Assembly (NCBI RefSeq): GCF_000701365.1
Contig: NZ_JNIK01000013.1
Location: 248,001-312,000 of the forward strand
Length of the DNA: 64,000 nucleotides
Direction of reading: 5' to 3'
Origin: Blastococcus sp. URHD0036
GTDB lineage: Bacteria; Actinomycetota; Actinomycetes; Mycobacteriales; Geodermatophilaceae
Both the position numbers and the translations under genes were made by a program. Positions 1-64,000 of this stretch are shown here, one piece after another. Numbering within the stretch: the stretch's first letter is position 1; each line of letters opens with the position of its first letter. Below the pieces are notes generated by a model that searched no databases, was not told the origin of the DNA, and saw nothing but the letters and a program-made list of their open reading frames with translations.

Positions 1-1
1 C

Positions 2-94
2 TACCGGGTCGCGATGCTCGCCTGCGCCGGGCTGTTCGCCGTCGGCGGGCTGCTGGCCTGGGCGACCGTGCGCGACGACGTCCTCCGGCGGTGA
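2..94 (+). CDS. C-terminal end of a membrane transporter (probably MFS), partial
   Basis: Only the last 30 codons are inside the window, in the frame beginning at base 2 and ending in TGA at 92-94. The peptide is a hydrophobic helix (MLACAGLFAVGGLLAW) followed by a short charged tail (TVRDDVLRR). A last transmembrane helix with a basic cytoplasmic tail is typical of major facilitator transporters, but the fragment is too short to prove the family. It runs in the same direction as the TauE gene, with the leader ORF between them. Confidence 0.5.
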   Translation, partial: YRVAMLACAGLFAVGGLLAWATVRDDVLRR

Positions 95-121
95 TCCCAC
101 TCCGCGGACGCCGGGCTGGCT

Positions 122-235
122 ATGTCGACCGATCTGATGGACATTGGTCCCATGGCGGCGACGGCGGTGCTCCTGGTGGGGCGGATCCACGTCGACCTGC
201 TGCGCGTGTGCGCCTCCCGCTGTCCGGGCTGCTGA
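122..235 (+). CDS. Cysteine-rich leader peptide upstream of TauE/SafE gene
   Basis: A 37-codon ORF ends with IHVDLLRVCASRCPGC and TGA. The core HVDLLRV followed by Cys codons matches the short leader peptides found upstream of many sulfur and cysteine genes in actinobacteria, some of which act as cysteine-responsive attenuators (family knowledge). The true start is unclear: ATG at 122, 137 or 152 and GTG at 167 or 176 are all in frame and none has a strong ribosome site. Three Cys codons in the last eight residues, and an imperfect GC-rich inverted repeat around 270-296 before the exporter gene, fit a translation-coupled attenuator. Regulation by cysteine is inferred. Confidence 0.6.
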   Translation: MSTDLMDIGPMAATAVLLVGRIHVDLLRVCASRCPGC

Positions 236-319
236 TCCTCCTCTGATCTGCCCGCTCCTCCCGTGCTGCCGCGCGCTCCGTCGCGCGCCGCGGCCCCGTG
301 ACACCGGAGTCCAGCCCTC

Positions 320-1315
320 GTGAAGACCCTGATCCTGCTCGCGCTCGCGGGCCTCGGCGCCCAGCTGGTCGACGGCAGCCTCGGCATGGCCTACGGCGTC
401 ACGTCGACCACGCTGCTGCTGGCCATCGGCACCAACCCGGCCGCGGCATCGGCGACGATCCACCTCGCCGAGATCGGCACCACGCTGATCTCCGGCGTCG
501 CGCACTGGAAGTTCGGCAACGTCGACTGGAAGGTCGTTGCCAGGATCGGCGTCCCCGGCGCCGTCGGGGCCTTCGCCGGCGCCACGGTGCTGTCCCACCT
601 CTCCACCGCGGTCGCGGCCCCCGTGATGTCGCTGATCCTGCTGTCGCTGGGCGCCTACCTGCTGATCCGGTTCACGCTGCGGGGCATCGACCGGCGCAAC
701 CTCGGCAAGCCGATGCGCAAGCGCTTCCTCGGGCCGCTCGGTCTGGTCGCCGGCTTCGTCGACGCCACGGGCGGCGGTGGCTGGGGTCCGGTCGGCACCC
801 CGGCGATCCTGGCCAGCGGCCGCATGGAGCCGCGCAAGGTCATCGGCTCGATCGACACGTCCGAGTTCCTCGTCGCGGTCGCGGCGAGTCTGGGCTTCCT
901 CGTCGCGCTCGGCTCGCAGGGGATCGACTTCGCCTGGGTGGCCGCACTCCTGATCGGCGGCATGATCGCGGCCCCGATCGCGGCCTGGCTGGTGCGCCAC
1001 GTGCCGCCGCGGCTGCTCGGCTCGCTGGTCGGCGGGATGATCATCCTCACCAACAGCCGCACGCTGCTGCGCAGCGACTGGCTGGACGCGTCCGACGGCG
1101 TCGCCGCCGCCGTGTACGCCGTCCTGGTCGTCATCTGGGCCGCCGCGGTCGCGTGGTCGTTCGTGCAGTACCGCAAGGACCGCGCGCTGGAGTCCGCCGA
1201 CGCCGTCGCCGCCGCGGCCACCGCCCTCGAGCGGGCCGAGCTCCTCGAGCCTCCGGTGGGGACCGAGGCCGACCGGCCCCTGACCGCCGGCCGGCCGAGC
1301 GCGCCGCAGGACTGA
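320..1315 (+). CDS. TauE/SafE family sulfite/organosulfonate exporter-type permease
   Basis: This 331-residue integral membrane protein has about eight hydrophobic helices in two halves. It shows the family features of an N-terminal LVDGSLGMAYG segment and a second-half VDATGGGGWGP segment, which form the repeated glycine-rich signature of TauE/SafE (PF01925) permeases. These proteins move sulfite, sulfoacetate or other small anions across the cytoplasmic membrane. The GTG start at 320 is preceded by GGAGT at 306-310. The cysteine-rich leader ORF just upstream supports a sulfur-related substrate, although the substrate itself cannot be read from sequence. The C-terminal tail is soluble and alanine/glutamate rich. 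The gene abuts the convergent CoA-transferase with no spacer. Confidence 0.88.
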   Translation: MKTLILLALAGLGAQLVDGSLGMAYGVTSTTLLLAIGTNPAAASATIHLAEIGTTLISGVAHWKFGNVDWKVVARIGVPGAVGAFAGATVLSHLSTAVAAPVMSLILLSLGAYLLIRFTLRGIDRRNLGKPMRKRFLGPLGLVAGFVDATGGGGWGPVGTPAILASGRMEPRKVIGSIDTSEFLVAVAASLGFLVALGSQGIDFAWVAALLIGGMIAAPIAAWLVRHVPPRLLGSLVGGMIILTNSRTLLRSDWLDASDGVAAAVYAVLVVIWAAAVAWSFVQYRKDRALESADAVAAAATALERAELLEPPVGTEADRPLTAGRPSAPQD

Positions 1316-3532
1316 TCAGCCGCTCGCCGGATCGGGCACGCGGGACCAGCGCTCGGCGAGGGTCCCCACCGCGGCCAGCCGCTCCCGTGCGGTCGGCCAG
1401 TGCGCGGCGACGGCGTCGTGGGGCAGTGCGACGACCGGCCCGGAGTACCCGCGGACGAGCCGGAACCGGCCGAACCGCGGATCGCGCACGACATGGGTCA
1501 TGTCGTTCTCGACCAGGAGCGGTTGGGTGAGGAAGCCCGCGTGCGGGGTGACCGGGCAGGCCGGGACCCCCAGGCACCCCAGCTCCCGGAGCCAGTGCTC
1601 CACCGGCTCCGCGGCGAGGGTCTCCGCGAGCCGCTCCGTGCCACCCACCAGCGCCGCCGCGGCCTCCTCCTCGCCGGGCGTGCGGGCGGCGATCGTCAGC
1701 CAGCCGTCGGCGGCCCGGTGGTGGCGCCGGAACGGGGACGGACCGCGGAAGTCGCGGCCCCCCGTGGGCGGCTCCGGACGCCCGGCGTAGGTGGTCAGCT
1801 CGGCGGCCTGGAGGAACGACGCCGTCGCCGCCAGGGACACCGAGGCGGCGGCGCCCGCGCCCGTCCGCGTGCGCTCCACGAGCCCGGCCAGCACCCCGAG
1901 GGCGGCCAGGCACGAGGTGCCGATGTCGATCGTCGGCGCGGTGATGACCACCGGCTCGTCGTCCCCGCCCTGCGCCACGGCCAGCCCCGACCGCGACTGC
2001 ATGACCGGGTCGAAGCCCGGCAGGTCCGCGAAGGGGCCGGACCGGCCGAAGGCCGAGACCGAGCAGCGCACCAGCGCCGGCGCGGTGGCGGCGAGCAGGC
2101 CGTCGTCCAGGCCCAGGGCCCGCGCCTTCGCCGGCCGCAGGTTGTCCACCAGGACGTCGGCCTCGGCGAGGAGCTCGAGCAGCTCCGCGCGGGCGTCGGC
2201 GCGCCGCAGGTCGACCTCGGCCACGAGCTTGCGGTGGTTGACCGCGGCGTAGGGGGCGGAGAAGACGCGGTAGGGGTCACCGCGGGTCGGCTCGACCTTC
2301 ACCACGCTCGCGCCGAGGTCCGCCAGCAGCGTGCTGGCGAACGGCCCGGCCACGAAGGTGCTCAGGTCCACCACCCGGAGGCCCGCCAGCGGCGCGTCCG
2401 GTCGCGGGCCCGACGGCTCCGGTCGCGCGGGCGACCCGGGCCAGACGTCCGCCGGCGCGACCAGCGCGTCGGGCCCGGGCAGCCGCCGCACCCCGGGGGC
2501 GCCGTCGAACGTCACCGGCACGCCGGGCTGGACGACGGACCCGGCGACCGGGTGCCGGAGGGCCACCGGCGGAGCGGCGGAGGCCAGCACCTCGCCGCCG
2601 AGCCACTCCGCGCGGTCGCTCACCGGCGCGGCCGGCACCCCGGCCCCGGCGAGCAGGTCCAGCCACTCCTGGCGCGGGCGGGTGGCGAAGGTCCGCTCCA
2701 GCTCGACGCCCACCATCGCGCCGATCTCGGGCAGGTGCAGGTTGGTGAACTCGCCGTCGACGCCGGGCAGGACCATCACGTCGAGCCGGTCCAGCACGGT
2801 CAGCGCCGGCAGGAAGAAGTCGACGGTGAGCGCCGACAGGTGCAGCGACCGGCCGTCGCCGCAGCGGTAGACGCGGAAGCTCGCCCCCGCGTTCAGCCGC
2901 CCGCCGGTGGAGACGATCCGGTCGACGTCGAGTCCGTCGACCGCCATGACGGCCAGGCAGGCGGCCGAGGCGTGCAGGCCGGTGACTTCCAGCGCCCGCC
3001 CGTGCCCGGTGGTGCGCGCCGCGAGGACCCCGGCCGTGGCGGTCACGGCACCCAGCGCCCCGTGCACGGCGGCGACCAGCGGGACGACGGAGGCGATCGG
3101 CGTGCCGGGGTCGGTGGAGGGGTGGAAGACGGCGAAGCCGCCGAGGGCACCGGTGAGGAGCGGGTCCGCCGGCAGGTCCCGCCAGCGGCCCGCCGAGCCG
3201 TGCGGCGGCATCGCCAGGTGCACCAGCCCCGGGTGTGCGGCTCCGGGATCCGCGGTCCCGGGCGCGCCCGGGACGGAGTCGTCGACGAGCAGATCGGCCC
3301 GGCCGGCGAGGTCCGCGACGACGCCGGCCCCTGCCGTGACGAACCGCTTCCCGCGGTCCCAGCACAGGTCCTCGGGGCCGGCCGGGGACTCCGGCGGCGC
3401 GGGAGCCCAGCCGGGCGGCACCACCCGGACGACGTCCGCGCCGAGGTCGGCGAGCAGCATGCCCGTCGTCCGCCCGGCCTGGCCCGTGGTGACCTCGAGG
3501 ACGCGTACCCCTTCCAACGGCGCCTGTGTCAT
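1316..3532 (-). CDS. CaiB/BaiF family CoA-transferase, two-domain fusion
   Basis: The 738-residue protein contains two consecutive CaiB/BaiF (family III CoA-transferase) modules. The first covers about residues 1-360 (GVRVLEVTTGQAGRTTGMLL...) and the second about 376-738 (GLRVVDLSTFVAGPFASTLL, then NHRKL, VDNLRPAK and GFDPVMQSRSG). Family members are normally about 400 residues and work as interlocked dimers, so this is a tandem, internally dimeric form. The second half keeps the GFDP-type Asp region; the first half is more divergent (LPADPLLTGALGG). It would transfer CoA between carboxylic acids, acceptor unknown. Its ATG overlaps the stop of the small upstream ORF in an ATGA. With the IclR regulator and divergent amidohydrolase it may serve catabolism of an aromatic or carboxylic acid (inference). 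Confidence 0.85.
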   Translation of the reverse strand: MTQAPLEGVRVLEVTTGQAGRTTGMLLADLGADVVRVVPPGWAPAPPESPAGPEDLCWDRGKRFVTAGAGVVADLAGRADLLVDDSVPGAPGTADPGAAHPGLVHLAMPPHGSAGRWRDLPADPLLTGALGGFAVFHPSTDPGTPIASVVPLVAAVHGALGAVTATAGVLAARTTGHGRALEVTGLHASAACLAVMAVDGLDVDRIVSTGGRLNAGASFRVYRCGDGRSLHLSALTVDFFLPALTVLDRLDVMVLPGVDGEFTNLHLPEIGAMVGVELERTFATRPRQEWLDLLAGAGVPAAPVSDRAEWLGGEVLASAAPPVALRHPVAGSVVQPGVPVTFDGAPGVRRLPGPDALVAPADVWPGSPARPEPSGPRPDAPLAGLRVVDLSTFVAGPFASTLLADLGASVVKVEPTRGDPYRVFSAPYAAVNHRKLVAEVDLRRADARAELLELLAEADVLVDNLRPAKARALGLDDGLLAATAPALVRCSVSAFGRSGPFADLPGFDPVMQSRSGLAVAQGGDDEPVVITAPTIDIGTSCLAALGVLAGLVERTRTGAGAAASVSLAATASFLQAAELTTYAGRPEPPTGGRDFRGPSPFRRHHRAADGWLTIAARTPGEEEAAAALVGGTERLAETLAAEPVEHWLRELGCLGVPACPVTPHAGFLTQPLLVENDMTHVVRDPRFGRFRLVRGYSGPVVALPHDAVAAHWPTARERLAAVGTLAERWSRVPDPASG

Positions 3533-3666
3533 GCCTCTCCGCCCGCCACCCCCCGGACGCTAGCGCCATCCGCACAAAGATGAGAGGGAAGGCTTTTCGT
3601 CGCGCCTTGGCGAACAGTCACGTGCCCGTCCGTCCCAGCGACCGCCACCACGTAGCGGTTGCTCAT
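3529..3666 (-). CDS. Small ORF coupled to the CoA-transferase gene (hypothetical)
   Basis: A 45-codon ORF starts at ATG 3666 (MSNRYVVAVAGTDGHVTVRQ...). A good ribosome site, GGGAGGA, lies about five bases before the start, just after the IclR stop codon at 3681. Its TGA overlaps the CoA-transferase ATG (ATGA at 3532-3529), as expected for translational coupling. The first 20 residues look like the start of a normal cytosolic protein, whereas the rest is low-information sequence. It could therefore be a real small protein, a translated leader that delivers ribosomes to the CoA-transferase, or the remnant of a gene cut by deletion. No family recognised. Confidence 0.45.
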   Translation of the reverse strand: MSNRYVVAVAGTDGHVTVRQGATKSLPSHLCADGASVRGVAGGEA

Positions 3667-3680
3667 CCTCGTCCTCCCGG

Positions 3681-4472
3681 TCAGGCCGGCGTGCTGCCGT
3701 GCGCGGCCCGGGTGCCGGCGTCCCGCAGCGCAGCGGTCAGGGCCGGCTCCGTCGACCGGAACCGGTCCGTGGGGGCGGCGATGGTCAGGGCGGCGGTCGC
3801 CACCCCGTTCTCCACCACGGCGACGCTGGCGCAGGTGAGGCCGACGACGTACTCGTCGCGGCCGATCGCGATCCCCTCGACCGCGATGCGGTCCAGGTCC
3901 TGCTCGAGCCGCTCCCGGCTCGTGATCGTGGCGGGGGTGAGCCGGCGCAGCCGCATGTCGGCGAGGTGCGCCTGCCGGACGGCGGGGGTGGCGCAGGCCA
4001 GCAGGACCCGGGCACTGGTCCGTGCGTGCGGGTTGCTGGCGTAGTCGACGGCCAGCCCGGTGACGCGGACCATGTGCGAGCCCTCCTCGACGGCGAGGAT
4101 GCGGAGCTCCCCCCTCCCCCACGCGCTGAGGTAGGCCGTCTCGCCGGTCTCGCGCACCAGCGCGCGCAGCGCGGCCGTGTAGCGCTCCGGCACCCGCACG
4201 TCCCGGTGCACGGCCTCGGCGATCACCCCGGCGGCCGGACCGAGCACGTACCGGCCGTGCCGGTCCTTGGCCAGCAGACCCTCGCTGGCGAGGGAGTTCA
4301 GCAGGTGGTAGCCCGTCGGCAGGGAGAAGCCGTGCCGTTCGGCGGCCTCCCGTGCCGAGATGCCCCCGTCCCGGGCCGACTCCAGCAGGAGCCTGGCCGC
4401 CCGCCGCACCGACTGCAGAGTCGTGCCGCTGCCCTGCCGGACGTCCTCGGCGGCCGCCGACGATCTGGTCAT
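3681..4472 (-). CDS. IclR family transcriptional regulator
   Basis: The 263-residue protein has an N-terminal winged helix (about residues 16-80: LQSVRRAARLLLESARDGGISAREAA..., then HGFSLPTGYHLLNSLASEGLL) and a C-terminal IclR ligand-binding domain (about 90-255: GETAYLSAWGRGE, then IAIGRDEYVVGLTCASVAV). This layout is diagnostic of IclR regulators, which commonly control aromatic or carboxylate catabolism. I chose ATG 4472 because the HTH follows at normal distance; an upstream in-frame ATG at 4535 would run into the divergent promoter region. The start is preceded by GGTTTCATTTC, an AT-rich pentamer repeat (TGAAATGAAA on the plus strand) that could be the operator. It lies upstream of the small ORF and CoA-transferase on the same strand and is divergent from the amidohydrolase operon. 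Confidence 0.85.
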   Translation of the reverse strand: MTRSSAAAEDVRQGSGTTLQSVRRAARLLLESARDGGISAREAAERHGFSLPTGYHLLNSLASEGLLAKDRHGRYVLGPAAGVIAEAVHRDVRVPERYTAALRALVRETGETAYLSAWGRGELRILAVEEGSHMVRVTGLAVDYASNPHARTSARVLLACATPAVRQAHLADMRLRRLTPATITSRERLEQDLDRIAVEGIAIGRDEYVVGLTCASVAVVENGVATAALTIAAPTDRFRSTEPALTAALRDAGTRAAHGSTPA

Positions 4473-4558
4473 GAAATGAAACCTAGTGCAGATGTTGACG
4501 CGCGGCGGTGACCGTCGACACGCTGCGGACGTCACGATCCCGGACCGAGGAGGACGCC

Positions 4559-5065
4559 GTGGGCACGACCCACCACATCCAGCCCATCGCCCCCGTCGAG
4601 GAGAACACCGTCCGGGTCCCCGCCGGGCCGGTGACCTTCGGGCTGGAGATGCGCGAGCTCAACCCTGCGATCATCCAGGGCTTCTACGCCGACCGGCCGG
4701 ACGCGGGCGCGGTCCGCGACCTCGTCGACGAGGGCGGCGAGCCGGACGACGGTGGCGCGAGCGTCCACGTCTTCGGCACCGACGACGGGCTGGAGTACCT
4801 GCGGTTCGACTGCTTCGACAAGGGGCCGCACTACCACTACGTGCACCCGCACGAGCCGTTCCAGGTCGTGCACGAGATGGACCCCGTGGCGTTCGGCGAC
4901 CCCTTCGCGTGGACGGTCGAGCGCCTGCGCGGGCGGCTGCCGGAGATGCTGGCGGAGTCGGGCGGCCGGCATCTCGGCGAGGCGGTCGACGCCGCGGCCG
5001 TCGGCCGGGCTCTCGACCGCCTGGTCGAGTTGCGGGCCGGCCTGGGGCAGGAGGTGCCGGCATGA
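4559..5065 (+). CDS. Conserved hypothetical protein in amidohydrolase operon
   Basis: The 168-residue soluble protein has no signal peptide or membrane segment. It contains an acidic N-terminal half and a His-rich segment (DKGPHYHYVHPHEPFQVVHEM) that could bind a metal. The GTG at 4559 is preferred because GAGGAGGA stands six bases before it; an in-frame GTG at 4508 lacks a ribosome site. Its TGA overlaps the start of the amidohydrolase (ATGA at 5062-5065), so the two are translated together and likely act together. I do not recognise a named function, and a role as partner or accessory of the hydrolase is inference only. Confidence 0.7.
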   Translation: MGTTHHIQPIAPVEENTVRVPAGPVTFGLEMRELNPAIIQGFYADRPDAGAVRDLVDEGGEPDDGGASVHVFGTDDGLEYLRFDCFDKGPHYHYVHPHEPFQVVHEMDPVAFGDPFAWTVERLRGRLPEMLAESGGRHLGEAVDAAAVGRALDRLVELRAGLGQEVPA

Positions 5066-6315
5066 CCGAGATCCCGCCGATCATCTCCGTCGACGACCAC
5101 ATCGTGGAACCGCCGGACCTGTGGCAGCGCTGGCTGCCGGAGAAGCACCGCGCCGCGGGCCCCCGGGTCGTCCAGGGCGCCTACGAGATGGTGCCCGATT
5201 CGCTCAACCCGCGCGCCTTCCGCTCGGGCTGGACCGCGTTCCGCGTCGGGTTCGACGGTCCGCGCACCGACTGGTGGGTCTACGAGGACTTCCGCACGGG
5301 CGTGCTGATCGGCAACGCCGCGGTGGGCAGGACCGCGGACGAGATCGTGCCGGGGCCCATCCGCTACGCGGAGATGCGACCCGGCTGCTACGACCGTGAG
5401 GCCCGCATCGCGGACATGACGCTGAACCACGTCGAGCGCTCGCTGTGCTTTCCCACGTTCCCGCGGTTCTGCGGGCAGACGTTCCTGGAGGGACACGACC
5501 GTGACCTCGGACTGGCCTGCGTGCGGGCCTACAACGACTTCATGGTCGAGGAGTGGGCCGGTGAGAGCGGTGGCCGCCTGATCCCACTGTGTCTCATCCC
5601 GCTGTGGGACGCCGACCTGGCCGCCGCCGAGGTCCACCGCAACGCCGCGCGCGGCGTCCGGGCGGTCGCCTTCAGCGAGCTGCCCGCAGCCCTGGGCCTG
5701 CCGAGCATCCACGACCGCAACCGCTACTGGGATCCGTTCTTCCGCGCCTGCGACGAGACAGGCACGGTCATCAACATGCACATCGGGTCCTCGTCACAGG
5801 TGCCGATCACCTCGAACGACGCCCCGGCGCACGTGCAGATCTCGCTGACCGCGATCAACTCCCAGCTGTCGATGTCGGACTGGCTGCTCTCCGGGGTGCT
5901 CGCCCGGTTCCCCGACCTGAAGCTGGCGTTCTCCGAGGGGCAGATCGGCTGGATGCCGTTCCTGCTGGAGCGCCTGGACACGCTGTGGCGCAAGCGCAAC
6001 TACCGCGACGAGTGGGATCCGGGCATCACCGACTACCCCAGCACGTACGTGCCGGGGCGCATCTGGGGCTGCTTCTTCGAGGACGACTTCGGCATCTCCG
6101 TCCGGGACGCGATCGGGGTCGACCAGATCACCTTCGAGACCGACTACCCCCACCAGGACTCCACCTGGCCCGACAGCCGGGCCTACGCGAAGAGGATCTT
6201 CCGGGGCGTGCCGGCCGAGGACGTCGAGAAGATCGTGCGGGGCAACGCCATCAGGCTGTTCCAGCTGCCCGAGCAGCTCCCCGGCACCGCCACCGCCCCA
6301 CGGCCGGCGGCCTGA
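5062..6315 (+). CDS. Amidohydrolase family protein (amidohydrolase 2, PF04909-like)
   Basis: The 417-residue protein begins IISVDDHIVEPPDLWQRWLP. The D-x-H motif near the N terminus gives metal ligands of the amidohydrolase superfamily. Later segments NMHIGSSS, KLAFSEGQIGWMP and ITFETDYPHQDSTWP supply the remaining metal-site His/Glu/Asp positions, the last being the conserved Asp of the C-terminal motif. The family includes decarboxylases and hydrolases of aromatic acids; the exact substrate is unknown. Its start overlaps the upstream hypothetical gene. Divergence from an IclR gene and a CoA-transferase suggests a catabolic locus. A TauE-like anion transporter lies nearby, but no link can be shown. 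Confidence 0.85.
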   Translation: MTEIPPIISVDDHIVEPPDLWQRWLPEKHRAAGPRVVQGAYEMVPDSLNPRAFRSGWTAFRVGFDGPRTDWWVYEDFRTGVLIGNAAVGRTADEIVPGPIRYAEMRPGCYDREARIADMTLNHVERSLCFPTFPRFCGQTFLEGHDRDLGLACVRAYNDFMVEEWAGESGGRLIPLCLIPLWDADLAAAEVHRNAARGVRAVAFSELPAALGLPSIHDRNRYWDPFFRACDETGTVINMHIGSSSQVPITSNDAPAHVQISLTAINSQLSMSDWLLSGVLARFPDLKLAFSEGQIGWMPFLLERLDTLWRKRNYRDEWDPGITDYPSTYVPGRIWGCFFEDDFGISVRDAIGVDQITFETDYPHQDSTWPDSRAYAKRIFRGVPAEDVEKIVRGNAIRLFQLPEQLPGTATAPRPAA

Positions 6316-6324
6316 CCCGCTGCG

Positions 6325-6819
6325 TCAGACGGCGCGGAGGACGGGCACCTGGGGCAGTGGGGTGGCACGCGCGGCCGCCATGACCATCTGCGGCGACCGG
6401 GGCAGGCCGCGCCGGGTGCACAGCCGCAGGGCGCGGGCGCCGGTGACGACGTCGGTCTCCGGCGGGACGACGAGCAGGTCGGCGCGCTTGTTGCCCCCGG
6501 CCCACGTCAGGCAGACGGCACCGGGCTCCATGCTGCGGAACCCCCCGGTGCGCACGACGCGCCCACCGACGACCACCTTGCGCGGAGCCGGCAGCCACGC
6601 GTCGAGCGCGTAGGTGAACCGCTCCACCCGCACCCCGTGCCGGTCCAGCGCCGCGATCAGCTCGGGCACCTCGACGGCGAGGTCGCGGCTGCGCGGGAAC
6701 CAGGCGCCGTCGAAGCCCTGGTCGCCGTCCCCGGCGTCGCTGCGGATGCTCACCCGGACGTCGATCCCACCCCGGTGCCCCTCGGCCTCGAACAGCGGTC
6801 CCGTGCGGGTGTTCCTCAT
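6325..6819 (-). CDS. DUF5994-like protein
   Basis: This is a 164-residue soluble protein of a type frequent in actinobacteria. The segment DGAWFPRSRDLAVEVPELIAALD (about residues 37-59) is the part that recalls DUF5994 proteins; it is followed by a beta-rich region and a GNKRADLLVVPP motif. No catalytic motif is visible and the function is unknown. Nine bases separate its stop codon from the convergent amidohydrolase stop. The start at ATG 6819 is the only good candidate, giving MRNTRTGPLFEAEG. The family assignment is from memory of the motif and has not been searched. Confidence 0.65.
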   Translation of the reverse strand: MRNTRTGPLFEAEGHRGGIDVRVSIRSDAGDGDQGFDGAWFPRSRDLAVEVPELIAALDRHGVRVERFTYALDAWLPAPRKVVVGGRVVRTGGFRSMEPGAVCLTWAGGNKRADLLVVPPETDVVTGARALRLCTRRGLPRSPQMVMAAARATPLPQVPVLRAV

Positions 6820-6995
6820 CAGCGCCAGCCAGCCTTCCGTCGTCCGCCCCTGCCGAGGTCACAGGGATCCGAGACGAACGTAGGTGCGGCGACGGGCGCC
6901 GGCCCGCGCGTTGCCGGCGGGCGTGCCGAGCCCTCCCGGCCGGTCATCACGACACGTCACGAAACGGTCACGGCGCTCCGCGCGGGTCGCCCCGG

Positions 6996-7265
6996 TCAGG
7001 CGGAGAGGGCGCTCCCGGCCGGCCGCTCGGCCAGGTCGGCGACCAGCCGATCGAGCGGGATGTCGAGGGCGCGGGCGAGCGCCGCGACGGTGAAGAACGC
7101 CGGCGTCGGCACCCGTCCGGACTCGATCTTCCGCAGCGCCTCGGGGCTCACCCCGGACGCCGCCGCGACCTCCGCGGGCGGCCGGTCACCCCGCGCCGCC
7201 CGCAGCAGCGCCCCTAGCCGGCGACCACGCTCGCGGTCCTCGGGGCTCAGCGGCGGTCGCACCAT
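6996..7265 (-). CDS. XRE-family (Cro/CI HTH) transcriptional regulator, small
   Basis: The 89-residue protein is essentially one HTH_3 domain: an LGALLRAARG helix, then AEVAAASGVSPEALRKIESGRVPTPAFFTVAALARALDIPLDRL, the canonical Cro/CI helix-turn-helix with the KIESGR recognition segment. ATG 7265 gives a normal start (MVRPPLSPEDRERGRR); the longer reading would cross the divergent promoter into the map coding region. It is transcribed divergently from the methionine aminopeptidase gene with 44 bp between starts. That spacer holds two copies of AATACCGG, so it probably regulates itself and map (inference). Confidence 0.85.
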   Translation of the reverse strand: MVRPPLSPEDRERGRRLGALLRAARGDRPPAEVAAASGVSPEALRKIESGRVPTPAFFTVAALARALDIPLDRLVADLAERPAGSALSA

Positions 7266-7277
7266 GGCCGTGATAGT

Positions 7278-7299
7278 AATACCGGGATACCAATACCGG
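7278..7299. promoter_or_regulatory. Tandem AATACCGG operator candidate between XRE gene and map
   Basis: The 44-bp divergent spacer contains AATACCGG at 7278-7285 and again at 7292-7299, 14 bp apart start to start, with GGATACC between them. The copies lie in the only region where both promoters can be, and the second runs into the map ribosome site. Binding by the XRE protein is inferred from position. Confidence 0.45.
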
Positions 7300-7309
7300 A
7301 AGGGACGAG

Positions 7310-8080
7310 ATGATCGAGCTGCGGACACCCGGGGAGATCGACGCCATGCGGGCGGCGGGCGCGGTGGTCGCCGACGTGCACGCGGCGGTGCAGGCACTCG
7401 CCGCCCCCGGCGTGCGGCTGACCCAGCTGGACGCCGTCGCGCGCGACGTCCTCGCCGACGCCGGCGCGACCTCGCCGTTCCTCGGCTACGCGCCGGCGGC
7501 CACGACTCCCCCGTTCCCCGGGGTGGTGTGCCTCTCGGTCAACGACGTCGCCCTGCACGGCATCCCCACCCCCGAGGAGCTGGAGGACGGCGACCTGCTG
7601 AGCGTCGACGCCGGGGCCACGCTGGACGGCTGGGTGGGTGACGCGGCCCGGACCTACCCGATCGGCACGCCCCGCCCCGAGGACCTGCGGCTGGTCGACA
7701 CGACCGAGCGGGCGCTGGCCGCGGGGATCGCCGCGGCCACGGTGGGCAACCGCATCGGCGACGTCTCGGCCGCCATCGGTGCCGTCGGGCGGGCCGGCGG
7801 GTGCGGGATCAACCTCGACCAGGGCGGGCACGGCGTCGGCCGCACGATGCACGAGGCGCCGCACGTGCCCAACGACGGCCGGCCCGGCCGCGGGCTGCGG
7901 CTGCGCGCGGGGCTGGTCATCGCCATCGAGCCGTGGTTCCTGGCCGGCGGGAGCGACGACTACCGGGTGGACGCCGACGGCTGGACCCTGCGCAGCGCCG
8001 ACGGCAGCCGCGCTGCGCACGTCGAGCACACGGTCGCGGTCACCGAGGACGGCCCGCGCATCCTCACCGCCCCCCGCTGA
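7310..8080 (+). CDS. map: Type I methionine aminopeptidase
   Basis: The 256-residue enzyme removes the initiator methionine from nascent proteins. All five metal ligands of the pita-bread fold are visible: Asp in LLSVDAGA, Asp in GWVGDAARTY, His in GHGVGRTMHEAPHV, Glu in VIAIEPWF and Glu in AAHVEHTV. The length fits the short MetAP1a form without an N-terminal SH3-binding extension. ATG 7310 follows an AGGGA ribosome site at 7301-7305. Actinobacteria often carry more than one map copy; this one is next to an XRE regulator rather than in the secY-adk-map-infA cluster, so it is probably the secondary, regulated paralogue (inference). Confidence 0.95.
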   Translation: MIELRTPGEIDAMRAAGAVVADVHAAVQALAAPGVRLTQLDAVARDVLADAGATSPFLGYAPAATTPPFPGVVCLSVNDVALHGIPTPEELEDGDLLSVDAGATLDGWVGDAARTYPIGTPRPEDLRLVDTTERALAAGIAAATVGNRIGDVSAAIGAVGRAGGCGINLDQGGHGVGRTMHEAPHVPNDGRPGRGLRLRAGLVIAIEPWFLAGGSDDYRVDADGWTLRSADGSRAAHVEHTVAVTEDGPRILTAPR

Positions 8081-8083
8081 ACG

Positions 8084-8121
8084 ACGAAGGCCCCCGCCGC
8101 GAGCGCGGAGGGGGCCTTCGT
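8084..8121. terminator. Bidirectional terminator between map and typA
   Basis: The arms ACGAAGGCCCCC (8084-8095) and GGGGGCCTTCGT (8110-8121) are perfectly complementary, with further pairing inside the loop. It lies between two convergent genes, four bases after the map stop, and can serve both. Confidence 0.8.
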
Positions 8122-8130
8122 GCGGTCGGA

Positions 8131-10023
8131 TCACACCGGCTTGGGCTTGCGGTTCTTCGCCTTGCCGCGCTCGGTCTGGTCGAGCACCACCTTGCGGATG
8201 CGCACCGTGGCCGGGGTGACCTCGACGCACTCGTCCTCGGCACAGAACTCCAGCGCCTGCTCCAGGTTGAGCACGCGCGGCGGGATCAGCCGCTCCAGCT
8301 CCTCGGAGGTGGACTTGCGCATGTTGGTGAGCTTCTTCTCCTTGGTGATGTTCACGTCCATGTCGTCCGGACGGGAGTTCTCACCGACGATCATGCCCTC
8401 GTAGACCTCGGTGCCCGGCTGGACCATGAGCTGGCCGCGCTCCTGCAGCGAGAACATCGAGTACGTCGTCGCCACGCCCTGGCGGTCGGCGACCAGCGAG
8501 CCGGTGGGGCGGGCGCGCATGTCGCCCAGCCACGGCTCGTAGCCCTCGAGGTTGTGGTTGAGGACGCCGGTGCCGCGGGTCTCGGTGAGGAACTCGGTAC
8601 GGAACCCGATCAGGCCACGCGACGGGACGATGTACTCCATCCGCGCCCAGCCGGTGTCGTGGTGCACCAGGTTCTCCAGCCGCGCGCGACGGGTGGCCAG
8701 CGCCTGGGTCAGCGTGCCGACGTACTCGCCCGGGGTGTCGATGGTGACCCGCTCGACCGGCTCGTGCAGCTTGCCGTCGATCTCCTTGGTGACGACCGTG
8801 GGCCGCCCGACGGTGAGCTCGAAGTCCTCGCGGCGCAGCTGCTCGACGAGGATGGCCAGCGCCAGCTCGCCGCGGCCCTGCATCTCCCAGGTGTCGGGAC
8901 GGTCGGTGGGCAGCATGCGCACCGACACGTTGCCGACCAGCTCCTGGTCGAGGCGGTTCTTCACCAGGCGGGCGGTGAGCTTCTTGCCCGACTTGCCCGA
9001 CAGCGGCGAGGTGTTGATCCCGATGGTGATCGAGATCGACGGCTCGTCGACGGTCAGCGGGGGCAGCGGCCGCGGGTCGTTCGGGTCGGCGAGGGTGTCG
9101 CCGATCATGATGTCCTCGATGCCGGCGATGGCCACGAGCTCGCCGGGGCCGGCGCTGTCGGCCGGGGTGCGGGTGAGGCCCTCGGTGACCAGCAGCTCGG
9201 TGATCTTGACGTTCTTGATCGTGCCGTCGGTCTTGCACCAGGCCACCTGCTGGCCGCGCTTCATCTCACCGGAGTGGATGCGCAGCAGCGCGAGCCGGCC
9301 GAGGAACGGCGAGGCGTCGAGGTTGGTGACCTGCGCGCGCAGGGGCTCCTCGGCGTCGTAGACCGGCGCCGGGACGGTGTCGAGCAGCGTCTTGACCAGC
9401 GGTGCGAGGTCGGTGCTGTCGGGCTCCGTGCCGTTCTCGGGACGGGTCAGCGACGCCTTCCCGGACCGGCCGCTGCAGTAGACGATCGGGAAGTCGAGGT
9501 TGTCGGCGTCGAGGCCGGCGTCCTCCATGAGCTCCATGAACAGCTCGTAGCACTCGTCGACGACCTCGGCGATGCGCGCGTCGGCGCGGTCGGTCTTGTT
9601 GACCGCGAGGATGACCGGCATCCCCTTGGCCAGCGCCTTGCGCAGCACGAAGCGGGTCTGCGGCAGGGGACCCTCGGAGGCGTCGACGAGCAGGCAGACG
9701 CCGTCGACCATCGACAGGCCGCGCTCGACCTCGCCACCGAAGTCGGCGTGACCGGGGGTGTCGACGATGTTGACGACGACGGGGTTGCCGTTCTCGTCGG
9801 CCAGGTGGATCGCGGTGTTCTTCGCGAGGATGGTGATGCCGCGCTCGCGCTCGAGGTCCATCGAGTCCATCACGCGGTCCTGCGTGGAGTCGTTGTCGGT
9901 GCCCTCACCCTTGGCCCGGCCGAGCGCGCCGGCCTGACGGAGGAGGGCGTCGACCAGGGTCGTCTTGCCGTGGTCGACGTGGGCGATGATCGCCACGTTG
10001 CGCAGGTCGTCGCGAGTGGGCAT
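8131..10023 (-). CDS. typA: Ribosome-associated GTPase TypA/BipA
   Basis: The 630-residue translational GTPase has G1 AHVDHGKTT, a G2 segment around RGITILAKNTA, G3 DTPGHADFGGEVER and G4 NKTDRADAR, followed by EF-G-like domains II, III and V and the TypA-specific C-terminal domain (SLQERGQLMVQPGTEVYEGMIVGE...). BipA associates with 70S ribosomes and the large subunit and supports ribosome assembly and growth under cold or stress. I chose ATG 10023 with GAGG upstream; an in-frame GTG at 10035 has no ribosome site. It is convergent with map across a strong terminator and appears monocistronic. Confidence 0.95.
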   Translation of the reverse strand: MPTRDDLRNVAIIAHVDHGKTTLVDALLRQAGALGRAKGEGTDNDSTQDRVMDSMDLERERGITILAKNTAIHLADENGNPVVVNIVDTPGHADFGGEVERGLSMVDGVCLLVDASEGPLPQTRFVLRKALAKGMPVILAVNKTDRADARIAEVVDECYELFMELMEDAGLDADNLDFPIVYCSGRSGKASLTRPENGTEPDSTDLAPLVKTLLDTVPAPVYDAEEPLRAQVTNLDASPFLGRLALLRIHSGEMKRGQQVAWCKTDGTIKNVKITELLVTEGLTRTPADSAGPGELVAIAGIEDIMIGDTLADPNDPRPLPPLTVDEPSISITIGINTSPLSGKSGKKLTARLVKNRLDQELVGNVSVRMLPTDRPDTWEMQGRGELALAILVEQLRREDFELTVGRPTVVTKEIDGKLHEPVERVTIDTPGEYVGTLTQALATRRARLENLVHHDTGWARMEYIVPSRGLIGFRTEFLTETRGTGVLNHNLEGYEPWLGDMRARPTGSLVADRQGVATTYSMFSLQERGQLMVQPGTEVYEGMIVGENSRPDDMDVNITKEKKLTNMRKSTSEELERLIPPRVLNLEQALEFCAEDECVEVTPATVRIRKVVLDQTERGKAKNRKPKPV

Positions 10024-10301
10024 GCGGAGAGGCACCTCAGGGAGATCAGGGGGGTCGGCGCCTGCCGGGCAACTCAGCCACGGGGCACCACAGACACCAC
10101 AGGTAACAGCCGCCGGCCCGGCGACCTTCCCATGCTAGGCGCTCCGGGACCCCGCTCCGGCCGATCGGTCCCGGTTTCTCCCCCGCGCGAGCGGCTGCGG
10201 GTGACCAGTCTCACGCGCTCCCGGCCGCCCGGGCGCCGTCCGCTGTCACCTCCAGCGCTGCTGTCACGCCGCACGGTGACAACGGCGCTGCGGGGGAACG
10301 G

Positions 10302-10634
10302 TCAGGGGCGGTCGGCGACGACCGCGGTGGTCCCGGCCGCGGCGAGGGTGACCAGGCCGACGGCGAGCCAGGCGGGCCATCCCGCGCCGATGGCCAGCAC
10401 GTGGGCGAGCACGAACGCGCCGATGTAGAGCCCCCCGAGGCCGAGCGCGACGGCCCAGCCGCGGCGCTGGACCCACAGCCACCCCGCCGCCAGCCCCCCG
10501 GCGGCGAACACCGCACCTCCCAGCGCCCGCACGCCGGTGCCCTGGGCGATGCCGAAGCCGGCGGCCAGGCCGGTGGCCACGAGCACGGCGGAGGGGAAGC
10601 GGGTGCGGGCACGGGTACGCAGCGACGTCGTCAC
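10302..10634 (-). CDS. Small multi-pass membrane protein (hypothetical)
   Basis: The protein of about 110 residues has a basic N terminus (TTSLRTRARTRFPS) and four hydrophobic helices of about 20 residues each, ending AVVADRP. GTG 10634 was chosen because GGAGGA lies 11 bases upstream; an in-frame GTG at 10676 would add 14 residues that overlap the terminator of the upstream gene. No family is recognised. It lies downstream of the YceI gene but behind a strong terminator, so it probably has its own promoter. The 278 bases between its stop and the typA start hold no gene that I can support. Confidence 0.6.
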   Translation of the reverse strand: MTTSLRTRARTRFPSAVLVATGLAAGFGIAQGTGVRALGGAVFAAGGLAAGWLWVQRRGWAVALGLGGLYIGAFVLAHVLAIGAGWPAWLAVGLVTLAAAGTTAVVADRP

Positions 10635-10658
10635 GGACGCCAGTGTCCTCCGGACGCG

Positions 10659-10695
10659 CGAGAGCCCCGGGCGCACGGGGCGTCCGGGGCTCTCG
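10659..10695 (-). terminator. Terminator downstream of the YceI gene
   Basis: The arms CGAGAGCCCCGG (10659-10670) and CCGGGGCTCTCG (10684-10695) pair perfectly over 12 bp with a 13-base loop, nine bases after the stop codon of the YceI-like gene. It separates that gene from the small membrane protein. Confidence 0.8.
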
Positions 10696-10704
10696 AAGCG
10701 GGGA

Positions 10705-11268
10705 TCAGGCGGTGCGGAGCACGGCCTCGATCTCGAGCTCGACGGTGATCTTGTCGCCGACGACGACGCCGCCGCCGTCCATCGGCATGTCGATGTCCAC
10801 GCCGTACTCCTTGCGGGAGATCTCGGTCTTGGCGCTGAAGCCGGCGCGGGTGCCGCCGTAGGCGTCGGGGCCGAAGCCGTTGAGCTCGAGCTCCAGGGTG
10901 ACCGGCTTGGTGATGCCCTTGATCGTCAGGTCGCCCAGGACGGTCCAGTCGGCGCCGTCGGTGCGGACCTCGGTGGAGCGGAAGGTCATCTCGGTGTGGT
11001 TGCCCACGTCGAAGAAGTCGGCGGAGCGGATGTGCGCGTCGCGCTGCTCCTGACGGGTGTCGATCGAGTCCATGTTCACGCGGGCGGTCACGGTCGACTG
11101 CGCCGGGTCCTCGGCGGTGGTGATCTCGCCGGAGAAGTCGCGGAAGTAGCCGCGGACCTTGCTGACCATCATGTGGCGGACGGAGAAGCCGACCGTCGAG
11201 TGTGAGGCGTCGATGTCCCAGGTGCCCGCGACGTAGCCGGGGATCTGGACGGTGGTGGAGCTGGTCAC
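10705..11268 (-). CDS. YceI family lipocalin-like protein
   Basis: The 187-residue protein matches YceI (PF04264): GTWDIDASHSTVGFSVRHMMVSKVRGYF at the N terminus, then DSIDTRQEQRDAHIRSADFF, and TEVRTDGADWTVLGDLTIKGITKPVTL. The fold is an extended beta-barrel that binds polyprenoid-type lipids in studied members. No signal peptide is present, so this is a cytosolic version as in many actinobacteria. GTG 11268 is preceded by TTGGAG; a TTG at 11280 is less likely. It is divergent from a MarR regulator across an 85-bp region with repeated TTGA elements, so MarR control is probable (inference). Confidence 0.88.
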   Translation of the reverse strand: MTSSTTVQIPGYVAGTWDIDASHSTVGFSVRHMMVSKVRGYFRDFSGEITTAEDPAQSTVTARVNMDSIDTRQEQRDAHIRSADFFDVGNHTEMTFRSTEVRTDGADWTVLGDLTIKGITKPVTLELELNGFGPDAYGGTRAGFSAKTEISRKEYGVDIDMPMDGGGVVVGDKITVELEIEAVLRTA

Positions 11269-11283
11269 GAGGATCTCCAAGTG

Positions 11284-11330
11284 GTTGAGCGTTTGACCTT
11301 CTGCCTCGGTAGCGTAGTTGAAGGCTTGAC
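11284..11330. promoter_or_regulatory. Repeated GTTGA-N4-TTGAC elements between yceI-like and marR-like genes
   Basis: GTTGAGCGTTTGAC (11284-11297) and GTTGAAGGCTTGAC (11317-11330) match at 11 of 14 positions and start 33 bp (about three helical turns) apart in the divergent promoter region. The second overlaps the likely promoter of the MarR gene. Operator function is inferred. Confidence 0.4.
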
Positions 11331-11353
11331 TATTCCGCTAGTACTCTGAGGAC

Positions 11354-11842
11354 ATGACGTCGTCGGAATCGCCGGAGCACTCGGCCCTCGGGACGCGCTG
11401 GCTCGACGCGGAGGAGCAGAAGGCCTGGCGCGCCTACCTCTACAGCACCCAGTTGCTCAGCGACCGGCTCGACCGGGACCTCACCCGCGCGACCGGGATC
11501 TCGCACGCCTACTACGAGATCCTCGTGGCGCTGTCGGAGACGCCCGGGCGGTCCATGCGGATGAGCGAGCTGGCCGACCGCTGCCTGTCTTCGCGCAGTC
11601 GCCTCTCGCACGCGGTCTCGCGACTGGAGGAGCGCGGCTGGGTGCGCCGGCAGGTCTGCCCCGAGGACGGCCGCGGCCAGCTCGCCGTCCTGACCGACGA
11701 GGGGTTCGCCGCCCTCGAGGCCGCTGCGCCCGTGCACGTGGAGAGCGTCCGCACCCACCTGTTCGACCAGCTCAGCCCCGAGCAGGTCGCCTCGATCCGG
11801 GACGTCGGCGAGACGCTGTTGCGCCACCTCGGCCCGCGCTGA
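11354..11842 (+). CDS. MarR family winged-helix regulator
   Basis: The 162-residue protein has the MarR layout: an N-terminal dimerisation helix (EEQKAWRAYLYSTQLLSDRLDRDL), a DNA-binding core (MRMSELADRCLSSRSRLSHAVSRLEERGWVRR), a wing (EDGRGQLAVLTDEGFAAL) and C-terminal helices for dimerisation. Actinobacterial MarR proteins of this size sense small phenolic or oxidising compounds. A Cys in the wing region (RRQVCPEDGR) could be redox-sensitive, but this is speculation. It is divergent from the YceI gene. ATG 11354 has GAGGA directly upstream with short spacing. Confidence 0.88.
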   Translation: MTSSESPEHSALGTRWLDAEEQKAWRAYLYSTQLLSDRLDRDLTRATGISHAYYEILVALSETPGRSMRMSELADRCLSSRSRLSHAVSRLEERGWVRRQVCPEDGRGQLAVLTDEGFAALEAAAPVHVESVRTHLFDQLSPEQVASIRDVGETLLRHLGPR

Positions 11843-11860
11843 CCCCCCGGGAACGCGGGA

Positions 11861-11890
11861 CGCCCCGCCGGACCGTGGTCCGGCGGGGCG
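11861..11890. terminator. Strong bidirectional terminator after marR-like gene
   Basis: The perfect 14-bp stem CGCCCCGCCGGACC (11861-11874) / GGTCCGGCGGGGCG (11877-11890) with a two-base loop lies between the convergent MarR and substrate-binding protein genes. Confidence 0.85.
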
Positions 11891-11929
11891 CCGCTCACCG
11901 CTGTGCCGGACCGGGGTCCGGCGGCTCCG

Positions 11930-13516
11930 TCACGCGTCGGGGTTTATCCAGAGACCGTCGACCGGCGTGCTGCCGGAACCGTAGAACCGGATCCCGCCCA
12001 CCTCTTCGCTGGTGAGGATGAAGGCCGGGCTCCACGTGTAGACCACCATGGCGCTGAGGTCGACCATGCGCTGCATGACGGTCGCGTAGGCCTCCTGCCG
12101 CTCCGCCGTGTCGTCCGACAGCCGCCCCTGCTCCAGAGCCGCGTCGATCTCGGGATCGCTCAGCCGGGTGAAGTTGGTCGCGGAGCCGGTGCCGACCAGC
12201 GTGTCGATCACCGGGCTCGGGTCGACGAACGCCGCCCCGTAGATGGTGGCCTCGTAGTCGTTCTGCGCCAGCCGGCCGAACCAGCTGGCCGACTCCTGCG
12301 GCTCGATCTCGACGGTGAGGTTCTCGAACTCCTGCAGCTGGGCCTGCATGATCTCGGCAGCCCGGGCCGTGTCGCTGTTGTTGCTCGAGGAGATCGTGAA
12401 CGACAGCGGCTTGCCGTCGGCGTTCAGCTCGTCCAGCAGTTCCTGCGCCCGCTCGGGATCGGCCTCGGGGAAGGTCACCGAGTCGTCGTACAGCGGCGAG
12501 GTGTCCCGGAGGATCGAGGTCGGCGGCTCCTCACCGGCTCCGCCGTACAGCGTGTCGATGAGCGCCTGCCGGTCGATGGCCAGGGAGATGGCCTCGCGGG
12601 CACGCGGGTCGTCGAACGGCGCCTTGGAGAAGTTGAACTCGAGGTTGGTGAAGCCGGAGAAGCCCGCCGGCAGCACGGTGAAGCCGCCGTCACCGGCCAG
12701 CTGTGCGGTCTCGTAGTTGTTGCCGACCATCAGGTCCACCTCGCCGGCCTGCAGCGAGTTGTACCGCTGGTTGTCGTCCGGGTTCGCCCGGATGACCAGC
12801 TCGTCGAGGTACGGCTTCGGCGCGTCCCAGTAGTCGGGGTTCTTCGAGAGGACCATCCGGTCCCCGCGCGACCACGAGTCCATGGTGAAGGGGCCGGCAC
12901 CCACCGGGTTGGCGGTGAAGGCCTCCGGCCCCGCGGCGAGCGCGGTCGGCGAACCCACGAAGTTGATCGCCATGAGGACCGAGGGGAGCTGCGCGGTCGG
13001 CTTCGCCAGGGTCACCTCGAGCGTCTGCTCGTCGACCACCGTCGTCGACGCGATCGCCGAGGCCGACGCGACCGTCTGCGAGCTGGCCACCGTGCGGTCC
13101 TTGTCGCGGTCCCAGTTGAACTTCAGCGCCTCGGCGTCCAGCGGCGTGCCGTCGCTGAAGGTCAGCCCCTCCCGCAGCGTGGCGATCCAGGTGGTGTTGT
13201 CCTGGTTCTCCAGCGACTCCAGCAGGCCGTATTCGACCTCGCCCTCGGGCGTGATCTCGAGCAGCTGGCCGTACAGGGCGTTGCCGTAGACGCTGTTGGT
13301 GATCAGCGAGTTGCTCAGCGATGCCGGGTCGAGGTTGGCCGGCTCCGAGACGGTGACGTACGTGAGCGAGCCACCCTCCACCGGGTCGCCGCTGGCCTGC
13401 TCGCCACTGGCGTCGACACCGTCACCACCGCTGTCGTCGCTTCCGCAGCCGGCCAGGATCAGCGACGTGGTGAGTGCGGCAGCGATGAACACGCTGCGCC
13501 GTCGGGTGAGTTTCAC
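11930..13516 (-). CDS. ABC transporter substrate-binding lipoprotein, family 5 (peptide/nickel type)
   Basis: The protein of 528 residues starts at GTG 13516 with a lipoprotein signal (KLTRRRSVFIAAALTTSLILAGC, lipobox LAGC). It is followed by a Gly/Asp/Ser linker and a full SBP_bac_5 domain (GGSLTYVTVSEPANLDPA..., LREGLTFSDGTPLDAEALKFNWDR, DDPRAREAISLAIDRQALID). Such proteins bind oligopeptides or other ligands outside the membrane and feed a DppBCDF-type importer. GAGGCAGG precedes the start; an upstream ATG at 13567 is possible but would bury the signal peptide. It is the last gene of the importer cluster, 105 bp after the second ATPase, and may have its own promoter. Confidence 0.92.
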   Translation of the reverse strand: MKLTRRRSVFIAAALTTSLILAGCGSDDSGGDGVDASGEQASGDPVEGGSLTYVTVSEPANLDPASLSNSLITNSVYGNALYGQLLEITPEGEVEYGLLESLENQDNTTWIATLREGLTFSDGTPLDAEALKFNWDRDKDRTVASSQTVASASAIASTTVVDEQTLEVTLAKPTAQLPSVLMAINFVGSPTALAAGPEAFTANPVGAGPFTMDSWSRGDRMVLSKNPDYWDAPKPYLDELVIRANPDDNQRYNSLQAGEVDLMVGNNYETAQLAGDGGFTVLPAGFSGFTNLEFNFSKAPFDDPRAREAISLAIDRQALIDTLYGGAGEEPPTSILRDTSPLYDDSVTFPEADPERAQELLDELNADGKPLSFTISSSNNSDTARAAEIMQAQLQEFENLTVEIEPQESASWFGRLAQNDYEATIYGAAFVDPSPVIDTLVGTGSATNFTRLSDPEIDAALEQGRLSDDTAERQEAYATVMQRMVDLSAMVVYTWSPAFILTSEEVGGIRFYGSGSTPVDGLWINPDA

Positions 13517-13621
13517 GGGACCTGCCTCGGGTCGGGGGTCGGGGCGTGCTGCACTGCGGTGATACACGTCATAGATAGCAATGATTGGAGGTAATGACGG
13601 TCACGACTTGGTCACGACGAG

Positions 13622-14641
13622 TCAGACGGCGGCGGGCACCAGGGGCGCCTCCGCCGCGACCTCGGCGTAGTGGCAGGCGGCGAAGTGGCCCTCGCCCACC
13701 GAGCGGACCTCCGGCACGTCCTCGGCGCAGCGATCGGTCGCCAGCGGGCAGCGGGTGCGGAACCGGCAGCCCGACGGCGGGTCCAGGGGCGTGGGGATGT
13801 CGCCCTCCAGCGCCGGCCCCGTGAAGCCGCCGACCGCGCGACGCCGCGGCACGGAGTCCAGGAGGGCCCGCGTGTAGGGGTGCGCCGGCGCGGCGAACAC
13901 CGAGTCGACGTCACCGACCTCGCAGATCCGCCCCAGGTACATGACCATCACGCGGTCGCAGACCGAGCGGACGACCGACAGGTCGTGGCTGATGAAGACC
14001 AGCGTGAGGTCGTGCTCGTCCTTGAGGTCGCGCAGCAGGTTGACGATCTGGGCCTGCACCGAGACGTCGAGCGCCGAGACGGGTTCGTCGCACACGATCA
14101 GGTCGGGGCGGATGGCCAGCGCGCGGGCGATGGCGACCCGCTGCGCCTGCCCCCCGGACAGCTGCCGCGGGTACATCGGGCCGAACCGCTCGGGGTCCAG
14201 CCCCACGTCGACCAGCACCCGGTCGGCCGCCTCGCGCCGCTCGGCCACGGGCCGCCCGGCGATGGTCAGCCCCTCGACGACGAGCTCGCGCACCGAGCGC
14301 CGCGGGTTCAGCGACGACACCGGGTCCTGGAAGATCATCTGCAGCTTGCGGCGCAGCCGGCGGAGGGTCCCGCGCTTGGTCACCGCGAGGTCCTCGCCCC
14401 GGTAGACGACCCGACCGCCGGCGATCTTCTCCAGCCGCAGGACGGCCTTCCCGGTGGTCGACTTGCCGCAGCCGGACTCGCCGACCAGGCCCAGGGTCTC
14501 CCCCGGCCGGACGTCGAAGCTGACGTCGCTGACGGCCTGCACGACCCCGCCGGGCGTGCGGTACTCGACCTGCAGGTGGTGCACCGACAGGACCGTGTCG
14601 TCCGCGTCGGTCAGCAGGTGCGCCTCGCCGGTGCCGGCCAT
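13622..14641 (-). CDS. Oligopeptide/dipeptide ABC transporter ATP-binding protein (DppF/OppF type)
   Basis: The 339-residue ATPase has Walker [10 protein letters not shown], signature [15 protein letters not shown], Walker [19 protein letters not shown] and H-loop ISHDLSVV. It also has the C-terminal oligopeptide-transporter extension, with Cys-containing motif [22 protein letters not shown] that often binds a metal cluster in Dpp/Opp ATPases. It energises import together with the neighbouring ATPase. The ATG at 14641 lies one base after the stop of the preceding gene, so the operon is tightly coupled. Confidence 0.92.
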
Positions 14642-14642
14642 G

Positions 14643-15683
14643 TCAGCTCCTCGTCTCGTCGGCGGGCGCGAGCGCCCCCGCCGGGACGCCCACCCCGGAC
14701 AGCGGTACGGGGTGGACGCAGGCGTGCCGGTGACCCAGCACGCCGTCGCGCAGGACGTCGGCCCCGGGCACTCCGCAGGCGGCGTCCGCCGCACCGCACC
14801 GGGGCGCGAACCGGCAGCCCTCCGGAGGCCGGCGCGGATCGGGCAGCGCCCCCTCGATGACCCGCATCCGCCGCGCCCGGGGGGCGTCCAGGGACGGCGT
14901 GGAGGCCAGCAGCGCCTCGGTGTAGCGGTGCTGCGGGGAGTCGAACACCGCGTCGGTCGGTCCCTCCTCGACCATCCGGCCGGCGTACATGACCGCCACC
15001 CGGTCGGTCCGGCCGGCAACCAGGCCGAGGTCGTGGCTGATGAGGACCAGCCCCATGCCGCGGGTGGTCCGGACCCGGTCGAGGAGGTCGAGGATCTGCC
15101 GCTGCACGGTCACGTCCAGCGCCGTCGTCGGCTCGTCGGCGATCAGCAGGTCCGGCTCGCAGGCCAGGGCGATCGCGATCATGATCCGCTGCCGCATGCC
15201 GCCGGAGAGCTGGAACGGGTAGTTCGACAGCCGGCGGCGCGGATCGGGGACGCCGACCTCGGTGAGCAGCGCGACCGCCCGCTCCCGCGCCTCGGACCCG
15301 GAGATCCCGAGGTGGCGGACCATGCCCTCGGTGATCTGGCGGCCGATCCGCACCACCGGGTTCAGCGCCCGGCCGGCGTCCTGGAACACCATCGCCACCT
15401 TGGGACCGAGCATGCTCTGCCGGACCTTCTCGGACGCGGTCAGCACGTCCACCCCGTCGAGCAGCACCGAGCCGGAGGTGCCGGCCCGGTCGGGCAGCAG
15501 CCCCATGACGGTCTTGGCGAGCATCGACTTGCCCGAGCCGGACTCCCCGACCAGACCCACGGCCTCGCCCGCGGCGACCTCGAGAGTCACCCCGTCGACC
15601 GCCCGGACCGGACCGGAATCGGTGGCGATCCAGGTGTGCAGGTCCGCCACGCTCAGCAGCGGCTGTGGCCGGCTGACGGTCAT
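14643..15683 (-). CDS. Oligopeptide/dipeptide ABC transporter ATP-binding protein (DppD/OppD type)
   Basis: The 346-residue ATPase is paralogous to its downstream neighbour: Walker [10 protein letters not shown], signature [15 protein letters not shown], Walker [20 protein letters not shown]-loop ISHDLGLV and C-terminal [18 protein letters not shown]. Two distinct ATPases are usual for this transporter class. Its start overlaps the stop of the DppC-type permease (TGATG at 15685-15681). Confidence 0.92.
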
Positions 15684-16564
15684 CAGGCGCCCCGCTCGCC
15701 GAAGCGGAGGCGGAGCCGGTCGCCCACGATGTTCAGCGCGAGGACGGTCAGCAGGATCGTGACCGCCGGGACGAACACCAGGTTGGGGAACCGGGAGATG
15801 AGGTCCTGACCGTCGGCGATCATCCCGCCCCAGCTCGGGGTGGGCGACGGGATGCCGAGGCCGAGGAAGCTCAGCGACCCCTCGGCCACGATCAGCGCGG
15901 CGATCACCACCGGCAGGTAGGACGCCACCGACGGGACCACGTTGGGCAGCACCTCCCGGCTCAGCAACCGCGGCAGGCCGGCGCCCATGTTGGTGGCCGC
16001 CATGACGAACTCCCGCGACGCCCAGCGCATGGTGTTGGCCCGCGCGAGCCGGGTGAAGGTCGGCGTCATCAGCAGCGACAGCGAGACGATCAGCGTGCTG
16101 ATGCTCGGCCGCAGGACCGAGGCGAGCGCGAGCAGCATCACCAGCGGCGGGAAGGCCAACAGGGTGTCGGTGACGAAGGAGACGACCGTGTCGACGATGC
16201 CTCGGAGGAACCCGGCGAGCAGGCCGAAGAACGAGCCGGCCACGAACGCGATCAGGCTGGAGACCACCCCGACCAGCAGCGAGGCCTGGGCGCCGTAGAT
16301 CAGCCGCGAGAGCATGCTCCGGCCCAGGACGTCGTAGCCGAGCAGGCCGTCGAGGGAGAGCTCGGGCTTGCCGCGGGGCGGACCGGCGATCGCGCCGTAG
16401 TCGGCCAGCGGGAGGAGGGGTGCCAGCACCGCGGCGAGCACCACCAGTCCGAGCCAGCCGGCACAGAGGGCGACCAGCCAGGACCGGCGCTCCCGGGGCG
16501 CGGGGAGCTTCGGGCCCGCGCTCGGCAGGCTGGGTGGCGCGACACCCGGATCGACGATGGTCAT
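15683..16564 (-). CDS. ABC transporter permease, DppC/OppC type
   Basis: The 293-residue integral membrane protein has one N-terminal helix after a Pro-rich cytoplasmic start ([20 protein letters not shown]) and five further helices of the BPD_transp_1 domain. The EAA loop is visible as [25 protein letters not shown]. It forms the channel with the DppB-type subunit. Starts and stops on both sides overlap by one to four bases, so the four genes are translated as a block. Confidence 0.9.
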
Positions 16565-17514
16565 CGGACGGACTCCCGTCGGACGCGCGGATCGAGGAAC
16601 CCGTAGCCGATGTCGACCAGGGTGTTGATGACGACGTAGGTGATGACGATGAAGGCGACGGCCCCCTGGACCGTGATGACGTCGCGGGCGGAGATCGACC
16701 CGGCGATCAGCGAGCCCAGGCCGGGCAGCGAGAAGACCGCCTCGACGATCACCGTGCCGCCGATCAGCCGGCCGAACGAGATCCCGGCCAGCGTGACCAG
16801 CGAGAACGAAGACGGGCGCAGCGCGTGCCGCCAGAGGACGTACTTGCGTGACATCCCGCGCGCGCGGGCCGCGTGGATGAAGTCCTCGTGCAGCGTCGAG
16901 TCCAGGTCGGTGCGCAGCAGCCGCTGGAACGCGGCGATCTCCGGGATCGCCACCGCGATGGCCGGCAGCAGGGCGTGGCGCAGGTTCTCCCCGGCTCCCT
17001 CGCTGACCCGCTCCCAGCCGGAGACCGGGAACACCCCCGCCTTCACCGCCAGGAAGTACACGAGGACCGGGGCGACGACGAACGCCGGCAGCGCCAGGCC
17101 GACCGACGCGAGGAAGGTCGACACCCGGTCGATCAGGCTGCCCGGCCGGTTGGCCGCGGCCAGGGCCATCGGCACCGAGACGAGCAGGGCGATGGCCAGC
17201 GCCAGGAAAGCGAGCTCCAGGGTCACCGGGATCCGCTCCCAGACCGCGTCCAGCACGTCCTGCCGCGTGCGGAGCGAGGTGCCGAAGTCCCCCTGCACCG
17301 CATCGCCGAGCCAGCCGAAGTACTGCGACCACAGCGGCTTGTCGATGCCCAGCTGCGCCTCGAGGTCGGCGATGGACTCCGGGGTGGCGGCGTCGCCCAG
17401 GAGGGTGACCGCGAGCGACCCCGGGGCCAGGGACAGCAGCGCCACCACGAGGAACGTCGCGAAGAGGATCACGAGTAGTGCGCGGACGATCCGCTTCGCG
17501 GCGAAGAGCAGCAT
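16561..17514 (-). CDS. ABC transporter permease, DppB/OppB type
   Basis: The protein of about 317 residues begins MLLFAAKRIVRALLVILFATFLVVALL and has six transmembrane helices with the DppB-type N-terminal domain (GDAATPESIADLEAQLGIDKPLWSQYFGWLGDAVQGDFGTSL) and EAA loop (DFIHAARARGMSRKYVLWRHALRP). ATG 17514 was chosen because AGGGGA lies 10 bases before it; GTG 17523 would overlap that site. It is the first gene of the importer operon. A TATAAA box on the same strand at 17585-17580 provides a plausible promoter. Confidence 0.9.
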   Translation of the reverse strand: MLLFAAKRIVRALLVILFATFLVVALLSLAPGSLAVTLLGDAATPESIADLEAQLGIDKPLWSQYFGWLGDAVQGDFGTSLRTRQDVLDAVWERIPVTLELAFLALAIALLVSVPMALAAANRPGSLIDRVSTFLASVGLALPAFVVAPVLVYFLAVKAGVFPVSGWERVSEGAGENLRHALLPAIAVAIPEIAAFQRLLRTDLDSTLHEDFIHAARARGMSRKYVLWRHALRPSSFSLVTLAGISFGRLIGGTVIVEAVFSLPGLGSLIAGSISARDVITVQGAVAFIVITYVVINTLVDIGYGFLDPRVRRESVR

Positions 17515-17579
17515 GCGGCCCACTTCCCCTCGCAGGACCGTGCGTGGACGTTGCCCACATCACAGCTGTCAGAGCAATG

Positions 17580-17607
17580 TTTATACAGATGGGCCTCGGC
17601 GGTGCAA
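17580..17607 (-). promoter_or_regulatory. Candidate promoter of the peptide-type ABC importer operon
   Basis: On the minus strand TTGCAC (17607-17602) and TATAAA (17585-17580) are separated by 16 bp, about 70 bp before the first permease gene. The -10 box is near consensus and stands out in this GC-rich DNA; the -35 is weak. An 8-bp palindrome ACAGCTGT at 17562-17569 just downstream could be an operator. Confidence 0.45.
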
Positions 17608-17666
17608 GAGACATCCGGCGAGCCGTGACGACCCCGTGACCGTCCCGGCCCGGGCAGACTGCGCCG

Positions 17667-18206
17667 GTGCCGGTCCGCCCCGCCCTGCTCCCCGCCGTCC
17701 TCGCACTCGGGCTCCTGCTGCCCGGCTGCGTGTCTGTGACGGCGGGCAACAGCGCGCCCGCGGTCGGGGCCAGCGGACCGGGCGGGCCCTCCGGGAGGGA
17801 CGTCGAGCTCGTCCGCGGCGATGCGTGCGCCGAGGTGTTCTTCTGGGCCGCGTCCGACGACGGCGAGGTGGTCGTGACCGTGTCCGCCGATCTCGCCGAC
17901 CGGCCGGCCGCCGGCCCGTCGGAGTCCACCTACGAGCTGCCGGACCCCGAGGTCACCGTCACCGTCCTCACCGGCCCCGGCGACCTCACCCAGGACCTCT
18001 GCACCGACGTCCTCGTCGGCCCGGAGCCGACCGGCCGGCAGGAGGCCGTCGCGGGGACCGTGCACCTCACGGTGGACCCACCCGGGGAGGCGTGCGGCTC
18101 CAGCGACGGCCGGCTGCGGATCGGCGGCCTGGTCGCCGAGGACGGCACCGCGTTCGCGCCGGTCGACGTCTCCTCGGTGCTCGTCGGTTGCAACGTCGGG
18201 GGCTGA
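17667..18206 (+). CDS. Hypothetical lipoprotein
   Basis: The 179-residue protein has a lipoprotein signal peptide (ALLPAVLALGLLLPGC, lipobox LPGC) and an exported domain of about 150 residues with four further Cys residues (DACAEVF, DLCTDV, EACGSS, VGCNVGG), probably forming two disulfides. No known domain is recognised. It starts at GTG 17667, which has no clear ribosome site, and is followed 86 bp later by the histidine kinase gene. It could be an envelope component linked to that two-component system, but there is no direct evidence. Confidence 0.7.
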   Translation: MPVRPALLPAVLALGLLLPGCVSVTAGNSAPAVGASGPGGPSGRDVELVRGDACAEVFFWAASDDGEVVVTVSADLADRPAAGPSESTYELPDPEVTVTVLTGPGDLTQDLCTDVLVGPEPTGRQEAVAGTVHLTVDPPGEACGSSDGRLRIGGLVAEDGTAFAPVDVSSVLVGCNVGG

Positions 18207-18291
18207 GCCGCGCGTCCACCCCTGGCGGGAGCGGCGGGTCATCCCGCGGGTGGACGACGGCGGGTCGTCCACTGCCTAGATTCGACGGGCG

Positions 18292-19476
18292 ATGGACCAC
18301 CCCCTGGACAGCCTGGCGACCGCGATGCGCCGCCACCCGCTCGCCGTCGACGCGGCGATCGCGGGGGTCCTGTGGTTCACGCTGGTGGTCCTGCCGGCCG
18401 CGGCGTGGAACCCGTACGACGTCCCCGCCCTCCTGCTCGGGACGCTGCTGATCGTCCCGCTCGTCTGGCGGCGGCGCGCACCGGTGCCGGCGGCCGCCGC
18501 GGTGACGGTGGTGGGCCTGTTCGAGCTCGGCGGCGTCCCGGACTTCCTGCCGGCCAACGTGGCGGCGCTGGTGATGGTGCACGCGCTGGCCGCGTACGGC
18601 CCCCGCTGGGCGGGCGCGGCCGGACTGGTCCTGGGCCTGGTCGGGGCACTGCTCGCGGCGACCTTCTTCTACGCGGCGTCGGAGTCCCCCGACAACCTGG
18701 TGCTCATCGCCGGGACGATCGGCATCGCCGTCGTCGCCGCCTGGGCCCTGGGCCACCTGCGCCGCCTCCGCGTGCAGCGCGAGGCCGGCCTCGAGGAGCG
18801 GGCGCGGCTCCTGGAGATCGAGCGGGACCAGGAGATGCGGCTGGCCGCCACCGCCGAGCGCGCCCGCATCGCCCGTGAGATGCACGACGTCGTCGCGCAC
18901 TCCCTGTCGGTGGTCATCGCCCAGGCCGACGGTGGCCGCTACGCCGGGCGCACCGACCCCGCGGCGGCGACCGGCGCGCTGGAGGCGATCGCGGCGACCG
19001 GCCGGCAGGCGCTCACCGACATGCGGTCGCTGCTCGGGGTGCTGCGCGAGGGCCCCGGCGAGGAGTACGCCCCGCAGCCCGACGTCGCCGCCGTCCCGGC
19101 CCTGGTGCAGGACGTGCGGGCCAGTGGACTGGACGTCGACCTGCTCGTCGAGGGGACGCCGCGCCCGCTGCCGGCCGGGCCGCAGCTGGCCGCGTACCGG
19201 ATCGTGCAGGAGTCGCTGACGAACGTGCTCAAGCACGCCGGCTCGGCCAGCCGGGCGTGGGTGCGACTCTCCTGGCGGGACGACGGACTGGAGGTCGCGG
19301 TGCTCGACGACGGACGTGGCGCCTCGGCGGCACTGGTGGCCGGCTCGCCCGGCGGCCAGGGGCTGCGCGGCATGGTGGAGCGGGCCCAGCTGCACGGTGG
19401 CCGGCTGACCGCGGGACCGCGGTCGGGCGGCGGCTTCGCCGTGCAGGCGCTGCTCCCCTACCGGGCGCGCCGATGA
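18292..19476 (+). CDS. Sensor histidine kinase, NarL/DesK-like (HisKA_3)
   Basis: The 394-residue protein has an N-terminal membrane domain of about five or six helices (residues 20-155). A coiled linker follows (QREAGLEERARLLEIERDQEMRL). The HisKA_3 phosphoacceptor region AREMHDVVAHSLSVV contains the autophosphorylated His, and the HATPase has N box QESLTNVLKHA and G box GGQGLRGMVER. The short extracytoplasmic loops suggest that it senses the membrane itself or a partner in it. It overlaps its cognate response regulator by four bases (ATGA). The MacB-like ABC exporter 240 bp downstream is the likely target, as in bacitracin/LiaRS-type modules (inference). Confidence 0.92.
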   Translation: MDHPLDSLATAMRRHPLAVDAAIAGVLWFTLVVLPAAAWNPYDVPALLLGTLLIVPLVWRRRAPVPAAAAVTVVGLFELGGVPDFLPANVAALVMVHALAAYGPRWAGAAGLVLGLVGALLAATFFYAASESPDNLVLIAGTIGIAVVAAWALGHLRRLRVQREAGLEERARLLEIERDQEMRLAATAERARIAREMHDVVAHSLSVVIAQADGGRYAGRTDPAAATGALEAIAATGRQALTDMRSLLGVLREGPGEEYAPQPDVAAVPALVQDVRASGLDVDLLVEGTPRPLPAGPQLAAYRIVQESLTNVLKHAGSASRAWVRLSWRDDGLEVAVLDDGRGASAALVAGSPGGQGLRGMVERAQLHGGRLTAGPRSGGGFAVQALLPYRARR

Positions 19477-20177
19477 GCTCGCCGCCCGACGGCCGCATCC
19501 GGGTGGTGCTCGTCGACGACCAGCAGATGGTCCGGGCCGGCTTCCGGATGGTCATCGACTCCCAGTCCGACCTGACCGTGGTCGGTGAGGCCGGCACCGG
19601 CGAGGACGCCGTCCGCCTGCTGGCGCGCACGCCCGCCGACGTCGTCCTCATGGACGTGCGCATGCCGGGCACCGACGGCATCGAGGCCACCCGCCGGGTG
19701 ACCGCGCAGGCCGATCCGCCGCGCGTCGTCGTCCTCACCACCTTCGACCTGGACGAGTACGTCGTGGCGGCGATCGGCGCCGGGGCCAGCGGGTTCCTGC
19801 TGAAGGACGCCCCGCCCGAGGAGATGCTGGCCGCGGTCCGGACGGTGCACGCCGGCGACTCGGTGATCGCGGCGTCGTCCACCCGGCGGCTGCTGCAGCA
19901 CGTGGCACCGATGCTGCGCGGCACGTCGTCGGCTCCCGCCGCCGAGCCGCGGGAGCTCGCCGAGCTGACCCCGCGCGAGCGGGAGGTGCTGGTGCAGATG
20001 GCCTACGGCGCGACCAACGCCGAGCTGGCCGCGCACTTCGTGGTCAGCGAGGCCACGGTGAAGACCCACGTCGGCCGGGTGCTGGCCAAGACCGGGTCGC
20101 GCGACCGGGTGCAGGCCGTCGTCCTCGCCTACCGGACCGGCCTCGTGCAGCCGGCCGACCTCCTCCGCGACGCCTGA
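19473..20177 (+). CDS. NarL/LuxR-type response regulator
   Basis: The 234-residue regulator has a receiver domain (residues about 9-125) with acidic pocket VDD (15-16), phosphoacceptor Asp61 in VVLMDVRMPG, and Lys in FLLKDAPPEEM. The C-terminal LuxR helix-turn-helix reads LTPREREVLVQMAYGATNAELAAHF, then SEATVKTHVGRVLAKTGSRDRVQAVVLAY. It receives phosphate from the kinase encoded by the overlapping upstream gene. It is not a quorum sensor, as the autoinducer domain is absent. A long inverted repeat follows 16 bases after its stop. Confidence 0.92.
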   Translation: MSSPPDGRIRVVLVDDQQMVRAGFRMVIDSQSDLTVVGEAGTGEDAVRLLARTPADVVLMDVRMPGTDGIEATRRVTAQADPPRVVVLTTFDLDEYVVAAIGAGASGFLLKDAPPEEMLAAVRTVHAGDSVIAASSTRRLLQHVAPMLRGTSSAPAAEPRELAELTPREREVLVQMAYGATNAELAAHFVVSEATVKTHVGRVLAKTGSRDRVQAVVLAYRTGLVQPADLLRDA

Positions 20178-20192
20178 GGCATCGGAGCCGTC

Positions 20193-20257
20193 CGAGGCAT
20201 AGGAAGCAATCCGCACGTCCTGACCGCCGAGACGTGGGCATTGCTTCCTATGCCTCG
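20193..20257. repeat. Long inverted repeat (18-bp perfect arms) after the response regulator gene
   Basis: The arms CGAGGCATAGGAAGCAAT (20193-20210) and ATTGCTTCCTATGCCTCG (20240-20257) are perfectly complementary. The 29-base loop has a second stem, CACGTC/GACGTG. The arms are much more AT-rich than the surroundings and no run of T follows. It may act as a terminator or be an extragenic palindromic element. The 156 bases between it and the next start (20414) hold nothing that I can name. Confidence 0.75.
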
Positions 20258-20413
20258 ATGCGGGCGGTCCTGTCCGACTCCGGGATGACCCCCGCGTAGG
20301 ACCCCGGGAGCAGGGACGCCGGAGCCGAGATCACCCGCCGCTCCGACGCGGGACGACGGCCCCGGGCGGCAGCGTGGACAGCGTCCCGCTCCCCCGTCGT
20401 CGGAGGTCTCCCC

Positions 20414-21187
20414 GTGTCCGCTCCCGTCCCCGTGATGACCGTCCCCGGCGAGCCGCCGCCGACCACGGACGCCGTCCGCGCCACCGGGCTGACCCGCACC
20501 TACGGCCGGGGCGCCACCGCCGTGCACGCGCTCGCCGGCGTCGACGTCGCCTTCGCCCGCGGCGCCTTCACCGCGATCATGGGCCCCTCGGGCTCCGGCA
20601 AGTCCACGCTCATGCACTGCCTCGCCGGCCTGGACGCCCCGACCGGCGGGCAGGTGTTCCTCGGCGACACCGAGCTGACCCGGCTGCGCGACGACCAGCT
20701 CACGAAGCTGCGCCGCGAGCGGATCGGCTTCGTCTTCCAGTCGTTCAACCTGCTCCCGGTGCTCGACGCGCGGGAGAACATCGTGCTGCCGATGCAGCTC
20801 GCCGGGCGCCGCCCCGACCCGGCCTGGTTCGACGCCGTGGTCGCCCGGCTCGGCCTGCGGGACCGGCTGCGGCACCGCCCCGCAGAGCTCTCCGGCGGCC
20901 AGCAGCAGCGGGTCGCCGTCGCCCGGGCGCTGCTGTCGCGTCCCGACGTCGTCTTCGCCGACGAGCCCACCGGCAACCTCGACTCCCGCTCCGGCGCGGA
21001 GGTGCTCGACCTGCTGCGCAGCAGCGTCCGGGAGACCGGCCAGACCGTCGTCATGGTCACCCACGACCCCTCGGCCGCGGCCTACGCCGACCGCGTGGTG
21101 CTGCTCGCCGACGGCCGGCTCGCCGGCGAGATCGACAGCCCGACGGCCGACACGGTGCTGTCGGCGCTGCGCGGGCTGGGTGCGTGA
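20414..21187 (+). CDS. ABC transporter ATP-binding protein, MacB/LolD type
   Basis: The 257-residue ATPase has Walker [11 protein letters not shown]-loop [26 protein letters not shown], signature [15 protein letters not shown], Walker [17 protein letters not shown] and H-loop [13 protein letters not shown]. The Q-loop region and the EPTGNLD motif place it in the LolD/MacB/BceA group, which pairs with FtsX-like permeases. GTG 20414 is preceded by GGAGG. Its TGA overlaps the ATG of the permease by one base. Likely function is ATP-driven export or mechanotransmission of an antimicrobial or lipid signal under control of the upstream two-component system (inference). Confidence 0.9.
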
Positions 21188-23649
21188 TGTTCCGCGTGAC
21201 CCTCTCCGGCCTCCGGGCGCACGCCGCCCGCCTGGTCGCTTCCACCGTCGCGATCGTCATCGCGGTGGGCTTCGTCGTCGCCACGCTCACCTTGAGCGAG
21301 ACGACCCGCGACACCATGCTCGAGGCGGTCGGCGCGCGGTACGTCAGCGCCGAGGTCGTCGTCACCAGCACCACCGGTGAGCCGGTCGACGGCGTCGCCC
21401 GCGAGATCGCCGGCGTGCCCGGCGTGCAGGCGGTCGACCTCGCCACCTCCACCTCCGTGCAGGCGTTGGTCCCCGGCCGGTCCGGCGCGCAGTACCTGCT
21501 GGTCGACTCCGTCGCCGAGGACCCGGCGCTGCGCTGGCAGCAACTGGCCGACGGCGCCCTGCCCGACCGGCCCGGCGAGGCGGCGGTCAGCGAGCGGGTC
21601 GGCGCCGACGTCGGCGACGTGATCACCGTGACCACGTACGCCGAGGACGGCGTCGAGGAGTCCTCGCAGGTCACCGTCGTCGGGGTCGTCGACCTCGGCG
21701 GCGACCCGGGCGCCGGGCTCAACGGCCGCGCCTTCGTCTCCGGCGACCAGGTGCAGGCGTGGGGCGCGCTGGGCCCCAGCGAGGTGCGGGTCGCCGGGAC
21801 CGGCGGCACCGACGCCGACGCGCTGGCCGCCACCGTGCGGGACGCGCTCGCCGGTCAGGACGTCGACGTCCGCACCGGCGAGGAGCAGGCCGTGCGGGAG
21901 GCCGAGGGACTGACCGGTGACGCGGAGGTCCTGACGCTGATGCTGCTGGTGTTCGGCACCGTCGCCCTGCTGGTCGCCGGCCTGGTCATCGCCAACACGT
22001 TCGCGGTGCTGCTCGCCCAGCGGACCCGCGAGCTGGCCCTGCTGCGCTGCGTCGGCGCCACCGCCCGGCAGATCCGGCGCAGCGTGCTCGCCGAGGCCGC
22101 GCTCACCGGCGTCGCGGCCTCCGCGCTCGGTGTCGGCGTCGGCATCGGGCTGGCCGCTCTCGTCTCGGCGCTGGTGGGCACCGACTCACCCATACCGCTC
22201 GCGGGGGTCTCGGTGCCGCTGTCGGCGGTGCTCGGCGGCCTGGCCGTCGGGACGCTCACCACCCTCGTCGCGGCCCTGGCCCCGGCCCGGGCGGCGACCC
22301 GGGTCGCACCCCTGGCCGCCCTCCGCCCGCTGGACCCCGCGCCGCTGCGCTCCCGGGGCGGGCTGCTCCGGCTGGTCGCCGGTCTGCTGCTGGTCGTGCC
22401 CGGGGCCGCGGCCATGGCGCTGGGCACCGCCGAGTCCGAGGTGCTGCTCTCCGTGGGCGGTGGCGCGCTGAGCTTCCTCGGCGTGGTCCTGCTGGCCCAG
22501 CGCGCGATCCCGCCGGTGGTCGCCGCGACCGGCCGGCTCGTCCGCTCCGGCGGGGTCACGGCCCGGCTCGCCGGGGGCAACGCCACCCGCAACCCGCGCC
22601 GGACGGCGGCCACGGCGACCGCTCTGCTGATCGGCGTCACGCTGACCACGGCGATGGTGGTCGGCGCCGCCTCCACCCGGGCGACCGCGCAGGCCGGGCT
22701 GGCGGCGCAGTACCCCACCGACGTGGTGGTCACCGGCAACACCGACGACGGCATCCCCGCCGCGCTGCCCGGGCGGCTGGCCACGATCGACGGCGTGCGG
22801 GCCGCGGCCGGGCTCAGTGCCGGAGGCGTCACCGGGCCGGACGGCTACGAGGGCTGGACGCTGGGCGTCGACCCGGCGCAGGCGGCCCCGGTGCTGCGCT
22901 CCACCGACGACCTCCCGCTGCCGAGCGAGGGCACCGCCGTCCTCCCCTGGTGGACCGTGGAGGGCTGGGGGGTGGAGGACGGCGGCGAGGTGGTCCTGAC
23001 CGGGGACGACGGTGCCGCGCGCACGTTCACCGTGGCCCTCGGCGACACCGACCACCCGTTGCTCACCACCGCCGACCTCGAGTCGCTCGACCCGGACGCG
23101 GTGGCCGACACCGTGTGGCTGCGCCTGGACGACGGCGCCGACCAGGCGGACGTGGTGGACGAGATCACCGACGTGGCGGGCAGCCTGGTGCCGACGGCCT
23201 CGGTCAGCGGGCTGGCCAGCGAGCGGGCGGCGCTGGACGAGGTGGTGGACGTGCTGCTGCTGATCGTCACCGGTCTGCTCGGCGTCGCGGTGCTCATCGC
23301 GCTGATCGGGGTGGGCAACACGCTCGCCCTGTCGGTGGTCGAGCGGCGCCAGGAGAACGGGCTGCTCCGGGCGCTGGGGCTCACCCGCGGCCAGGTGCGC
23401 GGCCTGCTGGCGTGGGAGGCGACGCTGGTGGCCGGGGTCGCCGCGGTGCTCGGGGTGCTGCTGGGCGCCGGGTACGGGCTGATCGGCGTCGCGTCGGTGC
23501 TCGGGGGGCAGGGCGAGGTGGTGCTCAGCTTCCCGTGGCTGCAGGTGGCCGCGATCGTCGTCGTCGCCACGGTCGCGGGGCTCGTCGCCTCGGTGCTGCC
23601 GGCCCGCCGCGCCGCCCGCATCCCCCCGGTGGCCGCCCTCGCCGGCTGA
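21187..23649 (+). CDS. FtsX-like/MacB-type ABC transporter permease
   Basis: The 820-residue permease has an N-terminal helix (residues about 15-38), a large extracytoplasmic MacB_PCD-like domain and a first FtsX domain of three helices (about 255-385). A middle helix pair and second extracytoplasmic domain follow (about 470-680), then a final FtsX domain (about 690-815, ending VLPARRAARIPPVAALAG). This duplicated ten-helix layout is common in Gram-positive ABC exporters. Each half carries the cytoplasmic loop signature (RTRELALLRCVGATARQIRR and RQENGLLRALGLTRGQVRG). It partners the overlapping ATPase gene, and a strong terminator follows. Confidence 0.9.
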   Translation: MFRVTLSGLRAHAARLVASTVAIVIAVGFVVATLTLSETTRDTMLEAVGARYVSAEVVVTSTTGEPVDGVAREIAGVPGVQAVDLATSTSVQALVPGRSGAQYLLVDSVAEDPALRWQQLADGALPDRPGEAAVSERVGADVGDVITVTTYAEDGVEESSQVTVVGVVDLGGDPGAGLNGRAFVSGDQVQAWGALGPSEVRVAGTGGTDADALAATVRDALAGQDVDVRTGEEQAVREAEGLTGDAEVLTLMLLVFGTVALLVAGLVIANTFAVLLAQRTRELALLRCVGATARQIRRSVLAEAALTGVAASALGVGVGIGLAALVSALVGTDSPIPLAGVSVPLSAVLGGLAVGTLTTLVAALAPARAATRVAPLAALRPLDPAPLRSRGGLLRLVAGLLLVVPGAAAMALGTAESEVLLSVGGGALSFLGVVLLAQRAIPPVVAATGRLVRSGGVTARLAGGNATRNPRRTAATATALLIGVTLTTAMVVGAASTRATAQAGLAAQYPTDVVVTGNTDDGIPAALPGRLATIDGVRAAAGLSAGGVTGPDGYEGWTLGVDPAQAAPVLRSTDDLPLPSEGTAVLPWWTVEGWGVEDGGEVVLTGDDGAARTFTVALGDTDHPLLTTADLESLDPDAVADTVWLRLDDGADQADVVDEITDVAGSLVPTASVSGLASERAALDEVVDVLLLIVTGLLGVAVLIALIGVGNTLALSVVERRQENGLLRALGLTRGQVRGLLAWEATLVAGVAAVLGVLLGAGYGLIGVASVLGGQGEVVLSFPWLQVAAIVVVATVAGLVASVLPARRAARIPPVAALAG

Positions 23650-23651
23650 AC

Positions 23652-23690
23652 GGAGTGCCACGGCGCAGGAAACCTGCGCCGTGGCACTCC
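23652..23690. terminator. Bidirectional terminator after ABC permease gene
   Basis: Perfect arms GGAGTGCCACGGCGCAGG (23652-23669) and CCTGCGCCGTGGCACTCC (23673-23690) with an AAA loop lie between convergent genes, immediately after the permease stop and before the patatin stop. Confidence 0.85.
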
Positions 23691-23693
23691 ACC

Positions 23694-24545
23694 TCAGTCC
23701 TGCCAGGCCTCGCGGACCCGGTCGGCGACGGCGGCGGCCTGGGCGCGACCGGCCTCGGCCGACGGACGGCGGGCCGCGGGGTCGAGCACGTTCTTCCCGA
23801 TCCCCCGCCGGCTGGCCTGGTCGGGCGTGACGACGGCGACGCGGGCGACCATCCCGGTGACCTGGGCGTCCACGCTCGCCAGCGGGCCCACGCCGCGGGC
23901 GATCGGGGCGAGCACGACGACCCGCTCGTACCCCTCGGCCAGGTCGGCGTTCGCGGCCGAGCGCATGCCGCCGTCGACGTAGCGGTGCCCGTCGATCGTG
24001 ATCGGCGGGTAGACGCCCGGCACGGCGCAACTGGCCGCGACGGCCTGCAACAGGGACACCCCGGAGTCCCGGTCGAGCGCGCGGAACTCGCCACTCTCGG
24101 CGTCGACGGCGGTGACGACGAGCCGGCGGTCGGGCCACTCGGTGCTGATCAACCGGGACCCGATGACCTCCAGCCGCTCCTGCTCGGTCGGCGTCAGGCC
24201 GGCGTCCGCGGCAGCCCGGGCGATCGCACCGACCCGGCGGCGGAACTCCTCGTCCCGGCCCCGGCTGCGCAGCATCGCCCACGCGTACCGGGCCAGCGCG
24301 GCGCGCGACAGCTGCGCCACCCGCTCCGACGCCGGCGGCTCCAGCTGCCGGGCGTACAGCTCCTCGAGCCCCGCTCCGCTGGTGACCTGCGCCCCCACGA
24401 CCGACCCGGCCGACGTGCCGACGACGAGGTCGGCCCCGCTCAGGTCCACCCCCGCCTCGGCCAGGCCGGCCAGCAGGCCGATCTCCCAGGCGATCCCCGT
24501 GATGCCCCCGCCGCCCAGCACGAGGGCCGTTCGATCCGCGCTCAT
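23694..24545 (-). CDS. Patatin-like phospholipase family protein
   Basis: The 283-residue protein has the full patatin catalytic set: oxyanion loop GGGGITG (residues about 11-17), nucleophile elbow GTSAGS with Ser45, and the DGG motif with catalytic Asp (RYVDGGMRSAANADLAEGYE). It would be a lipid acyl hydrolase; no signal peptide is seen, so it acts in the cytoplasm or at the inner membrane face. ATG 24545 gives a standard N terminus (MSADRTALVLGGGG); the in-frame ATG at 24662 would overlap the divergent acyl-CoA ligase gene. Actinobacteria encode several paralogues. Confidence 0.9.
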   Translation of the reverse strand: MSADRTALVLGGGGITGIAWEIGLLAGLAEAGVDLSGADLVVGTSAGSVVGAQVTSGAGLEELYARQLEPPASERVAQLSRAALARYAWAMLRSRGRDEEFRRRVGAIARAAADAGLTPTEQERLEVIGSRLISTEWPDRRLVVTAVDAESGEFRALDRDSGVSLLQAVAASCAVPGVYPPITIDGHRYVDGGMRSAANADLAEGYERVVVLAPIARGVGPLASVDAQVTGMVARVAVVTPDQASRRGIGKNVLDPAARRPSAEAGRAQAAAVADRVREAWQD

Positions 24546-24639
24546 CCCGGGAGAGTCCCCCAGGCACCCCGACTCGACACGGAGAAGTGACCTGCGACAC
24601 GCTGGGGTGGACGCTGAGGGACCGGCCGAGAGGACGCAC

Positions 24640-26367
24640 ATGACCGCGACGGACAGCACCACGACCGTCTCCTGGCCCCCGGGTCTGCCGAGGTCGCTGG
24701 ACTATCCCGCGGTGCCCGTCGGGTCGGTGCTGCGCGCGGCCGCCCGCCGCTGGGGCGAGCGGCCGGCGTTCATCGAGGACGACGTCGAGCTGACCTTCAC
24801 GGAGCTGGGCCGGCGGGCGCACGCGGTCGCCAACTGGCTCGCCGACGCCGGCATCGGCCGCGGTGACGTCGTCGCCGTCCACGCGCCCAACTGCCGGCAG
24901 TACCCCGCGGTCTACTACGGGATCCTGCTGGCCGGGGCCACGTTCTCCCCCACCAACCCGCTGCTGCCGGCGCCCGACCTCGCCGCCCAGCTGGTCGACT
25001 CCGGCGCGCGCGTGCTCGTCACCTGGGACCAGCTGCTCCCCTTCGTCCGCGGCGCGCTGGCCGAGACGCCGGTCGAGACCGTCATCGTCACCGGACCGGC
25101 GCACGCCGCCGACTTCGCCGCCCGGGCGACCACCGAACCCGGCGACGTCGACCTCGCCGACCTGCTCGCCGCCGATCCCACCGACCGGCACCTCGACGCC
25201 GGGATCGACCCGGCCGGCGACCTCGCCCACCTGGCCTACACCGGCGGCACCACCGGGGTGAGCAAGGGCGTGGAGCTGACCCACCGCAACGTCGTCACCA
25301 ACGTGCTCCAGTCCGGGTGCTGGGTCAGCGGGTCCGTGCCCGACCTCGACGCCGAGGGCGACGTGACCCTGCGCCAGGTGCTCGGCCCGGAGGAGCACCC
25401 CACGCGGCTGGGCAAGGCGCGGATGGTCACCATCGCGCCGTGGTTCCACGCCATGGGGGTGATCGGCTACCTCAACGGCCTGGTCATGGCGGGGACGACG
25501 GCCGTGATCCACATGCGCTTCGACCCGGTCCGCTACCTCGAGGACGCCGTCCGGTACCGGGTCACCGGCTTCGGCGGGGCCCCACCGGTGTTCGTCGCAC
25601 TCCTCCAGGTCCCCGGCATCCACGAGGCCGACCTGTCGAGCGTCCGCGGGGTCTCCAGCGGCGCCGCCCCGCTCGCGCTGCCGCTCATCGAGCGGCTGCA
25701 GGCGCTGCTGCCCGGCGCCCTCATCGGGGAGGGCTACGGGCTCACCGAGGTGACGATGCAGGCGACGGGCAACCCGGCGTTCCAGTCCGGCAGCCGCCGG
25801 GCCGGCACGGTCGGCGTCCCGATCTTCGACACCGAGATCACCATCCGCCCGCTCGGCGGCGGCGACCCCCTGCCGGCCGGCGAGCGCGGCGAGGTCTGCA
25901 TCCGCGGGCCGCAGGTGATGCGCGGCTACTGGCGCCGTCCGGACGCGACGGCCGAGTCGATCGACGCCGAGGGCTGGTTCCACACCGGCGACGTCGGGAT
26001 CCTGGACGAGGACGGCTACCTCGCGATCGTCGACCGCACCAAGGACATGCTGCTCTACAAGGGCTACAACGTCTTCCCGCGCGAGCTGGAGGAGCACCTG
26101 TTCGGCGTGCCGGGCGTGGCCGGGGCCGCGGTGGTCGGCCGGCCGGACGAGGAGGCGGGCGAGCTGCCGGTCGCCTACGTCGTCCGCAAGGACGACGACG
26201 ACGGGGCGGCGCTGACCCGCGAGTCCGTCATGGCCGCGGTCAACGAGCACGTGACGCCGTACAAGCGGCTGCGCGACGTCGTCTTCATCGACGCGATCCC
26301 GGTCTCGGCGGCCGGCAAGGTGCTCAAGCGGGAGCTGGCGCAGCGCGAGCGGGGCGCCGCCGGCTGA
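24640..26367 (+). CDS. AMP-dependent acyl-CoA synthetase/ligase (4CL-like)
   Basis: The 575-residue adenylate-forming enzyme has P-loop-like motif YTGGTTGVSKGVELTH (A3), ISSGAAPL-type segment GVSSGAAPL, A5 motif GEGYGLTEVT, A7 WFHTGDVGILDEDGY, A8 DRTKDMLLYKGYNV and catalytic Lys near the C terminus in SAAGKVLKRELAQRE. It activates a carboxylic acid as acyl-AMP and transfers it to CoA. The overall layout resembles long-chain acyl-CoA synthetases and 4-coumarate ligases; chain length cannot be decided. GAGAGG precedes ATG 24640. It is divergent from the patatin gene, and a lipid turnover link is plausible. Confidence 0.9.
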   Translation: MTATDSTTTVSWPPGLPRSLDYPAVPVGSVLRAAARRWGERPAFIEDDVELTFTELGRRAHAVANWLADAGIGRGDVVAVHAPNCRQYPAVYYGILLAGATFSPTNPLLPAPDLAAQLVDSGARVLVTWDQLLPFVRGALAETPVETVIVTGPAHAADFAARATTEPGDVDLADLLAADPTDRHLDAGIDPAGDLAHLAYTGGTTGVSKGVELTHRNVVTNVLQSGCWVSGSVPDLDAEGDVTLRQVLGPEEHPTRLGKARMVTIAPWFHAMGVIGYLNGLVMAGTTAVIHMRFDPVRYLEDAVRYRVTGFGGAPPVFVALLQVPGIHEADLSSVRGVSSGAAPLALPLIERLQALLPGALIGEGYGLTEVTMQATGNPAFQSGSRRAGTVGVPIFDTEITIRPLGGGDPLPAGERGEVCIRGPQVMRGYWRRPDATAESIDAEGWFHTGDVGILDEDGYLAIVDRTKDMLLYKGYNVFPRELEEHLFGVPGVAGAAVVGRPDEEAGELPVAYVVRKDDDDGAALTRESVMAAVNEHVTPYKRLRDVVFIDAIPVSAAGKVLKRELAQRERGAAG

Positions 26368-26376
26368 CCGCCGGGG

Positions 26377-26419
26377 CCCGTCCGGGGGACGGCGGCACGG
26401 CCCGCCTCCCCCGGACGGG
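26377..26419 (+). terminator. Terminator after acyl-CoA ligase gene
   Basis: CCCGTCCGGGGG (26377-26388) pairs perfectly with CCCCCGGACGGG (26408-26419), 10 bases after the stop codon, separating the ligase from the potassium channel gene. Confidence 0.75.
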
Positions 26420-26464
26420 TGCGGCACGACCCGGGCGGGGCCGGCGATCACTATCGTCCGCGGG

Positions 26465-27496
26465 GTGAAGGACCACCGTGGGGACGCCGACGATCCGCAC
26501 ACCGGCGTCGTCCTGGCGCACGTCGAGGAGTCCCCGGTGCGCCAGGTGCGCCGGCGGGTCCTGCTCGCCGCGTTCTTCCTGGGCCTCACCGTCCTCGTGG
26601 TCTGGCTGGACCGGAACTCCTACCGGGACGGCGACGAGGTGGGCATCGGCCTGCTCGACTCGCTCTACTACGCCACCGTCACCCTCTCGACCACCGGTTA
26701 CGGCGACATCACGCCGGTGACCGACCACGCGCGGCTGATCAACGTCCTGTTCATCACGCCGCTGCGCATCATGTTCCTGATCGTCCTCATCGGGACCACC
26801 CTCGAGGCGCTGACCGCGCGCTCGCGGGAGGAGTTCCGCATCCGCCGGTGGAGGTCCTCGGTGCGCCAGCACGTCATCGTCTGCGGTTACGGCACCAAGG
26901 GCCGCAGCGCCATCCGCGCGCTGCGCGCCAACGGCACGCCGGCCGACCAGATCGTCGTCGTCGACACCGACGAGCGGTTGGTCGAGGAGGCGACGACGAC
27001 CGGGCTGACCGGCATCGTCGGCGACGCCAGCCGGCGCGAGGTGCTGAGCCGCGCGGCGGTGGAGAAGGCGCGGGCGGTGATCGTGGCGGCCAACCGGGAC
27101 GACGCCGCCGTCCTGATCACGCTCACCGTGCGGCAACTCAACCCCACCGTGCCGCTGACCACGTCCGTCCGCGAGGAGGAGAACGCCAACCTCCTCCGGC
27201 AGTCGGGCGCGACGACGGTCATCACCACGTCGGCCACCTCCGGCCGGCTGCTGGGCCTGTCGACCGACCACCCCAAGGTGGTCAACGTGGTCGAGGACCT
27301 CGTGACCGGCGGCCAGGGGCTCGACCTGCACCAACGGACGGTCAAGTCCGGCGAGGTCGGCCTCGGCCCGCGCCAGCTCACCGACATCGTGCTGTCGGTC
27401 AGCCGCGGCGGGCGGACGCTGCGCTTCGACGACCCGCTGATCGGCACGCTGCAGCCCGAGGACGAGCTCGTCGTCGTCCGGGCGCACCTGACCTGA
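26465..27496 (+). CDS. Two-TM potassium channel with RCK (TrkA-N/TrkA-C) domains
   Basis: The 343-residue protein has transmembrane helix 1 (LLAAFFLGLTVLVVWL), a pore loop with selectivity filter TTGYGD, transmembrane helix 2 (MFLIVLIGTTLEAL) and then a cytosolic RCK_N Rossmann domain (HVIVCGYGTKGRSAIRALR... VVVDTDE). A C-terminal RCK_C-like domain ends DELVVVRAHLT. This is the MthK/Kch architecture: a tetrameric potassium channel gated by a ligand such as nucleotide or calcium on the RCK ring. It starts at GTG 26465. Its last 98 bases overlap the convergent permease ORF. Confidence 0.92.
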   Translation: MKDHRGDADDPHTGVVLAHVEESPVRQVRRRVLLAAFFLGLTVLVVWLDRNSYRDGDEVGIGLLDSLYYATVTLSTTGYGDITPVTDHARLINVLFITPLRIMFLIVLIGTTLEALTARSREEFRIRRWRSSVRQHVIVCGYGTKGRSAIRALRANGTPADQIVVVDTDERLVEEATTTGLTGIVGDASRREVLSRAAVEKARAVIVAANRDDAAVLITLTVRQLNPTVPLTTSVREEENANLLRQSGATTVITTSATSGRLLGLSTDHPKVVNVVEDLVTGGQGLDLHQRTVKSGEVGLGPRQLTDIVLSVSRGGRTLRFDDPLIGTLQPEDELVVVRAHLT

Positions 27497-28091
27497 GGCT
27501 CCGCGCGGCCGGGTCCCGGGTCGCGCCCGCGAGCAGCACCGCCGCCAGAAGCAGACCCAGGACCACCCGCTCGACGGTGGAGTCCCACGGCCACGCCTGC
27601 CGCACGGCCTCCGGGAGCGTCGTCTGCAGCACGAGCACGACGCCCAGCAGGACGGTCGCGGACAGCGCCCCGGGCAGCCCGTAGCGGCTGCCGGCCGCTC
27701 CCGCGCCCAGCGCCAGCACGGCGAGCACCACCCACGACCGGACCAGCTCCGCTGTCGGAGGCACCCCGCCGGCGGCGGCGAGGAGCGCCACACCCCCCAC
27801 CGTCACCGCCGAGACCGGGAGCGCCAGGACGGCGCGGGCCGCCAGCCGCCGGCGCGCGGTCACCGGGGTGGCGGCGGTCAGCGCCGCCGTCGGGTCGTCC
27901 GCCGTCGCACCGAGCCCGCAGCCGAGCACCAGCAGCGCCAGACCCGGCAGCTGAGCGGCGCCCGCCGGCGGCAGCACCGTTGCCAGGGCGGCCAGGCCCA
28001 GCGCGGCGACGCCGGTCCCGGCCAGGGCCCGCCAGGCGAGTGCCCGCCGGCTCGCGAGGAGCAGGACGGGCCACGGCACGGCCGGGCTCAC
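27399..28091 (-). CDS. Membrane protein, second ABC permease-like subunit of the ECF-linked operon
   Basis: The hydrophobic protein of 230 residues has about six helices, then an Arg/Ala-rich tail. It starts at GTG 28091, which overlaps the stop of the preceding permease gene (GTGA), so it is the last gene of the sigma factor operon. The first 195 residues look like a real membrane protein. The final 33 lie antisense to the potassium channel gene and are of low complexity, which suggests that the original stop was lost or that the convergent genes truly overlap by 98 bases. No named family; the role as transporter subunit comes from position. Confidence 0.65.
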   Translation of the reverse strand: MSPAVPWPVLLLASRRALAWRALAGTGVAALGLAALATVLPPAGAAQLPGLALLVLGCGLGATADDPTAALTAATPVTARRRLAARAVLALPVSAVTVGGVALLAAAGGVPPTAELVRSWVVLAVLALGAGAAGSRYGLPGALSATVLLGVVLVLQTTLPEAVRQAWPWDSTVERVVLGLLLAAVLLAGATRDPAARSLRSGAPGRRRARPRAAACRSAGRRSAASARRG

Positions 28092-29044
28092 AGCGGGTCC
28101 AGCCAGCCCAGATCGGTGTCGAGGGTGAGCACCTGCCCGCCGAGGCCGAGGAGGACGAGAGCGAGGCCGACCGCGCCCACCGGCCGCGTGCGGCGGTCCC
28201 GGCCGCTGCGGGCCAGCGCCAGGGCGGCGAGGAGCGACGCGACGCCGACGACGAACACCAGGTGCAGCGCGTAGGAGGGCAGGTCCCGGTCCAACCCGAG
28301 GTATCCCGGGACGAGGTCGCCGGGACGCCCGACCGCCTGGTGCGCAGCGAGCTGCGCCGGGGACGGGTCGGAGCCGAGGTCCGCGGCCACCACCGCGGAC
28401 CGGGACAGGGCGAACAGGCCGAACGGGGCGTAGAGGAACGTGTAGAAGTCGAAGGAGAAGAGCGCCCACCCGAGGAAGCCGAGGACCGCGCCGACCGTGC
28501 GGGAGCGCACCAGCCGGGCGACGGCGATCCCGGCGACCCAGGAGCAGGCGACCGCCAGCGGGCCGCCGAGCAGTTCCAGCAGCGCGGGTTCGAACGTGCT
28601 CACCCACGGTCCGTCGCCCAGCACGGCAGTGCCATGCGCCAGGACCGCGGTGTCCTGGACGCCGAAGACGGCCAGCCCCATGAGCGTGGGGACCAGCGCG
28701 CCGGCCAGCAGGCCCACCGTCCGCTCCCAGCCGCGGGCCGGGGTGCTGGCGAGCAGGTCCGCAGCCGGCGGCGGACGGTCCCGCAGGGCGGCGCCGTTCG
28801 CCACCAGGAAGGCGACGAACGCGAGCGGGCCCACCGGGAACTCCCACGCGGCGTAGTGCTCGCCGTACGCGCCGGGATCGGTGAACGCGCCATCGGAGTC
28901 GAACCACCAGACGATGGCGAGCGAACCCGCCAGCCCGGCCCACAGCAGCGGGCTCCGGAGGGCGCGGCGGATCTCGGCAGCGACCAGCGCCCGGACGGTG
29001 TCCCCGCCGACGACGTCCGACCGGGCGGGCAGCACCGCGATCAC
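28088..29044 (-). CDS. ABC transporter permease subunit (ABC-2-like membrane protein)
   Basis: The 318-residue membrane protein has six or seven helices. The N-terminal cytoplasmic segment (RALVAAEIRRALRSPLLWAGLAGSLAIVWW) is typical of ABC-2-type export permeases, and an extracytoplasmic loop (DSDGAFTDPGAYGEHYAAWEFP) follows helix 1. GTG 29044 overlaps the ATPase stop in GTGA, so the two are translationally coupled. The overlap and the sigma/anti-sigma genes upstream suggest an inducible export or defence module with unknown substrate. Confidence 0.78.
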   Translation of the reverse strand: MIAVLPARSDVVGGDTVRALVAAEIRRALRSPLLWAGLAGSLAIVWWFDSDGAFTDPGAYGEHYAAWEFPVGPLAFVAFLVANGAALRDRPPPAADLLASTPARGWERTVGLLAGALVPTLMGLAVFGVQDTAVLAHGTAVLGDGPWVSTFEPALLELLGGPLAVACSWVAGIAVARLVRSRTVGAVLGFLGWALFSFDFYTFLYAPFGLFALSRSAVVAADLGSDPSPAQLAAHQAVGRPGDLVPGYLGLDRDLPSYALHLVFVVGVASLLAALALARSGRDRRTRPVGAVGLALVLLGLGGQVLTLDTDLGWLDPL

Positions 29045-29904
29045 GACACACGCTCCGCGGACGACGCCGCGCTGGTGAGCAGCAGGTAGCCGTGCTCCGG
29101 CCCCGCGGGGACCAGGTCGGCGCCGGGCGGCGGCGATCCGACGTTCCGGGCCCGGCCCTCCGGGGTGCGCCAGGAGACCGTGGCGCCCGGGTCTGCGGCG
29201 TCGGCGTCCCAGACGCGGCCCTCGGCGAGCGCGGCGAGCCCGGCGGTCGGGCCCTGGAAGCGGACGCTGCCGCGGTCCATCACCACCACGCGGGGGCACA
29301 GCGCGGCGACGTCCTCGGTCAGGTGGGTGGACAGCAGCACGCAGGTGTCGGGCGACAACCCCGCCAGCACCTCGCGGAAGCGCAGCCGCTGCTCGGGGTC
29401 CAGGCCCACGGTGGGCTCGTCGAGGACCAGCAGTTCGGGGCGGCCGAGCAGGGCCTGCGCCAGGCCGACCCGTCGCCGCATGCCACCGGACAGGGCCCGA
29501 ATGCGCTGGTGCGCGCGGTCGCCGAGCCCGACCTCGTCCAGCACCCGCCGGACCTCGGCGTGCCGCGCCGCCCGGTCGGTCATCTCCTTGAGCACCGCCA
29601 CGTAGTCGACGAAGGCGAACGCGGTGAAGCCACCGAAGACCGTCGACTCCTGCGGCAGGTAGCCCAGCCGGCGGCGGATCGCCAACCGCCCCGACGGGTC
29701 GGCGGGGTCGTGGCCGCCGACGCGGACCTCGCCGCTGCTGGGCGACAGCGCCGTCGCGACGATCCGCAGCAGCGTCGTCTTGCCCGCCCCATTGGGGCCC
29801 AGGAGCCCGGTGACACCCGCCGGCAGGTCGAGGGTGACGTCGTGCAGCGCGGTCGTGCCGCGGTAGCGCTTGCCGAGGCCGGTGAGGACGACGGGGTGGG
29901 TCAT
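29041..29904 (-). CDS. ABC transporter ATP-binding protein, ABC-2 exporter type
   Basis: The 287-residue ATPase has Walker A GPNGAGKTT, Q-loop LGYLPQESTVFGGFTAFAFVDYVAVLKEM, signature LSGGMRRRVGLAQALLG, Walker B LLVLDEPTVGLDPEQR and H-loop STHLTEDVA. The C-terminal 70 residues form an extra domain (AEGRVWDADAADPGATVSW...). It belongs to the DrrA/CcmA-like exporter group. It overlaps both neighbours by four bases (ATGA upstream, GTGA downstream) within the sigma factor operon. Confidence 0.9.
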   Translation of the reverse strand: MTHPVVLTGLGKRYRGTTALHDVTLDLPAGVTGLLGPNGAGKTTLLRIVATALSPSSGEVRVGGHDPADPSGRLAIRRRLGYLPQESTVFGGFTAFAFVDYVAVLKEMTDRAARHAEVRRVLDEVGLGDRAHQRIRALSGGMRRRVGLAQALLGRPELLVLDEPTVGLDPEQRLRFREVLAGLSPDTCVLLSTHLTEDVAALCPRVVVMDRGSVRFQGPTAGLAALAEGRVWDADAADPGATVSWRTPEGRARNVGSPPPGADLVPAGPEHGYLLLTSAASSAERVS

Positions 29905-30752
29905 GTCCTGCTCCTGTCCGCGAAGGCGGTGCGACGGGTGACGGCGACGGCGAGAGCCAGGACGGCAGCGCACAGCAGCGCCACCTGCCCCGGCGGGCGG
30001 AAGGCGATCGAGCGCTCGAGCGCGGCCAGCAGGGGCAGCTGCCGCGGTGGTCGCAGCGCGCTCCAGGAGGCGGCGAGCCACAGCAGCGTGAGCAGCGTGG
30101 CCACCCGGCGGGGGTCGCGGCGGGCGGAGAACGCGAGGGTCAGCGCGCACAGGGCCAGCGCCGGCGCCAGCCACAGGACCGCCGGCCGGCCGCTCCCGGG
30201 CAGCGCGAGGGCCAGCAGCCCGGCGACGGGGAGCGTGGCGGCCGCGACGGCGGCGGTGCGCAGCACCAGCAGCCGGAACCTCGGGTAGGGCACCGTGCCG
30301 GCCACGTCACCGGCGAGGTCGTCGACGGCGCCGTAGGCCAGCGCGACGCCGGCGAGCGGCAGCAGGGGCGCGACGACCACGAACACCGCCGTCCCGGCGC
30401 GCCCGCTGCCGAGGTGGGAGGCGAGCACGGCGAGCCCGAGCAGGCCCGTCCCCGCCGCCCACCAGGCGAGGTGCAGCGCGGGCGCCGCGACGAGCAGCCG
30501 GACCACGTGCGGGGGCAGCACCCGGGCGAGCAGCCGCTCGGCCGCGGTCGCGGGCTCGGTGTCGACGCCCCGGCCGATCGCCGCCCAGGTGCGGTCGTGG
30601 GCCGCCCGCTCGGCCGGGGACACGGTCGCGGCGACGACCGCCCGGCACGACGCGCACTGCAGCAGATGGGCCTCGACGGAGGCCGCCGCCACCTCGGGGA
30701 GGGCGCCGGCGCGGTATCCGGCCGACGTCCCGGGGTCCACGTGCCAGGTCAT
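29901..30752 (-). CDS. Membrane protein with zinc-binding anti-sigma (zf-HC2-like) N terminus
   Basis: The 283-residue protein has a short N-terminal domain with the H-x3-C-x2-C motif EAHLLQCASC (around residue 30) that characterises zinc-containing anti-sigma factors. About six transmembrane helices occupy the region from residue 75 to the C terminus (from VVRLLVAAPALHLAWWAAGTG onward). Most ZAS anti-sigma proteins have one helix, so the long membrane part is unusual and may sense a membrane ligand or the partner transporter. It overlaps the sigma gene stop (ATGA). It is expected to hold the ECF sigma factor inactive until signalled (inference). Confidence 0.75.
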   Translation of the reverse strand: MTWHVDPGTSAGYRAGALPEVAAASVEAHLLQCASCRAVVAATVSPAERAAHDRTWAAIGRGVDTEPATAAERLLARVLPPHVVRLLVAAPALHLAWWAAGTGLLGLAVLASHLGSGRAGTAVFVVVAPLLPLAGVALAYGAVDDLAGDVAGTVPYPRFRLLVLRTAAVAAATLPVAGLLALALPGSGRPAVLWLAPALALCALTLAFSARRDPRRVATLLTLLWLAASWSALRPPRQLPLLAALERSIAFRPPGQVALLCAAVLALAVAVTRRTAFADRSRT

Positions 30753-31276
30753 GTGAGTGCCTCCTGCATCTGGGCCCGGGCGCGGGCCATCCGGGTGCGC
30801 ACGGTCCCGGCCGGCAGCCCGAGCAGCCGGGCGGCCTCGCGGCTGGTCAGCCCGTCGAGCACGACGGCCCGCACGACGGCGCGCAGCTCCGGGGACAACC
30901 CGTCGACGGCGGCGGCGAGGTCGCCGTGCTCGACGGCCAGCAGGACCTCGTCCTCGGCCGACGGCGCCGGCGGGGCGACCAGCAACCGCAGCGGGAGCGG
31001 GCGCCGTGGCCGCACGGCCGACAGCAGCCGGCGGATGCCGATCCCCCAGAGCCACGCGGCCACGTCTCCGGTACCGCGGTAGCCGGTGGGGGTCCGCCAG
31101 ACGGCCAGGAAGGTGTCCTGCAGGACCTCCTCGACGATCCCCTGGTCGCCGCAGCGGCGGGCCAGCCGGGCGCGCAGCCAGGGGGCGTGCCGGTCGTAGA
31201 GCTCTCGCAGCGCCTCGCGGTCGCGGTCGGCGACGGCCGTCAGCAGCTCACCGTCCGAGCGCGGCTCCTGCCTCAT
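30749..31276 (-). CDS. ECF (sigma-70 family) RNA polymerase sigma factor
   Basis: The 175-residue protein has a sigma region 2 (REALRELYDRHAPWLRARLARR..., VEEVLQDTFLAVWRTPTGY, DVAAWLWGIGIRRLLSAVR) and region 4 helix-turn-helix (LSPELRAVVRAVVLDGLTSREAARLLGLPAGTVRTRMARARAQMQ). Regions 1 and 3 are missing, as in ECF sigma factors. It heads the operon: sigma, membrane anti-sigma, ATPase, two permeases, all overlapping. Autoregulation and control of the transporter by this sigma are typical but not proven here; I could not identify a convincing ECF promoter upstream. Confidence 0.9.
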   Translation of the reverse strand: MRQEPRSDGELLTAVADRDREALRELYDRHAPWLRARLARRCGDQGIVEEVLQDTFLAVWRTPTGYRGTGDVAAWLWGIGIRRLLSAVRPRRPLPLRLLVAPPAPSAEDEVLLAVEHGDLAAAVDGLSPELRAVVRAVVLDGLTSREAARLLGLPAGTVRTRMARARAQMQEALT

Positions 31277-31390
31277 GCTGCACCTGTAGCTCCGGAGGCC
31301 CCGAGGTGTTCGCTGCCGCCGGAGCGCCCCTCGGGATCGGAGTGTCCCGGCGGGGGCGGTGCGGGGACAGGGTCCGTGGGACGCGCCGGG

Positions 31391-31948
31391 TCAGGCGCTC
31401 CCCGGCCGAGCTGAGCGCCGGCCCCGGGCGGTCCGCCCCCACGGCTTGGCCACCGACAGCCAGACGGCGACGGTCAGGGCCACGATCGTGACCGTCGGCG
31501 GCATCACCAGGCTGCTGACGTCGATCGACGGGGACCCGCCCGCGGCCAGCTCCCGGCCCTGCTCCCCCGCCCGGCGCATCCCCGGGCCGAGCAGCACGAT
31601 CACCAGCGTGCTGAGCACCAGGTTGATCGCCAGCTTGACGGCCACCCACCAGTAGCGGAGCAGCCCGTACGGCGTGCCGAGCCCCAGCAGAACACCGCTG
31701 AGCAGGCACACCAGCCCCACGACGGTGAGCGGCCAGATCGCGAAGAGCTCGAACGCCTGGAGGCAGACCGCGCGCAGCCCGGTGTCGTCCGTGGTGAGCG
31801 CGATGACGACCAGGATGCCCAGCACCAGGTCCATGCCGATCCACGCACCGCCGGACCACAGGTGGACCCCGAGGGCGGCCCGCCGGTGCACCCGGCGCAT
31901 CGCCCAGCGGGGCGCCCGCCGCACCGCGACCCCGGACCCCGCCGTCAT
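31391..31948 (-). CDS. Hypothetical membrane protein (four helices, DUF2269-like layout)
   Basis: The 185-residue protein has a basic N terminus (RRAPRWAMRRVHRRAALG) and four hydrophobic segments at about residues 28-52, 65-92, 103-122 and 145-168. The pattern HLWSGGAWIGMDLVLG near helix 1 resembles DUF2269-type integral membrane proteins, but I cannot confirm the family. Its ATG overlaps the stop of the response regulator (ATGA), making it the third gene of a two-component operon. Such a membrane partner may be a target or an accessory sensor. Confidence 0.65.
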   Translation of the reverse strand: MTAGSGVAVRRAPRWAMRRVHRRAALGVHLWSGGAWIGMDLVLGILVVIALTTDDTGLRAVCLQAFELFAIWPLTVVGLVCLLSGVLLGLGTPYGLLRYWWVAVKLAINLVLSTLVIVLLGPGMRRAGEQGRELAAGGSPSIDVSSLVMPPTVTIVALTVAVWLSVAKPWGRTARGRRSARPGSA

Positions 31949-32607
31949 GACACCGGCGGCAGGACGAGGCCGGCCCGCACGGCGAGCACGACGAGCTGTG
32001 CCCGGTCGCGGGCGCCGAGCTTGGTGAGCGCCCGCCCCACGTGGGTGCGTACGGTCGCGGGGCTCAGGAACAGCTCCGCGGCGATCTCGTCGTTCGACCG
32101 GCCGGTGGCGACCCAGGCGACGATCTCCCGCTCCCGGGCCGTCAGCGTCTCGACGGCGGCGGGGCGGTCGGTCGCCGACAGGTGCCGGGCGAAGAGCCCG
32201 ACCACCCGCCGGGTCACCGACGGGGAGAGCAGCGCATCCCCGGCGACGACGGTCCGCACCGCGTGCACGACCTCCTCCGCCGCCCGCTCCTTGACCAGGA
32301 ACCCGCTGGCCCCGGCCGCGAGCGCGTCGACGACGTACTGGCCGATCTCGAACGTCGTCACCACGACCACCCGGGTGCGGTCGAGCCCGCCGTCGGCGGC
32401 GATCCGGCGCAGCACCTCGATGCCGTCCATCCCCGGCATCCGCACGTCGAGCAGGAGGACGTCGGGGTGGTGGTCGCGCACGAGGGCCAGCGCGCCCTCG
32501 CCGTCCGCCGCCTCGCCCACGAGCGCCAGGTCCGCCTCGCGCTCGAGGAGGGCCCGCAGTCCCATCCGGACGAGCTCGTCGTCGTCGGCCAGCGCGACGG
32601 TGATCAC
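31945..32607 (-). CDS. NarL/LuxR-type response regulator (second system)
   Basis: The 220-residue regulator starts at GTG 32607 (overlapping the kinase stop, GTGA). Receiver domain: DDDELVRMG pocket, phosphoacceptor Asp in VLLLDVRMPGMDG, conserved Thr in VVVVTTFEIG and Lys in FLVKERAAEEV. LuxR HTH: LTAREREIVAWVATGRSNDEIAAELFLSP, then ATVRTHVGRALTKLGARDRAQLVVLA. It is paired with the overlapping upstream kinase and followed by the membrane protein gene. Confidence 0.92.
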   Translation of the reverse strand: MITVALADDDELVRMGLRALLEREADLALVGEAADGEGALALVRDHHPDVLLLDVRMPGMDGIEVLRRIAADGGLDRTRVVVVTTFEIGQYVVDALAAGASGFLVKERAAEEVVHAVRTVVAGDALLSPSVTRRVVGLFARHLSATDRPAAVETLTAREREIVAWVATGRSNDEIAAELFLSPATVRTHVGRALTKLGARDRAQLVVLAVRAGLVLPPVS

Positions 32608-33773
32608 GGGGACTCCGCCGATCCGCCGGAGGCCGCGGGCACCGTGGCGGTGACGGCGTAGCCGCCGGCCGGGCGCGGCCCCGCGACGAGGTCGCCGCCG
32701 ACCAGACGCAGCCGCTCGGCGAGGCCGGCCAGGCCGGAGCCCGGCGTCCCCGGCCGGCGCCCGGTCGCCGGCGGGGTGCCGAGGTCGGTGACGGTGACCC
32801 GCAGCAGGTCGCCCTCGAGGTCGACGGTCACCCGCGCCGGCGCCGCGCCGGCGTGGTGGATGACGTTGGACAGGGACTCCTGCACGACGCGGACGACGGC
32901 CTCGTCCCGGGCCCGCCCGGTGCCCACCGCGCGGACCGCGGGGTCGACGGCGAGCTCGACCGGCAGCCCCGCGCGACCGGCGCGGTCGACCACCTCGGCC
33001 AGCTGCCCGGGCAGGTCGAGCGGGCCCCGCGGCGGCGAGCCGGCCCCCTCCGGCGGAGCGCCGAAGACCTCGAGGGAGGCGCGGAGCTCCGTGAGCGCGG
33101 CCCCGCTGGCGGCGCGGATCGCGGCGAGGGAGGTCCGGGCCTGCGCGGGCTGGTCGTCGAGGGTCAGCAGCGCGACGTCGGCCTGGAGGGCGATGAGGGC
33201 GAAGCCGTGGCCGGCGACGTCGTGGACCTCGCGGGCCAGCCGCATCCGCTCGGCGGTGACCGCGTCGGCCACCGCCTGGTCCCGCCGCGACCGCTCGGCG
33301 TCGGCACGGAGCCGCAGAAGCGCGCCCAGCGACCAGGGCAGCAGCAGCCAGCTCGCCGTCCACGCGATCGCCACGGCACCCGGGAAGAGCTGTCCCGAGT
33401 CGCCGGTCCGGGGCGCGACGGCCACCCCCACGACGACCGCCGCGACCCCGCACCCGATGGCGGAGCGACGCAGGCCGGTCGTGCGACCGACCGCGAAGAA
33501 GGCGATCAGGAGGCAGATCTGGACGGGCCCGTAGGGATAGCCCACCGCGAGGTAGGTCGCCGCGGCCGCGACGACCACGGCCAGGGCGAGCGGCGGGAAC
33601 CGGCGCAGCCACGGCAGCGCGACAGCCGCGACCGCGGCCAGCAGCAGGCCGGCCGCGTCGAGCCGGCGTGAGGGGTCCTGCAGGCGCTGCGCCATGACCG
33701 ACCCGAAGACGACGACGCCGACGGCCAAGAGCGCGAGGGCGGTCCTGCGCCTGCCGTTCACCGGGGCGGCCAC
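32604..33773 (-). CDS. Sensor histidine kinase (HisKA_3), second system
   Basis: The 389-residue kinase has a membrane domain of about five or six helices (residues 10-155) and a phosphoacceptor helix AREVHDVAGHGFALIALQADVA with the His of the HisKA_3 family. The ATPase domain follows, with N box VQESLSNVIHHA and G box GSGLAGLAERLRLVGG; a small linker rich in Gly/Pro precedes it. No periplasmic sensor domain is evident, so it is probably an intramembrane-sensing kinase. The GTG start at 33773 has no clear ribosome site. Confidence 0.9.
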   Translation of the reverse strand: MAAPVNGRRRTALALLAVGVVVFGSVMAQRLQDPSRRLDAAGLLLAAVAAVALPWLRRFPPLALAVVVAAAATYLAVGYPYGPVQICLLIAFFAVGRTTGLRRSAIGCGVAAVVVGVAVAPRTGDSGQLFPGAVAIAWTASWLLLPWSLGALLRLRADAERSRRDQAVADAVTAERMRLAREVHDVAGHGFALIALQADVALLTLDDQPAQARTSLAAIRAASGAALTELRASLEVFGAPPEGAGSPPRGPLDLPGQLAEVVDRAGRAGLPVELAVDPAVRAVGTGRARDEAVVRVVQESLSNVIHHAGAAPARVTVDLEGDLLRVTVTDLGTPPATGRRPGTPGSGLAGLAERLRLVGGDLVAGPRPAGGYAVTATVPAASGGSAESP

Positions 33774-33858
33774 GGGCCCAGGCTAGGGACGCAGCGGCCC
33801 GCCGGCGTCAGCATCTGGACGTAGATCCGGCTGCGCCCGGCGACCGACGACCGTGCCG

Positions 33859-35373
33859 TCAGCCGCGCACCCAGGTCCGCGTCGGCTCGCCTCGGCCGCG
33901 CAGCTCCACCTCGCGGTCGGGCGTCCAGTGGCCGCGCTCGTCGCCGCCGGCCGCCTGCACCGCGGGCTCACTGGCGACGGCCCGGCCCGCGGAGTCCTTG
34001 GCCAGCTCGGTGAGCCGCGCCGCCTCGTTCACCGGGTCGCCGATCACCGTGTACTCCAGCCGGCTGGCCGCGCCGACCTGACCGGCCCACACCGGTCCGC
34101 AGGCCACCCCGACCCCGACGTCGACCTCGCCGGCCGCGCGGACGGCGTCGCAGATCCGGCGGGCGGCCCGCAGCGCCGCGCCGGCCGGGTCCGGGTGGTC
34201 GGTGGGCGCCCCGAAGACGCACAACGCGGCGTCGCCCTCGAACTTGTTCACCAGCCCGCCCTCGTCCTCGATCGTGTCGACGACGACGGCGAAGAAGCGG
34301 TTGAGCAGGCCGACCATCTCCTCGGGCCCGGTCCGGCGGACCAGCGAGGTGGAGCCGGCGATGTCGACGAACAGCGCCGCGACGGTGCGCAGCTCGCCGC
34401 GGAGGGAGACGCCGTCGGCCAGGGCGCGCTGGGCGACCGTCGTCCCCACGTGCCGGCCGAACAGGTCGCGCAGCTGCTCGCGCTCGGCGAGCCCGGCGGC
34501 CATCGAGTTGACGCCCTCCTGGAGCAGGCCGATCTCGCCGGCGTCGTCGACGACGACGCGGACGGAGGGGTCGCCCTCCCCGACCCGCTGCACGGCCCGG
34601 CGCAGGTCGCGCAGCGGCGCCCCGACGGCGCGGGCGGTGAGCAGCGTGGCCAGCAGGCCGACCAGCAGGGCCACGACGACGAGGAAGACGACGGCGGCGG
34701 CGCCGGGCCCGCCCGGGTTGGTGGGGTCGACGAACAGCAGCACCACGCCGACGAGCGGCACGCCGCTGGTGATGCCCCAGGTGAGCACCAGGCGGGGACG
34801 GACACCGAGGGCCAGCCGGCCGGTCGGGGGGTGGGCGGCCAGCGCCCGGGCGGTGACCGCGCGGGCGGCCCGGGCGACGAGCAGGTAGGTGACACCCGCG
34901 GTGACCGCCCCACCGAGGACGACGGCCACCCCGACGCGGATGCCGACGCGGGCGTCGGGGAAGACGACTGCGGCCACCGACCCCACGAGGACCGCGCCGA
35001 CGAGCCAGATCGCCAGGGCGACCAGCGCGGTGTCGACCGGCAGCCGCAGCGCCCGGGCCGCCTCGGCGGCGGTCGGGGCGCGGCCGGCCAGCAGCCAGGC
35101 GTTGGTGGCCCGCTGCCGGCGCAGCCCCGCCCAGATGCCGGCGGGGAACGCGACGACGAGATAGGCGAGCGCGGTGGCCAGGGTCGGCGTGCGGCTGGCG
35201 TCGGCGTCGCCGCCCACCCCGAGGAGCAGCAGCACGACGGTGCCGACGCCGACCAGGTTGGCGACGACGACGAGCGCGACGATGAGCGGCACGGCGGTGC
35301 GGCCGCTCGGCGCCCATGCCAGCAGGGCCCCGGCCCGCTGGACGGCGCCGGCGGTCCGCGGGATCCCCGTCAC
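33859..35373 (-). CDS. Membrane adenylate/guanylate cyclase (class III) with HAMP domain
   Basis: The 504-residue protein has six transmembrane helices (about residues 25-280), a HAMP linker (LRDLRRAVQRVGEGDPSVRVVVDDAGEIGLLQEGVNSM) and a C-terminal class III cyclase domain. All catalytic positions are readable: metal Asp in LFVDIAGSTS and KFEGDAALCVFG, the Lys of NKFEGD for adenine, Asp in VIGDPVN, and Asn/Arg of VNEAARL. This is the layout of the mycobacterial Rv1318c-1320c cyclases. It should make cyclic AMP. GTG 35373 is the first start after an upstream tract with no start codons; translation may be leaderless. Confidence 0.9.
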   Translation of the reverse strand: MTGIPRTAGAVQRAGALLAWAPSGRTAVPLIVALVVVANLVGVGTVVLLLLGVGGDADASRTPTLATALAYLVVAFPAGIWAGLRRQRATNAWLLAGRAPTAAEAARALRLPVDTALVALAIWLVGAVLVGSVAAVVFPDARVGIRVGVAVVLGGAVTAGVTYLLVARAARAVTARALAAHPPTGRLALGVRPRLVLTWGITSGVPLVGVVLLFVDPTNPGGPGAAAVVFLVVVALLVGLLATLLTARAVGAPLRDLRRAVQRVGEGDPSVRVVVDDAGEIGLLQEGVNSMAAGLAEREQLRDLFGRHVGTTVAQRALADGVSLRGELRTVAALFVDIAGSTSLVRRTGPEEMVGLLNRFFAVVVDTIEDEGGLVNKFEGDAALCVFGAPTDHPDPAGAALRAARRICDAVRAAGEVDVGVGVACGPVWAGQVGAASRLEYTVIGDPVNEAARLTELAKDSAGRAVASEPAVQAAGGDERGHWTPDREVELRGRGEPTRTWVRG

Positions 35374-35420
35374 CGGGTCATGATCGCGGAGGGACTCCGC
35401 GACCGCGCGCCCCGAAGGGG

Positions 35421-35597
35421 TCAGAGGGCGAACGCGGCCTCGAGGTCGGCGAGGTGACCGGCGGCCAGCGCGCTGTCGGCGGCGGTGGTCAGCCAGCCGG
35501 CGACCAGCAGCAGCGGCCAGGGCTGTTCCGAGTCCAGCGACGCCGTCGCCGCGACCGTGCCCGCCTGCGCCACTGCCCTGCATGCCGTGTCGTACAT
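35421..35597 (-). CDS. Small hypothetical protein (58 aa)
   Basis: The ORF begins at ATG 35597 with a good ribosome site, GAGGGGAG, about six bases upstream, and encodes MYDTACRAVAQAGTVAATAS... with an Ala/Leu-rich helical body. No domain is recognised. Its stop is 47 bases before the start of the cyclase gene on the same strand, so the two could be cotranscribed. Confidence 0.55.
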   Translation of the reverse strand: MYDTACRAVAQAGTVAATASLDSEQPWPLLLVAGWLTTAADSALAAGHLADLEAAFAL

Positions 35598-35732
35598 GAC
35601 CGGCTCCCCTCGTCGGATACCCAGGGGATCGGCAGGGCGCCGGTGCACCTCCAGCCGCGACACACGAACCGACCCCTTCGAGGGAGGCGTGGGGCGCGAT
35701 GACATCCGCCGTTCACAGCAGTCACCTCTGCC

Positions 35733-36107
35733 ATGGACCCGACGGAGGACGTGCGGCAGGCGCTGGCGGAGTGGGCGGAGGCGGTGCGCGCGGCGGACGC
35801 CGAGCGCGCGGTCGCCGGACGGGACGTGGACGTCGTCCTGTTCGACGTGGTGCCACCGGCGGTCGTGGCCGGCCGGGCCGCCTACCGGGCCAGCTGGGAG
35901 CTGTTCTGGGAGGCGCAGGGCCGCGGGCAGTTCGACGTCTCCGCGCTCACCGTCGTCGCCGGTGAGGACGTCGCGTTCGCGTACGGGCTGATCACCATCG
36001 GCGCCCCGGGCAGCGAGGGCTTCCCCATCCGGCTGACGGTGGGCCTGCGCCGCGACGGCGACCGGTGGCTGGTGCAGCACGAGCACCACTCCCCGCCGCC
36101 GGGCTGA
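35733..36107 (+). CDS. SnoaL-like/NTF2-fold protein
   Basis: The 124-residue protein matches the small NTF2/SnoaL/ketosteroid-isomerase fold: an N-terminal helix (EDVRQALAEWAEAVRAADAERAVA), then strands around DVDVVLFDVVPPAVVAGRAAYRASWELFWEAQG and the final FPIRLTVGLRRDGDRWLVQHEHHSPPP with the terminal H-E-H typical of the SnoaL-like SgcJ/DUF4440 group. Function is unknown; it may bind or isomerise a small molecule. It stands alone between convergent and divergent neighbours, and its start at ATG 35733 has only a weak ribosome site. Confidence 0.75.
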   Translation: MDPTEDVRQALAEWAEAVRAADAERAVAGRDVDVVLFDVVPPAVVAGRAAYRASWELFWEAQGRGQFDVSALTVVAGEDVAFAYGLITIGAPGSEGFPIRLTVGLRRDGDRWLVQHEHHSPPPG

Positions 36108-36220
36108 GCGTCGCCGCCCCGAGCGGAGCCGCCGGACCGGCTCCCGCACCCGGGGACGAATCGGCCGCAGTCACGGTCCGGCGGCCCGTTCCCGGGACAT
36201 CCGTGCTGTAAGAGGAGGGC

Positions 36221-37978
36221 ATGGCATCCGCGTCCTCCCCCGCCGTCCGCCGGCGCCGCCGCACCGGCCTCGCGCTCGTGGTCCTCGTCGCGGTGGTCCT
36301 CGCCGGCGTGGCGGCGGTCGTCGCCGCCCTGGCCGGCGAGGAGCGGGTGTCCCGGCTGTGGATCACCGCCACGGTCGCCCCGGACGGCAGCGCCCGCGTC
36401 GTCGAGGTCATCGACTACGACTTCGGCGCCGAGGACCGGCACGGCGTCCTCCGCGAGGTCCCCGACCTGGACGCCGACGCCCCGGTCGAGGTCTCCTCGC
36501 CGGACGCGCCCGACGACGTGAGCATCGAGCCCGGCGACGGCACGACGCTCATCCGGGTCGGCGACCCCGACACCACGGTCTCCGGCGAGCACCGCTACAC
36601 GATCAGCTACTCGCTCACGCAGGTCACCGCGGACGGCGAGCTGGCCTGGGACGCCGTCGGCACCGGGTGGGACGTGCCGATCGACGAGGTCGAGGTGCAC
36701 GTCGTCGCGGCGGCCCAGCTCGAGCCGCGGCGCTGCGTGCGCGGCAGCGAGGGGTCCACCGACCGGTGCGCGATCTCCGTGCGCGACTCCGGGGAGCTCG
36801 TCGTCCGGGCGTCGGACCTGGCCGCCGGGGAGGGCGTCACCGTGTACGCGGCCGAGAGTGCGGCCGGCGACGCGACACCGGAGCCGCCCCGGCCCCCGGC
36901 CGCCGCGCCGCCGCCCCCCGGCGCCGATCCGCTGGCCGTCGGCGCGGTGGCCGGGGCGCTGGCCCTCCTCGCCGGGCTGGGCACCCTCCGGCTGCTGCGC
37001 CGTGCCGGGCGGGAGCGGCTCCCGGCGACCGGGATGCCGGCGGCCGCGACCGGTGCCGACGCGCGGATCGACCTCGACGAGCTCGCCGCGGCCGCCACTC
37101 CGTCGCCGGAACTGCCGGTCGCGGTCGGCCCGGCGCTCGGCGGGGTGCTGCTGGCCGGGTCGGTGGCCGACCGGCACCGGGCCGCCTGGCTGCTCGACCA
37201 GGCGGCGACGGGCGCCGTCGAGCTGACCAGCGACCCGGGGCTGCCCGACCAGGTGGTGCTGGTGCGGCGGGCCGCGGGTGCGGGCGTGGCCGCGACGGTG
37301 CTCGACCAGGCCTTCTCCGGCCGGGACCGGCTGGCGCTGGGCAGCTACGACCCGGCGTTCGCCGCGGGGTGGACGCAGGTCGGCGAGGTGCTGGAGGCCG
37401 AGCAGAAGTCCTCCGGCCTGTGGGACGTCGCCTCGGAGAAGCGGGCGCGGCGCGTGCAGTGGCTGGGCCTGCTCGTCGGCGTCGTCGGCATCGCGATCGC
37501 GCTGGGCGGCGCGGCGCTGGCCGGGGACTCGGTCGCCGTCCCGCTGCTGCTGGCCGCGGTCGGCGGGGTCCTCGCGGGCATCGGCGCCGCCGCGTTCCTG
37601 CGGGGTTGGGAGCTGCGGGTGCTGACCCCCGAGGGCTCGGCCGCCTGGCTGCAGGTGGAGTCGCTGCGGCAGTACCTGGCCGGGTCGCCGCAGGCCGCGA
37701 TCGACACGGCCGTCGCCACCGGCCAGGTCGGGCGCTACACCGCGTGGGCGATGGCCCTGGGCGAGGCCGACCGGTGGGCGGAGCTGGCGCGGACGGCCGC
37801 GGTCCCGGCCGGGCGCCGGCGCGACCCGTACCTGTACTACGCGGGTTACGGCCCGGTGTTCCTGACCGGCTGCGGCCGCACCAGCGTGGCCCCGTCGTCC
37901 TCGTCGTCGGGGTCCTCGTCCGGGAGCAGCGGCAGCGTCGGCGGCGGTTCCGGCGGCGGGGGCGGCGGCTCCTGGTGA
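36221..37978 (+). CDS. DUF2207 domain membrane protein
   Basis: The 585-residue protein has an N-terminal anchor (LALVVLVAVVLAGVAAVVAAL) and a predicted extracytoplasmic DUF2207 domain (residues about 45-215: ITATVAPDGSARVVEVIDYDFG..., HRYTISYSLTQV). A second membrane segment near residue 240 leads to a cytoplasmic region; two helices (about 410-450) and a C-terminal part ending in a Gly/Ser-rich tail (SGGGGGGSW) follow. This arrangement is the one usually found in DUF2207 proteins. Function is unknown. GAGGAGG precedes ATG 36221. Confidence 0.88.
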   Translation: MASASSPAVRRRRRTGLALVVLVAVVLAGVAAVVAALAGEERVSRLWITATVAPDGSARVVEVIDYDFGAEDRHGVLREVPDLDADAPVEVSSPDAPDDVSIEPGDGTTLIRVGDPDTTVSGEHRYTISYSLTQVTADGELAWDAVGTGWDVPIDEVEVHVVAAAQLEPRRCVRGSEGSTDRCAISVRDSGELVVRASDLAAGEGVTVYAAESAAGDATPEPPRPPAAAPPPPGADPLAVGAVAGALALLAGLGTLRLLRRAGRERLPATGMPAAATGADARIDLDELAAAATPSPELPVAVGPALGGVLLAGSVADRHRAAWLLDQAATGAVELTSDPGLPDQVVLVRRAAGAGVAATVLDQAFSGRDRLALGSYDPAFAAGWTQVGEVLEAEQKSSGLWDVASEKRARRVQWLGLLVGVVGIAIALGGAALAGDSVAVPLLLAAVGGVLAGIGAAAFLRGWELRVLTPEGSAAWLQVESLRQYLAGSPQAAIDTAVATGQVGRYTAWAMALGEADRWAELARTAAVPAGRRRDPYLYYAGYGPVFLTGCGRTSVAPSSSSSGSSSGSSGSVGGGSGGGGGGSW

Positions 37979-37991
37979 GCCGCCGCGCCGG

Positions 37992-38687
37992 TCAGCGCAG
38001 GTGCTCGCCGAAGAAGGCGAGGATCCGCGCCCAGGCGTCCTCGGACTCCGGCCGGGAGTAGGCCAGCCCGGCCGTCCGCTCGACGAAGCGCAGCGGCCAC
38101 GGCGTCCCCCAGTCGTTCATGAACGAGTGGCCGACGCCGGGGTACTCCTTCACGTCGTGCGGCACCCCGCCCGCGGTGAGCTGCGCGTCGAGTTCGGCAG
38201 CCGCGTCCGGCAGCATGCGGTCCGCCGCGCCGTAGCTGGCGACCGTCGGGCAGGCGGCGGCGAGCTCCGCGCGGTTGCCGGGCCAGATGCCGTAGTTCGG
38301 CGCCGCGGCGTCGAACACCCCGCTCGGCGCGGTCAGGAGAGCGAACCCGCCCCCCATGCAGAACCCGACCGAGCCGACCTTCCCGGTGCACCGGTCGTCG
38401 GCGCGCAGGTGCGCGGCCGCGGCGAGGACGTCGTCGACCGCCGGGCCCGAGCCCTTCCCCACCGACCGCAGCGTCGTCACGACGCAGGCCAGCCGGTTGC
38501 CCCGGCGGAACAGCGCCGGCGCGATGGCCAGGTAGCCGTTTGCGGCGAAGCGGTCGGTGATCCGCCGGAGGTCGTCGGTCATGCCGAAGGCGTCGTGGAC
38601 CACGACCACCCCGGGCCACGGACCCTCGCCGTCCGGGGTGGCGGCGTAGGCCGGGAGCGGGCCGGCGGGGGCGTCGAACGTCGTCAT
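37992..38687 (-). CDS. Dienelactone hydrolase family protein
   Basis: The 231-residue alpha/beta hydrolase has the dienelactone hydrolase signature with Cys nucleophile in GSVGFCMGGGFALL, acid Asp in SYGAADRMLPD and His in YPGVGHSFMNDWG. Substrates include dienelactones from chlorocatechol degradation, but most paralogues have unknown substrates. ATG 38687 yields a normal start (MTTFDAPAGPLPAYAATP); an earlier in-frame start at 38819 would cross the divergent DinB gene. It has no signal peptide and so is cytosolic. Confidence 0.9.
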   Translation of the reverse strand: MTTFDAPAGPLPAYAATPDGEGPWPGVVVVHDAFGMTDDLRRITDRFAANGYLAIAPALFRRGNRLACVVTTLRSVGKGSGPAVDDVLAAAAHLRADDRCTGKVGSVGFCMGGGFALLTAPSGVFDAAAPNYGIWPGNRAELAAACPTVASYGAADRMLPDAAAELDAQLTAGGVPHDVKEYPGVGHSFMNDWGTPWPLRFVERTAGLAYSRPESEDAWARILAFFGEHLR

Positions 38688-38766
38688 CGGCACACCGGGA
38701 TCCTGCGGCACCGGCAGATCGGCCGCCCGTCGGTGCTGTCGGGGGCCGGTGACAGCATCGACGCCC

Positions 38767-39279
38767 GTGACCAGTCCCGACCGCGCCATGCCCCCGCTCG
38801 ACGCCGACGAGCGCGCCACCCTCGAGGGCTGGCTCGACTTCTACCGCGCCACGCTGGTGGCGAAGACCGACGGACTGACCGACGAGCAGGCCCGCGAGAC
38901 CGCCGTCCCGCCGTCACCTCTGACCCTGCTGGGGCTGCTCCAGCACATGGCGGAGGTGGAGCGGAACTGGTTCCGCCGGGTGCTGCTGGGCGAGCCGGTG
39001 CCGCCCATCCACGACCCCGACGCCGATCCGGCCGGCCCCGACGGGGGCTTCGACCTCGCGCCCGGCGCCACGGTCGCCGACGCACGGGCGACCTGGGCGG
39101 CCGAGGTCGCGCAGGCGAGGGAGAACTGCGCCCCGCGCCCGCTGGACTCGACGAGCCCCTTCATGGGCGGCGCGGTGACGCTCCGGTGGATCTACTCGCA
39201 CATGGTCGCCGAGTACGCCCGCCATGCCGGCCACGCCGATCTGATCCGCGAGCGGATCGACGGCACGACCGGCGTCTGA
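38767..39279 (+). CDS. DinB family protein (DUF664)
   Basis: The protein of about 170 residues has the four-helix DinB fold. Metal-ligand His residues are visible in LLGLLQHMAEVERNWF and IYSHMVAEYARHAGHADLIRE, the characteristic DUF664 ends. In actinobacteria, members of this superfamily act as thiol transferases or have unknown roles. GTG 38767 was chosen; a GTG at 38749 is equally possible because neither has a ribosome site and the transcript may be leaderless. It is divergent from the dienelactone hydrolase. Confidence 0.85.
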   Translation: MTSPDRAMPPLDADERATLEGWLDFYRATLVAKTDGLTDEQARETAVPPSPLTLLGLLQHMAEVERNWFRRVLLGEPVPPIHDPDADPAGPDGGFDLAPGATVADARATWAAEVAQARENCAPRPLDSTSPFMGGAVTLRWIYSHMVAEYARHAGHADLIRERIDGTTGV

Positions 39280-39299
39280 GCCGGGTGGCGTAGCCGCCG

Positions 39300-40304
39300 C
39301 TAGCCGGCGAGCACCTCGCCGCGCCGGGTCGGGTGCCCGTCGTCGGCGCGGGCCTGCGGCTCCAGGGCGGCGTGCAGCTCGGCGCAGACCTCGCCGAGCG
39401 CCTGCGGCGCGCTCCGGCAGATCTTCGGGAACGACAGGTAGCCGTGCGGCATGCCGACGTAGGTCGTCGTGCGCACCGGGACGCCGGCCGCCTCGAGCGC
39501 GGCCGCGTAGCGCAGCCCGTCGTCGCGGATCGGGTCGTGCTCGGCGACCTGCACCAGCGCCGGGGGCAGGCCGCTGTGGTCGCGGGCGAGCAGCGGGGAG
39601 GCGTAGGGGTCGCGGGCGTTCTGGTCGCCGAGGTAGTGCGCGCGGAAGGCCACCATCTCGGCCTCGCTGAGGATCGGCGCGTCCGCGTTCTCCGTGATGG
39701 ACGGGCTCGCGAACGTCATGTCGGTCGCCGGGTAGAGCAGCACCTGCAGCGAGATGCGCGGGCCCGACCGGTCCCGGGCCATCAGCGCGACGACGGCCGC
39801 GAGGTTGCCGCCGGCGCTGTCGCCCATGACCGCGAGCCGCTCGCCGTCGGCGCCGAACTCGGCCGCCCGCGCGGCGATGTCGACCAGCGCCCGGTAGCTG
39901 TCCTCCGCCGCGGCCGGCCAGCGGTGCGCCGGCGCCAGGCGGTAGTCGACCGAGACGACGACGGCACCGACGCTGCGCGCCACGTTGCTGCACAGCCAGT
40001 CGGCCATGTCGAGCGAGCCGAGCACCCAGCCACCACCGTGGAAGTTCACGACCAGCGGGAGCGCACCCGAGGCGCCCTCCGGCCGGTACACGCGGATCGT
40101 CAGCGGACCGGTCTCGCCGGCCGCGGTGTCCTCGGTGATCCGCACGCCCGCCGCCACCCCGCCGAGCACCAGGTCGAGGACCGGGTTGTGGCCGATCACG
40201 GTCTGCTGGGCCTTGCGGATCTGCTCGTCGTCCATCCGCGAGATGGAGTTGGCCCGCCGGAGCAGCCGCCCCAGCACCCGTACCCGCAGGTCCAGCTGTG
40301 CCAT
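39300..40304 (-). CDS. Alpha/beta hydrolase, hormone-sensitive lipase (HSL) family
   Basis: The 334-residue esterase has the HSL oxyanion motif HGGGW, nucleophile elbow GDSAGGN, acid Asp in AEHDPIRDD and His in GMPHGYLSF. The N-terminal cap (LRVRVLGRLLRRANSISRMDDEQIRKAQQ) is characteristic. It should hydrolyse short- to medium-chain esters. The ATG at 40304 follows a GGGA-rich sequence. It lies on the same strand as the next hydrolase (40374-41237), 69 bases apart, and the two may be transcribed together. Confidence 0.92.
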   Translation of the reverse strand: MAQLDLRVRVLGRLLRRANSISRMDDEQIRKAQQTVIGHNPVLDLVLGGVAAGVRITEDTAAGETGPLTIRVYRPEGASGALPLVVNFHGGGWVLGSLDMADWLCSNVARSVGAVVVSVDYRLAPAHRWPAAAEDSYRALVDIAARAAEFGADGERLAVMGDSAGGNLAAVVALMARDRSGPRISLQVLLYPATDMTFASPSITENADAPILSEAEMVAFRAHYLGDQNARDPYASPLLARDHSGLPPALVQVAEHDPIRDDGLRYAAALEAAGVPVRTTTYVGMPHGYLSFPKICRSAPQALGEVCAELHAALEPQARADDGHPTRRGEVLAG

Positions 40305-40373
40305 GTCGAGTTCCCTCTCCGCTGCCGACGCCGTCCCGAGGCACCGTAGCGAGTTCCGGTGGTACCGGTGGGC

Positions 40374-41237
40374 TCAGTTCCCGTCGACGGCGGCGAGGTG
40401 CTCGGCGATCAGGCGGGTCAGCGGCGCCACGACGGGGCGGCCCATCGCGTGGCCCATGCCGGGCACGGTGACCAGACGGGCCCCGCCGATCACCGAGGCC
40501 AGGTGGGCGGCGTGCGGCGGCGGGTTGATCGGGTCCGCCGGCGCCTCGATCACCAGCGTCGGCACGCGGACGGCGGCCAGCTCCGCACCCCGGTCGAGCC
40601 CCGACTGGTCGGCGAGGGCGTGCGCGGCCGAGGACACCGCCGTGCCCGCGTGGGCGATCTCCCGCTCCTCCAGGGCCCGGAACTCCGCCGGGTCGAACGG
40701 GACGACGTCGCCGTTGAGCAGCCGCCAGTGCTCGACCCGCCAGTCCAGCTCCGCGGCCTCGTCGCGCTCCTCCCCCATCGAGTCCCAGAACTCGAGCAGG
40801 CGGGGGTCGACACCGGGCAGGTCGGCCCCGTTGCTCCCGTCGGCGTCGGCGAGCCCGGCACCGAGCGCCGAGGTGGCGAAGACGGTGGCGCTGAGCAGCC
40901 GGTCGGGGTGGTCGAGGAGCAGCAGCTGCACGAGCGTGCCGCCCATCGACATCCCGACCACGTGCGCCCGGGCGATGCCCAGCCCGTCGAGCAGCCGGAC
41001 GGCGTCGGTGGCCAGGTCGCGGATCGCGTAGGGGCGGACGTCGAAGGCGCGGGTCGAGCGCCCGGTGTCGCGGTGGTCGTAGCGGATCACGCGGTGCCGC
41101 TCGGCGAGGGCGTCGACCAGCTCGTCCGGCCACGTCAGGGCCCCGGCGTTGGCGCCCATGACCAGCAGGACCGGTGTCCCCGCGGGGTCGCCGCGCTCCT
41201 CGGCCCAGAGCTCGGTGCCGGGGGCGATGGGGACCAT
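40374..41237 (-). CDS. Alpha/beta hydrolase, RdmC/methylesterase-like
   Basis: The 287-residue hydrolase has the nucleophile elbow GMSMGGT, an oxyanion region around LLVMGANAGALTWPDELVD and the final His in GMGHAMGRPV. The opening GTELWAEERGDPAGTP and IRYDHRDTGRS segment recall aclacinomycin methylesterase RdmC and related hydrolases that are widespread in actinobacteria. Substrate unknown. ATG 41237 is used; an in-frame GTG at 41246 is an alternative. It is divergent from the next hydrolase. Confidence 0.88.
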   Translation of the reverse strand: MVPIAPGTELWAEERGDPAGTPVLLVMGANAGALTWPDELVDALAERHRVIRYDHRDTGRSTRAFDVRPYAIRDLATDAVRLLDGLGIARAHVVGMSMGGTLVQLLLLDHPDRLLSATVFATSALGAGLADADGSNGADLPGVDPRLLEFWDSMGEERDEAAELDWRVEHWRLLNGDVVPFDPAEFRALEEREIAHAGTAVSSAAHALADQSGLDRGAELAAVRVPTLVIEAPADPINPPPHAAHLASVIGGARLVTVPGMGHAMGRPVVAPLTRLIAEHLAAVDGN

Positions 41238-41371
41238 GCGCTGCACCCGGCCGAGCCTGGCAGCCGGGTGCTGCGCCGTCGACCGGTTTCCGGCAGGGGT
41301 GCCACAGCACTCGCCGGCCCGCCAGGATGGCCCGCGTGCCCGCACCGGGTGCCGGAGTCAGGAGACGACCC

Positions 41372-42316
41372 ATGACGGAGACAGCGCAGTCGCCGGTACC
41401 GCTCCCGTCCAGCGTGAGCGAGGCGGCCCGGCAGGTCCTCGCCGTCCCCCGGGTGGCCGCGGACTGGCCCGCCCAGGACGACGTCGAGGGCTGGGAGCGG
41501 CTGGTCGCCGCCAGCGACGCCTCCCTGCAGGAGCGGTTCCCCGCCGACGCCTTCCCCGTGGACGTGGAGGAGCGGCAGGTCGGCGGGGTGCGCACCTTCG
41601 TCGCCCGCCCGCCGGGGACCCCGGACGACGCCGGTCCGGTCTACCTGGACGTCCACGGCGGGGCACTGATCATGGGCGGCGGCGAGCTGTGCCGGTCGTT
41701 CACCGCCATGACGGCCATGTCGACCGGTCTGACCACCTGGGGCGTCGACTACCGGATGCCGCCGCGACACCCCTATCCGGCCGGCCTCGACGACTGCGTC
41801 GCCGTCTACCGGGCGCTGCTCGAGGTCCGCGAGCCGGCCGACGTCGTCGTCGGCGGGGCGTCGGCGGGCGGCAACCTCGCCGCCGCGCTCGTGGTGCGGG
41901 CTCGGGAGGAGGGCCTGCCGATGCCGGCGGCCCTGGTGCTGAACACCCCCGAGCTGGACCTCACCGAGTCCGGCGACTCGTTCACCACCAACCTGGCGTT
42001 CGACAACGTGCTCGGCCCCCTGCTGGAGGTCAACCGGCTGTACGCCGCCGGCGCCGACCTCGCCGACCCGCACCTGTCGCCCCTGTTCGCCGACGTCACC
42101 GGCTTCCCGCCCACCTTCCTGCAGGCCGGCACCCGGGACCTGTTCCTCTCCAACGCCGTGCGGATGCACCGCAGGCTGCGGGCGGCCGGGGTGGAGGCCG
42201 AACTGCACGTGGGCGAGGCCATGCCGCACGGCGGGTTCGGCGGCACCGCTCCCGAGGACGTCGAGCTGGCGGCCGAGCGGCGGCGCTTCGTCGACCGGCA
42301 CCGCCGCCGGGACTGA
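41372..42316 (+). CDS. Alpha/beta hydrolase (HSL/esterase type)
   Basis: This is a 314-residue hydrolase with oxyanion motif HGGALIMGGG, nucleophile elbow GASAGGN, acid Asp in GTRDLFLSN and His in EAMPHGGFG. The HGGAL variant (instead of HGGGW) still places the backbone amides for the oxyanion hole. AGGAGA lies about eight bases before ATG 41372. It is the third alpha/beta hydrolase of the HSL type in 3 kb and is not closely similar to its neighbour at 39300, so this is not a recent duplication. Confidence 0.9.
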   Translation: MTETAQSPVPLPSSVSEAARQVLAVPRVAADWPAQDDVEGWERLVAASDASLQERFPADAFPVDVEERQVGGVRTFVARPPGTPDDAGPVYLDVHGGALIMGGGELCRSFTAMTAMSTGLTTWGVDYRMPPRHPYPAGLDDCVAVYRALLEVREPADVVVGGASAGGNLAAALVVRAREEGLPMPAALVLNTPELDLTESGDSFTTNLAFDNVLGPLLEVNRLYAAGADLADPHLSPLFADVTGFPPTFLQAGTRDLFLSNAVRMHRRLRAAGVEAELHVGEAMPHGGFGGTAPEDVELAAERRRFVDRHRRRD

Positions 42317-42401
42317 GGCCCGTCCGGGTGCTGTCCGGGGGCTTGTGCGGGCGGGCGGCCGGGAGAACCCTCGGGCCGTCCGCGATCACACGGAGGCTGC
42401 G

Positions 42402-42809
42402 GTGAGCGATGAGGTCCGGCTGGTGCGGCCGGAGGACCGGAGCGAGGGTCACCCGACCCCCGGCATGCACCGCGAGGAGGCCGTCGCCACCGGCGGGATG
42501 TGGGCCGGGCACGTCACGACCGGCGCGGGCGTGGCCTCCGGCTGGCACCACCACGGCGAGTACGAGTCGACGATCTACGTGGTCTCCGGCGCGCTGCGGA
42601 TGGAGTTCGGACCCGGGGGCGCCGACGTGCTGGAGGCGACCGCGGGGGACTTCCTCTACGTGCCGCCCCACGCGGTGCACCGCGAGCTGAACCCGGCCGA
42701 GGTCGAGTCCACCCTCGTCGTCGTGCGGGCCGGGTCGGGCGAGGCGGTCGTCAACGTGGACGGGCCGGCCCCGGCCGCGGACGGCGGGGCCGGCCCGGCT
42801 GCGGGCTAG
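42402..42809 (+). CDS. Cupin domain protein
   Basis: The 135-residue protein is a single cupin: motif 1 GWHHHGEYESTIYVVSG gives the His/His/Glu metal ligands, and motif 2 AGDFLYVPPHAVHRELNPA gives the last His. It probably binds a metal and a small molecule; such short cupins are often enzymes or regulators. GGAGG lies seven bases before GTG 42402. It terminates in a TAG that shares the palindrome CTAG with the stop of the convergent lipoprotein gene. Confidence 0.88.
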   Translation: MSDEVRLVRPEDRSEGHPTPGMHREEAVATGGMWAGHVTTGAGVASGWHHHGEYESTIYVVSGALRMEFGPGGADVLEATAGDFLYVPPHAVHRELNPAEVESTLVVVRAGSGEAVVNVDGPAPAADGGAGPAAG

Positions 42810-43552
42810 ACGTCCCCCTGCGCCTCGTAGGCCTGGTCGAACAGGTCGCTGAACGCCGCCTCGTCGAGCGCGGCACCGTCGGGCGCCACCTGCGAGAGGA
42901 AGACCATCCGCCGGCCCTCGACGGCGACGGCCATCAGCGCGTTGACCGCCGCGCCCGTCCCGTCGGGGGTGCCGACCGTCACGGTGAAGGCGACGCCCTG
43001 CGTGACGTCGCCGACCTGCGGAATCTCCAGCGGCCGCAGGTCGAGGCTCCCGGTGGTGCCGTCCGGCGCGGTGATGTCGACGTGCGAGCAGCGGTCGAGG
43101 AAGGTCTCGAAGTCCGCCGCGGAGCCGGCCTCGACCTCGCCGTCCTCGAGCAGCATCTGGACGGTCAGCGTCCGGGGCGTCTCCGCGGACCGCCCGGCCA
43201 CGGCGTCGAACTTGACCGGGTCGGGCTGGATCTTGCCCAGCCCCTCGGTGCACTCCGCGGGCGTCAGGGTCACGCCCTGCGGCAGGACGCCGGCACCGGA
43301 GGCGGAGGCGGAGAGCTCCCGGACGTCCACGTCGGTGACGGTGGCCGCCGGTCCGAACGCGTCCTCGGGGAGCAGGCCGGCGACCAGGTCGTCGTCGGTC
43401 GCCGGGGTGTCCTCGGGAGCCGGGGCCGACGACTCCAAGGCCGGCGCAGCGGCCTCGCCGTCGTCCTCCTCCGCACAGCCGGAGACGGCGGACAGGAGCA
43501 GCGCTCCGCCCAGGGCGACGGGGAGGGCGCGGCGGCGCAGCATCGCGGTCAT
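42806..43552 (-). CDS. Hypothetical lipoprotein
   Basis: The 248-residue protein has a lipoprotein signal peptide (MLRRRALPVALGGALLLSAVSGC, lipobox VSGC), a linker rich in Ala/Pro/Glu/Asp, then a compact domain with two cysteines (AECTEG, DRCSHV) that may form a disulfide. It looks like a substrate-free sensor or DUF-type secreted protein; no family is recognised. Its coding end overlaps the cupin gene by four bases. Confidence 0.75.
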   Translation of the reverse strand: MTAMLRRRALPVALGGALLLSAVSGCAEEDDGEAAAPALESSAPAPEDTPATDDDLVAGLLPEDAFGPAATVTDVDVRELSASASGAGVLPQGVTLTPAECTEGLGKIQPDPVKFDAVAGRSAETPRTLTVQMLLEDGEVEAGSAADFETFLDRCSHVDITAPDGTTGSLDLRPLEIPQVGDVTQGVAFTVTVGTPDGTGAAVNALMAVAVEGRRMVFLSQVAPDGAALDEAAFSDLFDQAYEAQGDV

Positions 43553-43663
43553 GGGCCGGAAGCTAGGTGCGCACGGACCGCGGGAGCGCGGCGAACCGAC
43601 CGGATGCCGCCCATCGGGTGACTCCGGCTCGCCGACGTTCCGTATCCGTGCTGGACTGACAGG

Positions 43664-44035
43664 TCACGTGGCCAGGTACGCCCGGAGGGCATCGGCCTCG
43701 CCCCGGAGCCGGGCCGCCGCGTCGGGGCGGTCGACCTCCCAGCGCGCGGCCTCGGTGTCCCGCTCGTCGACCTGTTGCCGCAGCAGCGTGCGGACCTCGG
43801 CCAGCGACAGGGTGCAGCGTTCGGCCTCGGTGGCACCGACCCCCGCACGGGCGCCGGCGACGTGCGCGCTCCCGTCCTCCGCAGCCGTCGGGGCGACCTC
43901 GACGGCCTCGGCGTTGTCGATGGCCGCGAGCGCCGTCCGTAGCGCGGAGACGGCCTCCTTCTCCCGCGCCTTCATCGCGGCGCGGAGGTCGGCACGGAGC
44001 GTGGCGCGCAGCTGCGCCGCCGGGTCGTCGGTCAT
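43664..44035 (-). CDS. GatB/YqeY-like protein
   Basis: The 123-residue protein resembles the YqeY/GatB C-terminal helical domain, with ATLRADLRAAMKAREKEAVSALRTALAAIDNAEAV at the N terminus. It is slightly shorter than canonical YqeY (about 150 residues), and the C-terminal half (LSLAEVRTLLRQQVDERDTEAARWEVDRPDAAARLRGEADAL) fits the family's helices. Free-standing members are widespread, possibly involved in tRNA-related processes. Start ATG 44035. It lies directly downstream of the tmRNA terminator. Confidence 0.8.
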   Translation of the reverse strand: MTDDPAAQLRATLRADLRAAMKAREKEAVSALRTALAAIDNAEAVEVAPTAAEDGSAHVAGARAGVGATEAERCTLSLAEVRTLLRQQVDERDTEAARWEVDRPDAAARLRGEADALRAYLAT

Positions 44036-44067
44036 GGGCTCGGAGTCTGCCGGTCGCCGTCCGGATG

Positions 44068-44112
44068 CACGAGAGCCCCGGGCGGACTCTCGTCCGCACC
44101 GGGGCTCTCGTG
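44068..44112 (-). terminator. Terminator downstream of ssrA
   Basis: Perfect 13-bp arms CACGAGAGCCCCG (44068-44080) and CGGGGCTCTCGTG (44100-44112) lie directly after the tmRNA 3' end on the minus strand. Confidence 0.85.
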
Positions 44113-44118
44113 TTCAGG

Positions 44119-44493
44119 GGTGGAGGTGGCGGGAATCGAACCCGCGTCCTACGACGCATCACCAGGGCTTCTCCGAGCGCAGTCCGCTGTGCCTCTACTC
44201 GGCCCCGTCGATCCCGCGAACAGGTCGACGTGACGGGCCCAGTCGCTGTGTGGTGTCCCACACGCATCCGCGACCGGTGCGTGCGGTGAGTCATCTAGCT
44301 GATGCCAGGATCCGGGTCGATGACGAACCCGGGCTGACAGACTCGTCTAGCTGCTATCAGGCAGCGAGAGCGAAGTCGCGCTGATTGGAATCGGCGCTTG
44401 TGTGTTGTGCAACGGATCGTTAACGAGATGATCGTTGCCTTCCTCGGCTCGCTTCCCCTGGTCACCCGACCGCAGTCGAGACCAATCACCCCC
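44119..44493 (-). ncRNA. ssrA: tmRNA (ssrA)
   Basis: Both ends of the tRNA-like domain are readable on the minus strand: 5' GGGGGTGATTGGTCTCGACTG starting at 44493, and the T-arm/acceptor GGCGGGTTCGATTCCCGCCACC ending near 44119. The seven-base acceptor stem pairs (GGGGGTG with CACCTCC, one G-U). The tag reading frame resumes at GCC 44395 and encodes ADSNQRDFALAA with TGA at 44357. It rescues stalled ribosomes with SmpB, whose gene is 8 kb downstream. The ends are set from the stem pairing, so they are accurate to a few bases. Confidence 0.95.
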
Positions 44494-44499
44494 TGTGCA

Positions 44500-44529
44500 G
44501 TTATGCATCGAGGGTAACGGCTGCGTCCA
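44500..44529 (-). promoter_or_regulatory. Candidate ssrA promoter
   Basis: On the minus strand a -10 CATAAC (44505-44500) sits exactly seven bases before the tmRNA 5' end at 44493, and a -35-like TGGACG (44529-44524) lies 18 bp upstream of it. Each matches four of six consensus bases, and the position fixes the call. Confidence 0.5.
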
Positions 44530-44585
44530 GCCCGGTGTTCCCGCGCCTCGCCGCCGCCTGCGTCGCGATCGCCCCGCCGGCGCAG

Positions 44586-44660
44586 CTCTTGCGGTGTTTC
44601 TCGCCCATCTGCGGTGTTGCAGCGCCGCACGAGCACGAGAAGCACCGCAAGGGACGCCGG
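44586..44660. repeat. Palindromic repeat unit A (75 bp)
   Basis: One of three related palindromes in the 366-base gene-free space between corA and ssrA. Outer arms CTTGCGGTGTTTCTCG (44588-44603) and CGAGAAGCACCGCAAG (44636-44651) pair at 15 of 16 bases, and an inner GCGGTGTTGCAGCGCCGC can fold again. The 75-bp unit matches unit C at 64 positions by my count. Confidence 0.7.
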
Positions 44661-44686
44661 TACGTCTCCTCCGTCCCTGCCCGGCA

Positions 44687-44758
44687 CCCGTTGCGGGTGT
44701 TGCTCGTCCATTGGGAGTTCTGCAGGACCAGCGATGCGCGAGGAACACCCCCAACGGG
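44687..44758. repeat. Palindromic repeat unit B
   Basis: Arms CCCGTTGCGGGTGTTGCTCG (44687-44706) and CGAGGAACACCCCCAACGGG (44739-44758) pair at 18 of 20 positions. The unit shares the GGTGTT...CTCG arm pattern of units A and C but differs in sequence, so it is a diverged member of the cluster. Confidence 0.65.
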
Positions 44759-44771
44759 GTGCCGACGCCAG

Positions 44772-44846
44772 CTCTTGCGGTGTTCCCGCTCGACCCGCGG
44801 TGTTGCAGCGCCGCAGAAGCACGAGAAACACCGCAAGGGACGCCGG
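44772..44846. repeat. Palindromic repeat unit C (75 bp)
   Basis: The unit is a direct repeat of unit A (186 bp apart) with shorter perfect arms: CTTGCGGTGTT (44774-44784) with AACACCGCAAG (44827-44837). It ends 14 bases before the corA stop and may terminate corA transcription; otherwise its role is unknown. Confidence 0.7.
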
Positions 44847-44859
44847 GACGGACGGCGCG

Positions 44860-46002
44860 CTAGATCCAGCCGCGGCGCTTGAAGATCGCGTAGAGGGTGA
44901 CGCTGACCCCGAGCATCAGCACCAGCGCGAACGGATAGCCCAGCCGCCAGTCGAGCTCCGGCATGTGCTCGAAGTTCATGCCGTAGACCCCGCCGACGAG
45001 GCTGGGCGCGAAGAGGATGGCCGCCCAGGCCGAGATCTTCTTGACCTCCTCGCCCTGCGCGATGCTCGTCAGGGTCAGCTCGCGGATCTCCTCGTTCTGC
45101 CGCTGCGCCACCAGCGTCGCGTTGACGGTGAGGATGTCGCGCAGCTGCAGCCGGAACCCCTCGACCCGCTCGATCACCTGCGCGACGTGGTCGGCGACGT
45201 CGCGCAGGTAGCTGCGCAACTCCTCGTCGACGCCGTACTTCTCGAAGCCGGCGGTGATGGCGCCGAGGATGCCGGCCAGGGGTGCGGCGGCGCGCTGGAA
45301 CTCCAGCACCTCCTGCGACAGCTCGTAGATGCGCCGCGAGGCACCCGGGTCACCGGCGAAGACCTGGACCTCGATCTCGTCGATGTCGTTGGACAGGCCC
45401 GCGACCACGGGCGAGTACCCGTCCACGACGGCGTCCAGGATCGCGTACAGCACCGCCTCGGGGCCCTTGGCCAGCAGCGCCGGCTCGCTCTCCAGCCGGC
45501 GCCGCACCCGCGACAGGTCCGGCGACTCGCTGTGCCGCACGGTGACGGCGAAGTCGCGGCCGAGGAACAGGTGCAGCTCGCCGAACTCCACCTCCTCGGT
45601 GGCGTCCAGGTACCGCGCGGCCTTGAGGACGACGAACAGGGTGTCGCCGTAGCGCTCGAACTTGGGCCGCTGGTGGGCCTGGATGGCGTCCTCGACGGCG
45701 AGCTCGGGCAGTCCGTACTGCTCCGCCAGCTCCCCGAGCTCGGCGGGCTCGGGCCGGTAGAGGCCCAGCCAGACCATGCGGTCGTCGAAGCCCTCGGTCA
45801 GCCACTCGTGGCTGTCGGCGGCCGTGTCGGGGGTGGCCACCCGCCGGCCGCCGGCGTAGACGGCGTTGTCGACGATCCGTGAGGGGCGCTCGGTGGCCGG
45901 CTCGGGCTCAGCGGGGACGGCGAGGGGACGGCGGACCACCTCGGCGCGCGGGCGGCGCAGCGTGGTGAGGGCGGTGAGGGGCGCGAGGCGACGTTCGACC
46001 AT
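44860..46002 (-). CDS. corA: CorA-type magnesium/cobalt transporter
   Basis: The 380-residue protein has a long soluble N-terminal domain, a coiled alpha-helical stalk and two C-terminal transmembrane helices with the diagnostic pore motif YGMNF (VGGVYGMNFEHMPELDW) between them. It ends in a basic tail (AIFKRRGWI), as in CorA. It forms a pentameric channel for Mg2+ and sometimes Co2+. The start at ATG 46002 has GGGAG six bases upstream. A short proline-rich leader ORF ends 66 bases before it, which points to translational control (see separate entry). Three palindromic repeats lie just after the stop. Confidence 0.93.
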   Translation of the reverse strand: MVERRLAPLTALTTLRRPRAEVVRRPLAVPAEPEPATERPSRIVDNAVYAGGRRVATPDTAADSHEWLTEGFDDRMVWLGLYRPEPAELGELAEQYGLPELAVEDAIQAHQRPKFERYGDTLFVVLKAARYLDATEEVEFGELHLFLGRDFAVTVRHSESPDLSRVRRRLESEPALLAKGPEAVLYAILDAVVDGYSPVVAGLSNDIDEIEVQVFAGDPGASRRIYELSQEVLEFQRAAAPLAGILGAITAGFEKYGVDEELRSYLRDVADHVAQVIERVEGFRLQLRDILTVNATLVAQRQNEEIRELTLTSIAQGEEVKKISAWAAILFAPSLVGGVYGMNFEHMPELDWRLGYPFALVLMLGVSVTLYAIFKRRGWI

Positions 46003-46040
46003 GACGGACTCCCGGGACGCTGGTGCGACAGGACGCAGCG

Positions 46041-46086
46041 GAGGTCCTCCGCACGCGGCGCGGCAGCGTCAGGCGGGGAGGACCTC
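46041..46086 (-). promoter_or_regulatory. Inverted repeat in the corA 5' region
   Basis: GAGGTCCTCC at 46041-46050 is the exact reverse complement of GGAGGACCTC at 46077-46086, with a 26-base loop. In the mRNA, the end of the leader ORF can pair with the region upstream of the corA ribosome site. The alternative small hairpin GCGGAGGACCTCCGC uses part of the same bases, so the two folds exclude each other. This fits an attenuator controlled by ribosomes on the leader. Confidence 0.5.
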
Positions 46087-46116
46087 GGGACTGGGACTGG
46101 GCGGCTCGGTGAGCAT
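46069..46116 (-). CDS. Proline-rich leader peptide upstream of corA
   Basis: A 15-codon ORF, MLTEPPSPSPEVLPA, starts at ATG 46116 with a strong ribosome site (GGGAGGAGGA) about five bases upstream and stops at 46069. It contains five prolines and two glutamates, most of them in the first eleven residues. Acidic, proline-rich N-terminal peptides destabilise ribosomes when Mg2+ is low, as shown for MgtL of enteric bacteria, and Salmonella corA also has a leader ORF. I therefore infer a Mg-responsive leader. It could also be a chance small ORF, but the ribosome site and the inverted repeat around its end argue for function. Confidence 0.55.
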   Translation of the reverse strand: MLTEPPSPSPEVLPA

Positions 46117-46233
46117 GCGCGTCCTCCTCCCGGGTCGGTCGGCCGGCGTCGAGCGGGCCGTCGTCCATCGTGACACGCCGCGGGCGTCTCAGCCGCCGGT
46201 CAGGACGGAGATCACTCCCCCGTCACCCGCTGT

Positions 46234-46761
46234 TCAGCCGGCGATCTCGCCCTCCGGCGGCGGCACCTGCAGCGCCACGAGGAACCGGGACACCATCGCG
46301 TAGCCCCCGACCAGCGCGGTCAGCTCGACCAGGCGGCGGTCGTCCAGGTGCTCCCGCACACCGGCGAACACCTCGTCCGGGACGGCGACCCCGCGGGTGG
46401 AGGCGTCGGTGAAGGCGAGGACGGCGGCCTGCACCGGCGACCACGCCCCGGCGCCGTCGGGCCGGCGCAGCGCGTCCAGGTCCGCGTCGGTCAGGCCGGC
46501 GCGCCGTCCGATCGGCTCGTGCGCCGCCCACTCGAACGCCGCGCCGTTGAGGACGGCGATCCGCAGCACCACCAGCTCACGCAGGTCGGCGGGCAGGGTG
46601 GTGCCCGACCGCAGAGCACCGAGCAGCGCGTTCCACCCCTCGGCGACGGGCGGGCTGTGCAGCAGCAGCCGGTCGAGATCGCTGAGCTCGCCGCCACGCC
46701 GGACGCGGAGCAGGTCCGCCGTCGGGCCGTCGTCGGCGGCCCCCGGCAGCCGCTGGCTCAC
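46234..46761 (-). CDS. Carboxymuconolactone decarboxylase (CMD/AhpD-like) family protein
   Basis: The 175-residue all-helical protein has the CMD pattern: LLLHSPPVAEGWNALLGALRSGTTLPADLRELVVLRIAVLNGAAFEWAAHEPIGRRAG, then AAVLAFTDASTRGVAVPDEVFAG. The typical CxxC of AhpD peroxidases is absent, and the family's E-W-x-x-H-E segment is present, so it is more like the non-peroxidase CMD group. GTG 46761 overlaps the stop of the preceding SCO6745-like gene (GTGA). The two are translated together. Function is unknown. Confidence 0.82.
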   Translation of the reverse strand: MSQRLPGAADDGPTADLLRVRRGGELSDLDRLLLHSPPVAEGWNALLGALRSGTTLPADLRELVVLRIAVLNGAAFEWAAHEPIGRRAGLTDADLDALRRPDGAGAWSPVQAAVLAFTDASTRGVAVPDEVFAGVREHLDDRRLVELTALVGGYAMVSRFLVALQVPPPEGEIAG

Positions 46762-47633
46762 TTGCCGAAGACGCCGTCCGGGTATGCGCCCGCCCCGGCG
46801 ATCCGGGCCGACAGGGGCTTGGCCAGCTCGACCACGCGCGTCGTCCGCTCGGCGCCCAGGTGCGCCCACGGCTCGACGGCGAGCGCGTCGGTCTCGGCCT
46901 CGACCTGCGCCCGGAGCTGCTGGCCGGCCTCGGTGAGGTCGCCGTCGACGACCAGGTCCCGCTCGGCCAGGCGCGCCAGGGACGCCGCCCACTCCTCGTC
47001 GGTCCAGCCGCGGAGCGCCTGGGCGGCGGCCGGGGTGAAGCCGCGGCCGGTCGCCGAGTGGCTCTGCAGCGCCTCGATGCCCGACAGCCCGTGCCCGACG
47101 AGGACGGCGATGTGACCGTCGCCGCGGTGCTCGCGCAGCAGCGTCGCGCCGTGCCAGGCCTGCAGCAGCGGCTCCTCGGGCCAGGGCTGGTCCGCGTGCC
47201 CGGCGTAGAGCGGGCGCCCCTCCGGCGTCAGCACCGAGCAGGCCTCGCGGAGCAGCCCGGCCAGCTCCTCGATCTCCGCGGAGCCGGCGGCGTCGCCGAG
47301 CAGCCGGGTGAGGGAGGCGCGGGCGGCGTCGAGCCGGGCGGCGATCACCTGCTCCGGGCCGGCCAGCGTCCAGGCGCGCGGGATGTGGCGGGCGACGATC
47401 GCCGGGGAGAAGTTGTAGAAGGTCGCCGTCACCGTGCCCGGGCCGACGGCGCCCATGGGGGCCGCGCGGCCGGCGAAGTAGCACATCCGCCCCGGCCGCA
47501 GCCCGACGGCGCTGAGGTGCTCGTCCTGCTCGGGGGCGAAGTAGAGGTGGTTGTGCAGCGGCTCGGTGGCCCGGTGCGCCCGGTTGGCGAGGGCGGTGTC
47601 GACGGCGGGGGCGGACTGATCGGCGCTGACCAT
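46758..47633 (-). CDS. SCO6745-like protein (probable HTH_67 family)
   Basis: The 291-residue protein starts EPLHNHLYFAPEQDEHLSAVGLRPGRMCYFAGRAAPMGAVG and contains YNFSPAIVARHIPRAW, the pattern of the SCO6745 family, which is assigned an HTH domain in databases. Later, ALRGWTDEEWAASLARLAERDLVVDGDLTEAG looks like a winged helix with its wing. ATG 47633 is chosen. Function is unknown; overlap with the CMD gene suggests joint regulation or function. Confidence 0.7.
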   Translation of the reverse strand: MVSADQSAPAVDTALANRAHRATEPLHNHLYFAPEQDEHLSAVGLRPGRMCYFAGRAAPMGAVGPGTVTATFYNFSPAIVARHIPRAWTLAGPEQVIAARLDAARASLTRLLGDAAGSAEIEELAGLLREACSVLTPEGRPLYAGHADQPWPEEPLLQAWHGATLLREHRGDGHIAVLVGHGLSGIEALQSHSATGRGFTPAAAQALRGWTDEEWAASLARLAERDLVVDGDLTEAGQQLRAQVEAETDALAVEPWAHLGAERTTRVVELAKPLSARIAGAGAYPDGVFGK

Positions 47634-47643
47634 GGGCCGCACC

Positions 47644-48102
47644 CTACTGAGCGCCGCCGACCGCCCGCCGGTGGAGCAGGTACTCACCGTCCTCCCCGGC
47701 CGGCTCGAACCCGGCGGCCGGGTAGAGGCCCCGCGCCGGGTTGTCGCGGTGCACCCCGAGACGCACCTCCGCGAAGCCGGCGGCCGCGGCGTCGCGGTCG
47801 ACGGCGTCCAGGAGCCGCCGGGCGAGCCCCCGGCGCCGCGCGGGCGGCAGCACCTGCACGGTGGTGACGAGGGCGGCGTCCCCGTCGGGCCGCCACGTGA
47901 CGAACCCGGCCGGCCGCCCGGCGAGCTCGAGCACCGTGGTGGTCGGCAGCAGCGTGCGCCACAGCGCCCGGTTGCGGTCCAGCGCGCGGGTCCAGTCCCC
48001 GAGGTGGGCCGGCTCGACGTCCTCCATGTAGGCCCGCTCGGCCGCCTCGATCAGGTCCAGGTCTCCCTCCGCTGCCGGCCGCAGCGTGACCGGCCCGGTC
48101 AT
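47644..48102 (-). CDS. GNAT family N-acetyltransferase
   Basis: The 152-residue single-domain acetyltransferase has the acetyl-CoA motif VQVLPPARRRGLARRLLDAVDRDA (R-R-x-G-x-A/G) and a C-terminal GLYPAAGFEPAGEDGEYLLHR. Substrate unknown. Its ATG at 48102 overlaps the stop of the preceding tandem GNAT gene (ATGA), so it is the last gene of an overlapping chain that also encodes VOC, amidohydrolase and oxidoreductase proteins. Confidence 0.85.
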   Translation of the reverse strand: MTGPVTLRPAAEGDLDLIEAAERAYMEDVEPAHLGDWTRALDRNRALWRTLLPTTTVLELAGRPAGFVTWRPDGDAALVTTVQVLPPARRRGLARRLLDAVDRDAAAAGFAEVRLGVHRDNPARGLYPAAGFEPAGEDGEYLLHRRAVGGAQ

Positions 48103-49072
48103 CCGCGGACCGGGCGGAGTGGCAGGGCCCAGGAGGTCCACGTGCGGTCGGTGCGGAAACCCAGCCGCTCGTACAGCCCGAACGCGCCGGTGCTGTTCTC
48201 GGTGTCGACGTCGAGGGCGGCCCGCTCGAGGCCGGCCGCCGCTGCCGCCCGCAGCGCCGCGCCGATCACCGCGGACGCGATGCCGCGCCCGCGGGCGCCC
48301 GGCAGCACCCCGATCTGTCCCAGGTGCGTCGTCGGCACGCCGGTCGCGCGGGTGTCGGCCTCGACGACGTAGGCGAGCGCATAACCGGCGACCTCCCCGT
48401 CGGCCAGCGCCAGCACCGACAGGTCGGGGCGGAACGCCCGCTGCCCGGTGAACCAGTTCCGCCAGGCGACCTCGTCGCGCTCGACCGAGCCGTGGTGCTC
48501 GGTGAACGAGGCGTTGTGTGCCCGGCGCACGTCCTCGTCGCGCTCGGCCGTGAAGGGGACGAGCTCGACGCCGGCCACCGTCCGCGGCTCCGGCAGGTCG
48601 GTCAGCGGCCGGCGCATGACGGCGTAGTACCGCTCGGCGGTGAAGCCGCGCCGCCGGACGAGCGCCTCCAGCGCGCCCATCGTCGGGTGCACGTGCACGA
48701 CCAGCCGGGCGGACGCCTCGGGCTCGAGCGCGGCGTGCTGTTCGGTCCCCCGCGCGATCTGCCAGTCCAGCAGCCGCCCGCCGATCCCCCGTCCCCGGGA
48801 GTCGGGGGCGACCCGGCCCTCCAGCCACACGCGGAAGGCGTCTCGGACACCCGGCGAGGAGATGGCGGTCGCCCAGCCGACGAGCCGGCCGTCGTCGGCG
48901 CAGACCGCCCGGCCGTCGCGGTCGAGGTCCACCAGCTCGCTGCCCCACCACTCGGCGAGGTCGGCGGCGTCCTCGTGCTCGCCGGTGGCGTCGACCGGTT
49001 CGGCGGCGGGAGCAGCTCGGCCGCCGCGGCCGCGTCGTCCAGGGTGAGCGGGCGGGTCGTGAGGCCGGTCAT
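48099..49072 (-). pseudogene. Tandem GNAT acetyltransferase (MshD-like layout) with apparent frameshift
   Basis: The protein would have about 324 residues and two GNAT domains (APDSRGRGIGGRLLDW and GVLPGARGRGIASAVIGAAL), like mycothiol synthase. The N terminus MTGLTTRPLTLDDAAAAAELL starting at ATG 49072 is in one frame, but the rest, from AAEPVDATGEHEDAADLAEWWGS onward, is in another. A single missing base in the run CGGCGGCGGG (49001-49010) explains this. Both parts match GNAT proteins, so either the gene is broken, the assembly has an error, or ribosomes slip there. ATG 49072 overlaps the VOC gene stop, and the C-terminal end overlaps the next GNAT start, so the reading frame was clearly coding. 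Confidence 0.7.
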
Positions 49073-49452
49073 CGCAACGGCGTGAAGAGGCAGAAGGGAT
49101 GGCCCGCGGGATCGGCGAAGACCGCCACGTCCTCGTCCTCGTCCCGGTAGCCACCCAGCCGCCGAGCCCCGAGCGCCTCGGCGTGCGTGCAGGCCGCCGC
49201 CATGTCGCCGACCTCGAAGTCCAGGTGCGTCTGCATCTGCTGGGTGCCCGGTTCCGGCGGCCAGACCGGTGGCACGTGCTCGGTCTCGAGCTGGAAGGAG
49301 AGCCCGGGGCCGCCGACCGGGCGCAGTGTCGCCCAGTCGTCGGTGTCGTCGCGGATGGGCCAGCCCAGCAGGTCGCGGTAGAAGCGGGCCAGGCCACGCG
49401 GGTCCGGCGTGCCCAGGACGGCGGCGGTGAAGCGGATCTCCGGGGTGGTCAC
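49069..49452 (-). CDS. VOC (glyoxalase/bleomycin resistance) family protein
   Basis: The 127-residue single-module VOC protein reads FTAAVLGTPDPRGLARFYRDLLGW at the N terminus, with a central HLDFEVGDMAAACTHAEALGARRLGGY and final VAVFADPAGHPFCLFTPLR. The His and Glu positions of the metal site are partly visible. Function and substrate are unknown. GTG 49452 overlaps the amidohydrolase stop (GTGA). Confidence 0.85.
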   Translation of the reverse strand: MTTPEIRFTAAVLGTPDPRGLARFYRDLLGWPIRDDTDDWATLRPVGGPGLSFQLETEHVPPVWPPEPGTQQMQTHLDFEVGDMAAACTHAEALGARRLGGYRDEDEDVAVFADPAGHPFCLFTPLR

Positions 49453-50339
49453 GACCCGATCGTGAACAGCCGCGCGCCGTTGTGCCACAGGACGGCGCGC
49501 AACCACTCCTCCCCCAGCCCGAGTCGATCCAGTGCAGCCAGCTGGTGGGCGTACGCGTAGGGGATGGTCGGGAAGTCGGTCCCGAGCAGCACCTTGTCCC
49601 GCAGCGCCGCCAGCCGTGGCAGGTCCGCGCGGTCGAAGGGCATCAGCCGCTCGGTGAAGTCGGTGGCGAACATCGTGGTGTCCAGGTGCACCCGCTCGAA
49701 GCGCTCCGCCAGGTCGAGGAACTCCCGGTACTCGGGCATGCCGAGGTGGGCGATCACCAGCTGCAGCCTCGGGTGCCGGTCGAGCAACCCGGCCATGGGC
49801 TCCGGGCCGGTGTGCCGCCCGGCCAGTGGTCCCGAGCCGCAGTGGATCACCACCGGCGTCCCGGTCTCGGCCAGTCGGCTCCAGACCGGTTCCAGCAGCG
49901 GGTCGCGGGGGTCGAAGGCGCCCACCTGCACGTGCACCTTGAACACCTGCACGCCCCGGTCGAGCGCCTCGGCCACGTAGACCGGCGCCTCCGGCTCCGG
50001 GTAGAAGGTGGCCGAGCGCAGGACCTGCGGGTGCTCGTCGGCGAACTGCGAGGACCAGTCGTTGAGCCAGGCGGCCATGCCCGGCCGGTGCGGGTAGGGC
50101 AGCGTGGAGAACGCGCGGACGCCGAGCCGGTCCAGCACCGCGAGCCGCTCCTCGACCGGCAGCGCGTAGGTGATCGGCCAGGCCGCGCCGTAGTGCTCCT
50201 CGGCCCGGCCGAAGTACGCCCAGACCTTGGCCTGCACCCGCTCGGGCAGGAAGTGCACGTGCACGTCGACCAGGCCGGGCAGCCCCAGCTCCCGCCAGTA
50301 CCGCGGGACGTCGACGTCGTCGTCCGGGGGTGCCACCAC
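49449..50339 (-). CDS. Amidohydrolase 2 family protein (PF04909-like)
   Basis: The 296-residue TIM-barrel hydrolase has the N-terminal metal motif VDVHVHFLP (H-x-H), VVIHCGSGP, VIAHLGMPEYREF and LLGTDFPTIPYAY, which supply the remaining metal ligands. It is a different subgroup from the amidohydrolase at 5 kb, being shorter. GTG 50339 is the annotated start, although a second GTG follows immediately. It overlaps the VOC gene. It is 21 bases after the stop of the GNAT gene upstream. Confidence 0.88.
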   Translation of the reverse strand: MVAPPDDDVDVPRYWRELGLPGLVDVHVHFLPERVQAKVWAYFGRAEEHYGAAWPITYALPVEERLAVLDRLGVRAFSTLPYPHRPGMAAWLNDWSSQFADEHPQVLRSATFYPEPEAPVYVAEALDRGVQVFKVHVQVGAFDPRDPLLEPVWSRLAETGTPVVIHCGSGPLAGRHTGPEPMAGLLDRHPRLQLVIAHLGMPEYREFLDLAERFERVHLDTTMFATDFTERLMPFDRADLPRLAALRDKVLLGTDFPTIPYAYAHQLAALDRLGLGEEWLRAVLWHNGARLFTIGS

Positions 50340-50360
50340 GGGATCCGACCCTAGATCGGA

Positions 50361-51041
50361 TCAGCCGGGCACGCGGGCCGCGGCGAAGGTCACCGACCGG
50401 CGGCGGCGGAAGCCCAGCGACTCGTACAGCGCGACCGCCGGGTTGTCCGCGGCCGCGTGCAGGAACGGCTGCTCGCCCCGCTCCCGGATGCCGTGCACCA
50501 GCGCCCGGACCAGCCGCGTCGCCAGCCCCCGGCCGCGGGCGGCGGGGTCGGTGCAGACGGCGCTGATCTCGGTCCAGCCGGGCGGGTGCAGCCGCTCGCC
50601 GGCCATCGCGACGAGAGCACCCCCGTCCCGGACGCCGAGGTAGGTGCCGAGCTCGATGGTCCGGGGCAGGAACGGCCCGGGGCGGGTCCGCTCCACCAGC
50701 GCCAGCATCTCCGGGACGTCGTCGGCGGTCAGCCGGACGGCCTCGGCGTCCGGGGCACCGACGACACCGTCGTCCACCAGCTGGACTCCGGCGACCTGCC
50801 AGGTGACCGGCCAGCCGTCCGGTGGGGGTGCGTCGAGGCCGGCGAGGGGTACCAGGCCGCCGGGGCCGACCAGCACCGCGGCATCGGCCCAGTCCTGCGC
50901 GGTCGGCGTCGACGACGGCATGCCGAGGAACGGGGTCACGTCGGCCGGGTAGCGGAGCACGTCCCCCCGCCGTTGGGCGAAGTGCGCGTGCGGCCCGGTC
51001 AGCGCCGACCAGGCCGGTCGGTCGAGCGGGTGCGGGCTCAC
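50361..51041 (-). CDS. GNAT family N-acetyltransferase (FR47-like)
   Basis: The 226-residue protein has a divergent N-terminal half and a C-terminal GNAT domain (ISAVCTDPAARGRGLATRLVRALVHGIRERGEQPFLHAAADNPAVALYESLGFRRRR) with the R-x-x-G-x-A acetyl-CoA motif. This resembles FR47-like acetyltransferases. Acceptor unknown. Its GTG at 51041 overlaps the stop of the oxidoreductase gene (GTGA). Confidence 0.85.
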   Translation of the reverse strand: MSPHPLDRPAWSALTGPHAHFAQRRGDVLRYPADVTPFLGMPSSTPTAQDWADAAVLVGPGGLVPLAGLDAPPPDGWPVTWQVAGVQLVDDGVVGAPDAEAVRLTADDVPEMLALVERTRPGPFLPRTIELGTYLGVRDGGALVAMAGERLHPPGWTEISAVCTDPAARGRGLATRLVRALVHGIRERGEQPFLHAAADNPAVALYESLGFRRRRSVTFAAARVPG

Positions 51042-51961
51042 GGGACGGTGACGACGACCTTGCCGCGCACGTGGCCCTCGGCGACCAGCCGCTGCGCGTC
51101 GGCGGTCCGCTCGAGCGGGAAGGCCCGGGCGATCGGCACCCGCAGCTGTCCGGCGTCGGCCATCCGGCCGAGCTCCTCGAGGTCGTGCCGCTCCGGTCGC
51201 ACGAACACGTACCGGCCACCGAGGTCGCGCACCCCCGGGTCCACCACGCTGGCCAGCCGGCCACCCGCGCGCAGCTGCTTCGGTGCGTCGGCCAGGGCGT
51301 CGCCGCCGATCAGGTCGAGGACGGCGTCCACCGGCTCCGACAGCTGCTCGCTGACCGGGCCGGCCGAGTAGTCGATGCACTCCGCGGCACCGGCGTCGCG
51401 GAGGAAGCCGTGGTTGCGCGGGCTGGCGGTGCCGATGACGTGCGCGCCCAGTGCCACGGCGATCTGGACGGCGTTGAAGCCGACCCCGCCCGCGGCCCGG
51501 TGCACCAGCACGCGGTCGCCCTCGCCGACCTCGAGCGCCTCGGTCAGCGCCTGGTAGGCGGTGAGCCCGGCGAGCGGGAGGGCACCGGCCTCCGCGAACG
51601 ACAGGGACTCCGGCTTGTGCGCCAGGCAGCGCTGCGGCGCCGGCACGAACTCGGCCTGCGTGCCCCACTGGACGTCGTCCCGGCGGACGTAGCCGAACAC
51701 CTCGTCACCGGGCGCGAAGTCCACGACCGCGGGGCCCGCGGCCTCGACGACGCCGGCGACGTCCCAGCCCGGGACGATCGGGAACCGGTGCGGGAAGAAC
51801 GACCGCAGGCCGCCCGCGCGGATGCCCATGTCGACCGGGTTGACCCCGGCCGCGTGCACCCGCACCAGCACGGTGTCGGGGCCGACCGGCGGCTCGGGCA
51901 GGTCGTCGCGCAGCTCCAGGACGTCGAGGTCGCCGAACCGGTCGTAAGCCACACCGCGCAT
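51038..51961 (-). CDS. NADP-dependent quinone-type oxidoreductase (MDR family)
   Basis: The 307-residue medium-chain dehydrogenase/reductase has GWDVAGVVEAAG, VRVHAAGVNPVDMGIR and the nucleotide-binding segment VLVHRAAGGVGFNAVQIAVALGAHVIGTAS. The zinc-binding Cys/His set is missing, so it is a zinc-free quinone or enone reductase. ATG 51961 gives MRGVAYDRFGDLDVL; the in-frame GTG 51970 is less likely. It is the first gene of the overlapping chain that runs to 47644. Confidence 0.88.
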   Translation of the reverse strand: MRGVAYDRFGDLDVLELRDDLPEPPVGPDTVLVRVHAAGVNPVDMGIRAGGLRSFFPHRFPIVPGWDVAGVVEAAGPAVVDFAPGDEVFGYVRRDDVQWGTQAEFVPAPQRCLAHKPESLSFAEAGALPLAGLTAYQALTEALEVGEGDRVLVHRAAGGVGFNAVQIAVALGAHVIGTASPRNHGFLRDAGAAECIDYSAGPVSEQLSEPVDAVLDLIGGDALADAPKQLRAGGRLASVVDPGVRDLGGRYVFVRPERHDLEELGRMADAGQLRVPIARAFPLERTADAQRLVAEGHVRGKVVVTVP

Positions 51962-52098
51962 GCCGATCACCGTAGGCGGGTGACCCGGCGCGCCGAGTGC
52001 GCACCCCGGTGCCGCGGTGTCGTCGTCGGCGCCGCGCTACAGGGCGGCACCCGCGACCACATGGCGGCAGTCGGCCGGCGCGAGGCCCGGGCCGAGAG

Positions 52099-52575
52099 TC
52101 AGCGGCGACCCTTCACGTAGCGGCCGAACGCCTTCTGGATCTCGCGGCGGGAGTCCCGCTCGGCGAGGTCGTGGCGCTTGTCGTAGCTCTTCTTGCCCTT
52201 GGCGAGCGCGAGCGTGGCCTTGACCTTGCCGTCCTTGAAGTACAGGTCCAGCGGGACGAGCGTCAGCCCGCCCTCCTTGGTCTTGCCGATCAGCTTGTCG
52301 ATCTCGGACCGGTGCATGAGCACCTTGCGCTTGCGGCGGACGGCGTGGTTGGTCCACGTGCCCTGCGTGTACTCGGGGATGTGGACGTGCTGGAGCCACA
52401 CCTCGCCGTCGTCGATGCTGGCGAAGCCGTCGACCAGCGAGGCACGGCCGGCCCGCAGGCTCTTCACCTCCGTGCCGGTGAGCACCAGGCCCACCTCGAA
52501 GGTGTCGAGGATCGAGTAGTCGTGCCGCGCCTTCTTGTTCTGGGCGATGTACTTCTGGCCCTGTTCCCGCGGCAT
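52099..52575 (-). CDS. smpB: SsrA-binding protein SmpB
   Basis: The 158-residue protein is a full Smp[33 protein letters not shown], then [29 protein letters not shown], and the C-terminal basic tail [27 protein letters not shown]. It binds tmRNA and delivers it to stalled ribosomes, with the tail acting in the empty mRNA channel. It follows ftsX on the same strand, with 168 bases and a hairpin between. The ssrA gene is also in this window. Confidence 0.97.
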
Positions 52576-52722
52576 GCGTACAGGTTATTCGCGAACGCCA
52601 CCACGGTCGCCTCCGGACCGGTGCCGCCCTGCGCGGGTCGGGCCCGAGTGGGCCCCGGAGGGGTCCGCGAAGGGTGCGACGGCAGGGCTCAGCGCAGGTC
52701 GGGAACGGCTCCTGGCCGCGGT

Positions 52723-52739
52723 GCGATCCGGAGGATCGC
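52723..52739 (-). terminator. Hairpin after ftsX
   Basis: GCGATCC/GGATCGC with a GGA loop, four bases after the ftsX stop codon. It is short (7 bp) and lacks a T tract, so it could be a weak terminator or a processing site before smpB. Confidence 0.4.
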
Positions 52740-52743
52740 GATG

Positions 52744-53637
52744 TCAGAGCCTCACGTACAACCGCAGGGTCACGTAGGCGGCGATCGCGGCCAGGCCCAC
52801 GCCGGCGAGGGCGATGATCGGGCTGATCGTGGCGATGGCGCTCCAGTCGACCGGCGGGATGATCCCCGCCTTGATCGGCCCCGCCAGGGCCCGGTCGACG
52901 AACAGCAGCTTGGTGACCACCAGGCCGCCGATGGCCAGCAGCGCACCGATCAGTCCGGCCAGCGCGGCCTCCAGGATGAACGGCAGCTGGGTGTACCAGC
53001 GGGAGGCGCCGACCAGCCGCATGATGTTCGTTTCGTTTCGCCGGTTGAACGCGGCCAGCTGGATGGTGTTGGAGATCAGCAGCAGTGCGGCCAGCGCCTG
53101 CACCACCGCGACGGCGATGGTGGCGTTGCGGGCGCCGTTGAGCAGGCTGAACAACCGGTCCAGGAAGTCGCCCTCGTCGCGCACCTGGTCCACGCCGTCG
53201 GTCGCGTCGGGGAACTCCGAGGCGATCACGTCGTAGCGCTCCGGGTTGACCAGCTCGACGCGGAAGCTCTCCGGCAGGGCGTCGGCCGGGGTGTTCTGCA
53301 CGAGCTCCGGCTGCTGGCTGAACTGCTGCTGGAAGCGGGCGTACGCGTCCTCCTTGGACTCGTACAGGTAGCTCTTCACCTCGCCGTCGGTCTGCAGCTC
53401 CTGCAGCCGCGTCTCGAGCGCGGCGCGCTGCTCCTCGGTGACGCCGTCCTCGAGGAAGATGGAGACCTGCACCTTGTCGTAGTAGATCTCCTTCATGTCG
53501 GAGATCATCCCGGCGATGAGCAGCCCGGTGCCCATGAGGCCGAGCGAGATGGCCGTGGTCAGGATCATCGCGACCGTCATGGTCAGGTTGCGACGGAGCC
53601 CGGTGGCCACCTCGGACAGGACGAAGTTGACGCGCAT
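52744..53637 (-). CDS. ftsX: Cell division permease-like protein FtsX
   Basis: The 297-residue protein has an N-terminal cytoplasmic stretch (VNFVLSEVATGLRRNLTMTVAMILTTAISLG), helix 1, a large extracytoplasmic loop (about residues 45-175), and three C-terminal helices with the FtsX domain signature (AAFNRRNETNIMRLVGASRWYTQLPFILEAALAG). It forms the FtsEX complex that controls peptidoglycan hydrolases at the septum. It starts at ATG 53637, 44 bases after the ftsE stop. Confidence 0.96.
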   Translation of the reverse strand: MRVNFVLSEVATGLRRNLTMTVAMILTTAISLGLMGTGLLIAGMISDMKEIYYDKVQVSIFLEDGVTEEQRAALETRLQELQTDGEVKSYLYESKEDAYARFQQQFSQQPELVQNTPADALPESFRVELVNPERYDVIASEFPDATDGVDQVRDEGDFLDRLFSLLNGARNATIAVAVVQALAALLLISNTIQLAAFNRRNETNIMRLVGASRWYTQLPFILEAALAGLIGALLAIGGLVVTKLLFVDRALAGPIKAGIIPPVDWSAIATISPIIALAGVGLAAIAAYVTLRLYVRL

Positions 53638-53681
53638 GGATTCCCTGTTCTGAGTTCAGTCGGAGGTCGGGGAGCCGAGGC

Positions 53682-54371
<690 letters not shown>

Positions 54372-54492
54372 GAGGCGCCACGGTACCTGTCCGGGGTCCC
54401 GTGATCGGCCGTTCGCGGAGCAACGCTCCGAGCGTTCTCGCAGACCGTCACGGGTGGGGCCGGAGTTGCCTGGAAGGTGATCACGCACCGTC

Positions 54493-54520
54493 GCCATCGC
54501 CACCCGAGTGTGACGATGGC
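54493..54520 (-). terminator. Possible prfB terminator
   Basis: GCCATCG (54493-54499) pairs with CGATGGC (54514-54520), extended by CGT/ACG outside with a bulge, 28 bases after the prfB stop. No T tract, so the evidence is moderate. Confidence 0.35.
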
Positions 54521-54548
54521 AACGCCGTCCGTCACGACCCGCGACGGA

Positions 54549-55664
54549 TCAGGCGGCTGCGCCGCCAGCCTCCTGCTGCTTGCGCCACCGGATACCCGCC
54601 TCGATGAACGAGTCGAGGTCGCCGTCGAGCACGTTCGACGGGTTCCCGCTCTCCACCTCGGTCCGCAGGTCCTTGACCATCTGGTACGGGTGCAGCACGT
54701 AGGAGCGCATCTGGTTGCCCCAGCTGCTCCCCTCCCCCTTGAGCGCGTCCATCTCGGCCCGCTGCTCGGCCTGGCGGACGACGAGCAGGCGCGCCTGCAG
54801 CACCCGCAGGGCAGCGGCGCGGTTCTGGATCTGGCTCTTCTCGTTCTGGCAGGACACGACGATGCCGGTCGGGATGTGGGTCATCCGGACGGCGGAGTCG
54901 GTGGTGTTGACGCTCTGCCCACCGGGACCCGAGGAGCGGAAGACGTCGACCCGGATCTCGTTCTCGGGGATGTCCACGTGGTCGGTCTGCTCCACGACCG
55001 GCAGCACCTCGACACCGGCGAAGGAGGTCTGCCGGCGGCCCTGGTTGTCGAACGGGGAGATCCGGACCAGCCGGTGGGTGCCCTGCTCGACCGACAGCGT
55101 GCCGTAGGCGTAGGGCGCCTTGACGGCGAAGGTGGCCGACTTGATGCCGGCCTCCTCCGCGTAGGAGACGTCGTAGACCTCGGTGGGGTACTTCCGCCGC
55201 TCGGCCCAGCGCAGGTACATCCGCATCAGCATCTCGGCGAAGTCGGCGGCGTCGACGCCGCCGGCCTCCGACCGGATGGTCACCAGCGCCTCGCGGGCGT
55301 CGTACTCACCCGACAGCAGGGTGCGGACCTCGAGCTCGTCGATGGCCGTCCGGATGCTGACCAGCTCCCGCTCGGCCTCGGCGGTCGTCGCCGCGTCGTC
55401 CTCCTCGGCGGCCATCTCGTGCAGCAGGCCGACGTCGTCCAGCCGGCTGCGCAGCTCCTCGACCCGGCGCAGGTCGCCCTGCAGGTAGGAGAGCTTGGAG
55501 GTGAGCGCCTGGGCGGCCTCGACGTCGTTCCACAGGTCCGGGGCGGCGGCCTGCTGCTCGAGCTCGGCGACCTCCTGGCGCAGCTTGTCGACGTCGAGCA
55601 CGGCCTCGATCGACTTCAGGGTCGTGTCGAGCTCGTCCAGGACGACGGAGAAGTCAGCAGCCAC
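54549..55664 (-). CDS. prfB: Peptide chain release factor 2 (RF2)
   Basis: The 371-residue protein has the RF2-specific stop-codon recognition tripeptide SPF ([17 protein letters not shown]), the GGQ motif ([20 protein letters not shown]) and the helical N-terminal domain. It reads UAA and UGA stops. I looked for the programmed +1 frameshift at about codon 26 that many bacteria carry; the frame here is continuous from GTG 55664 ([18 protein letters not shown]), as usual in actinobacteria. It is followed by ftsE, ftsX and smpB on the same strand. Confidence 0.96.
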
Positions 55665-55713
55665 GTCTGTCGAGGGTAGTGCGCTGCGGAGGCGGGGGGC
55701 GCCGGCCCGACCG

Positions 55714-57546
55714 TCAGCCCGCCGCGGTGAGGGTGACCCGCCCCTCCGACATGGCCGACCAGGGCACCGGCCGGCGTCCGCCGTTGTGCGCGAGCAGCCA
55801 GCCGGGGACCTCGGCGGCCGGCATCGGCCGGCCGAGGTGGTAGCCCTGGCCGAAGGTGCAGCCCAGCTCGGTGGCCAGCGCCAGCTGGTCGGCGGTCTCG
55901 ATGCCCTCGGCCAGGCTGCGGATGCCGCAGGCACGGCCCAGCGCGACGACGGCGGCGATGGCCGCCGCCGCGTGGTCCCGGCGGCCCTCGGGGAAGGCGA
56001 CCAGGCTCCGGTCGATCTTGAGCACGCCGGTGGGCAGGGTGACCAGCTGCCCCAGCGAGGAGAAGCCGCTGCCGAAGTCGTCGATCGAGACCTCGACCCC
56101 GCGGCGGCGCAGTTCGGCCAGCTGCGCGGCCGCGCACACGGGGTCCTCGGCCACGGAGGTCTCGGTCAGTTCGACCACCAGCTGCTCCGGCGGGAGGCCG
56201 GTCACGGCGAGTGCGGCGAACACGTCGTCGACCAGCGTGCCGGTGGACAGGTGCCGGGCGTGCACGTTGACGCCCACGACGAGGACCGACCCGTGCCGGG
56301 CCCACTCGGCGGCCTGGGCCGCGGCCGCGTGCAGCACCCAGCGGGTGAGCGGCAGGAGCAGGTCGTACTGCTCGGCGACCGGGAGGAAGTCCCCCGGCGG
56401 CAGCAGGCCGCGCTCGGGGTGCTGCCAGCGGACGAGCGCCTCGACCCCGGTGAACTCCCCGCTCGGGAGGTGCTGGATCGGCTGGTAGTGCAGGACGAGC
56501 TCGCCGCCCTCGATGGCGCGCTCGAGCTCCACTCCGAGGGCGGCACGGCGCTCGGCGGCCGCACGCAGCTCCGGGGTGAAGGAGTGCAGCCCGCCCCGGC
56601 CCGAGGCGCGAGCGGCCGACAGCGCCAGGTCCGCGTCGCGGACGAGCCCGGCCGCACCGGCGTCCGTGCCGACGGCGGCGGTCGCCACCCCGACGCTGGC
56701 ACCCAGCCGCAGGACCCTGCCACCGACGGAGAAGGGCTCCGCGGTGAGCGCGGCCTGGCAGCGCTCGGCGACGGTCGCGGCGCAGTCGTCCGGGCAGTCC
56801 GGGGAGACGAGGAGGAACTCGTCGTCGCCGAGCCGGCCGACGACGTCGCTGCCCCGGGCGACCCGGCGCAGGCGCGCGGCGACCTGGCGCAGCAGCTCGT
56901 CCCCGGCCTCGTGCCCGGAGGCGTCGTTGACGTCGCTGAACCCGTCGACGTCGAGCAGCAGCAGCGACAGCGGGCCACGCCCCTCGCGGCGCAGCTCGGC
57001 GTCGACCAGCTGGTGCAGGTGGCTGCGGTTGGGCAGCGTGGTCAGCGGGTCGTGCCGGGCCAGCCAGGCGCTCTCCCGGCTCGCCCGCACGCGTGCGGTC
57101 ACGTCGGCGTGGGTGACGACGAAGCGGGAGCCGCCCTCGATCGGCGCCGCCTCGAGGTGGTACCACCGGGCGCCACCCGGGCAGGCGAGGCCGTAGTCGT
57201 GCTCGACGCGGGCGACCTCGCCCCGGAACAGCGCCGCCATGCGGTCGGTGAACGCCCGGATCTCGGGGTCGTCCCCCAGCCGGGCGACCAGGTCGAAGTA
57301 GCGGGTGTGCCCGTGGGCGCAGCGAAGCCGCTCGTCGCCGAGGGCGTCCAGCCAGTACCGCCAGGCGGAGTTCGAGTACCGGACGAGGCCATGGGAGTCG
57401 ACGAGCAGGGAGGGCAGCGGCAGCGCGTCGAGCACCGCCGTCACGGCGTCCCCGGGGTCGGGGACGGAGGTACGGGGGAACAGCACGTCGTCCACCAGCT
57501 CCTCCTCGCGGCTGCGGGCCCGTTGTCGGACCCGTTCCCGAACCAT
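55714..57546 (-). CDS. PAS-GGDEF-EAL cyclic di-GMP protein, probably a phosphodiesterase
   Basis: The 610-residue protein has an N-terminal PAS-like domain (about residues 25-145), a GGDEF domain (about 165-325) and an EAL domain (about 340-595). The diguanylate cyclase signature is GDDEF instead of GGDEF ([15 protein letters not shown]), which may reduce or abolish activity. The EAL domain has [37 protein letters not shown] and LKIDRSLV, so the phosphodiesterase residues look intact. It may be a c-di-GMP hydrolase with a sensor GGDEF. ATG 57546 is used, although its ribosome site is weak. Confidence 0.88.
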
Positions 57547-57569
57547 TTCGGCACAGGATCGTCCGTCCT

Positions 57570-57920
57570 TCAGCCGGCCTCCCCCGGAGGGGTGGGCGTG
57601 GGCTGCGTCTCGGCGCGGACCCAGGCCAGGTAGTCGGGGGCGCCGTCCACCAGCGGCAGGGCGATGACGCACGGCACGTCGTAGGGATGGACGGCGGTGA
57701 CGTGCTCGACGATCGCCGGCACCAGCGCCCGCCGGGTGTGCAGCGCGACCCGGGCCTCGGGCTCGTCGTGCACCGCCCCCTCCCAGCGGTAGACCGACCG
57801 GATCCGGGTCAGGTGGTGCCCGCACGCGGCCAGCCGCCGCTCCACCAGGTCGCGGGTGAGACCGGCCAGCCACTCCTCGTCGGCGGCGGTGACCACCACC
57901 TCGCAGCACTCGTCGTCCAT
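57570..57920 (-). CDS. cutA: Divalent-cation tolerance protein CutA
   Basis: The protein of about 116 residues matches CutA1: ECCEVVVTAADEEWLAGLTRDLVERRLAACGHHL at the N terminus, then the middle TRIRSVYRWEGAVHDEPEARVALHTR, and HPYDVPCVIALPLVDGAPDYLAWV. CutA forms a stable trimer and is linked to copper tolerance in enterobacteria, though its role in actinobacteria is unsettled. ATG 57920 gives the standard length; in-frame ATGs at 57929 and 57941 are also possible. Confidence 0.9.
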   Translation of the reverse strand: MDDECCEVVVTAADEEWLAGLTRDLVERRLAACGHHLTRIRSVYRWEGAVHDEPEARVALHTRRALVPAIVEHVTAVHPYDVPCVIALPLVDGAPDYLAWVRAETQPTPTPPGEAG

Positions 57921-57974
57921 GACCGCCATCGTCCCGGGCATGCCGACGCCCCGGTCCGGGGTAGGGGGCCGACC

Positions 57975-58211
57975 ATGACCGACGACATGACCATCCAGCT
58001 GGACGGCGAGGAGTACGTGGTGCGCCGGGAGGACGCCACGCTGCGGGTGGGCCGCCGCACCGGAGGGGACGTGACCTGGCTCGACGACGTCGACACCGGC
58101 GCGCTCCCGGGTGAGGCCCGCTCGGCGCTCGAGTCCGGCGACACCGGCAACACCTCGCTGGTCACGGCCCTGCGCGGCATCGTCGAGGCCGAGGTCAAGC
58201 GCGGGGGCTGA
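57975..58211 (+). CDS. Small conserved hypothetical protein
   Basis: The 78-residue acidic protein has the sequence TIQLDGEEYVVRREDATLRVGRRTGGDVTWLDDVDTGALPGEAR..., with a mix of beta and helical character and no known domain. An AGGGGG ribosome site precedes ATG 57975. It is divergent from cutA and lies 118 bases before the kinase gene on the same strand. Confidence 0.6.
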   Translation: MTDDMTIQLDGEEYVVRREDATLRVGRRTGGDVTWLDDVDTGALPGEARSALESGDTGNTSLVTALRGIVEAEVKRGG

Positions 58212-58329
58212 GGCGGCTCCGCAGGCCGGCGGCGGCCCCCGTCGAGGGGCGGCCGCCGGCGCTCGTCGACCACCGGCGGGCCCGTCGCCGTGGGATGCTC
58301 GGGTCCGGCCGCGACGACCAGGGGGCGGG

Positions 58330-59928
58330 GTGCACGGAGCGACCTTCGGTCCCTACCGGCTCCTGGGGCCGCTGGGCCGCGGCGGCATGGGCGAGGTGCA
58401 CCGCGCCTGGGACACCGAGCACGAGCGGGTGGTCGCGCTCAAGCTGCTCACCCCGCACCTGGCCGCCGACGAGGGCTACCGCGCCCGGTTCCAGCGCGAG
58501 GCGCGGCTGACCGCCCGGCTGCGCGGACCGCACGTCGTCCCGATCCACCGCTACGGCGAGATCGACGGCCGGCTGTTCCTGGACATGCGCTTGGTCGAGG
58601 GCGAGGACCTGGCCTCGCGGCTGGCCCGGTGGGGGCCGCTCCCGCTGGCGACGGCGCTGTCGGTGGTCGGGCAGCTGGCCGAGGCGCTGGACGCCGCGCA
58701 CGCCGACGGCCTGGTCCACCGCGACGTGAAGCCCTCGAACGTGCTGCTGACCGGGCGGCCGGACGACCCGTTCGTCTACCTCGTCGACTTCGGCATCGCC
58801 CGCTCCTCCCAGGACGGCGCGGCGATCACCCAGACCGGGACGGCGATCGGCTCCTACGAGTACATGGCCCCGGAGCGGTTCGTGACCGGCTCCGACGTCG
58901 ACCCGCGGGTGGACGTCTACGCCCTGGCCTGCGTGCTCTACGAGTGCCTGACCGGGATCCGGGCGTTCCCCAGCAGCAGCCTGCCCAGCGCCTACCACGC
59001 CCATCTGCACACCGAGCCCGCTCCGCTGTGGGCCCGGCGGGCCGACGTGCCGCCGGCGCTGGACGCCGTGCTGCGCCGGGCTCTGGCCCGGGACCCGGCC
59101 CGCCGCACCGCGACCGCGGGGCAGCTGGTCGCCGAGGCGCGGCGGGCGGTGGCCGCCCCCGTCGCTGCCGCTCCGGGACCCACCGGCGCCCCGCGAGTCA
59201 CCGCCGCTCCGGTGCCGCGGCCGGCATCCCGGCCGCCGGTCGCCGTCCCCGCTCCGACGCCGCGCTCACCGACGCCGCTGCTGCGACCGGTGCCGCGGGC
59301 CGCTGCCGCACCGACCCCGGCGGCGTGGCCGACCCCGCCGGCCGCTCCCCCACGCGGCCCGTTCCCGCCGGCCGCCTTCCCGCCGCCGTCGTTCCCACCG
59401 CGTCCCGCCCCGCCCGTCCGGCGCCGCCGGCCGGTCCTGGCCCTGCTCGTCGCCGCGTTCTTCGTCGCCCTGGTGGCGTTCATGGACCGCGCCGACGCCG
59501 ACTACCCGGCGGGGGTCGCGGTGGGCTTCGGGCTCACCGCCCTCGCGAGCGAGGTGCTGCTCGGGCTGTCGCTGAGCGTGCGTGACGCGCTGGACCGCGC
59601 CGGCGGGCTGCCGTGGGTGCTCGGCGCGATCGCCGTCGGCACGCTGGTGCTCGCCGACCAGGGATCGGGCGCCTCGCTGGCCGGGCCGGCGGCCTTCGCC
59701 GGGGCGCAGGTGGCCGACCTGGTCGTCTGGCGGCTCGTGCGCCCCGGCCTCGGCTGGCGGGCCGCGCTCGTCGCCTCGAACCTCGTCGGCGCCGTCGCGT
59801 ACACGACCGTGCAGGTGGCGGCCGGCGCGACCGGCGAGATGGGCGGCGCCTTCCTCGCCACTGCCGCCACGACCGTGCTGACGTGGGTGGTCGCCGAGGT
59901 GCTGCGGCCGCTGGTCGCCCGCCGCTGA
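58330..59928 (+). CDS. Serine/threonine protein kinase with C-terminal membrane domain
   Basis: The 532-residue protein has a Hanks-type kinase domain (residues about 7-265): G-loop LGRGGMGEV, Lys in VALKLLTP, catalytic loop VHRDVKPSNVLL and DFGIARS. A long Ala/Pro-rich linker (about 270-365) follows, then four C-terminal transmembrane helices. No PASTA domain is present, so it differs from PknB; the membrane part may sense. Its GTG at 58330 has a purine-rich site upstream (GGGGGCGGG). Targets are unknown. Confidence 0.9.
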   Translation: MHGATFGPYRLLGPLGRGGMGEVHRAWDTEHERVVALKLLTPHLAADEGYRARFQREARLTARLRGPHVVPIHRYGEIDGRLFLDMRLVEGEDLASRLARWGPLPLATALSVVGQLAEALDAAHADGLVHRDVKPSNVLLTGRPDDPFVYLVDFGIARSSQDGAAITQTGTAIGSYEYMAPERFVTGSDVDPRVDVYALACVLYECLTGIRAFPSSSLPSAYHAHLHTEPAPLWARRADVPPALDAVLRRALARDPARRTATAGQLVAEARRAVAAPVAAAPGPTGAPRVTAAPVPRPASRPPVAVPAPTPRSPTPLLRPVPRAAAAPTPAAWPTPPAAPPRGPFPPAAFPPPSFPPRPAPPVRRRRPVLALLVAAFFVALVAFMDRADADYPAGVAVGFGLTALASEVLLGLSLSVRDALDRAGGLPWVLGAIAVGTLVLADQGSGASLAGPAAFAGAQVADLVVWRLVRPGLGWRAALVASNLVGAVAYTTVQVAAGATGEMGGAFLATAATTVLTWVVAEVLRPLVARR

Positions 59929-60051
59929 GGGTGCAGACCTGACGACGACGGGTCGTCACATCCGTCACATCCACCACTCAAGCCACTCCCGTCGCATGCC
60001 GATGTCGGGGATGCGGGCACGTCGCCCGCCACCTCTCCCCGGAGCAGCCCG

Positions 60052-60987
60052 ATGCCCAGCCGCCGCGCCCCGCGACTCCCCGCGCTCCTCCTGGCCGGCG
60101 GCGCCGTGCTCGGCGGGTGCACCACCGGGGTCTCCGGGCAGGCCACCGACGTGCCGGACGTGTCGCCGGACTGGAAGTCGCTGGCGTACGGCGCCGCCGG
60201 CTGCGCGTCCCGCGCCGACTGGGTCGCCGACGGGCTGCCGGCCGCGAGCTGGGACGAGCTGACCGTGGCCACCTCCCGCGCCGACCTCACCGGCGACGGC
60301 ACCGACGAGGTCCTGGTGCTGGCCGCCTGCCCGAGCGCGGTGTCCGAGCCCGGCCAGGACGTCGTCGTCTTCGACGTGTCCCGCGGCGAGCCCGCCGCCC
60401 TCGACGTCCTCGGCGAGGGCATCCCCTTCTTCGACGCCGCGCTCACCACCGGCGCCGGCACGCTGACCGTCACCGGCCGCGCGGCCGGCTCCGACGACCC
60501 GACCTGCTGCCCCGGCCACTGGGCCTCGGTCACCTACGACTGGACCGGCACCGGGTTCCGGCTCGACGAGCAGATCTCCGTCCGCACCACCCAGCCCGTG
60601 GTGGCCGACCGGCTCTCCGACGGCCGGCACGTGGGTTTCCTGCGCGCCGTCACCGCCGACGCGGTCTACGTCGACCTCGTGGACTGGTTCGAGGGCCCGG
60701 CCGCGGCCGCCGCCTGCGCCGAGGACGGCGTGGCCGACAACGGCTGGGAGCAGTGCAGCGCCTACTACGCCCGCGACGTCGACGACCGGGTGACCGCGGT
60801 CCCCGTCCGCTCCGGGGCGGACGCCTCCTACGTCGACCCGTGGACCGCCGAGGAGGTCGGCGTCGCCTCCGTGGCCGCGCTGGCCGGCACCGCCGCGGTC
60901 TCCGACGACGCCGGCGAGCACTCCTACATGCGGCTCACCGTGGCCGGCGGCGAGGTCGTGTCGGTCGAGGGCGTCTACGTCCCCTGA
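60052..60987 (+). CDS. Hypothetical lipoprotein
   Basis: The 311-residue exported lipoprotein has a signal peptide (MPSRRAPRLPALLLAGGAVLGGC, lipobox LGGC), a domain with LTGDGTDEVLVLAAC that recalls FG-GAP/VCBS-like calcium-loop repeats (DLTGDGTDE), and a Cys-rich C-terminal part. No family is recognised. It starts at ATG 60052 and stands alone between the kinase gene and the DUF4230 gene. The acidic metal-like loop DLTGDGTDE could bind calcium. Confidence 0.72.
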   Translation: MPSRRAPRLPALLLAGGAVLGGCTTGVSGQATDVPDVSPDWKSLAYGAAGCASRADWVADGLPAASWDELTVATSRADLTGDGTDEVLVLAACPSAVSEPGQDVVVFDVSRGEPAALDVLGEGIPFFDAALTTGAGTLTVTGRAAGSDDPTCCPGHWASVTYDWTGTGFRLDEQISVRTTQPVVADRLSDGRHVGFLRAVTADAVYVDLVDWFEGPAAAAACAEDGVADNGWEQCSAYYARDVDDRVTAVPVRSGADASYVDPWTAEEVGVASVAALAGTAAVSDDAGEHSYMRLTVAGGEVVSVEGVYVP

Positions 60988-61105
60988 TCTCTTCTCGGGA
61001 TCGCCGGCGGAACGGGAATGGGGTCGGCAGGCGCATCGCTGTAGGCGGTACCCCCGCGAGGCGCAGCGCCCGGGGGATCCCCCAGCGACACCGAGGAGCC
61101 CTCGC

Positions 61106-61747
61106 ATGCCGTCGAAGAGCCGCCGTGGACTGGTCAAGGCCGGAGTCGTCGCGGGGGCCGTGGGCCTCGGGGTGCTCGCCGTGGGCTCGTTCGACTGGGG
61201 CAACCCGTTCGCACCGGAGGAGATCGACCGCAGCACCACCCCGCTGCTGGTCTCCCTCGCCGACCTCGACGAGTACCACGCGGCGACCGGCAGCTTCCAG
61301 GTCGTCGTCGACGTCGAGTCCGACACCCCGTACGTGCCCGCGGTGATCAGCGGTGAGCGGGTGCAGTTCCTCGCCACCGGCACGGTCGACGCCTACGTGG
61401 ACTTCGCCCACCTGGACTCCGACGCGGTGAAGCTGTCCGAGGACGGGAACGCGGCCACCATCGTCCTGCCCGCGCCGGAACTCGCCGAGGCCCGCATCGA
61501 CCCCGACGAGAGCCGTGTCCTGGACCGCGACCGCGGCCTGGTCGACCGGGTCGGTGACGCGCTCGGCGACGACCCGACCGACGAGAGCGAGCTCTTCTCC
61601 ATGGCCGAGGACCGACTGGAGGACGCCGCCGACGACAGCGACCTGCTCGACCGCGCCGAGGACGGCACCCGCGACATGCTGACCGCGCTGGCGAACTCCC
61701 TCGGCGTGGACGACGTCACCGTCGAGTTCGTGCCCGCCGCCGACTGA
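61106..61747 (+). CDS. DUF4230-like protein
   Basis: The 213-residue protein has a single N-terminal hydrophobic anchor (VKAGVVAGAVGLGVLAVGSF) and a predicted extracytoplasmic domain of the DUF4230 type: TTPLLVSLADLDEYHAATGSFQVVVDVES, then VISGERVQFLATGTVDAYVDFAHL. The end (DDVTVEFVPAAD) is typical. Function unknown. GAGGAG lies about eight bases before ATG 61106. Confidence 0.78.
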   Translation: MPSKSRRGLVKAGVVAGAVGLGVLAVGSFDWGNPFAPEEIDRSTTPLLVSLADLDEYHAATGSFQVVVDVESDTPYVPAVISGERVQFLATGTVDAYVDFAHLDSDAVKLSEDGNAATIVLPAPELAEARIDPDESRVLDRDRGLVDRVGDALGDDPTDESELFSMAEDRLEDAADDSDLLDRAEDGTRDMLTALANSLGVDDVTVEFVPAAD

Positions 61748-61774
61748 CCGCGCGCACCGACTGACCCCGCCCGG

Positions 61775-62581
61775 TCAGACGACGCCGAGGACGATCGCGG
61801 CCAGCCAGCCGTCGCCCTGCGCCGCGGTCCGCAGCAGCGCCTGGTCGGCATAGAAGGCGTCGGTGTCGTTGCGGGTGTCCCGGCCGGGATGCCCGGCGTA
61901 CGGCCCGGCGGCGAGGACGGCGTCGTTGACCGTGTCGTCGAAGAACAGTTGCGTCGTCAGCACCGTGCCGCCGTCGAGGTGCACCTTGAGGTGCAGGTGC
62001 GGGGTCCGCGTCGGGTACCAGCCGGGGTAGACGGTGGCGAAGGTGACGACGCCGGCGAGGCCGGTGACCTGGGTGCCGCGCAGGAACGCGGTGCCCTCGG
62101 TCGTCGCCGACTGCGGGTCGCCGTACTCGTCGGTGCCGCCCGGGTCGCCACCCTCCCCCGGCGAGGCTCCGGCGAAGCCGGAGTAGATCCCGCCCGCGTC
62201 GCACTGCCACAGGTCGACGACGGCGTCCGGCACCGGCGCGCAGTCGGGCAGCCGGACCACCCGGAAGGCCAGGTCCAGCGGAGTGCCGGGCCGGCCGTCG
62301 CGGATGTCGCTGCGCACCGCGTGCGCGTCGAACCACGTCGGCCCGGCGATCGTGTCGGGCGTCAGCACGCAGGGCGTGGTGCCGTCCAGCAGGCCGACGG
62401 CGGTCGGCAGCGGCGGCGGCGCAGGGGTCGACGGGGCGGCGGCGGACGACGACGCGCTGGCGGTCGGGGCGGTGGCCTGCGGCTTCTCGCCGGTGCACGC
62501 GTCGAGCACCGCGGCGAGGGTCAGCAGCCCGCCGGCGCCCAGCAGCCGCCGCCGTCCGAACCCGCTGCCCCCGTCGTCCAC
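61775..62581 (-). CDS. Secreted intradiol ring-cleavage dioxygenase-like protein (Tat-type signal)
   Basis: The 268-residue protein has an N-terminal twin-arginine-like signal (GRRRLLGAGGLLTLAAVLDAC), a Ser/Ala/Pro linker, and an intradiol dioxygenase domain. The Fe-ligand candidates are Tyr in GGIYSGF, Tyr in YPGWYPTRTP and the two His in PHLHLKV. Such secreted proteins cleave catechol-type substrates or bind iron in other ways; the substrate is unknown. A Cys occurs in a lipobox-like position (LDAC), but Asp at -2 is unusual for lipoproteins. It is divergent from the beta-propeller lipoprotein gene, 108 bp apart. Confidence 0.85.
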   Translation of the reverse strand: MDDGGSGFGRRRLLGAGGLLTLAAVLDACTGEKPQATAPTASASSSAAAPSTPAPPPLPTAVGLLDGTTPCVLTPDTIAGPTWFDAHAVRSDIRDGRPGTPLDLAFRVVRLPDCAPVPDAVVDLWQCDAGGIYSGFAGASPGEGGDPGGTDEYGDPQSATTEGTAFLRGTQVTGLAGVVTFATVYPGWYPTRTPHLHLKVHLDGGTVLTTQLFFDDTVNDAVLAAGPYAGHPGRDTRNDTDAFYADQALLRTAAQGDGWLAAIVLGVV

Positions 62582-62689
62582 GGCGGGCGACGCTAGTCCC
62601 GGCGCGCCGCGCCCGCCCGCGGTTCCCCTCGGCGCGCGGACGTGTGAGGGTGTCCGGCGGCGCACGGGGCGCCACGGAGGCGAGGGCTC

Positions 62690-63907
62690 GTGAGGATCCG
62701 GAACGCGGCGACGGCGGCCCTGGGTGTGCTGCTGATGGTGGCCGGTTGCTCGTCCGACGACGGCGGCAGCGACGCTGCGGAGGAGACGCACGCGCACGGC
62801 CACTCGTCGTCGTCGCCGGCCATGAGCACGCCGCCGCCCACGACCGCCGCGCCGACCCCGGTGATCGCCGACCAGCTCCCGGGCATGCCGCCGGTGCTGG
62901 ACGCCGGCAACGTCTACTCCGAGACCGGCCCCGACGACCTCAGCGAGGCCGCCCGCGCCGCCCGGCCGATGGTCTACGTGCCGCACAACAGCGGCGAGGT
63001 GTGGGAGATCGACCCGGCCACCTTCCAGGTGGTCGCGAAGTTCCCCGCCGGCCTGGAGGTGCAGCACGTCGTCCCGTCGTGGGACATGCGCACGCTCTAC
63101 GCCACCGACGACATCGGGAACACGATCACCCCGATCGACCCGGTGACCGGCCAGAACGGCCCCCGGATCCCGGTCGACGACCCGTACAACATGTACTTCA
63201 CCCCGGACGGCGCGGCCGCGATCTCGGTGGCCGAGGCCCGCAGGTCGCTGGTGTTCTACGACCCGCACACCTGGGTGGAGCAGAGCCGGCTGCAGATCCC
63301 CGAGTGCGCCGGCATCGACCACGCCGACTTCACCCCGGACGGGCGGACCGCGGTCTTCACCTGCGAGTTCGCCGGGCGGGTCGCCGTCGTCGACGTCCCG
63401 TCGCGGACCGTGCTGCGGCTGATCGACATGCCGGTGATGAACACGCACATGGGCCCGCAGGACATCAAGCTCTCCCCCGACGGCAGCCGGTTCTACATCG
63501 CCGACTCCGACCAGGGCTCGCTGTGGGTGCTCGACGGCGCCGCGACCCAGGTGATCGGGGAGATCCCGACCGCACCCGGCACGCACGGCATCTACCCGAG
63601 CCGCGACGCCACGCAGCTGTACGTGACCAACCGGCACAGCGGCTCGATCTCGGTCCTCGACGCGAACACCGGTGCGCCGATCGCCACCTGGACCATCCCG
63701 GGCTCCGCCAGCCCCGACATGGGCGGCGTGACCGCCGACGGGACCCAGCTGTGGCTGTCGGGCCGGTACGACAACGAGGTCTACGTGATCTCGACGGCCG
63801 ACGGCTCGCTGCTCGCGCGCATCCCGACCGCGGGCAAGCCGCACGGGCTGTGCGTCTGGCCGCAGCCCGGTCGGTACTCGCTGGGGCACACCGGCGTCAC
63901 GCGCTGA
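62690..63907 (+). CDS. YVTN/YncE-type beta-propeller lipoprotein
   Basis: The 405-residue protein has a lipoprotein signal (ALGVLLMVAGC, lipobox VAGC), a His-rich linker (EETHAHGHSSSSPAMS) and a seven-blade-like beta-propeller of YncE/YVTN repeats (GRTAVFTCEFAGRVAVVDVPSRTV, TQLYVTNRHSGSISVLDANTG, GTQLWLSGRYDNEVYVISTADG). It is outside the membrane. The His-rich stretch suggests metal binding, perhaps copper. It starts at GTG 62690, preceded by GGCGAGGG. Its role is unknown, and the divergent neighbour encodes a possibly iron-dependent dioxygenase. Confidence 0.82.
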   Translation: MRIRNAATAALGVLLMVAGCSSDDGGSDAAEETHAHGHSSSSPAMSTPPPTTAAPTPVIADQLPGMPPVLDAGNVYSETGPDDLSEAARAARPMVYVPHNSGEVWEIDPATFQVVAKFPAGLEVQHVVPSWDMRTLYATDDIGNTITPIDPVTGQNGPRIPVDDPYNMYFTPDGAAAISVAEARRSLVFYDPHTWVEQSRLQIPECAGIDHADFTPDGRTAVFTCEFAGRVAVVDVPSRTVLRLIDMPVMNTHMGPQDIKLSPDGSRFYIADSDQGSLWVLDGAATQVIGEIPTAPGTHGIYPSRDATQLYVTNRHSGSISVLDANTGAPIATWTIPGSASPDMGGVTADGTQLWLSGRYDNEVYVISTADGSLLARIPTAGKPHGLCVWPQPGRYSLGHTGVTR

Positions 63908-63909
63908 CA

Positions 63910-63943
63910 CCACGGGCGCGGGGCGCATCCCCCGCGCCCGTGG
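63910..63943 (+). terminator. Terminator after the beta-propeller gene
   Basis: The perfect 14-bp stem CCACGGGCGCGGGG (63910-63923) / CCCCGCGCCCGTGG (63930-63943) with a six-base loop lies three bases after the stop codon. Confidence 0.85.
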
Positions 63944-63955
63944 TGGACTGCGCAC

Positions 63956-64000
63956 GTGGCACTCGCCGATCGACTGGACCGGCTGCAGCGCCGCCATCCG
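63956..64000 (+). CDS. Start of next gene, partial (N terminus resembles YihY/BrkB proteins)
   Basis: The last 45 bases hold a GTG-initiated reading frame, ALADRLDRLQRRHP, cut by the window end. The pattern resembles the N terminus of actinobacterial YihY/virulence factor BrkB membrane proteins, but 15 residues are too few for certainty. Confidence 0.35.
   Translation, partial: MALADRLDRLQRRHP

Follow-up and report, generated by a model that had tools for sequence, protein, structure and literature searches.

The short open reading frame (ORF) preceding a tauE-like gene in Blastococcus sp. URHD0036 is best read, from sequence comparison, as bringing a new gene under the Cys-leader attenuators already known from Actinobacteria (NCBIfam NF042934 and the polycysteine sORFs of mycobacteria). 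It is quite probably a cysteine-sensing leader that acts in cis on the tauE-like transporter gene. The window, i.e. the whole stretch of 64,000 nucleotides analysed, corresponds to positions 248001-312000 of contig C12 in a genome of 5.18 Mb. The features considered here are the following:

129..143, plus strand: conserved promoter-like box, a putative -10 region, CCGATCTGATGGACA (TCGATCTGGTAGACA in relatives), from the alignment of orthologous loci
152..235, plus strand: leader ORF, MAATAVLLVGRIHVDLLRVCASRCPGC, probably leaderless, from sequence, ortholog comparison and profile search
188..208, plus strand: codons of the conserved core HVDLLRV, from sequence, ortholog and class comparison
221..223, plus strand: sensor Cys codon TGT (residue 24) at the universal position (Cys in 92/92 loci, TGT in 89/92)
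236..304, plus strand: spacer from the leader to the tauE ribosome site, rich in C and poor in G among relatives by composition count
259..301, plus strand: predicted GC-rich hairpin with core 265-294 and no T run after it, from folding and terminator scan
306..309, plus strand: Shine-Dalgarno (SD) sequence GGAG of tauE, from sequence (GGAG in 89/92 loci, AGGA in 3/92)
320..1315, plus strand: TauE/SafE (TSUP-family) transporter gene, GTG start, 331 aa (PF01925, 7.1e-42)

Conservation of the leader beside tauE was followed in a family set of 112 genomes, 95 of which contained a TauE match at E <= 1e-100. This gave 96 loci, two of them in genome G015; 94 were parsed, those of G108 and G107 (contig end) being left out. 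The leader was found 5′ of tauE in 92 of the 94 parsed loci. Among 80 named loci, a set that overlaps the family set, it was present in 35 of 36 Geodermatophilaceae loci versus 2 of 44 from other families; the species compared are not independent. The family is taken as Geodermatophilaceae from the named relatives of the tauE gene, which belong to Geodermatophilus, Blastococcus, Klenkia and Modestobacter. The initial annotation had staked its reading on conservation of the core upstream of orthologous tauE genes, and the core is conserved there in both sets. To judge from the loci compared, the leader-tauE pairing belongs to Geodermatophilaceae, with a second occurrence in Gordonia (G. soli and G. 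rhizosphera, the two loci outside the family, both with UGU). No leader was found at three parsed order-level TauE loci (L041, L046 and L047), and no motif at an unparsed one (L048); in the window's own genome, three further TauE genes (L001, L003 and L004) show no such leader.

The frame 122..235 translates as MSTDLMDIGPMAATAVLLVGRIHVDLLRVCASRCPGC, and its direct reading confirmed the HVDLLRV core and the three Cys codons that had been noticed among the final eight. The feature had been given as 122-319; the ORF stops, however, at 235, and position 319 is merely the end of the non-coding spacer. The start at 122 was rejected as well, since the box-to-start spacing in relatives points to ATG 152. 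This ATG, favoured by the orthologous loci, is most likely the start of a leader of 27 aa, and in relatives the frame is often shut immediately 5′ of the corresponding start. The additional N-terminal residues obtained from 122 are promoter region read as protein. Among the 86 family loci with a resolved start, the leader ORF varies from 26 to 43 aa and its N-terminal sequence is variable. The window leader has the Cys spacing CxxxCxxC (C-terminal CASRCPGC), with no adjacent Cys codons.

These 86 loci, out of 92 with a leader, were resolved by a script that sought a TGGTAGACA- or TGGTAGGAA-like box and the next in-frame start; six were not resolved. The box lies 7-8 nt from the start in 77/86 loci, 6 nt in two and 1-2 nt in seven, and in some at least of these seven a second start matches the 7-8 nt spacing. 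The box does not match the sigma-70 consensus. A GTG or ATG placed 7-8 nt 3′ of a -10 box would be the anatomy of a leaderless transcript, and the leader transcript probably begins at or beside ATG 152 without a 5′ untranslated region. The box as promoter is supported by the locus L157 (the record of the named locus L083, Blastococcus MAG RYN_169), in which the leader is absent and the box lies 7 nt before the tauE GTG. This locus represents a natural deletion of the attenuator. The second TauE copy of G015 (L049) has no leader and retains a similar promoter-like box, and its frame has one internal stop. The box was also considered as a protein operator and rejected; 17 genome sites were found at three mismatches or fewer (control 2), the window's own site has three, and no regulon is claimed. 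Upstream of the leader, relatives such as L026, L032 and L043 carry an imperfect inverted repeat like TCCCAC...GTGGGA, a putative terminator or operator, close to the stop codon of the preceding gene.

When the positions of the Cys codons were compared across the tauE leaders, one of them proved universal (92/92), three codons before the stop in most, while the three Cys codons of the window leader were not a conserved feature: the 92 family leaders contain one Cys codon in 19 loci, two in 25, three in 42 and four in 6. At the universal position the codon is TGT in 89/92 loci and TGC in 3/92, and the remaining Cys codons of the same 92 leaders are all TGC (127/127). Window-wide, rough gene calls gave TGC 105 times and TGT 8 times.

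The bias extends beyond tauE. A class search with a DNA pattern for DLxRV followed by four codons, TGY and a TGA close by matched 127 of 296 genomes and yielded at least 150 matches; of the 150 listed, 140 in frame were used and 10 out of frame (TGC 6, TGT 4) were excluded. The species are related, so that p-values say little, but the matches listed span many families; among those in frame, the sensor codon is TGT in 137/140 and TGC in 3, and the other Cys codons are TGC in 96/118 and TGT in 22. The three TGC matches among those listed do not have the usual residues preceding the Cys. A second search, in 41 genomes of genus g53, gave 110 matches, from which 98 core leaders were kept after exclusion of four out of frame (all TGC) and eight that share another conserved string, one defined so as to contain TGT. 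The sensor codon is TGT in 98/98 of these core leaders, and their other Cys codons are TGC in 62/73 and TGT in 11. Furthermore, a pyrimidine follows the sensor codon directly in 134/140 of the class matches listed and in 97/98 of the g53 leaders. The eight g53 matches set aside carry the string CACTGT before CCGTGA (peptide DLxRVxxxHCxP, then stop).

We read this constraint as selection on decoding or on the RNA rather than on the peptide, because the nascent chain is blind to the wobble base. UGU would be read through wobble by a single tRNA-Cys (GCA), hence more slowly. RNA folding may be part of the constraint, given that changing T to C at the sensor codon lowers its modelled unpaired probability from 0.52 to 0.48 (89 loci) and from 0.49 to 0.31 (27 loci). 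Pairing of UGUCCGG with the tauE SD was rejected as the cause: the consensus complementarity to CCGGA is strong, but there is no species-specific gain, the mean predicted pairing is 0.037, and the two elements do not covary, mismatched species pairing equally well or better. A +1 frameshift at UGU into the TGA overlapping the tauE GTG was also rejected as a conserved device, the spacer length modulo 3 being distributed 35/32/25 and the frames inconsistently open. A literature search that left most subscription papers outside its reach found no report of UGU invariance or of such a leader before tauE. As a tentative generalization, to which we give about one chance in three, the leader family would sense cysteine across Actinomycetes by one obligatory UGU, usually with a pyrimidine next, wobble-read in the poorest context about three codons before the stop and behind a nascent-peptide core that sharpens the pause. 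If so, a single synonymous change, UGU to UGC, would be enough to reset the response of many sulfur genes to cysteine together, or to abolish it. A near-absolute UGU, in genomes whose GC-richness goes with UGC for Cys elsewhere, offers a one-base handle on ribosomal cysteine sensing, be it through decoding speed, RNA structure or the nascent chain.

The profile NF042934 matched five leaders of this genome at E < 0.01. One lies before tauE, and the other four precede genes for a sulfite/nitrite reductase, for DUF4395 together with a rhodanese, for a cysteine-dioxygenase-like protein and for a family-5 solute-binding protein. The dioxygenase-like gene does not fit a simple scarcity-induced circuit and counts against the main reading, because induction under cysteine shortage is not what one expects of an enzyme that breaks cysteine down. 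This same-family leader (L006; G000 C13:225167-225220, minus strand) lies before the gene matching PF05995 (1.3e-13).

The GC-rich imperfect inverted repeat noticed before tauE in the initial annotation corresponds to the hairpin predicted at about 259-301. For the spacer 236-304 the predicted folding energy is -22.9 kcal/mol (z -1.98), and the family spacers exceed their shuffles in structure (mean z -1.35; 27/92 below -2); the whole leader RNA 152-345 is no more stable than shuffles (z +1.21). Hairpins are present in the consensus folding of the 92 aligned leaders. A scan for intrinsic terminators returned no terminator-like site in positions 1-1400 of the window, an Rfam search gave five matches, none near the gathering score, and the solved structures searched contained no relevant match. 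The spacer composition is 54% C and 27% G. C exceeds G by at least 0.2 in 83/92 leader spacers versus 1/30 control upstream regions, the latter taken from rough gene calls (means 0.262 and about 0.01).

The effect of a stalled ribosome was evaluated with a folding model that excludes pseudoknots. With the ribosome placed on the sensor codon, the SD became more accessible by over 0.1 in 42/92 loci and less accessible by over 0.1 in one. With a slightly different footprint, the modelled effect was small, the mean accessibility changing by +0.050 versus +0.008 with dinucleotide-shuffled spacers (p 3e-5). Pairing between the SD core GGAG and the leader-stop region is predicted (P>0.5) for 34/92 loci versus 10/92 after shuffling, typically through CTGAYTCC with GGAGTCAG. 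The window's own SD shows no such pairing (P 0.004) and pairs elsewhere in the spacer and leader, and under the modelled stall its accessibility falls from 0.26 to 0.18. SD masking is partly supported by these models, the folding support being moderate. We favour it as the output step, with Rho as a possible second layer, because the mycobacterial relatives are described as translation attenuation in the accessible parts of PMC13236596 and PMC9031893; as far as the former goes, RNA pairing conceals the downstream SD in polycysteine attenuators.

Control through Cys codons, as initially proposed, is well supported by the invariant sensor codon and by homology to the mycobacterial leaders, which are reported to be cysteine-responsive (cited in the accessible parts of PMC13236596 and PMC9031893); the hairpin is there, without a terminator. 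For the transcript start, the stalling, the direction of control and the transport role, we infer the following course. The transcript would begin at or next to ATG 152 and be translated at once without SD. If Cys-tRNA is ample, the ribosome would pass the UGU (221-223), terminate at 233-235 and depart; the freed RNA around and after the leader stop would then pair with the tauE GGAG and keep tauE closed, and the untranslated C-rich spacer may allow Rho to end the transcript. If Cys-tRNA is scarce, the ribosome would wait on the UGU, three codons before the stop, and cover the pairing RNA, so that tauE is translated. Its product would import or balance a sulfur oxyanion that feeds the synthesis of cysteine.

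The same sensor could act on transcription instead of translation: after leader termination Rho would load on the C-rich spacer and halt the polymerase before or in tauE, and a waiting ribosome would hinder it directly or by keeping the region translated. The C bias of the leader spacers relative to the controls and the lack of an intrinsic terminator speak for this, and a Rho step has been proposed for the cys leaders of mycobacteria (PMC1262725, in its accessible part). However, a ribosome on the UGU reaches only about the leader stop and leaves most of the spacer exposed; the 60 nt after the stop of other class leaders are less biased (C 43%, G 31%, 27 loci), and the bias may merely keep the spacer unpaired. 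We regard Rho as the output with reserve, at roughly one chance in its favour for two against. Doubtful to a slightly greater degree is a sensor working as an arrest peptide, in which the core H-V/I-D-L-x-R-V would pause the ribosome from the exit tunnel, so that one Cys codon suffices. Such a single codon is indeed all that 19/92 leaders have. The core is constant in 92/92 leaders, while the N-terminal sequence and ORF length vary, and synonymous codons differ inside it (GAC 107 and GAT 33, and four Arg codons, among the class matches listed). Yet the nearly invariable wobble base of the sensor codon, invisible to the nascent chain, points to decoding or RNA, and core conservation is partly a matter of ascertainment, all sets having been found by the DLxR motif; the family loci without this motif number 2/94, both without leader. 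Since simple counting of Cys codons needs no conserved core, a nascent-chain contribution is a live rival or addition to cysteine sensing by decoding.

Two readings dispense with cis control by cysteine. The CxxxCxxC spacing of the window peptide would suit a trans-acting small protein, e.g. a Cys-based metal or redox protein. This is highly improbable, because the Cys count varies from 1 to 4, one Cys alone is universal, and neither the conserved wobble base nor the fixed place beside tauE fits such a function. Open frames are common in GC-rich DNA (34 ORFs of at least 20 aa in the first 4 kb), so a chance ORF across a conserved promoter and 5′ region was weighed too. With peptide core, stop and sensor codon common to 92/94 loci, and a profile match to a curated leader family, this reading has a negligible probability and is already refuted by the conservation across the loci compared.

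The assignment of the downstream gene to the TauE/SafE family holds (PF01925, 144.1 bits versus a cut-off of 32.6); "exporter" is the family name only. The TSUP family includes importers as well (PMC5840216, PMC1266029, accessible parts). Among them, CysZ of Corynebacterium glutamicum is required for growth on low sulfate according to the accessible parts of the same papers. Like the window TauE, CysZ is a TSUP-family transporter, and a link to sulfate assimilation would be common to both; unlike the window TauE, CysZ sits in a cys operon, and the two are likened by family membership. Induction on cysteine shortage would suit an importer, and uptake of a sulfur oxyanion would fit the proposed regulation better than export. 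The leader thus gives a regulatory reason to examine TauE as a sulfur importer. It need not be the sole route, since the genome contains other candidate sulfate carriers (PF00916 matches and a SulT-like permease below its cut-off). Downstream, on the minus strand (1319-3535), lies a gene with two CoA-transferase family III stretches (PF02515).

The window leader resembles NF042934 (cis_reg_atten, putative leader peptide) in its 19-position core ending at the sensor Cys and in being a short ORF before sulfur-related genes. The alignment covers profile positions 1-19 of 19. It differs in scoring below the curated cut-off of 27 bits (21.3 bits for 37 aa, 22.3 for 27 aa) and in preceding a TSUP transporter; of five orthologous leaders from other family genera, three exceed this cut-off at 31.1-31.9 and two fall short of it at 25.4-25.6. 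Leaderless short ORFs of the polycysteine kind (Ms4527A, cysA2/Ms5788 type) were reportedly described in mycobacteria by Canestrari in 2020. With ORFs of this type, as far as the accessible part of Shell 2015 (PMC4633059) goes, the window leader shares Cys codons near the stop, a sulfur-gene context and a related core (NF042936, 18.9 bits); its putative leaderless start would be a further likeness. The window leader shares the lack of an obvious terminator and the pyrimidine-rich downstream RNA with the actinobacterial cys-operon leader peptides predicted by Seliverstov 2005 (PMC1262725), which belong to other lineages and targets and carry their Cys codons in runs, the accessible part of that paper mentioning no single invariant codon. 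The cysS attenuator uORFC-8-2 of Rhodobacterales (PMC8632094, accessible part) also uses uORF Cys codons as attenuation sensor, but has an intrinsic terminator and predominantly UGC, versus UGU in the window family. The leader before tauE would add a membrane transporter to the actinobacterial cysteine-attenuation circuits and, unlike the mycobacterial polycysteine sORFs, it has no run of adjacent Cys codons but a single invariant UGU at three codons from the stop.

Follow-up and report, generated by a model that had tools for sequence, protein, structure and literature searches.

Downstream of corA in Blastococcus sp. URHD0036 lie three long palindromes that belong to a repeat family found so far only in the Geodermatophilaceae. 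Its members are almost always located at the 3′ ends of genes, and units have been gained and lost as species diverged. They probably serve as 3′-end hairpins, acting as two-way terminators or as stabilizers of transcript ends. The family is of an ordinary kind of element, and no published description of it was found in the open-access literature.

The array occupies positions 44586–44839 of the window (the whole 64,000-nucleotide stretch analysed, from a 5.18 Mb genome assembled in 19 contigs) and is composed of three palindromes of 68–80 nt each, all of which had been recognized in the initial annotation. These are a type A unit, A1 (44586–44653), a type B unit, B (about 44684–44762, with a core match at 44691–44754), and a second type A unit, A2 (44772–44839), none of them assigned to a strand. 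The array sits 3′ of corA (44860–46002, minus strand, stop at 44860; CorA Mg2+ transporter, Pfam PF01544, E = 9e-61) and before the co-directional ssrA gene further downstream (44119–44493, minus strand; tmRNA, ARAGORN and Rfam RF00023), with which corA is syntenic in relatives. A2 follows the corA stop codon at a distance of about 22 nt. On the ssrA side, A1 begins about 44 nt upstream of GGGAAC (44537–44542, minus strand), the −35 element of a promoter motif of ssrA that resembles those of ECF (SigR) type and has GTT 18 nt further down. As plus-strand RNA, A1, B and A2 fold with −47.2, −47.3 and −34.6 kcal/mol, respectively, corresponding to z-scores of −6.7, −5.6 and −2.0 against dinucleotide shuffles, A2 being the weakest. 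An Rfam search of the region returned the tmRNA as its sole match, leaving the units without a known RNA family.

Searching the genome with A1 as the query, and then with symmetrical consensus sequences of both types, revealed about 16 units of type A and 8 of type B (about 24 in all) at 18 sites, and further copies were found in relatives, many of them across the Geodermatophilaceae. The earlier proposal of an extragenic repeat family is thus borne out. The type A family consensus is CTCTTGCGGTGTTCCTCGTGCTCCTGCGGTGCTGCAGCACCGCAGGAGCACGAGGAACACCGCAAGAG, about 68 nt in length. The type B consensus is CATTGCGGGTGTTCCTCGTGCTCTACCGGTCCTGCAGGACCGGTAGAGCACGAGGAACACCCGCAATG, with the arm TTGCGGGTG where type A has TTGCGGTG, and a core reading ACCGGTCCTGCAGGACCGGT. 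The middle arm TGTTCCTCGTGCTC is common to both types, and most A and B units have CTGCAG at their centre. A1 and A2, previously described as near copies, are indeed 85% identical over 82 nt, some flanking bases included. Unit B had been read as the A design with compensatory changes; type B has dispersed copies of its own, and the sequence comparison places unit B in a second, related subtype, a sister to type A rather than a compensated or drifted copy of it, and the A/B differences are subtype differences. Five of the eight B units adjoin an A unit, in either order (C11:44314/44405, C11:500918/500987, C13:252965/253041, C11:205869/205940 and the A-B-A array of the window). A role as an uptake sequence (DUS/USS) was rejected, as there are only about 24 copies.

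All 18 sites in this genome are within 52 nt of a stop codon, the surrounding genes having been predicted by codon-usage scoring with the window as training set. Nine sites are in convergent spaces, nine in co-directional spaces and none in divergent ones. The spaces 80 nt or longer in a 1.24 Mb portion of this genome served as background: 43 are convergent, 277 co-directional and 143 divergent. Against it, convergent spaces are in excess (P about 1e-5) and the absence of divergent ones is significant (P about 1e-3); compared with all spaces regardless of length, the P values are 1e-3 and 0.04. The bias is repeated among 38 units of relatives (21 convergent, 15 co-directional and 2 divergent; P about 1e-12 for the convergent excess and 1e-4 for divergent spaces, or 5e-8 and 0.04 against the all-space background), counts that are not fully independent since some of these sites are orthologous to those of URHD0036. 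Most of the flanking genes that were identified have ordinary metabolic or housekeeping roles (PRPP synthetase, ferrochelatase, a SerB-like phosphatase, a Mrp-type ATPase, PhoH and peptidase M3). The placement next to ssrA, which the initial annotation had singled out, is typical for the family in that the array follows a stop codon, and is not specific to ssrA. The placement bias could also reflect selection against insertion near promoters.

Type A was detected in 33 of 99 sampled Geodermatophilaceae genomes, in 8 of 12 genera, and type B in 34 of 98, in 6 of 12 genera (both E ≤ 1e-6). In an order-wide sample of 250 genomes, 13 matched at E ≤ 1e-8, all of them Geodermatophilaceae. Neither phage nor plasmid records contained a match to the units. 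An exact 19-mer scan of a named genome collection gave mostly chance matches in coding sequence; those forming the palindrome came only from Blastococcus (two strains, three contigs) and Geodermatophilus amargosae.

Comparison of orthologous sites in four congeners (G001–G004) reveals turnover. One site (L158) is empty in all four congeners, another (L157) lacks A and B units in every congener, and a third (L152) is empty in G001. At site L156, the stop codon is already followed by a hairpin that all five species conserve, and G004, which has no repeat there, retains only that hairpin. Site L153 is occupied in all by A, A-B or A-B-A-B, the last being the arrangement in G003. At the remaining orthologous sites there is either a unit of type A or B or palindromes unrelated to them. 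The corA–ssrA spacer is itself palindrome-rich, with palindromes that differ among the congeners: there is a single B-like unit in G002, a GATCAT-type palindrome in both G001 and G003, and other repeats in G004. Among members of other genera, several have one simple hairpin right after corA and others have another gene there. Presence and absence of units, together with their exchange for unrelated palindromes, show that units are gained and lost; as orthologous sites hold A, B, arrays, unrelated palindromes or nothing, it appears that a hairpin is usually kept while its sequence changes. Such replacement of one palindrome by an unrelated one at a given gene end provides a natural system for distinguishing hairpins kept for ending transcription from those merely tolerated.

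Whether the fold is under selection was assessed using 38 aligned A units. The GCGG/CCGC blocks, which lie toward the ends and around the centre, hardly vary. Compensatory changes keeping the fold had been suggested earlier, and covariance modelling proposed as a check; double changes do occur in 18 of 32 pairs, with a covariation score above that of shuffles, but covariation is weak, paired cells amount to 83.8% versus 82.6% for shuffled alignments, and one third of the units have lost pairing at several positions of the middle stem. The shuffle control used for pair counting leaves the relatedness among the A units in place. These alignments give weak support for selection on the A fold, and decay from a symmetric founder would fit them as well.

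The initial annotation had likened the palindromes to REP or MITE elements, a comparison that holds for their dispersal and placement and fails for other features. Like REP and BIME sequences (PMC3733652), the A and B units are dispersed and extragenic, lying mostly near 3′ ends in convergent or co-directional spaces; a survey of GTAG/CGTC REPs found the same preference for these spaces, close to where ORFs end, and Actinobacteria are not among the carriers of such repeats that it names (PMC3733652). Like BIMEs, they occur singly and in compound arrays of different subtypes, as the B units adjoining A units and the A-B-A-B array of G003 illustrate. However, at about 68 nt they are about twice the usual length of REPs (20–40 nt), they are nearly symmetric with a 4-nt centre, and their copy number is low. 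A GTAG/CGTC tag lies near an end in 8 of 23 units (either strand) at no fixed position, and is therefore not family-wide. The Y1 transposase/RAYT family (PF01797) was detected in none of five genomes, whereas control genomes were positive. Because of the length, the end tag and the RAYT result, we do not file the family as REP, though it is REP-like in behaviour; it adds a REP/BIME-like repeat family to the actinobacteria, one found without a RAYT transposase in these five genomes. REPINs with a RAYT (PMC3116915) likewise form a population of dispersed inverted-repeat units within a genome, but here no such transposase was found in the five genomes, and an HMM search of 1.24 Mb of the genome found only full units, with no solitary half-units and no parent element. 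Similarly, the units resemble MITEs in being short, in having inverted halves and in their presence or absence between species, but differ from them in having no internal sequence, no recognized target duplication and no identified parent transposon. No target duplications were recognized by eye at unit ends, the empty sites being too diverged for an exact junction; no element with the same ends was found in the 1.24 Mb, and the neighbouring genes examined are not transposases.

Taken with the folding, these placements lead us to favour the 3′-end hairpin reading as the probable one: all sites in this genome follow stop codons, the bias is repeated in relatives and shared by other palindrome families of the genome, A1 and B fold far beyond shuffles, and some hairpin tends to persist at orthologous sites despite changes in its sequence. 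Each unit would be transcribed within the 3′ end of the upstream mRNA, where it would form a long hairpin and so terminate or protect that transcript. As the DNA is palindromic, one unit could serve both genes of a convergent pair. At the locus described here, corA transcription would stop at the A-B-A array, which would thereby shield the promoter of ssrA. The family would have spread by copying, with local duplication added in the case of A1 and A2. The units place a stable, GC-rich hairpin shortly behind the stop codon, and in position, size and stability they are like actinobacterial intrinsic terminators that have no strong U-tract, except that these hairpins are themselves members of a repeat family with copies across the genome. 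What counts against this reading is the weak covariation, the native hairpin already present at L156 and the U-tract: none follows the stems in the unit sequences, and a scan of the minus strand, the one transcribed here, lists nothing resembling a terminator at the units. Mycobacterial RNA polymerase reportedly needs a U-tract, a finding attributed to Czyz in 2014.

The native hairpin at L156, beyond which the unit there lies, favours a different account, to which we give perhaps a quarter of the weight: the units may be selfish miniature mobile elements of MITE or REPIN type, with no host function, that insert at many positions and persist only behind genes, where the damage is smallest. Their presence and absence at orthologous sites, the avoidance of divergent (promoter) spaces and the similar distribution of several unrelated palindrome families would all be expected of such elements. 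Yet none of the five genomes encodes a Y1 transposase, the neighbours examined include no transposase, there is no obvious target duplication or terminal tag, phages and plasmids carry no copies, and the family numbers only about 24 units. Binding of gyrase or a nucleoid protein at gene ends has been proposed for enterobacterial BIMEs, and the units could by analogy be DNA-level sites for such proteins at gene ends where positive supercoiling accumulates. Symmetry at the level of the DNA, the CTGCAG centre, the near-invariant GCGG/CCGC blocks and the A-B arrays are consistent with this, but half of the sites in this genome are co-directional and the middle stem is broken in many copies, and we consider it unlikely. 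Finally, the three palindromes might have arisen by local tandem duplication only, without a wider family. A2 is the unit of the genome most similar to A1, the two share flanks (CAG...GGGACGCCGG), and they are reciprocal best or joint-best matches at 84% among the units compared, so one local duplication is likely. This duplication is nested inside a wider family, with about 21 other units in the genome and many in relatives, which refutes it as the full explanation and makes that account highly improbable.

Other palindromes are distributed in a comparable way. A de novo survey of 1.24 Mb of the genome uncovered further repeated long palindromes (GGCATAGGAAGC..., CGAGATCTGCAC..., CTCGTGCTCTGCCCAC... 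and GGAGGAGATCCGTCGG...). Palindromes scoring at least 18, the A and B units included, comprise 25 in convergent spaces, 24 in co-directional spaces, 2 in divergent spaces and 3 inside genes. At least four other dispersed long palindrome families (on contigs C11, C12 and C13; for example, AGGCATAGGAAGCGATCCCCACGTCC and CGACGAGATCTGCACTCTCGTCACCATCAGC) prefer 3′ ends too, and a GATCAT...ATGATC family occurs at the same post-corA position in relatives (corA–ssrA spacers L118, L121 and L138). A broader and speculative possibility, which we regard as doubtful, is that several unrelated, mobile long-palindrome families act in the Geodermatophilaceae as interchangeable transcription-end cassettes, moving independently of RAYT, with selection keeping a 3′ hairpin and a different family being present per species at the same gene end.

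Some arms contain GTCGAACTCG (or GAGTTCGAC on the other side) in place of GTGTTCCTCG, often on one side only (L153 2997–3137, L152 2975–3042, L159 3001–3068 and L238 322–545); these arms look as if they had been exchanged with a third variant. At L149, two A units flank a 304-residue ORF (3134–4048) without a Pfam match, and pairs of A units about 1.06–1.08 kb apart are also present in G002 and G004. The L149 ORF was rejected as a cargo gene, as it belongs to no Pfam family and each A unit there simply follows a stop codon.

The ssrA promoter motif (44493–44545, minus strand, and its counterparts in relatives) has the form of SigR/SigH-type ECF promoters. GGGAAC-N18-GTT is found at a fixed distance, about 49 nt upstream of ssrA, in 20 of 21 loci, that of URHD0036 included, and in Streptomyces the tmRNA is among the members of the SigR regulon (PMC4921905).
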